Source: a virus
Virus record (IMG/VR): IMGVR_UViG_3300010883_008035
Coordinates: 1-27,148 of that record
Length of the DNA stretch: 27,148 nt
Reading direction: 5' to 3' (one strand)
Made by a program: the position numbers and the translations under genes. This document shows, in pieces, positions 1 through 27,148 of the stretch. Within the stretch, counting starts at the first letter, position 1. Each line of letters starts with the position of its first letter. The notes beneath the pieces were generated by a model. The model did no database searches and was not told the DNA's origin. It was given only the letters and a program-made list of their open reading frames with translations.

Positions 1-75
1 ATGAAAGAGTTGGTAGGTTGGATTATAATGGCTGCGACGGCGATGATGTTTGCACTCGCTTTACTTGGTGCGTGA
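1..75 (+). CDS. very short hydrophobic peptide (24 aa), possibly 5'-truncated
   Basis: An ATG sits on the first base of the window and reads 24 codons to a TGA at 73-75. The peptide begins MKELVGW and continues as an almost unbroken hydrophobic stretch (IIMAATAMMFALALLGA), so if translated it would be a single membrane segment with hardly any soluble part. The TGA overlaps the strong AAGGAG ribosome site (75-80) of the next ORF, which suggests translational coupling. The real start could lie left of the window, so this may be the C-terminal end of a longer membrane protein. No family is recognised. A second tiny membrane-type ORF occurs at 9238-9312. Confidence 0.4.
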   Translation: MKELVGWIIMAATAMMFALALLGA

Positions 76-86
76 AGGAGAAATCA

Positions 87-260
87 ATGTCACATGAAAT
101 TGAAAGGACATTGCTAATCATTAGCAGAAAAAGAGGAAGCATAGAGTATGAAAACACGACAAGAATGTATGACATCGACGCAGCAAGCAGCAATAAAGGT
201 AGGTCTACCACGTACTCATGCCAACTGCATGCAGTGGACTGGGGTAGCACGGCCCGGTAA
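87..260 (+). CDS. hypothetical protein, 57 aa
   Basis: The start is the ATG at 87, six bases after AAGGAG (75-80), the best ribosome site in this part of the window. The protein begins MSHEIERTLLIISRKRG and is polar and basic, with no recognised domain. A TGCTAAT-type palindrome (112-126) lies in its coding sequence, read as TLLIIS. The last 113 bases overlap another ORF (148-345) in a different frame. The ribosome site favours this ORF. It may be that only one of the two is translated, or that both are. Confidence 0.45.
   Translation: MSHEIERTLLIISRKRGSIEYENTTRMYDIDAASSNKGRSTTYSCQLHAVDWGSTAR
112..126. repeat. palindrome copy 1, TGCTAAT-C-ATTAGCA
   Basis: Seven-base arms around a single C, inside the 87-260 ORF. 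It is read there as codons TTG CTA ATC ATT AGC (LLIIS), a different frame from most other copies. Confidence 0.9.
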
Positions 261-345
261 GACAGCGCACGACAGGTTGCGTGGGGCTACGAAGTCCAAG
301 GCACAGCGCACCGCTGGTAAGATTGCATACCAAGAAGCATTGTAG
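148..345 (+). CDS. hypothetical basic protein, 65 aa
   Basis: This ORF overlaps the 87-260 ORF in another frame. Its ATG at 148 follows a purine-rich AGAGGAAG (132-139) at workable spacing. The product is basic (MKTRQECMTSTQQ at the start, ATKSKAQRTAGK near the end), as expected of a small nucleic-acid-binding protein, but no family is recognised. It reads right up to the hairpin region at 351-399. Confidence 0.4.
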   Translation: MKTRQECMTSTQQAAIKVGLPRTHANCMQWTGVARPGKTAHDRLRGATKSKAQRTAGKIAYQEAL

Positions 346-350
346 ATTGC

Positions 351-399
351 TAGTCGCTACCTTCTCGAATAGAGGGTAGTCGCTAGGCGATTTGCCTAG
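351..399 (+). promoter_or_regulatory. two consecutive hairpins in the leader of the 427-693 gene
   Basis: The 81-base gap between the ORF ending at 345 and the ATG at 427 holds two strong inverted repeats. Hairpin 1 pairs 357-365 (CTACCTTCT) with 371-379 (AGAGGGTAG), nine pairs including one G-T, with loop CGAAT. Hairpin 2 pairs 383-388 (CTAGGC) with 394-399 (GCCTAG), six perfect pairs, with loop GATTT. Hairpin 1 is bracketed by a direct repeat, TAGTCGCTA, at 351-359 and 377-385. No U-run follows, so neither looks like a Rho-independent terminator. An RNA processing site or translational control element is possible. Confidence 0.5.
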
Positions 400-426
400 G
401 CCAATGTTGTAATAGGGAAACAAACC

Positions 427-693
427 ATGTTTATCTCTGAAGAAATTCGTAACCAAGTTCACCTCAATACCCGTGGTATCCAAGCTATCGACTTTGAATC
501 AAAGCGTCGCAGCCGCATCAACAATATGGTAGAGAAGTACTGCGAGGCAGGATACAAGGTGGTGCCAAGTAATATCATCTCCGCCATCAAGATGGTCCGT
601 AAGAAATACGCTCGTCGCCTGCATGCTCGCAACGAAGAGCTGTTCATCAATCAGTTGGGTGAAGTGTTCATCCCGAAGTCTGCTAATAATTAG
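427..693 (+). CDS. hypothetical protein, 88 aa
   Basis: ATG 427 follows AGGGA (414-418) at eight bases. The protein begins MFISEEIRNQVHLNT, is rich in Lys and Arg (SKRRSR, MVRKKYARRLHARN) and has no recognised domain. It looks soluble and possibly binds nucleic acid or a host factor. Its TAG stop (691-693) lies inside a TGCTAAT-type palindrome (681-695), so the last residues, Ala-Asn-Asn, are encoded by the palindrome itself. The next gene starts only five bases after the stop. Confidence 0.65.
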   Translation: MFISEEIRNQVHLNTRGIQAIDFESKRRSRINNMVEKYCEAGYKVVPSNIISAIKMVRKKYARRLHARNEELFINQLGEVFIPKSANN

Positions 694-695
694 CA
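681..695. repeat. palindrome copy 2, TGCTAAT-A-ATTAGCA
   Basis: Seven-base arms around a single A. It contains the stop codon of the 427-693 gene and ends three bases before the ATG at 699, where a ribosome-binding site would normally be. Confidence 0.9.
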
Positions 696-698
696 ATA

Positions 699-1523
699 AT
701 GGGTAACGCAATTTATACATCTTGGGTGAAGTCGGGGAAGCGTGTATATCATGATGATGTATACTGCTTCGCCCACTTCCTCACCAGGAAGAAGACAGAC
801 ATCAAGAAGATTACATTTTATCCCATCCTACCCTGCCAAAGTGCAACATCGCTCGACAAAGGCAAGCGTCTAACAAATTTCCTTAATATAATCAGTGAAA
901 TATTCCCAGGTATGCCTGGTAAGTGGACACCAACTACCCTTATCAGAGGTAAAGGACTAGAGATTACTACTGAAAGACTGCCCGGTACCTACGTTAATGC
1001 TTTGTTCAGAGTATTACGGGTGCTTCAAGAACAGGACGGTGTAGTTACATCAATGAACGAGTGGTACAAGGAAATGTTAATTGGTAATGGCACTCCGCAA
1101 CAAAAAAGATACATGTATAATGATGATGATATTCCAAATAAGTTTAATGTGAATAGCAGAGCACTGATTAAAAAAGACCCGAAGTACATACCATATGTGG
1201 CGTGGTGTCTAGGTAATTTATGCACTATGACATGGAAGGCATGTACACAATCCCCTTGTCATCAGGCATATGATTCTGGTCTTAAGCAAGAGGGTTCTGC
1301 GTATCATCTACGTTACAACACACCAAAGATGTTAAAAGATGCACAAGAACAAGGAATCTTCTATAAAGATACGGGGCAATACAAAGACTTTGGTGGTCCT
1401 GAATACATGATTGGTGGTGTAAATAACTACTCATCCGGCCTACGAATACCCAATTATGATGAAGATTTTAACGATGGCTTTCAAGCACTATGGAAGAACC
1501 TAACACAAAAGGTGTCTGTATGA
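699..1523 (+). CDS. unknown protein, first gene of the amidoligase operon (274 aa)
   Basis: The product starts MGNAIYTSWVKSG and ends WKNLTQKVSV. I do not recognise a family. It looks soluble, with aromatic-rich segments, a Cys/His cluster (WKACTQSPCHQAY) in the C-terminal half and an acidic YDEDFNDGF near the end. No purine-rich ribosome site precedes the ATG; that position is occupied by palindrome copy 2. The stop overlaps the next start as ATGA (1520-1523). Being first in a run of amidoligase, amidotransferase and ATP-grasp genes, it could be a substrate, carrier or target-recognition component of that pathway, but this rests on context alone. Confidence 0.7.
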   Translation: MGNAIYTSWVKSGKRVYHDDVYCFAHFLTRKKTDIKKITFYPILPCQSATSLDKGKRLTNFLNIISEIFPGMPGKWTPTTLIRGKGLEITTERLPGTYVNALFRVLRVLQEQDGVVTSMNEWYKEMLIGNGTPQQKRYMYNDDDIPNKFNVNSRALIKKDPKYIPYVAWCLGNLCTMTWKACTQSPCHQAYDSGLKQEGSAYHLRYNTPKMLKDAQEQGIFYKDTGQYKDFGGPEYMIGGVNNYSSGLRIPNYDEDFNDGFQALWKNLTQKVSV

Positions 1524-2137
1524 GATATTTCATATCAGAAGGACAGCAGTCGTACGCCAACGTATTTGATGCAATGGATTGGAGCCAAGTGGATAAGATA
1601 TACAACGCTGAAGTTGTTATATTCACAGGTGGTGCTGATGTTTCACCTCGCTTGTATGATGAGGAAAACACAGCATCATATTGTGATAACTCTAGGGATA
1701 TTGTTGATATGAAGAGTTGGTGCTATGCCAAACTGTATGGTCTACCTATGATTGGCATATGTCGTGGTAGTCAGTTCATCAACGTGATGTCAGGTGGTAA
1801 GATGAAACAGGATATAAGGGGGCATGGGATTGGGTACGAACGTACACATCCGGTGAATTTGATACTATCACCTTCCGAGCTAAATCCTTACACCGTTTTG
1901 ACAAGCACACACGTTAACAGCACCCACCACCAAGAAAGCATACCTCTTCACCCTGCTAATGTATTAGCAGTCTTCGATGACCGTGTAGTAGAAGCAGTTG
2001 GATATCCCAGCAACAGAGCATTTGGCGTGCAATGGCACCCAGAAGCAATGCCACCTGAAGATGATGGACGCATAGTGTTTCAACAGATGTGTACAAGCCA
2101 CATAGCACACAACAACCCACTACATCATTGGAGTTAG
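1520..2137 (+). CDS. class I glutamine amidotransferase, PuuD/peptidase C26-like (205 aa)
   Basis: I chose ATG 1520 because it forms an ATGA overlap with the previous stop; an in-frame ATG exists at 1490. The fold is recognisable from ordered motifs: FTGGADVSP (residues 35-43), the nucleophile elbow GICRGSQ with Cys81, STHHQ near 134-138, and QWHPE supplying His173 and Glu175. This is the Cys-His-Glu triad of the family that includes gamma-glutamyl-GABA hydrolase PuuD. Such enzymes cleave gamma-glutamyl amide bonds or release ammonia from glutamine. Beside amidoligases it could trim gamma-glutamyl intermediates or feed ammonia to a ligase, which is inference. No signal peptide. Palindrome copy 3 lies in the gene. 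Confidence 0.9.
   Translation: MRYFISEGQQSYANVFDAMDWSQVDKIYNAEVVIFTGGADVSPRLYDEENTASYCDNSRDIVDMKSWCYAKLYGLPMIGICRGSQFINVMSGGKMKQDIRGHGIGYERTHPVNLILSPSELNPYTVLTSTHVNSTHHQESIPLHPANVLAVFDDRVVEAVGYPSNRAFGVQWHPEAMPPEDDGRIVFQQMCTSHIAHNNPLHHWS
1953..1970. repeat. palindrome copy 3, CTGCTAAT-GT-ATTAGCAG
   Basis: The longest arms of the set (eight bases each), inside the class I amidotransferase gene. Read as ANVLA (Ala-Asn-x-Leu-Ala frame). Confidence 0.92.
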
Positions 2138-2142
2138 TGAAT

Positions 2143-3021
2143 ATGAATGCAATGCCTGAAATTCTCGTAGGACATGATGCTGAATTCTTTGTTATGGATA
2201 TGGAAGGTGCGTATCAAATCCCCTTATGTGAGGGTACTAAGGATGAGCCGCTACCCCTGACCCACGGTCACTGGCAACGTGACAATATCATGGTAGAACT
2301 CAACGGTATCCCCAAAGCTAATCCATTAGCATTTATGAAGAGTGCCCAAGCACTGTTCAAGGAAGCATCTAGTTTACTTCTAAAGGATAAGATGTATCCC
2401 ACAATTGCACCTAACATAATGCTTAGTAATACTCTGCTAGAGCGTGATGAGGTAAAAGAGATTGGTTGCATGCCAGATATTGACGCTTGGACTCAGAAAC
2501 AAAACAAGCCGCATGATTTCCGCGACCTTGGTGCTGGTAGGTATGGTGCGGGACATCTTCACTTCTCATGGAAAGATTCCCAAGAATATGACGATGAATA
2601 CAAGTTTGCTGTAGTGCGTAGCATGGACTTGTTACTGATGCCTGCCCTAGCATATGCCTATCACTTGGGTGGCACTGATGAACGTGACGGCTCGCGCAAA
2701 CGAAGAAGGTTCTACGGTGCTCCAGGTTCTATGCGATTAAAGGACTACGGTCTGGAGTATCGTGTACCCGACAATACATGGCTTAACTTGTGTGCTCGTA
2801 ATCAAGCCAAGTCTGTGTTCTTTGAGCCTATGTTCCGAGCAGCTAAGGCATGTATTGCTTTTCCTCAATACGCTGACATGTTGTATAAGAACAATCCTAA
2901 GATTGTCCACGAAATCAAAAGATATATAATGCAAGGTAATACAGCAGAGTTGCGGCGGATGTATGAAGAAAGTCTTCTCAAAGAAATCGTAGCCATAGAG
3001 AATAAAATATGCCAGACGTAG
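2143..3021 (+). CDS. COOH-NH2 ligase-type amidoligase, phiEco32-like (292 aa)
   Basis: Start ATG 2143 is nine bases after GGAG (2130-2133); the longer reading back to 2089 would overlap the previous gene. The amidoligase (glutamine-synthetase-like) fold is suggested by GHDAEFF (Asp12, Glu14), an acidic strand VELNG (Glu52), GAGHLHFSW (His138, His140) and LEYRVPDN (Glu205, Arg207). These match the metal- and ATP-binding acidic, HxH and ExR positions of the family. The closest family I recall is the Pfam entry for phage phiEco32-like COOH-NH2 ligase type 2 (PF14395). The expected reaction is ATP-driven amide or isopeptide bond formation between a carboxylate and an amine; the substrate is unknown. 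It sits between an amidotransferase and an unknown gene whose start overlaps its stop. Confidence 0.85.
   Translation: MNAMPEILVGHDAEFFVMDMEGAYQIPLCEGTKDEPLPLTHGHWQRDNIMVELNGIPKANPLAFMKSAQALFKEASSLLLKDKMYPTIAPNIMLSNTLLERDEVKEIGCMPDIDAWTQKQNKPHDFRDLGAGRYGAGHLHFSWKDSQEYDDEYKFAVVRSMDLLLMPALAYAYHLGGTDERDGSRKRRRFYGAPGSMRLKDYGLEYRVPDNTWLNLCARNQAKSVFFEPMFRAAKACIAFPQYADMLYKNNPKIVHEIKRYIMQGNTAELRRMYEESLLKEIVAIENKICQT
2317..2330. repeat. palindrome copy 4, GCTAAT-CC-ATTAGC
   Basis: Six-base arms inside the first amidoligase gene, read as ANPLA. Confidence 0.9.
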
Positions 3022-3608
3022 ATGTCTTTGAGGAATTGTGTAAGAAGTTTAATGAAACACTAGTAAAGGATAAACACGACAACCCTATTAGGATTCAAGG
3101 TGTTGTCTCAAAAAACTTTGTAAGGGTGGCTGTAGAAACGCATATGGTATTCAATAGCAGTTGGTCTTCTAAAATGGATGTACCGATTAAAGACCTTGTT
3201 CTTGATTATCCCTCTAAGCGTGGATACAGGATGATTGGTGGTCAGTTGTGTTACTGTTGCAGAAATCCATACAGGCAGTGGCGCATAGGTGCCAGCTTGA
3301 AGAACACTACTGTCATCCCTTTGGTAGCTGGTGCTCGTGTTGGCATACATAACCCTTATACATTTGACGTGTCCGATGCCAAATCTTTTGTGCAAACACC
3401 AGCGTATACATACAACCTAGTTACTGCGCTGGTAGAAGATACACCATTTATATCTCCTAACCTAGCAATACTTCGAATTAAAGATGACTTTACACTGTTC
3501 TATAAAATATATCCCATTGCTAATGTATTAGCAGAGGGTCAACTCAAGTACTTCAGAAAAAGCTTCAATCAGTTGTCTGAAGTCATCAAACAGGATGCAC
3601 AGGTATAA
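3009..3608 (+). CDS. unknown protein of the amidoligase operon (199 aa)
   Basis: The ATG at 3009 overlaps the end of the upstream amidoligase by 13 bases, and the TAA stop overlaps the next ATG as TAATG (3606-3610), so it is firmly embedded in the operon. It begins MPDVDVFEELCKKFNE. A Cys-pair motif (LCYCCRNPYRQWR, around residues 81-93) resembles neither a complete zinc finger nor a known active site. No membrane segment or signal peptide. I do not recognise the family. Its place between two amidoligases suggests a dedicated accessory or substrate-binding role, which is inference. Confidence 0.75.
   Translation: MPDVDVFEELCKKFNETLVKDKHDNPIRIQGVVSKNFVRVAVETHMVFNSSWSSKMDVPIKDLVLDYPSKRGYRMIGGQLCYCCRNPYRQWRIGASLKNTTVIPLVAGARVGIHNPYTFDVSDAKSFVQTPAYTYNLVTALVEDTPFISPNLAILRIKDDFTLFYKIYPIANVLAEGQLKYFRKSFNQLSEVIKQDAQV
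3518..3533. repeat. palindrome copy 5, TGCTAAT-GT-ATTAGCA
   Basis: Seven-base arms inside the 199-aa unknown gene, read as ANVLA near its C terminus. Confidence 0.92.
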
Positions 3609-4708
3609 TGGAACCAAAGGTTTTAGGAGTTGTGTTAGGTCACTTACCTAACTTCAAAAAAGTAGGCCCATCTAACAAATTAGTATCCTCTAGGCGTGTT
3701 GGTCTAGAAGCAGAGATGGAGGATGCGTGGTTCTCTAATGAGGAAGTCAATAACAACTTGGGATGGTGGCATGACGTAGGGGATGGCTCACTACGTGGAC
3801 ATCGTTCTAAGGAACTGATACTCAATATGCCTATCGGCGGGGCTACTTTGTTCAACGCTATCAGTGAGTTGTCTGAGTTTGTACCACGTCAGAGGAAACC
3901 AGTACTTAGTGAGCGTTGTAGCTTTCATGTACATTTAGATGTACGAGATATGACATTCCCCATGCTAAGTAATCTCATATTCTTGAATAGCATCGTGGAA
4001 CCTATTCTGTTCAAGTATGCAGGCAATGAACGAGATAACAACATCTTCTGTCTACCCGCTGAAGATTGTTCGTTGTACAACACTGCATTAGCCCGAGCAA
4101 CTAAAGAAGGTAGGATTGAGCCGTTCAGACGAGCCGTGTCTAAGATGCTCAAGTACTCTGCTATCAATTACCTGAGCATGAGGGAACGAGGTAGTGTGGA
4201 GTATCGCATGTTACCGGGTGAGTACCGTAAGTCTAAGGTGCTAGCATGGGTTAACATACTGCTAAGTATTACAAAGTACGTTGAACTACATCCTGATATG
4301 GACATAGAAGATTTTCCCGGTTCTATATCAGAACAAGGCCCATTGAAATTTCTCAAAGAATTATGGGCACCTAAAGAATTCGAGGCTTTGAATAAAGCAC
4401 TTGATGAACCAATTGAACATGTACTGATGCGTAGTATTAGAAACTCTCAAGAGTATATTTTATCTGCTGACTTGATGGCTGAGCAAACTGAGCAGAAGAA
4501 GGGATGGATGAACAATCCAGTACAGATATTAAATGATGAGGGTGGGAATCCTTGGGATGAGGAAGAAGAAGAAGAGGAGGATGTTGACGACCCTTGGGAA
4601 CCTAATATAGTGCCCCGACTGGCTATCCGTGCTAATCCATTAGCAGGCGCTATCTTACAGCGAGCCGTGGCAGATGATATGGTCGATGACCGAGACAACG
4701 AGGAATAA
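3608..4708 (+). CDS. second amidoligase, Amidoligase_2-like (366 aa)
   Basis: The start overlaps the upstream stop (TAATG). Family positions are visible in order: RVGLEAEMED (Glu34, Glu36), GDGSL (Asp59 to Ser61) followed by KELIL (Glu69), CSFHVHLDV (His107, His109) and GSVEYRMLPG (Glu198, Arg200). This is the putative amidoligase enzyme pattern, a glutamine-synthetase-like ATP-dependent ligase. It differs clearly in sequence from the upstream amidoligase, so the operon has two non-identical ligases and possibly two bonds to make. The C-terminal ~80 residues are a separate acidic tail with a run of Glu (DEEEEEEEDVDD) and no visible fold, perhaps a protein-interaction or disordered region. It is followed three bases later by the class II amidotransferase. 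Confidence 0.85.
   Translation: MEPKVLGVVLGHLPNFKKVGPSNKLVSSRRVGLEAEMEDAWFSNEEVNNNLGWWHDVGDGSLRGHRSKELILNMPIGGATLFNAISELSEFVPRQRKPVLSERCSFHVHLDVRDMTFPMLSNLIFLNSIVEPILFKYAGNERDNNIFCLPAEDCSLYNTALARATKEGRIEPFRRAVSKMLKYSAINYLSMRERGSVEYRMLPGEYRKSKVLAWVNILLSITKYVELHPDMDIEDFPGSISEQGPLKFLKELWAPKEFEALNKALDEPIEHVLMRSIRNSQEYILSADLMAEQTEQKKGWMNNPVQILNDEGGNPWDEEEEEEEDVDDPWEPNIVPRLAIRANPLAGAILQRAVADDMVDDRDNEE
4630..4645. repeat. palindrome copy 6, TGCTAAT-CC-ATTAGCA
   Basis: Seven-base arms in the acidic-tail part of the second amidoligase gene, read as ANPLA. Confidence 0.92.
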
Positions 4709-4711
4709 TAT

Positions 4712-6280
4712 ATGTGTGGTTTAATTGGATTTATGTCGTTAACAAACCCAGAAGATAAACATCGAAGGTTCCTGACACATGGATTGTTTGTGTCATCACT
4801 ACGAGGAGAAGATTCAACAGGTGTAGCGTTTATACCTAAGCAACCTGAGCAAGATGAATCAATACTACTGAAGGCAGTACTACCCTCTTACCATTTCATT
4901 GATACAAGAAAATATGGTAAGGCATTGGGTGAACTGTGGAAGTATCGAGCAGTGATTGGTCATACCCGAGCAGCTACCCGTGGTAAAATCTCGCAGGAAA
5001 ATGCTCACCCGTTTCAAGTTGATAACATCATGCTGGCACATAATGGTACACTACGCAGTGTTGCTGGGTTGGAAGGTGTACCCAGTGACATCGACAGCTA
5101 CCAGATAGCATTGTCTATAGCAGAGAAGGGGTGGAAGCATACCCTACCACTGTTGAATGGTGCATATGCCTTGACTTGGCACAATACAGAAGACAATACC
5201 ATGAATATCGCTCGCAACGAAGAACGTAGTCTGTACTATGCCTTCGATAAAGAACGTACCACTATGATGTGGGCATCAGAAGATTGGATGATTGAGGCTA
5301 TAGGCAATAGAACTAAGATGAACATAGATTCTAAGTCTATCAAGCACATTGCACCTGGAATTCTGTACTCATGGAAGCTTAAGTTTGAGGCCAATCAAAA
5401 GTTTCCGAAACCAGTATGTAGGAAGTTTGAGATATATACACCACCACCGCAACCAAAGTCTAAGCCATATGTACATAATCAAAATCATTACCAATCATAC
5501 CAACACGCTAAACACACAGGAGCGGTAACAACAAACCCTCCACATCGTCCCGCGTACCAGACATCGAGCAATGGAGTGACAACGCCGATGATGCGTGGGA
5601 CGTCTACCTCCTCGAACAGCAATTCAAATACAGGGACTGGCACTAAACCTGCTAATGCATTAGCATTAGTTTCGAAAGCTCAACCGGCCAAGGACCCAAA
5701 AGCACTAGCCCCGGAAGGAAACATATGTCAACTCGTCCGGGGCGAGACGGTACAAGTATTGATAAACGACTTCCAACCACTACCTCACGGGAGAGCAACA
5801 CCCCAGAACATGGGTCATTTGCAGGGGTACTGCATTCCTTGCAACGCTACTTCGGACACCGCAATTGATGTAGATGTCTACGGTGTACACCGTCTGCAAT
5901 GGGATGGTGTAGTAGACATGTTGCAGAACGGTGAGTACTACAAAGGTGTGTTGGTTACTGGTGTGGTAGGTAACATATCATACGCTGACAAGAGTACATC
6001 CTTTGGTATTAGCATCTTTGTTAAACTCACTGAGGTAATTGGTACTCAGCATATATATCGGCTGGACTATGGGGCAGTAGGTACAGATAAAGAAGTTATC
6101 CCTGTAATTGATGAGGAAATTACGCACGACGACTTAATAGCATTGGGGCTGGGGTGTGATTTTTGCGCTACGGTAATTGATGTAACAGAGATTGAGGATG
6201 TAGGTTGGACTGACCAGAGTAAGCCGTTGTGTAAGGCTTGCACCCAAAAATTCTACGACAACGGACACAATCTACGATGA
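4712..6280 (+). CDS. class II glutamine amidotransferase with linker and zinc-binding C-terminal domain (522 aa)
   Basis: The N terminus MCGLIGF places the catalytic Cys at position 2, as in Ntn-type class II amidotransferases. RGEDSTG (31-37), GHTRAATRG (83-91) and AHNGT (109-113) are the substrate-binding and oxyanion motifs. The amidotransferase domain spans about 1-225. A low-complexity Pro/Ser/Asn/Thr/Gln linker (about 240-335) leads to a domain (340-522) unlike the synthetase or isomerase partners usual for this class. That domain ends in a four-Cys knuckle (CDFC at 482-485 and CKAC at 507-510), probably zinc-binding. The likely role is to release ammonia from glutamine, or transfer glutamyl groups, for the neighbouring ligases. 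The stop overlaps the ATP-grasp start (ATGA, 6277-6280). The function of the C-terminal domain is unknown. Confidence 0.88.
   Translation: MCGLIGFMSLTNPEDKHRRFLTHGLFVSSLRGEDSTGVAFIPKQPEQDESILLKAVLPSYHFIDTRKYGKALGELWKYRAVIGHTRAATRGKISQENAHPFQVDNIMLAHNGTLRSVAGLEGVPSDIDSYQIALSIAEKGWKHTLPLLNGAYALTWHNTEDNTMNIARNEERSLYYAFDKERTTMMWASEDWMIEAIGNRTKMNIDSKSIKHIAPGILYSWKLKFEANQKFPKPVCRKFEIYTPPPQPKSKPYVHNQNHYQSYQHAKHTGAVTTNPPHRPAYQTSSNGVTTPMMRGTSTSSNSNSNTGTGTKPANALALVSKAQPAKDPKALAPEGNICQLVRGETVQVLINDFQPLPHGRATPQNMGHLQGYCIPCNATSDTAIDVDVYGVHRLQWDGVVDMLQNGEYYKGVLVTGVVGNISYADKSTSFGISIFVKLTEVIGTQHIYRLDYGAVGTDKEVIPVIDEEITHDDLIALGLGCDFCATVIDVTEIEDVGWTDQSKPLCKACTQKFYDNGHNLR
5650..5665. repeat. palindrome copy 7, TGCTAAT-GC-ATTAGCA (perfect)
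   Basis: A perfect 16-base palindrome in the linker region of the class II amidotransferase gene, read as ANALA. Confidence 0.93.
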
Positions 6281-7059
6281 ATAAGGTAGCAGGAGTACTG
6301 TCATATAAACCACGCAAGCTAGTCCTTAACCTGGCGAAAGCCGTTGGCATCAAGTACGCACCAATCACTAACCCACGCAGATTCTTACGTGCATCCTATG
6401 AATGGGACACGATATTCAACTGGGGTTCAAGTGGTTGGGAAGCTATGGAAGGCCAGACAATTTACAATCATCCCAAGTTCATCAAGCATGCAGTCAACAA
6501 GCGTCAGTGTCTCAAGACTCTAGAGAAGCAGGGGTGTCCTGTAATCCCTTGGACTAGAGACCAGGAGCAAGCAACACGGTGGCTAGAGCACGGCCATTGG
6601 GTGATGTCCCGTGAACGAATCATGGGAGCTAGGGGACAGGGGTGTGTCCTAGTGAAAGAATTGGAGGATGCTAATCTATTAGCAGAGGGGAAGTTCTACA
6701 CAATGTTCAAAAAGAAGTGCCGCGAATTCAGGATACATGCAGCGTTTGGTAAATGTATTCTGTACCAACAAAAAAGAAGAAGAGAAGACTTTGATAATCT
6801 TCCGGGTAATGATAACTTTGTTCGCAATTCTGGTAGTGGTTGGGTATTTTGTATCAAAGACGTTAAACATGTTGAACTCTTAGAAGAGGTTGGTGTCAAA
6901 GCTATTGAAGCATTGCAGCTAGATTATGGTTCAGTAGATATAGTGTACCATCAAAACACACCATACATCTTGGAAGTCAACACGGCTTCCTCTATATCAG
7001 GTAAATCTACCATGCAAGCATACGTTGATGCATTCCAAGGTAAATTGAATGCGGCTTAA
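6277..7059 (+). CDS. ATP-grasp ligase (260 aa)
   Basis: ATG 6277 gives an ATGA overlap with the preceding gene and is preferred over an upstream in-frame ATG at 6238. ATP-grasp features are a glycine-rich loop (RERIMGARGQG, about 112-122), REFRIH (149-154), LDYGSVDIVY with Asp221, and LEVNTASS with Glu233 and Asn235, which fit the magnesium-binding and adenine-pocket positions. The enzyme would activate a carboxylate as acyl phosphate and join it to an amine, as RimK and D-Ala-D-Ala ligase do. The substrate is unknown. It is the last gene of the operon, directly before palindrome copy 9 and a terminator, and it completes a set of three ATP-dependent ligases with two glutamine amidotransferases. 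Confidence 0.88.
   Translation: MNKVAGVLSYKPRKLVLNLAKAVGIKYAPITNPRRFLRASYEWDTIFNWGSSGWEAMEGQTIYNHPKFIKHAVNKRQCLKTLEKQGCPVIPWTRDQEQATRWLEHGHWVMSRERIMGARGQGCVLVKELEDANLLAEGKFYTMFKKKCREFRIHAAFGKCILYQQKRRREDFDNLPGNDNFVRNSGSGWVFCIKDVKHVELLEEVGVKAIEALQLDYGSVDIVYHQNTPYILEVNTASSISGKSTMQAYVDAFQGKLNAA
6669..6684. repeat. palindrome copy 8, TGCTAAT-CT-ATTAGCA
   Basis: Seven-base arms inside the ATP-grasp gene, read as ANLLA. Confidence 0.92.
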
Positions 7060-7061
7060 CT

Positions 7062-7077
7062 TGTTAATCTATTAACA
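7062..7077. repeat. palindrome copy 9 (symmetrical variant), TGTTAAT-CT-ATTAACA
   Basis: Intergenic copy, two bases after the ATP-grasp stop and nine bases before the terminator stem. Both arms carry the same substitution (C to T on the left, matching G to A on the right), so the two-fold symmetry is kept. Confidence 0.8.
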
Positions 7078-7085
7078 CAACTACA

Positions 7086-7112
7086 CCCTGCCAAGGATGG
7101 CGGGGTTTTTTT
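7086..7112 (+). terminator. Rho-independent terminator ending the amidoligase operon
   Basis: The stem CCCTGCC (7086-7092) pairs with GGCGGGG (7099-7105), seven pairs with one G-T, across a six-base loop AAGGAT, followed by seven T residues (7106-7112). It lies directly downstream of the ATP-grasp gene, and the primase ribosome site GGAG (7113-7116) follows at once. Transcripts of the amidoligase operon would largely end here unless antiterminated. I see no convincing sigma70-type promoter between it and the primase start. Confidence 0.9.
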
Positions 7113-7125
7113 GGAGCAAAATTTA

Positions 7126-8085
7126 ATGGATATATACAACGAAATACGCATGATGGCTCTAGAACTACCTGAAACAATGAGTACAAGAGAAATCTGTCCA
7201 GTGTGTGAAGGAGGTACGTCTAAGGAGAAGAGCTTACACATACGTCGCATGGAAGGGGGTAATCTTTATGCAGCTTGTTACCGAGCAAGCTGTAGTTTTT
7301 CCCCACACGTAGTTCCGTCGGACAAAGGAACTATCACTACTATCAGTAATAGCACCGCATTCCGAAAGCAAGAAAAAAATTACTACAAAAAAGATTTGGA
7401 ACTATTGCCAGATTCGGTTGTCCAATATTTAAAAAGATTTGCATACAGTGCATTAGAGCAATCAAGTCCTCAAGACATTGATTGCAAGCTTGGCATGCAA
7501 CAAGTTGATGAACGGGAGTCTAGTTTTTATAAGAAGGAAGGGTGGAGATATTCAAGAGAAGACCACGCACTTGTAATGCCACTCAAAGATATTCATGGTA
7601 CTGAGTTCGCTATCGGGGTTAAGCCCCTACCGCTCTCTCCATGCAAATGGAAGTACATGACATACTACAGCGACAAAAAGGCACCCAACATACATTACCC
7701 ACGTATAACCAGAACATGTTATCACTCTTGGTTAACAGAAAAAGTACGTCCAGAAATTCAAAGGACATGTGTTATAACAGAAGACATAATATCTGCTACA
7801 AGGATGTCTACGTTGTTACCAAGTGTTGCTATTAACGGTACTCACATAGGTGATAAAGAAGTCGTTTCTTTGATGAGAAACTATGACCACATAGTGGTTG
7901 CGTTGGATAAGGATACGTGGGAGAATGTACATGTCAGTAAAGGTCAGAGATTCAAACAAGAGTATGGGTTCTGTTTCAAGTCGTTCAAAGTACTGAAGCT
8001 TGAGAAAGACCCCAAGTATTTAACAGACGAAGAATGGAGAGTCATCTGTGGAAAACAAGGTATTAGCAGCAGCTATACAGAGTAA
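7126..8085 (+). CDS. DNA primase, zinc-finger and TOPRIM domains (319 aa)
   Basis: Start ATG 7126 is nine bases after GGAG (7113-7116); a TTG at 7111 is in frame but would overlap the T-run. A zinc-binding module near the N terminus has CPVC (Cys24, Cys27) and CYRASC (Cys51, Cys56), as in T7 gp4-type primases. A TOPRIM core follows: VITEDIISATR with Glu219 and VVALDKD with Asp261 and Asp263, the metal-binding residues. The protein would synthesise RNA primers for lagging-strand replication. There is no helicase domain; that function is in the next gene, which overlaps by 38 bases, so primase and helicase are split here instead of fused as in T7. Confidence 0.88.
   Translation: MDIYNEIRMMALELPETMSTREICPVCEGGTSKEKSLHIRRMEGGNLYAACYRASCSFSPHVVPSDKGTITTISNSTAFRKQEKNYYKKDLELLPDSVVQYLKRFAYSALEQSSPQDIDCKLGMQQVDERESSFYKKEGWRYSREDHALVMPLKDIHGTEFAIGVKPLPLSPCKWKYMTYYSDKKAPNIHYPRITRTCYHSWLTEKVRPEIQRTCVITEDIISATRMSTLLPSVAINGTHIGDKEVVSLMRNYDHIVVALDKDTWENVHVSKGQRFKQEYGFCFKSFKVLKLEKDPKYLTDEEWRVICGKQGISSSYTE
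7338..7362 (+). repeat. direct repeat copy A (25 bp, 18 identical in a row)
   Basis: TACTATCAGTAATAGCAC (7338-7355) plus seven further bases match 9314-9338 with two mismatches in total. This copy is inside the primase gene, read as TISNSTAF. Confidence 0.85.
8036..8041 (+). promoter_or_regulatory. ribosome-binding site GGAGAG for a GTG start
   Basis: GGAGAG lies six bases before GTG 8048 and decides the helicase start. It is located inside the 3' end of the primase gene. Confidence 0.7.
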
Positions 8086-9241
8086 GGAAGCATATGTTAA
8101 AATCATCAACCTAGCAGCAGAGGGTATGTCAGACAAGGCAAAGATTGTACTACAGGCAGTAGGACGGTATTATGACAAAGACATACACGCAGTAAAGGTT
8201 GATAAAGAGATACTGATACAGGCACTAGAGAGAGAACACCCAAAGCATGCAGAGATATTCAAGCAGGTAGTAGAAGGCTTACCACATGATGAGGTTAGTC
8301 CTCCTAATGTGGTGCAGAGCATCATCCAAGTAAAGCTTGACAAGGTAAAGGATGACCTAGCGCAAGCGTTCACCTCTAGCTCTGATAAGGAAGGACCCAT
8401 AGGTGATCTACTTGCCGAATGGCAACGCTTAAGAGATGGCAAGATAGAGCAGGAAGAGGAAGGTAGTGAGGTGTTGATTGGTGCGTCCCTTGCAGAGTTG
8501 TTTGCTGACAGGAAGAAAGAGAAAATCAAGTTGTTACCAAAGGTGTTGAATGCTTACCTTGACGGAGGTGCGTCTAGACAAGAACACATAGTCATCTTTG
8601 GACGCCCTGAGATAGCCAAGACGACGTTTATCATCAACATGATGTACGGGTTCATACTACAGGGGTTAAAGATACTGTACGTGAATAACGAAGACCCTTC
8701 GCTGAAGATTTTAGTGAGGTTCTTCCAAAGAGCTACAGGGTTATCTAAGGAGCAAGTAGAGAATGACCCCGCCGAGGCAGACAGGCAAATGAAGGCTAAG
8801 GGGCACTATGAAAACTTCGTTTTCTTCTCAGTTCCTGACGGAACTTTGAAAGAAATTGAGAGTCTAATGGTTACTCATCAGCCAGACGTAGTTATCATTG
8901 ACCAGATGCGTAACATCAACCACAAGGGTGATAACAGGACGATGCAGCTAGAGAATATATCCAGGGAAACACGTAAGCTTGGTCGTAAGCATAACTCGCT
9001 AATGATTAGCATTACACAAGCTGGAGAGAGTGCTGAGAATAAGAAGGTGCTAGGTCAAACGGATGTAGATTGGAACAACACTGGTATACAAGGCACAGCA
9101 GATTTACTTATTGGCATAGGAGCTGATGAAGAGATGAAACAAACAGGTAAACGTATATTATCGTTCTCAAAGAATAAGATTTCAGACAGACATGACCCAT
9201 TGCCGGTCTTGTTTAACACTAGGCAGGTGAAGGTACAATGA
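8048..9241 (+). CDS. replicative DNA helicase, DnaB/RecA-fold (397 aa)
   Basis: GTG start at 8048 with a good ribosome site. An N-terminal helical region (1-150) precedes a RecA-fold ATPase. Walker A is IFGRPEIAKTTF with Lys191 and Thr192; the residue before the Lys is Ala190, where the usual DnaB form (GxxxxGKT) has Gly. Walker B is DVVIIDQM with Asp285. A DnaB-like ISITQAGES segment follows, then an NKISDRHD stretch toward the C terminus. The protein should act as a ring helicase at the phage fork with the primase encoded just upstream. The stop overlaps the next tiny ORF as ATGA. Palindrome copy 10 is in the gene, in a different frame from most copies. Confidence 0.88.
   Translation: MENKVLAAAIQSKEAYVKIINLAAEGMSDKAKIVLQAVGRYYDKDIHAVKVDKEILIQALEREHPKHAEIFKQVVEGLPHDEVSPPNVVQSIIQVKLDKVKDDLAQAFTSSSDKEGPIGDLLAEWQRLRDGKIEQEEEGSEVLIGASLAELFADRKKEKIKLLPKVLNAYLDGGASRQEHIVIFGRPEIAKTTFIINMMYGFILQGLKILYVNNEDPSLKILVRFFQRATGLSKEQVENDPAEADRQMKAKGHYENFVFFSVPDGTLKEIESLMVTHQPDVVIIDQMRNINHKGDNRTMQLENISRETRKLGRKHNSLMISITQAGESAENKKVLGQTDVDWNNTGIQGTADLLIGIGADEEMKQTGKRILSFSKNKISDRHDPLPVLFNTRQVKVQ
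8998..9010. repeat. palindrome copy 10, GCTAAT-G-ATTAGC
   Basis: Six-base arms around one G in the helicase gene, read as SLMIS and not in the Ala-Asn-x-Leu-Ala frame. Confidence 0.9.
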
Positions 9242-9312
9242 GTAATGGACTTGGGTGGTCGGAACTAATAATATGCCTAATAATGGTCGTGGTTCTTTTC
9301 ATACTCGGATGA
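9238..9312 (+). CDS. very short membrane peptide (24 aa)
   Basis: The ATG at 9238 overlaps the helicase stop (ATGA, 9238-9241), the same coupling used by well-supported genes here. The product begins MSNGLGWSELII and is then hydrophobic to its end (CLIMVVVLFILG), one membrane-spanning segment with a short polar N terminus. No family is recognised. Possible roles include a holin-like, exclusion or membrane-anchoring peptide; the sequence does not choose. It is the same length and overall design as the ORF at 1-75, though the sequences differ. Confidence 0.5.
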   Translation: MSNGLGWSELIICLIMVVVLFILG

Positions 9313-9313
9313 G

Positions 9314-9338
9314 TACTATCAGTAATAGCACGGGATTC
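9314..9338 (+). repeat. direct repeat copy B (25 bp)
   Basis: Matches 7338-7362 with two mismatches. It lies in the short gap between the 24-codon ORF and the ORF at 9344. In the equivalent frame it reads TISNSTGFFK and then a stop, so a fragment of the primase coding sequence appears duplicated here. Confidence 0.85.
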
Positions 9339-9343
9339 TTCAA

Positions 9344-9622
9344 ATGAATAGAAAGAAAGAAGGTATGATATCCAAACAAAAGTCAGCACACTACACAGAG
9401 TGGCAAAAGGGACAAATGATTATTCCTAAGAGCTTATCACAGACTAGACGTTTCACTTCACAAGGTGTACAATACCCTATTGAAGAAACAGCAGAGCACG
9501 CATGCAGCATATTGAATGATGCCGCAGGTAAAAATGTATACAGCGTAGTACCAGGGAGTAGAGGATGGAGAGTAGAGAAGCAACACTTCGGAAACTCTAC
9601 GAAAGAATTCCCAAACACGTAA
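9344..9622 (+). CDS. hypothetical protein, 92 aa
   Basis: ATG 9344 has no clear ribosome site; an alternative ATG at 9365 lies too close to its purine run. The product starts MNRKKEGMISKQKSAHYTEW and is polar and basic. Its C-terminal half (AEHACSILNDAAGKN, then YSVVPGSRGWRVEK) looks like a small alpha/beta fold. I recognise no family. The last 58 bases overlap the DNA polymerase start in another frame. Its position next to replication genes suggests a replication-linked role without proof. Confidence 0.6.
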   Translation: MNRKKEGMISKQKSAHYTEWQKGQMIIPKSLSQTRRFTSQGVQYPIEETAEHACSILNDAAGKNVYSVVPGSRGWRVEKQHFGNSTKEFPNT

Positions 9623-11433
9623 GAGAACCTGATGCCAGACTATATGAAAAAGAAGATTACGTCACGCTCGACTTCGAGACCACAAACCTCGACAAAGGTG
9701 ACCCCTATAATCCTGATAACCGCATCGTACTCGGAGCCTGGAGAACCGGAGAAGGTAGTGAAATACATGTGGAGGTCGGAAACGAGTTTAACCTTCCAAG
9801 ATTGTGTGCAGCAGTTGAAGCAGCTAGTTTCATCGTGGCCCACAACGCCAAGTTTGAACTCGGTTGGCTCCAACGAGCCGGTGTGGATATCAGTAGAATC
9901 CCCGTCTACTGCACGCAAATTGGTGAGTTCGTTCTTGCAGGGAACAGGAAGTTACCTTTGGGATTGGATGCTTGTCTTAAAAGACGAGGCTTACTGGGCA
10001 AAGCAAGCGTTGTGGGTACGCTTATCAAAAATGGAGTCTGCCCTTCGAAGATACCTGAGTCGTGGTTGAGCGAATATTGTGTGGTAGATGTACGACAAAC
10101 TTGGAAGCTCTTCTTACTTCAGCGGGAATGCCTAATGCGTATGTCGAAGCTGCCTTTGGTTTATACAAAGTGCTTGCTGACACCAGTGTTGGTACACCTG
10201 GAAAAAGAAGGTATGTTCTTGGATTCCCAGAAAGTGACCAGTTACCACGCGGTCGCTGTGCATGCTGCCGACGAATTACAGATTGAGTTTGATGAGTTCA
10301 CAGGAGGTATCAACACTAACAGCCCTAAGCAAAAGGCTGAATACATGTACGAGACTCTAGGCTTTAAGGTACCTAGAGACTACCGTGGAAAGCCTATGGT
10401 TTCTGCTAAGAGTGAGCTTCCAATGACAAATGCAGATGCGTTTCAAGCATTGAAGCCCACTAACAAAAAGCAGAAGAGATTCATAGAGCTGTACAAAGAA
10501 CTGAATCATCACAAGCAGTACATACAGAAGTACTTAAGCAGTCTATTAGCATGTTGTGCGGAAGCGGGTGGAACTTTACTAGGAAGTATTGGTCAAACCT
10601 TCACAAGCACACAGAGGAGCCAATCAAATGGCAAACGCTTCAGCATCCAGTTGCAAAACATTCCGAGAAGTTATAAGCAATTATTTACTACAAGAAGAAA
10701 AGGGTGGGCGCATGCAGAGAGAGACTACTCATCCTTGGAATTCAAAGTTGCAGCTCATCTTGGAGCTGATGCAAGGGCACTCAATGACCTCGCAGAAGGA
10801 TTTGACCCGCATGCATTCAGTGCTTCGGAGTTATTCGTCACTGAGTGGGCCGCAGTGGGAGGACTTCATGAGGATGACAAAAGAAGAAAAGCAGTTAGAA
10901 CACAAGCTAAGGCCGATACTTTTAAACCTCTCTTCGGTGGTACTTCAGGCACAAAATCTCAACAGAAGTATTACAAGGCATTTAGAGAACGCTATCCAGG
11001 TATCACAGGAACACAAGAACGCTGGAAAGCAGAAGTTATACGAACAGGAAGACTTAAGTTACCAACCGGACTTGACTTCTTCTGGCCTGGAACCTACATG
11101 CAAGCCTCCGGCTACGTAACGAATACGACTAAGATATGTAACTACCCTATTCAGTACTTTGCATTTGAGATTGTTATGATTGGAGTGATATACTTGTTTC
11201 ACCTGATACAAGCAGCGAAGATGCAGAGCATTCTGATAAACATCGTACATGACTCAGCAGTAGCAGAGGTACACCCGGATGAGTTGGAGTTGTACGATTT
11301 GATAAGTAAAGAAGCTATGGAAAATGAAGTTCCGAGGTACTTGACAACAATGTATGGAATTGATATGATGACCACTCTAGAGACAGACCTTACGTTAGGA
11401 ACCCACTGGGGAGAAACCAACTATGCAACATAA
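9565..11433 (+). CDS. family A DNA polymerase with 3'-5' exonuclease (622 aa)
   Basis: ATG 9565 follows GGAG (9555-9558) at six bases. The exonuclease domain has TLDFETTN (Exo I, Asp/Glu), VAHNAKFELGWL (Exo II region) and EYCVVD (Exo III YxxxD). The polymerase domain has motif A RDYSSLE with Asp387, motif B RTQAKADTFKPLFGG, and motif C IVHDSAVAEV with Asp563. Motif C is HDS where most family A enzymes have HDE, so Ser564 replaces the usual Glu; both catalytic Asp residues are kept. At about 620 residues it is somewhat shorter than T7 gp5. It overlaps the ssDNA-binding protein gene downstream. It should be the phage replicative polymerase. Confidence 0.93.
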   Translation: MESREATLRKLYERIPKHVREPDARLYEKEDYVTLDFETTNLDKGDPYNPDNRIVLGAWRTGEGSEIHVEVGNEFNLPRLCAAVEAASFIVAHNAKFELGWLQRAGVDISRIPVYCTQIGEFVLAGNRKLPLGLDACLKRRGLLGKASVVGTLIKNGVCPSKIPESWLSEYCVVDVRQTWKLFLLQRECLMRMSKLPLVYTKCLLTPVLVHLEKEGMFLDSQKVTSYHAVAVHAADELQIEFDEFTGGINTNSPKQKAEYMYETLGFKVPRDYRGKPMVSAKSELPMTNADAFQALKPTNKKQKRFIELYKELNHHKQYIQKYLSSLLACCAEAGGTLLGSIGQTFTSTQRSQSNGKRFSIQLQNIPRSYKQLFTTRRKGWAHAERDYSSLEFKVAAHLGADARALNDLAEGFDPHAFSASELFVTEWAAVGGLHEDDKRRKAVRTQAKADTFKPLFGGTSGTKSQQKYYKAFRERYPGITGTQERWKAEVIRTGRLKLPTGLDFFWPGTYMQASGYVTNTTKICNYPIQYFAFEIVMIGVIYLFHLIQAAKMQSILINIVHDSAVAEVHPDELELYDLISKEAMENEVPRYLTTMYGIDMMTTLETDLTLGTHWGETNYAT

Positions 11434-12070
11434 AGGTGTAGTAAAACACATTAACGTAGTAAACGCAGGCAAGTTCACGTTGTATTCATTTTCACTGGAC
11501 GAGCACGATGGTCCTTTGTATGGAATGGGAACGGTAGAACCTACATTTGGTAAGGGAGACACAGTTAAGTTCTCATGGGAGATGAACAAGAAGAACTACC
11601 CCACGGTAGACAAGGGTTCACTCCAAGTTAAACCCGGTGGGCCTGCACCACAAGCACAACAAGGTATGCCTGCTACCAAGGCTAAGGGTGGTGGTGAGAA
11701 CTGGGATGCACGAGCTAAGTACTGGGAAGCAAAGGAGAAGCATGACCTTGAGGTAATTCAACCTCGCATCTCGTACCAGGCTGCGTTCAACCAGGCAGTA
11801 GGTCTTATAGATGTAGCACTGAAGAATGATGCTGTTAGCATAGGCTCAGAGAAGACAGCACCTAATAAGAAATTTGATAATCTATTAGCAGTAGTTCGTA
11901 AGACAGCAGCAGAAATCTACTTGGATTACTTGAACGTGCATGATGAGCTTCCTCAAGCTCGTGTAGTAGAGGGGGTGGAACCTGATGCAGATTTTAATGA
12001 TGATATTCCTGATATGACTGATGACAAACCTGATGGAGATGGCTGGGATGACAACGCAGATGACTTCTAA
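11423..12070 (+). CDS. ssDNA-binding protein, T7 gp2.5-like organisation (215 aa)
   Basis: ATG 11423 follows GGGGAG (11408-11413) and overlaps the polymerase stop. The N-terminal ~75 residues are beta-rich (KFTLYSFSLDEHDG, VKFSWEMNKKNYP), consistent with an OB-type fold. A Gln/Gly/Ala-rich linker follows, then a helical segment and a strongly acidic C-terminal tail (DMTDDKPDGDGWDDNADDF) ending in Phe. An acidic tail with terminal Phe is the hallmark of T7 gp2.5, where it contacts polymerase and helicase. Family assignment rests on this architecture and the position next to the polymerase. Variant palindrome copy 11 (11876-11889) is in the gene. Confidence 0.75.
   Translation: MQHKGVVKHINVVNAGKFTLYSFSLDEHDGPLYGMGTVEPTFGKGDTVKFSWEMNKKNYPTVDKGSLQVKPGGPAPQAQQGMPATKAKGGGENWDARAKYWEAKEKHDLEVIQPRISYQAAFNQAVGLIDVALKNDAVSIGSEKTAPNKKFDNLLAVVRKTAAEIYLDYLNVHDELPQARVVEGVEPDADFNDDIPDMTDDKPDGDGWDDNADDF
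11876..11889. repeat. palindrome copy 11 (degenerate), GATAAT-CT-ATTAGC
   Basis: One arm has a single mismatch (A for C at 11877). It lies in the ssDNA-binding protein gene and is read as DNLLA, the same frame as most other copies. Confidence 0.7.
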
Positions 12071-12332
12071 GAAAATGACAAAGAAAGAAACAATTATTAA
12101 TTATTTGAAGAAACGTCCAAAAACTGGATGGACTATTAAGGACCTTGTATTCGTAACGGGGTTCAACAAGAATACTGTGCGTCGTATTGTTACTCACGAT
12201 TTGTATCCTATATACCAAATGAAATTTGTAAAAGAAACAATGCGTGCACAGAATCTACGCATTCAGGCTGGTAATGCACATTATGTCAGTTACAAAGGTA
12301 ACCCCCTGTGGCAGCAGGCTAATGCAGCCTAA
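12060..12332 (+). CDS. small winged-helix-turn-helix protein (90 aa)
   Basis: I favour ATG 12060, overlapping the ssDNA-binding protein stop; ATG 12075 is an alternative and an upstream ATG at 12021 is less likely. The segment IINYLKKRPKTGWTIKDL is a typical first-helix region, and VTGFNKNTVRRIV fits the turn and recognition helix. A beta-hairpin wing may follow (MKFVKE, AHYVSYKG). This is most likely a DNA-binding protein, either a regulator or a replication accessory. It is the clearest candidate DNA-binding regulator in the window, so it is one possible partner of the palindrome family, but nothing in the sequence links them directly. Lys-rich N terminus. Confidence 0.65.
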   Translation: MTSKKMTKKETIINYLKKRPKTGWTIKDLVFVTGFNKNTVRRIVTHDLYPIYQMKFVKETMRAQNLRIQAGNAHYVSYKGNPLWQQANAA

Positions 12333-12546
12333 CAGACCTACCCAACAGGTTCACCCTTGCCCCCTTTGTGGGGGTGAGGGCACGGTCCATGTCACCGATA
12401 GCCTAGTGGATTCAATGTGTCCACTGTGTGATGGAGAGAAAGAGATATGGAGTGATGAGCCAGAGACTGAACGATTCATTCCTAACAAGGGAGATGAAGA
12501 GGATTACATAACAGATTACTTCTACGATGAGACATTGGATTTGTAA
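12322..12546 (+). CDS. small zinc-finger protein with two CxxC knuckles (74 aa)
   Basis: ATG 12322 overlaps the upstream stop; the longer reading back to 12244 would lie mostly inside the winged-helix gene. CPLCGGEG and CPLCDGEK are two CxxCxGxx repeats 20 residues apart, the pattern of a DnaJ-type zinc ribbon that binds one zinc through four Cys. The C-terminal half is acidic (GDEEDYITDYFYDE). The stop overlaps the exonuclease start (TAATG). Function unknown, possibly an adaptor or nucleic-acid-binding factor for replication. Confidence 0.7.
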   Translation: MQPNRPTQQVHPCPLCGGEGTVHVTDSLVDSMCPLCDGEKEIWSDEPETERFIPNKGDEEDYITDYFYDETLDL

Positions 12547-13406
12547 TGGACCTTAAACGAATGGTGTTAATAGATGGTGATGTACTTTGTTACCATTGTG
12601 GCTTTGCAGTAGAGCATAACTTGCACAAGGTGTACGTGAATGGAATGGAGGAACATGGAAGTGTAGCTTCATTCAGATATAAGAAGGACCTCTTTGAGTT
12701 CATGAAGGACCAAGAGGATTTGATGAGTGTTGTAGTAGAGCAGGAACTTGAGCCACTTAGCTTCTGCTTGTATACAGTGAAGAGATACATACAAAGAGTC
12801 TTGAATGAGACGGAAGCAGATGATTACCTTATCTGTCTGTCACCATCCAAGAACTTCAGGCACAAGATAGCAACGATACTGCCGTACAAGGGCAACAGAA
12901 CATCCGCTAAGCCTACGTACATAGGTGAAATTAAGTCATACATCACGGATAAGTACAAGACAGAGTTAGCTGTGAACATAGAAGCTGATGACCTCATAAG
13001 TATACGTGCCAGAGAATGTAGTAGGACTGCTGATTGGCTACCAGTAACTGCAAGCATTGATAAAGACTTGAAGCAGATACCAGGTGACCATTACAACACT
13101 AAGACAGGGGAGATGTCCTATGTGATGCCAGAGGAAGGGACTAAGTTGTTCTACCAGCAGTGCCTGTCTGGTGACACTACGGATAATATACAAGGTATAC
13201 CAGGTATTGGCCCAGGCAAAGCTAAGAAGTTTTTAGAAGGAAAGGATACAGAGAAGGAGATGTGGGAAGTAGTAATAGAGCAGTACACAATATATGAACG
13301 CAAGGTAGATAATTCTATTAAAGCAGAGGATAGAGCAATAGAGAATGCACGCTTGGTATACATAATGCACGAGTTTGATGAGCTATGGGAGCCACCACAG
13401 CTATGA
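12546..13406 (+). CDS. 5'-3' exonuclease, FEN/PIN-type (286 aa)
   Basis: The start overlaps the previous stop. Metal-binding acids are visible in order: LIDGD (Asp10, Asp12), NIEADDLIS (Glu146, Asp148, Asp149), SIDKDLK (Asp172, Asp174) and SGDTTDN (Asp210, Asp213). These are followed by a helix-hairpin-helix GIPGIGPGKAKKFL. This is the structure-specific 5' nuclease family that includes T7 gp6 and the T4 and T5 RNase H/flap nucleases. Expected roles are primer removal, recombination and degradation of host DNA. It lies in a run of overlapping replication genes. Confidence 0.9.
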   Translation: MDLKRMVLIDGDVLCYHCGFAVEHNLHKVYVNGMEEHGSVASFRYKKDLFEFMKDQEDLMSVVVEQELEPLSFCLYTVKRYIQRVLNETEADDYLICLSPSKNFRHKIATILPYKGNRTSAKPTYIGEIKSYITDKYKTELAVNIEADDLISIRARECSRTADWLPVTASIDKDLKQIPGDHYNTKTGEMSYVMPEEGTKLFYQQCLSGDTTDNIQGIPGIGPGKAKKFLEGKDTEKEMWEVVIEQYTIYERKVDNSIKAEDRAIENARLVYIMHEFDELWEPPQL

Positions 13407-13609
13407 AATACCCACGTACGTATGAATCTTGTGGTCGTCAATATGTTTTAAATTCTGACTACAAAGAACTTTGGGATAGATTAGAACATTTAACAGAGGT
13501 ATTAATAGAAACAGGAATAGGAGAAGATTTGGATGAGAGCCAACAGAAAGAAAGCCCACCCATTCCGGTCGATGCTGGAGAAGCAGACGCATGCACAAAT
13601 AGTCAATGA
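13403..13609 (+). CDS. hypothetical protein, 68 aa
   Basis: ATG 13403 overlaps the exonuclease stop (ATGA). The protein begins MKYPRTYESCGRQYV, has an amphipathic helix (ELWDRLEHLTEVLIETG) and an acidic, Pro-containing tail. No family is recognised. Its 3' third is overlapped in another frame by the endonuclease gene, so its C-terminal sequence is probably constrained by that gene. Confidence 0.6.
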   Translation: MKYPRTYESCGRQYVLNSDYKELWDRLEHLTEVLIETGIGEDLDESQQKESPPIPVDAGEADACTNSQ

Positions 13610-13922
13610 GGTAGCACTGGTAGAGTATGAGACTGAGAAGTTAGACTACATACTGGAGAAGTTCTACCTGATAGACTTCAAAATCAATGGGGATTATTAC
13701 ATTGAAGTCAAGGGTAGATTGACACAACAAGACAGGGCAAAGTACTTAGCAGTAAAGAAAGCTCATCCCGACATAGACTTAAGATTTGTGTTCGGGGCTA
13801 ATAATAAAATCGGAGTGAACCCTAATTTCCGTTACTTGGATTGGGCAAAGAAGCATGGGTTCCAAGCCGTCATAAAGAAGGTACCAAGAGAATGGCTGAC
13901 GAAGAAACTGAAACAGAAATGA
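13533..13922 (+). CDS. T7 endonuclease I-like Holliday-junction resolvase (129 aa)
   Basis: ATG 13533 is nine bases after an AGGAG. The sequence lines up by eye with T7 gp3: FRSMLEK (Glu16), YLIDFKI (Asp48), YIEVKGR (Glu58, Lys60), then QDRAKYLAVKKAHPDIDLRFVF. The Glu, Asp, Glu-x-Lys set is the PD-(D/E)xK active site of endonuclease I, which cleaves branched DNA. Length is close to T7's 149 residues. It should resolve recombination or replication intermediates before packaging. It overlaps genes on both sides. Confidence 0.9.
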   Translation: MRANRKKAHPFRSMLEKQTHAQIVNEVALVEYETEKLDYILEKFYLIDFKINGDYYIEVKGRLTQQDRAKYLAVKKAHPDIDLRFVFGANNKIGVNPNFRYLDWAKKHGFQAVIKKVPREWLTKKLKQK

Positions 13923-21600: not shown

Positions 21601-24106
21601 CTTGGAATTGGATCTTGTTGTACACCCAATCCATAGCTTGTGCTTTACTTGGAAAGATGTGTCCAAGGTCCTTACCATTAATCTTTGCACGAAAGCCTCT
21701 GGCATCCTTGTGAAAGACTCTCTGTCTTTTAGGAGTTCCACTAGCCAAAGCATCCTCTAAAGGATTAGTTCTGGATATGTTCTTTGTTGGTGTAGTGTAG
21801 GCAAAGCGAATGTCCTGTATGGTTACAGTCCTTCCCTTCATCTTCATTTCAAACGTACCGGCTTGAATCTTTGCCAAGGTAGAATTAGCGAACAGAGCTT
21901 TCATCTCAGCACCAGAACGCAGTGCTTCTCTTACTGGAAGCATCTCTCGCAGTTCACTGGGGCTAAGCTCAAAGCCAAACTCCTTAGTAATACGAGCTAT
22001 CTCTCGTGCTTCACCAGGAGAGGCTCCTCTTTCATCCAACCCCTTGATGCGTGTCTCCATTGCAGCTTGTTCTTTAGCATGAATCACAGCAGCCCGTTCT
22101 GCTTCCACAGCTTTACGAGCGCCTGCTTCTTTAGCTACACGATATGCGGTACGTAGTTTTTGTTTTGTTGCAACTTCAAGACTATCCGCTGCTCTACCAG
22201 CTCTGTGCGAAGTGGCAGCAGCTAACAACATTTCTTCCATCGTGGATTTAAATGCAGGCTGCTGTCTGGCTTTATCTTTCAGCCAAGACTTCCAATGCTT
22301 AATAGGCATTTCATCCATAGTGGACGTAATGGACTTATGCCATTCATCCATTCTAAGACCACGCTCTTCTGTGAATGCTTTGAATTCATCATACATACCA
22401 CGAGCTTTCATCAGCTCGGCAGCAGGACTACCATCTTCAAAAGGAAAGCCATCCCACCACAAAGTCTTAGCTGTGGGTTGATGCGCTATCTGCAACAGCT
22501 TTTCTCTGCCAAGTCCTTCAGGACTTCGCGTCTTAAGCATTTTTTCTACATTGTCACTAATAGGGTCTGCATGAATAGGGTCATTAGATGCACGGTTGGT
22601 ATAGGTTTGTGTGGGGTCATTGGCAGCCATAGGTCCCTTACCCTTGATTACATTAGGGTAATAGGTATGGAAGTATGAGTCCGCATCAGTCGGAACCATC
22701 TTAAGACCTTTCTTTTCTTCCTTGGCCTTAGCAGCTTTACTCTGTTTCTTACTTTGACCCTTCTTAGTTTTCTTAGTAGTAGCTGTAGCTGCTTCACCAC
22801 CAGCATCCTTAGCTGCTTTAGGAAACAGAACTGTAGGCCCACCACTTAGTGAATCAACTCGTGTGGACCACTCTTGTGCAGCACGTTCATCAACTACCTT
22901 GCCTAGCTCACCAGTTTCATCTGCTTGCTTAGCAAGGAATACATCCTGCGACCACTTCTGTCCATATAGAATAGAAGCAGTCTGCTTGGCTTTGAACTCA
23001 GCCATAGTTATCAAGCCAATGGAGTTACCCATCTCTAATTTGAGATTCCATTCGCTAGCTGTCAAAGCTGCAAATTCATCTGTTGATTGAATACCTTCAG
23101 CAGAATATATCTTCCGCACGTCTTCGGATGTGAAAGGCTCGTTGTATATCTTCTTCTGAGTAAACATACTTCGTAGTGCAATGATGCCACCACCTACAAG
23201 AGCAGTACCAGCAGACCCAACAGTAACACCTAGTGCTACAGTTAAGGGGTCTATCTCCCCGTACTCAGACAAGCTGTACATCACACCATCTACACCACCG
23301 AACACAGCACCAGTTAAAGCCAAGCCTTTAATACCTTGACCAATACCAGGAAGCAACCATGATTCATCTATAAACATTCCTGCGAAGTACCCTGCTTTAA
23401 CCCAGGGATCATCACGGATGTTTTTGATAGCAAACATTTCTGGATGCTGTTCACGTAACTCCATTTCATTTTCTATGTTTTCAATGTAATCAATTTCTTT
23501 GTTAGTTGACCACGGGAAAAAAAGATTGGCACGTCTATGAGCATTGTGCAAAGCTTGTGAAGGATTATTGTTAGGAAGGGGTTGACCTTGAGCATCTAAG
23601 TTATTAAAGGTAGCGTCGAGAGAAGAGCCGGTTTCTGACATCATAGCTATCTGGTCTTGAGACAACTCCATACCAAACATCGTTTGAAGAGGCTGAGTAT
23701 CATGTACATTAAGAGAATTGTTGGAAGTCGCCCAATAAGTCCATCTGTCTTTAAGTCTACGACCAAACCCTGCTAAAAAAGACATCTCATCACGTCCAGT
23801 CTCAGCACCGAACCACCATCTATCCCACTTGCTGGGCATCAGTCCTTCAGACTCAGTTTGCTTATCTCTGGAACCATGACCACCAAGACCAGCGTCCTCT
23901 GCGATTTGACCCGCAGAAGCAATCAACGAAGAAGTTCTTTCTTGGTCGGAGTAGCTACCTGCGTCACGCATCTTCTTCAAATCTTTGAGATAGGAACCAT
24001 CTGAATCATTATCCAACAGAGCCATCTGTTGTCTTTGACGCATAGGTTCACCCATAGCATGTTGAAGTTCTGCTATTGGAAAATCATCAAATCCGTATAG
24101 TGGCAT
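18671..24106 (-). CDS. giant internal virion / DNA-ejection protein (1811 aa)
   Basis: It starts MPLYGFDDFPIAELQ three bases after the stop of the upstream 498-aa gene and ends three bases from the convergent plus-strand stop. No enzymatic motif is recognised. Visible features are two Gly/Ala-rich hydrophobic segments (about 240-312 and 992-1035), a Lys-rich spacer (TKKTKKGQSKKQSK, about 440-470) and a basic C terminus (KSKDKQKMMNILFGNK). Size, hydrophobic stretches and last place in a row after medium-sized coiled-coil proteins match the internal core or ejection proteins of podoviruses (compare T7 gp14, gp15, gp16), which leave the capsid and form a channel across the envelope. T7 gp16 is about 1300 residues. 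Unlike gp16 it has no recognisable lytic transglycosylase domain. Confidence 0.75.
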   Translation of the reverse strand: MPLYGFDDFPIAELQHAMGEPMRQRQQMALLDNDSDGSYLKDLKKMRDAGSYSDQERTSSLIASAGQIAEDAGLGGHGSRDKQTESEGLMPSKWDRWWFGAETGRDEMSFLAGFGRRLKDRWTYWATSNNSLNVHDTQPLQTMFGMELSQDQIAMMSETGSSLDATFNNLDAQGQPLPNNNPSQALHNAHRRANLFFPWSTNKEIDYIENIENEMELREQHPEMFAIKNIRDDPWVKAGYFAGMFIDESWLLPGIGQGIKGLALTGAVFGGVDGVMYSLSEYGEIDPLTVALGVTVGSAGTALVGGGIIALRSMFTQKKIYNEPFTSEDVRKIYSAEGIQSTDEFAALTASEWNLKLEMGNSIGLITMAEFKAKQTASILYGQKWSQDVFLAKQADETGELGKVVDERAAQEWSTRVDSLSGGPTVLFPKAAKDAGGEAATATTKKTKKGQSKKQSKAAKAKEEKKGLKMVPTDADSYFHTYYPNVIKGKGPMAANDPTQTYTNRASNDPIHADPISDNVEKMLKTRSPEGLGREKLLQIAHQPTAKTLWWDGFPFEDGSPAAELMKARGMYDEFKAFTEERGLRMDEWHKSITSTMDEMPIKHWKSWLKDKARQQPAFKSTMEEMLLAAATSHRAGRAADSLEVATKQKLRTAYRVAKEAGARKAVEAERAAVIHAKEQAAMETRIKGLDERGASPGEAREIARITKEFGFELSPSELREMLPVREALRSGAEMKALFANSTLAKIQAGTFEMKMKGRTVTIQDIRFAYTTPTKNISRTNPLEDALASGTPKRQRVFHKDARGFRAKINGKDLGHIFPSKAQAMDWVYNKIQFQETQAHIAGARAQFIAGTDGTITPRMRDYTEMVKQYPDGAPSRVSNESKIPGTLGINAHVTNTPKPSGATNRPPWDKNRGALNQDLKKGKDMEAEIRKQQEDHAWESRKKNYATRYDREMMTKEALLGADGKNIHLEDPDIVWMNAGIPLNKILEANKAVRAATGAALGMGMGFTDPDSISSSQFIGAMMGAVVGLGAPWMISRMLPRMGRNGPNTYAEKIAHYKNKHIGAWWDNADTLLRKTMSKAGYDAAEGLSSMHRGVAAFNSHNLHELQKVMLTAGITPKAFARWQQNAGLRNEEIKLFQPIRNAMQNRKNRAAIFAAHPEIETTVKFMDKTFMDIAEAAKDQGVWTGAQYNRHMKDFKENGYWPRAWDEGFLGTAEGSARFVEKMSSHNFATAERAQMFIKKLVGEERGNTLIAKMEKKGAEGGYKIDAHVAKEVLEQRLHREASRFSTHLEHSRKIHVDDETFLDEFMMNNPVHVYQQYMHESSSWLIAKATWGKNAEYANSLLNRLREEGHHFAAEEFKHAFQSTVRDQQGWLMKKYTPHSSDGIQKVREGMKKLDAASMWYLSFGTLTNVTQVPIFFLTRAASRPGGLGRGLKDLTKSMYQYITRDSRWRTTIGDGVDIDDFLARTGSVYEASIMEIAGELATSGGHRIFNRNFAEAPPSNMLGGQFAGNFLEIFNNPTRMLHLNAFLPAERMNRGWATLATRSYVEGLLMDLRKLQNGHSMSPKKEKQLHEALAEFKIDSRMPWNSVTEGSMETAGFMGSAAVNFHNAPHLLPRWLQSPDAKVFTRFKSFLYHATNRVQEDVFKPALPGLVRFRDTGQTDNVNLLPLLTYLGVGTGIGMPVESFRSFITGDDREFTQTELMVNAVTRYATFGIHAEMLNAWQYNSYGPATSMLGPMVSKGLTASYKTGSALLNDKPGKAARDLFNTFMPSAPAKRYIANKIYKGKAGRPSTKSKDKQKMMNILFGNK

Positions 24107-24108
24107 TA

Positions 24109-25605
24109 TTAATATCCCAAATTATTAGTATATGTTGAACGGCCAACTTGCCTTAGATTTCTACTAACTTCTTTACTAGAGTTAAGGATTTGTTGTTTTT
24201 GTTTGGCAGTAAGCTTAGGACGCGGCTGCTTGGTTTCCTTTTTATCTACTTCTTTTGTTCCAGGACCCAGATAAGTTTGACCATCAAAAGAAGGTTGTGC
24301 GTCCATGTCTATTGCAGTGCCAAAGTTTTCTACTATTACCCCACCATGCACGTATGTCTTTAGAAAGGGAAACACTTGAAGCATTACATCCAGAGCCATA
24401 GCAGATTTGGCAGAGCCTACCAAACTCTCAGCGATGGTGTCTTGGATGTGTTGAGCAGCCGGGTTGTTTTTAAAATCATTATCTGCAAACAACTGTCTGA
24501 AGTTAGCTAGGTCTGGTTGTACAAACCAAGACTGTCCATCCTTATTCTTTCCTATCCAATGACGAGTATTTGTTGTTGCATCATATACCATTAATTCTTG
24601 ATCTGCTTCCATAGCTAAAGCTTGTATGGCGTCAGAAGTGTTGATGTTCTTACCTCGCTCCATACCCATTTCTTTCTTACGTTGGTCAAGATTGTTCTTT
24701 ATATAATTTACTACAGCAAGCATATCTGCGGGCATACCCGTTACACCTTCATTTGGGTCCCACTGTGCATTAGTTGCTCCCCAGCTACTTGCAGCACCAC
24801 CTACAGCCTTGAATATTCCAGACTGTCCCATCATTTGAACTATTTCTAGCTCACGAGACTCAGCGGTACCTCCAGCCCCTGTCATTGATTTTTCCAGATT
24901 ACTCTGAATAGCAAGGGCTTCTTTAGGGGTCATACCATACTGGCGTGTGTACTCATTAGCTAAGCCTTGCTCCTCCGCTTTTGCTTGTGCTTCGTTCGCT
25001 TGTGCGGACCGAAGTTGATTCTCCGTATACGAGGCGGTCTTAGCTAAGGCTGCTTTTTCACCATCTAATCTGATTGATTCTTCTTGGAATTTCTTAGTAG
25101 CAGCAGCTTTCTCTGCCTCAGTAAGTCTTCCATACAATTCTGATGTAACCTGTCTCTTCGTAACTTCAAGAGTCTCTCTGTCTACGCGATTCTTATCCTG
25201 CTGTACTCCTATTTGCTCACGGTCAACCTTAATGTTTTCCCAGTTAATGTCTGCCGTTTCATCATTGACATCCATCTGCTCACGAAGCTTACCTTCTTCT
25301 AATGACAGGTTCCGTCTGATATCACCACGGTTCTGGTCAACATCATCAGCCTGTTCATTTCGTAACTTAGCTTGTGCCATCAGACCAGCGATTTCAGCAG
25401 CAGCTTTTTGGTTACCGTACCGTTTAGTGAGCTTGGTCTCTTCTCTCTGCTGTTCGTTCTTAGCTTTAATTTCTTCTATACGAGCAGAAGCCTCTGCAAC
25501 CTTAGCCATAGACTCCTGTTGGTCACGGTTCTCCTGGGCTTTCCAGGCTTTACCAGCCCATTCACCCCAGGGACCTTGGTCAAAGAATGTAGAAGTTACT
25601 GCCAT
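24109..25605 (-). CDS. coiled-coil internal virion protein (498 aa)
   Basis: The ATG at 25605 has an excellent ribosome site (AAGGAGTG, then ATGTAAA before the start). After MAVTSTFFDQGPWGEW the region 20-240 is a long charged helix rich in Ala, Glu, Lys and Gln (EASARIEEIKAKNEQQREE, LTEAEKAAATKKFQEE), almost certainly coiled coil. The rest is more globular, with a basic Lys/Gln tail (RPKLTAKQKQQIL). The order 237-aa, 498-aa, 1811-aa matches the internal core protein cassette of T7-like phages, so a T7 gp15-like position is inferred from context and architecture, not from sequence similarity. Confidence 0.7.
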   Translation of the reverse strand: MAVTSTFFDQGPWGEWAGKAWKAQENRDQQESMAKVAEASARIEEIKAKNEQQREETKLTKRYGNQKAAAEIAGLMAQAKLRNEQADDVDQNRGDIRRNLSLEEGKLREQMDVNDETADINWENIKVDREQIGVQQDKNRVDRETLEVTKRQVTSELYGRLTEAEKAAATKKFQEESIRLDGEKAALAKTASYTENQLRSAQANEAQAKAEEQGLANEYTRQYGMTPKEALAIQSNLEKSMTGAGGTAESRELEIVQMMGQSGIFKAVGGAASSWGATNAQWDPNEGVTGMPADMLAVVNYIKNNLDQRKKEMGMERGKNINTSDAIQALAMEADQELMVYDATTNTRHWIGKNKDGQSWFVQPDLANFRQLFADNDFKNNPAAQHIQDTIAESLVGSAKSAMALDVMLQVFPFLKTYVHGGVIVENFGTAIDMDAQPSFDGQTYLGPGTKEVDKKETKQPRPKLTAKQKQQILNSSKEVSRNLRQVGRSTYTNNLGY

Positions 25606-25618
25606 TTTACATCACTCC

Positions 25619-26332
25619 TTATAGAAACGATTGAGAAAGAAGACTGAACATATCTGCTCCACCAGCGGCGTTAGCTGCTTGTCCACCACTTGCTGCAGAT
25701 AGGGAGGACATCAAAGAATCAAGACCAGCACCTTGGTTTGGTTGGAAGCTGGCACCCGAGGCTTGCATCAATTGGTTAACGTAATCAGAGTAATGCTTTG
25801 ACAACACATCATGGTTAACACTTCCAAGAGTTGTTGCAGCATCACCACCATACAAGTTACCAGTAGACGAGAGCTTACGCATAGCGCGTTCACTTGCTTG
25901 ATCCATGACACCTTGTATACCAGAAAATCCTGGGCTTTGTTCTATTCCTGTCTTACCTGAGAACAAATTTAAGAGCTGCTCTTGAAAAGGCTTTCTATTC
26001 TCAGAGCCAAACGTATCAAAGTTAGCTGCAAACTTCTCCAGCATAGCAGCAGAGTCATTAGCAAAAGCTCCTTGGTTACCTCCACCTTTACTTCCGGGTC
26101 GATAACCACCCCCACTCGAAACGCCTCTTGCTGCACGTTTCTGAGCTTGAGATGCATATTTAATACGCTTCATCTCTGCACTATGTTTAGCTATTCGCAT
26201 AGATTCATCTCGTGCATTCTTAGCATTCCAATTCTTCTCACGAGCCATTCTTTGCCGTCGAGTTTCAACTCTGAAACTAGATGAACTTCCTCCTCCTATC
26301 TTTCTACCTATGCCTCCAAAAGTTGTTCCCAC
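25619..26332 (-). CDS. virion-associated protein, gp14-like by position (237 aa)
   Basis: GTG start at 26332 (complement), seven bases after AGGAGG. It begins MGTTFGGIGRKIGGGSSSS; the first ~90 residues are basic and helical (RRQRMAREKNWNAKNARDE), followed by a Gly-rich spacer (GGGYRPGSKGGGNQG) and a helical C-terminal half ending in a Gly/Ala/Ser-rich tail. A short Gly/Ser-rich protein with a basic helix upstream of two larger ejection-type proteins occupies the T7 gp14 position. No conserved motif proves this. Confidence 0.65.
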   Translation of the reverse strand: MGTTFGGIGRKIGGGSSSSFRVETRRQRMAREKNWNAKNARDESMRIAKHSAEMKRIKYASQAQKRAARGVSSGGGYRPGSKGGGNQGAFANDSAAMLEKFAANFDTFGSENRKPFQEQLLNLFSGKTGIEQSPGFSGIQGVMDQASERAMRKLSSTGNLYGGDAATTLGSVNHDVLSKHYSDYVNQLMQASGASFQPNQGAGLDSLMSSLSAASGGQAANAAGGADMFSLLSQSFL

Positions 26333-26339
26333 ACCCCTT

Positions 26340-26345
26340 CCTCCT
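26340..26345 (-). promoter_or_regulatory. ribosome-binding site AGGAGG for a GTG start
   Basis: A perfect AGGAGG on the minus strand, seven bases before the GTG at 26332. It overlaps the stop codon of the 18-codon ORF and supports the GTG as the true start. Confidence 0.8.
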
Positions 26346-26401
26346 TATTTCTTTTTTGGTTTTATAGCTTTACCGTAACCGGCACTCTTTCCCATTGCCA
26401 T
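26345..26401 (-). CDS. possible tiny basic peptide (18 aa)
   Basis: The ORF MAMGKSAGYGKAIKPKKK fills the gap between the 53-aa gene and the 237-aa gene, and its TAA overlaps the next ribosome site. There is no clear ribosome site of its own; translation could continue by coupling from the 53-aa gene nine bases upstream. It may be a real micro-gene or just a gap. Confidence 0.3.
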   Translation of the reverse strand: MAMGKSAGYGKAIKPKKK

Positions 26402-26410
26402 GTTTATTTA

Positions 26411-26572
26411 CTACGGCGTTTGTTCATTCTCATCCATAACCTCCGGTACAACAGGCGGTGTGATAATAGTCGACAGTGCCTGCATACATATCATGAAATC
26501 TTTAACATCATTACCCGTCATCGGGCAATCCTGTAGAAACTGGGAAATTCTCATAGCTACTTGCTTATCCAT
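26411..26572 (-). CDS. hypothetical protein, 53 aa, in the late operon
   Basis: ATG at 26572 (complement) with GAGGAA seven bases upstream, immediately after the stop of the fibre-like gene. The product begins MDKQVAMRISQFLQDCP, with helix-forming FMICMQALSTII and a Pro/acidic tail (VPEVMDENEQTP). No family is recognised. Short proteins between fibre and internal-core genes vary between podoviruses; an assembly or lysis function is possible but not shown. Confidence 0.6.
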   Translation of the reverse strand: MDKQVAMRISQFLQDCPMTGNDVKDFMICMQALSTIITPPVVPEVMDENEQTP

Positions 26573-26582
26573 ATCTATTCCT

Positions 26583-27148
26583 CTAAGGTGTGGTTGGATA
26601 TAATCGTATGTAATGTGTGTTGCCTGCTACCTGTACTTGTATGTATCCTGCTGCTGTTCCTGATACAGTTGAAGTAGTTTTAGCATCTACTATATCTAAA
26701 TCATCTGTAGCCATTCCATTGAACTGAATCAAAGTTTTATCTACTACAAATCTTTCTACTTCTGTTGAGCCTACACCAATATGCACTGAACCATCACTGG
26801 CTGATATGTCATCACCTTGTCCCCAAATTCTAGATGTAACACCACCAGAACCTTCACTAAGACCTTCACTGAATATTATCTCACCAAGTTCTCTGTTATC
26901 TGTGGTAGTGAAACCTTGGAATTCTAAAGTTGTGGTGGCACCACCTGCACTAGAACCAGGTACTGCTTGTGAAAATATCAACATCTTAAGAGGTTCTGAA
27001 GTCGAAGAATGTGTTCTAGGACCTAGTGTTACATTATGAGTAGAATTTACAGGAGACCCTGTATGACTACCAAGTCTCATAAACCCGTCATTGTCTATAT
27101 GCAAAGGGTATATTGTTCTAGGATCTCTAGTAGTTATTCTATAAGAAT
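26583..27148 (-). CDS. C-terminal part of a tail fibre-like structural protein (partial, at least 187 aa)
   Basis: The frame is open to the right edge of the window, so the start lies outside; no internal ATG or TTG need be the true start. The sequence is rich in Gly, Ser and Thr with repeating short beta strands (GSHTGSPVNSTHNVTLG, GSVHIGVGSTEVERFVVD). It ends with AAGYIQVQVAGNTHYIRLY, the kind of closing strand pattern often found at the C terminus of phage fibre or spike subunits. No catalytic motif is visible. It is the first late gene of the leftward operon visible here. A role in receptor binding is inferred from composition and position. Confidence 0.6.
   Translation of the reverse strand, partial: SYRITTRDPRTIYPLHIDNDGFMRLGSHTGSPVNSTHNVTLGPRTHSSTSEPLKMLIFSQAVPGSSAGGATTTLEFQGFTTTDNRELGEIIFSEGLSEGSGGVTSRIWGQGDDISASDGSVHIGVGSTEVERFVVDKTLIQFNGMATDDLDIVDAKTTSTVSGTAAGYIQVQVAGNTHYIRLYPTTP

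Follow-up and report, generated by a model that had tools for sequence, protein, structure and literature searches.

What would a phage make with several amide-forming ligases encoded next to two glutamine amidotransferase-type enzymes, and does the product end up on a macromolecule? The question is raised by seven same-strand genes (A–G) packed tightly at positions 699–7059 of a 27,148-base IMG/VR virus fragment (the window, meaning the whole stretch of DNA analysed). Comparison with relatives indicates that this operon is a divergent, intact member of a known, widespread cluster (PaP3/LUZ24-like, phiEco32-like and Zobellviridae phages) and no novelty of this phage. The founding paper on the cluster is reportedly that of Iyer et al. 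2009, as citing papers describe it. A first, sequence-only reading of the window had placed such clusters in phiEco32-like phages and called their product undetermined, and it was right on both counts. Many unrelated phage lineages preserve the five to eight genes as a set, at a cost of about 6 kb each, so the cassette must matter to infection.

Gene starts were placed from the junction sequences (Table 1). Neighbouring genes overlap at four of the six junctions, with ATGA at A/B and F/G, 13 bases at C/D and TAATG at D/E; gaps of a few bases separate B from C and E from F, and a GGAG site precedes the start of gene C. The junction pattern resembles that of a translationally coupled operon. The original description of seven overlapping genes was thus correct in number, strand and place, although overlap itself is confined to those four junctions. 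Just past gene G, a stem of nine pairs, six of them G–C, is followed by T6; this looks like a real terminator and agrees with the earlier claim that the operon has its own, with terminator-like hits across the whole region being no commoner than in shuffles. Hydropathy revealed no transmembrane segments in any of the seven proteins, all of which look cytosolic.

Table 1 Features of the operon and the genes that follow it, with likely starts.
Feature	Position	Strand	Assignment
Gene A	699..1523	+	274 aa; no Pfam or PHROG match
Gene B	1520..2137 (ORF extends to 1490)	+	PuuD-like peptidase C26 / class I glutaminase fold
Gene C	2143..3021 (ORF extends to GTG 2089)	+	phiEco32-type COOH-NH2 ligase (PF14395)
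Gene D	3009..3608	+	199 aa; constant partner of C; predicted SH3/KOW/Tudor-like barrel(s)
Gene E	3608..4708	+	Amidoligase_2 (PF12224)
Gene F	4712..6280	+	Ntn class II glutamine amidotransferase (Cys2), long C-terminal part with CxxC...CxxC
Gene G	6277..7059 (ORF extends to TTG 6238)	+	RimK/MptN-like ATP-grasp ligase
Intrinsic terminator	7085..7112 (stem 7085–7106 + T tract)	+	closes operon
Toprim primase	7111–8085	+	directly after operon
DnaB-like helicase	8048–9241	+	after primase

Pfam and PHROG profiles agree with the gene identities first proposed from the letters (two amidoligases, an ATP-grasp ligase, a PuuD-like class I and an Ntn class II amidotransferase, and two unknowns). Gene C matches COOH-NH2_lig (5.7e-6, 26.2 bits against a cut-off of 25; PHROG 1.8e-34) and gene E matches Amidoligase_2 (8.4e-9, 36.1 bits against 22; PHROG 1.3e-43). 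Gene G scores just below the Pfam RimK cut-off (3.3e-4, 20.7 bits against 21; PHROG 1.2e-51) and below that of NCBIfam RimK (40.3 bits against 143.4); a profile match to RimK structures (1.3e-9) supports its membership of the ATP-grasp superfamily, and family searches place it near RimK and MptN. Judged by family, C, E and G are probably three ATP-dependent ligases. Gene B matches Peptidase_C26 (2e-28, 100.1 bits against 20.5; PHROG 4.9e-33) and is closest to C26/PuuD, but because it misses the cut-off of the PuuD equivalog NF008471 (38.6 bits against 266) we call it PuuD-like rather than PuuD. It also matches gamma-glutamyl-CDP-amidate hydrolase (2e-6) and ammonia-supplying glutamine amidotransferases (GATases) such as GMP synthase subunit A (1e-11), and given the latter it could feed ammonia instead of acting as a hydrolase.

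Gene F matches GATase_6 above the cut-off (2.6e-14; PHROG 3.2e-62). It shares with GlmS the Ntn glutaminase domain with Cys2 but lacks the SIS isomerase domain: Pfam gave no SIS match, the glmS model scored 37 bits against 418, and residues 1–169 alone match. The name that PHROG and GenBank give to F, 'L-glutamine-D-fructose-6-phosphate aminotransferase', is therefore misleading. Its C-terminal CxxC...CxxC motif occurs in 91 of 143 family members, compared with 0 of 297 other long ORFs; F usually has a zinc-ribbon-like end.

Active sites were assessed on columns kept at 85% or more in alignments of 86–166 relatives. Of the window proteins, E and F keep every such column, B departs from them at a single position and conservatively, and C and G retain most. 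The triad of B (C91, H183 and E185, numbered from 1490) and its HHQ motif are intact; C retains D30, E32, E70, H156, H158, R205, R216, E223 and R225, with S228 replaced by D; and F has its N-terminal cysteine (C2) and the glutamine-binding residues R86, N111, G112 and D128. The amidoligase catalytic residues, whose absence would have told against the sequence-only reading, are present in these alignments, and nothing suggests a dead enzyme among the cassette genes.

To place the operon among its relatives, we collected loci from annotated phages and from two alignment-based scans of IMG/VR, with at least 80 loci each, and ran iteratively built profiles over all of their ORFs; alignments were needed, as F and G, each used as a single query against viral contigs, found no close relative. 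The cassette genes recur in nearly the same order in more than 100 other phage contigs, and their co-occurrence, on which the earlier interpretation depended, is far above chance. Of the 53 listed loci that were fetched through G alone and extend 5.5 kb or more upstream, all encode E, 52 encode F, 46 C, 45 D, 31 B and 16 a gamma-glutamyl cyclotransferase (GGCT). The commonest orders in 65 non-redundant full clusters are B-C-D-E-F-G and A-B-F-C-D-E-G. The window has the COOH-NH2 ligase, Amidoligase_2, class II GATase and ATP-grasp ligase together, with C, D and E in succession on one strand, and is by profile a B-C-D-E-F-G cluster to which A is added on weaker evidence. In four loci, E and F each occur twice, flanking G, or C occurs twice, a hint of ligase duplication and specialization; three others have reduced sets of E, F and G, without C and D. 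In 84,980 bacterial genomes the family appears in no more than ten short MAG contigs, of which six have the C–D pair and most of the rest, so the cassette is essentially viral. None of the plasmids searched carries C, and defence-system families gave no match to the cassette.

The two unknowns had been singled out as candidate constant partners. For gene D this was borne out: a profile built without the window matches it at E = 1e-15, it is present in 58 of 65 full clusters, directly 3′ of C in nearly all, and C and D occur together in 96 of the 106 loci that have C. Fusion does not explain the loss of D, since the collected loci showed no domain fusions involving cassette families. The AlphaFold2 model of D is strand-rich (pLDDT 83, pTM 0.78). 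Foldseek found no PDB match at E ≤ 0.001 and clear matches only in phage proteins, the best being a 190-aa protein of phage CW02, whose cassette also contains D. Solved structures match it weakly at best, the highest-ranking being KOW, Tudor and SH3-like barrels (top Z 5.9, residues 12–66). An SH3/KOW/Tudor-like barrel is therefore a prediction drawn from the theme among weak matches, whose low Z could also come from a common arrangement; the model suggests that D is a binding subunit rather than an enzyme.

Gene A is far more diverged. Pairwise searches were empty, and Foldseek with its low-confidence model (pLDDT 62) returned only noise. Against a profile of 69 upstream ORFs, however, A outscores nearly all of 350 non-member ORFs, and the few that score as high lie upstream of C in other cassettes. 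One cysteine, C23 in the window, is invariant in a 50-member alignment that includes A. Gene A thus likely belongs, as a distant member, to a rapidly evolving family whose genes lie upstream of C or B, and is probably a regular partner as well.

PuuD and GGCT are unrelated enzymes that remove gamma-glutamyl groups. Across the 65 clusters, 28 have B only, 21 GGCT only, 13 both and three neither, so that 62 have at least one; in at least one of the three, a GGCT gene lies just outside the counted span. The anti-association (Fisher p = 2e-5, uncorrected for relatedness) involves at least 7 and 10 changes on the tree. It is at most suggestive, because the labels follow the tree and an independent-pair test had only seven pairs, two on well-supported branches, too few for power, and gave no significance. 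B and GGCT may thus tend to replace each other. The proposal that gamma-glutamyl intermediates are trimmed gains from this tendency and from the 62 of 65 clusters with either enzyme, and loses much of that gain once relatedness is considered. As the window is a fragment, its phage could encode GGCT elsewhere.

The operon directly precedes primase and helicase genes, as does the cassette in PaP3, ECBP2, T2S2 and Asterion. A ribonucleotide reductase gene (16626–18542, +; PHROG 1.8e-175) closes the replication module, and an SLT transglycosylase domain protein (14586–15104, +) is encoded on the replication side, close to the genes for DUF3310 and endonuclease I. On the minus strand, a single 1811-aa ORF (18671–24106) and its neighbours (24109–25605 and 25619–26332) have no PHROG or Pfam match and probably encode late virion proteins of a divergent lineage. 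The window polymerase is closest to those of Zobellviridae Vibrio phages such as 1.209.O. The stretch covered around the 1.209.O polymerase, including the region upstream of primase and helicase, has no cassette gene; the cassette has therefore been acquired or lost here as a module. At 2157–2470 of that locus, the 1.209.O record annotates CRISPR spacers that overlap an LpxA-like gene, likely a repeat artefact. Expression has been followed in two relatives: most cassette genes are middle genes in PaP3 (PMC4707531), and the ATP-grasp, GATase and GGCT products of SU10 were detected by mass spectrometry (PMC4281155).

We tentatively favour, at somewhat less than even confidence, a cytoplasmic, glutamate-centred amide-ligation pathway that runs roughly when the DNA is replicated. 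It would attach a gamma-glutamyl group and later take it off again, probably on a macromolecular target. Enzyme families, active-site residues, gene order and the partners D and A are observed; the order of reactions, the substrates and the target are what we infer from them. F would split glutamine, and C and/or E, as GS-fold amidoligases, would receive the ammonia or a glutamyl group from it. C and E would form amide bonds, one or both of them using the gamma-carboxylate of glutamate, and G would add a further amino acid, probably glutamate. B would finally strip the gamma-glutamyl group. In other phages GGCT may take this step, which would match the roles of BtrG in making butirosin and of PuuD in degrading putrescine. 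The substrate may be held, or the complex assembled, by D and by the zinc-ribbon-like end of F, and because of these two elements we lean towards a macromolecule (a host or phage protein, an envelope precursor or a nucleic acid) over a free metabolite. The fuller version of this idea, in which the three ligases build a gamma-glutamyl-protected amino acid or small peptide, D and the F end recognize a host or phage target and PuuD or GGCT unmasks the product, is unlikely as a whole, at about one chance in four; we know of no phage system of this kind that has been described biochemically.

A soluble peptide-like or amide metabolite, serving as an inhibitor or signal with no macromolecule modified, is the best of the competing explanations, if still a rather doubtful one. 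In its favour, small-molecule routes such as that to butirosin typically use a protecting gamma-glutamyl group that is then removed. Linked ligase sets often make peptide-derived metabolites (PMC4431377) and some phages encode E, F and G but neither C nor D, yet exporter and tailoring enzymes are absent, and the constant SH3-like partner D and the F end point to macromolecule handling. Improbable, by our estimate, is the modification of cell-wall or other envelope precursors to block superinfection. A proposal cited in PMC10580990 gives the amidoligase and GATase of phiEco32 such a role, and MurT/GatD, a ligase with a class I GATase, amidates peptidoglycan glutamate (as outlined in PMC3267633); all seven window proteins nevertheless look cytosolic, and the cassette recurs in phages whose hosts differ in envelope.

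Covalent modification of phage DNA against restriction seems very unlikely. The cassette adjoins replication genes in several families, and cassette-bearing Gordonclarkvirinae resist restriction without a known modification, but the authors of that work favour a dCTP deaminase and a nucleotidyltransferase (PMC11990801). Moreover, DNA of the cassette-bearing phage tf (PMC3890496) is readily cut by RsaI, HpaI, EcoRV, SmaI and HaeIII (PMC3517423), and no base-modifying enzyme was recognized in the window; for LUZ24-like members, DNA is disfavoured as the target. Least probable of all is an auxiliary role in assimilating host nitrogen into amino acids, claimed for phage ZRK32, a carrier of C, D, E, F, G and GGCT, from whole-phage growth effects without gene tests (PMC10945688), since the cassette enzymes would catalyse ligation at ATP cost with no net assimilation and the family sits mainly in lytic-type phages, with just those ten small MAG contigs among bacteria; macromolecule ligation is more likely.

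What is new here is D as the constant partner of C, the upstream family of A with its invariant cysteine, the zinc-ribbon-like motif of F and the PuuD/GGCT pattern. The partner list, the replacement tendency and the cultured phages with a full set make the question of the cluster's product testable. Amide ligation followed by removal of the gamma-glutamyl group has precedents in butirosin (BtrJ/BtrG), putrescine (PuuA/PuuD) and ergothioneine (EgtA/EgtC) metabolism, where a ligase adds the group and a dedicated enzyme removes it; the families differ in part and the window has no carrier protein, making these functional analogies only. Closer in layout are the LUZ24-like PaP3 and UFV-P2 and the phiEco32-like ECBP2, which share with the window the order C-D-E-F-G just before primase and helicase (PMC3890496) and differ from it in having GGCT in place of PuuD and two tandem A-like genes. 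Closest in content are two isolates on which the profiles were not trained, Pseudomonas phage TC6/PA11, a Paundecimvirus of the Zobellviridae, and Klebsiella phage Asterion: their order is A-B-F-C-D-E-G, whereas F lies between E and G in the window, and the proteins are only about 30% identical, yet both carry all seven families, A to G, as the window does.
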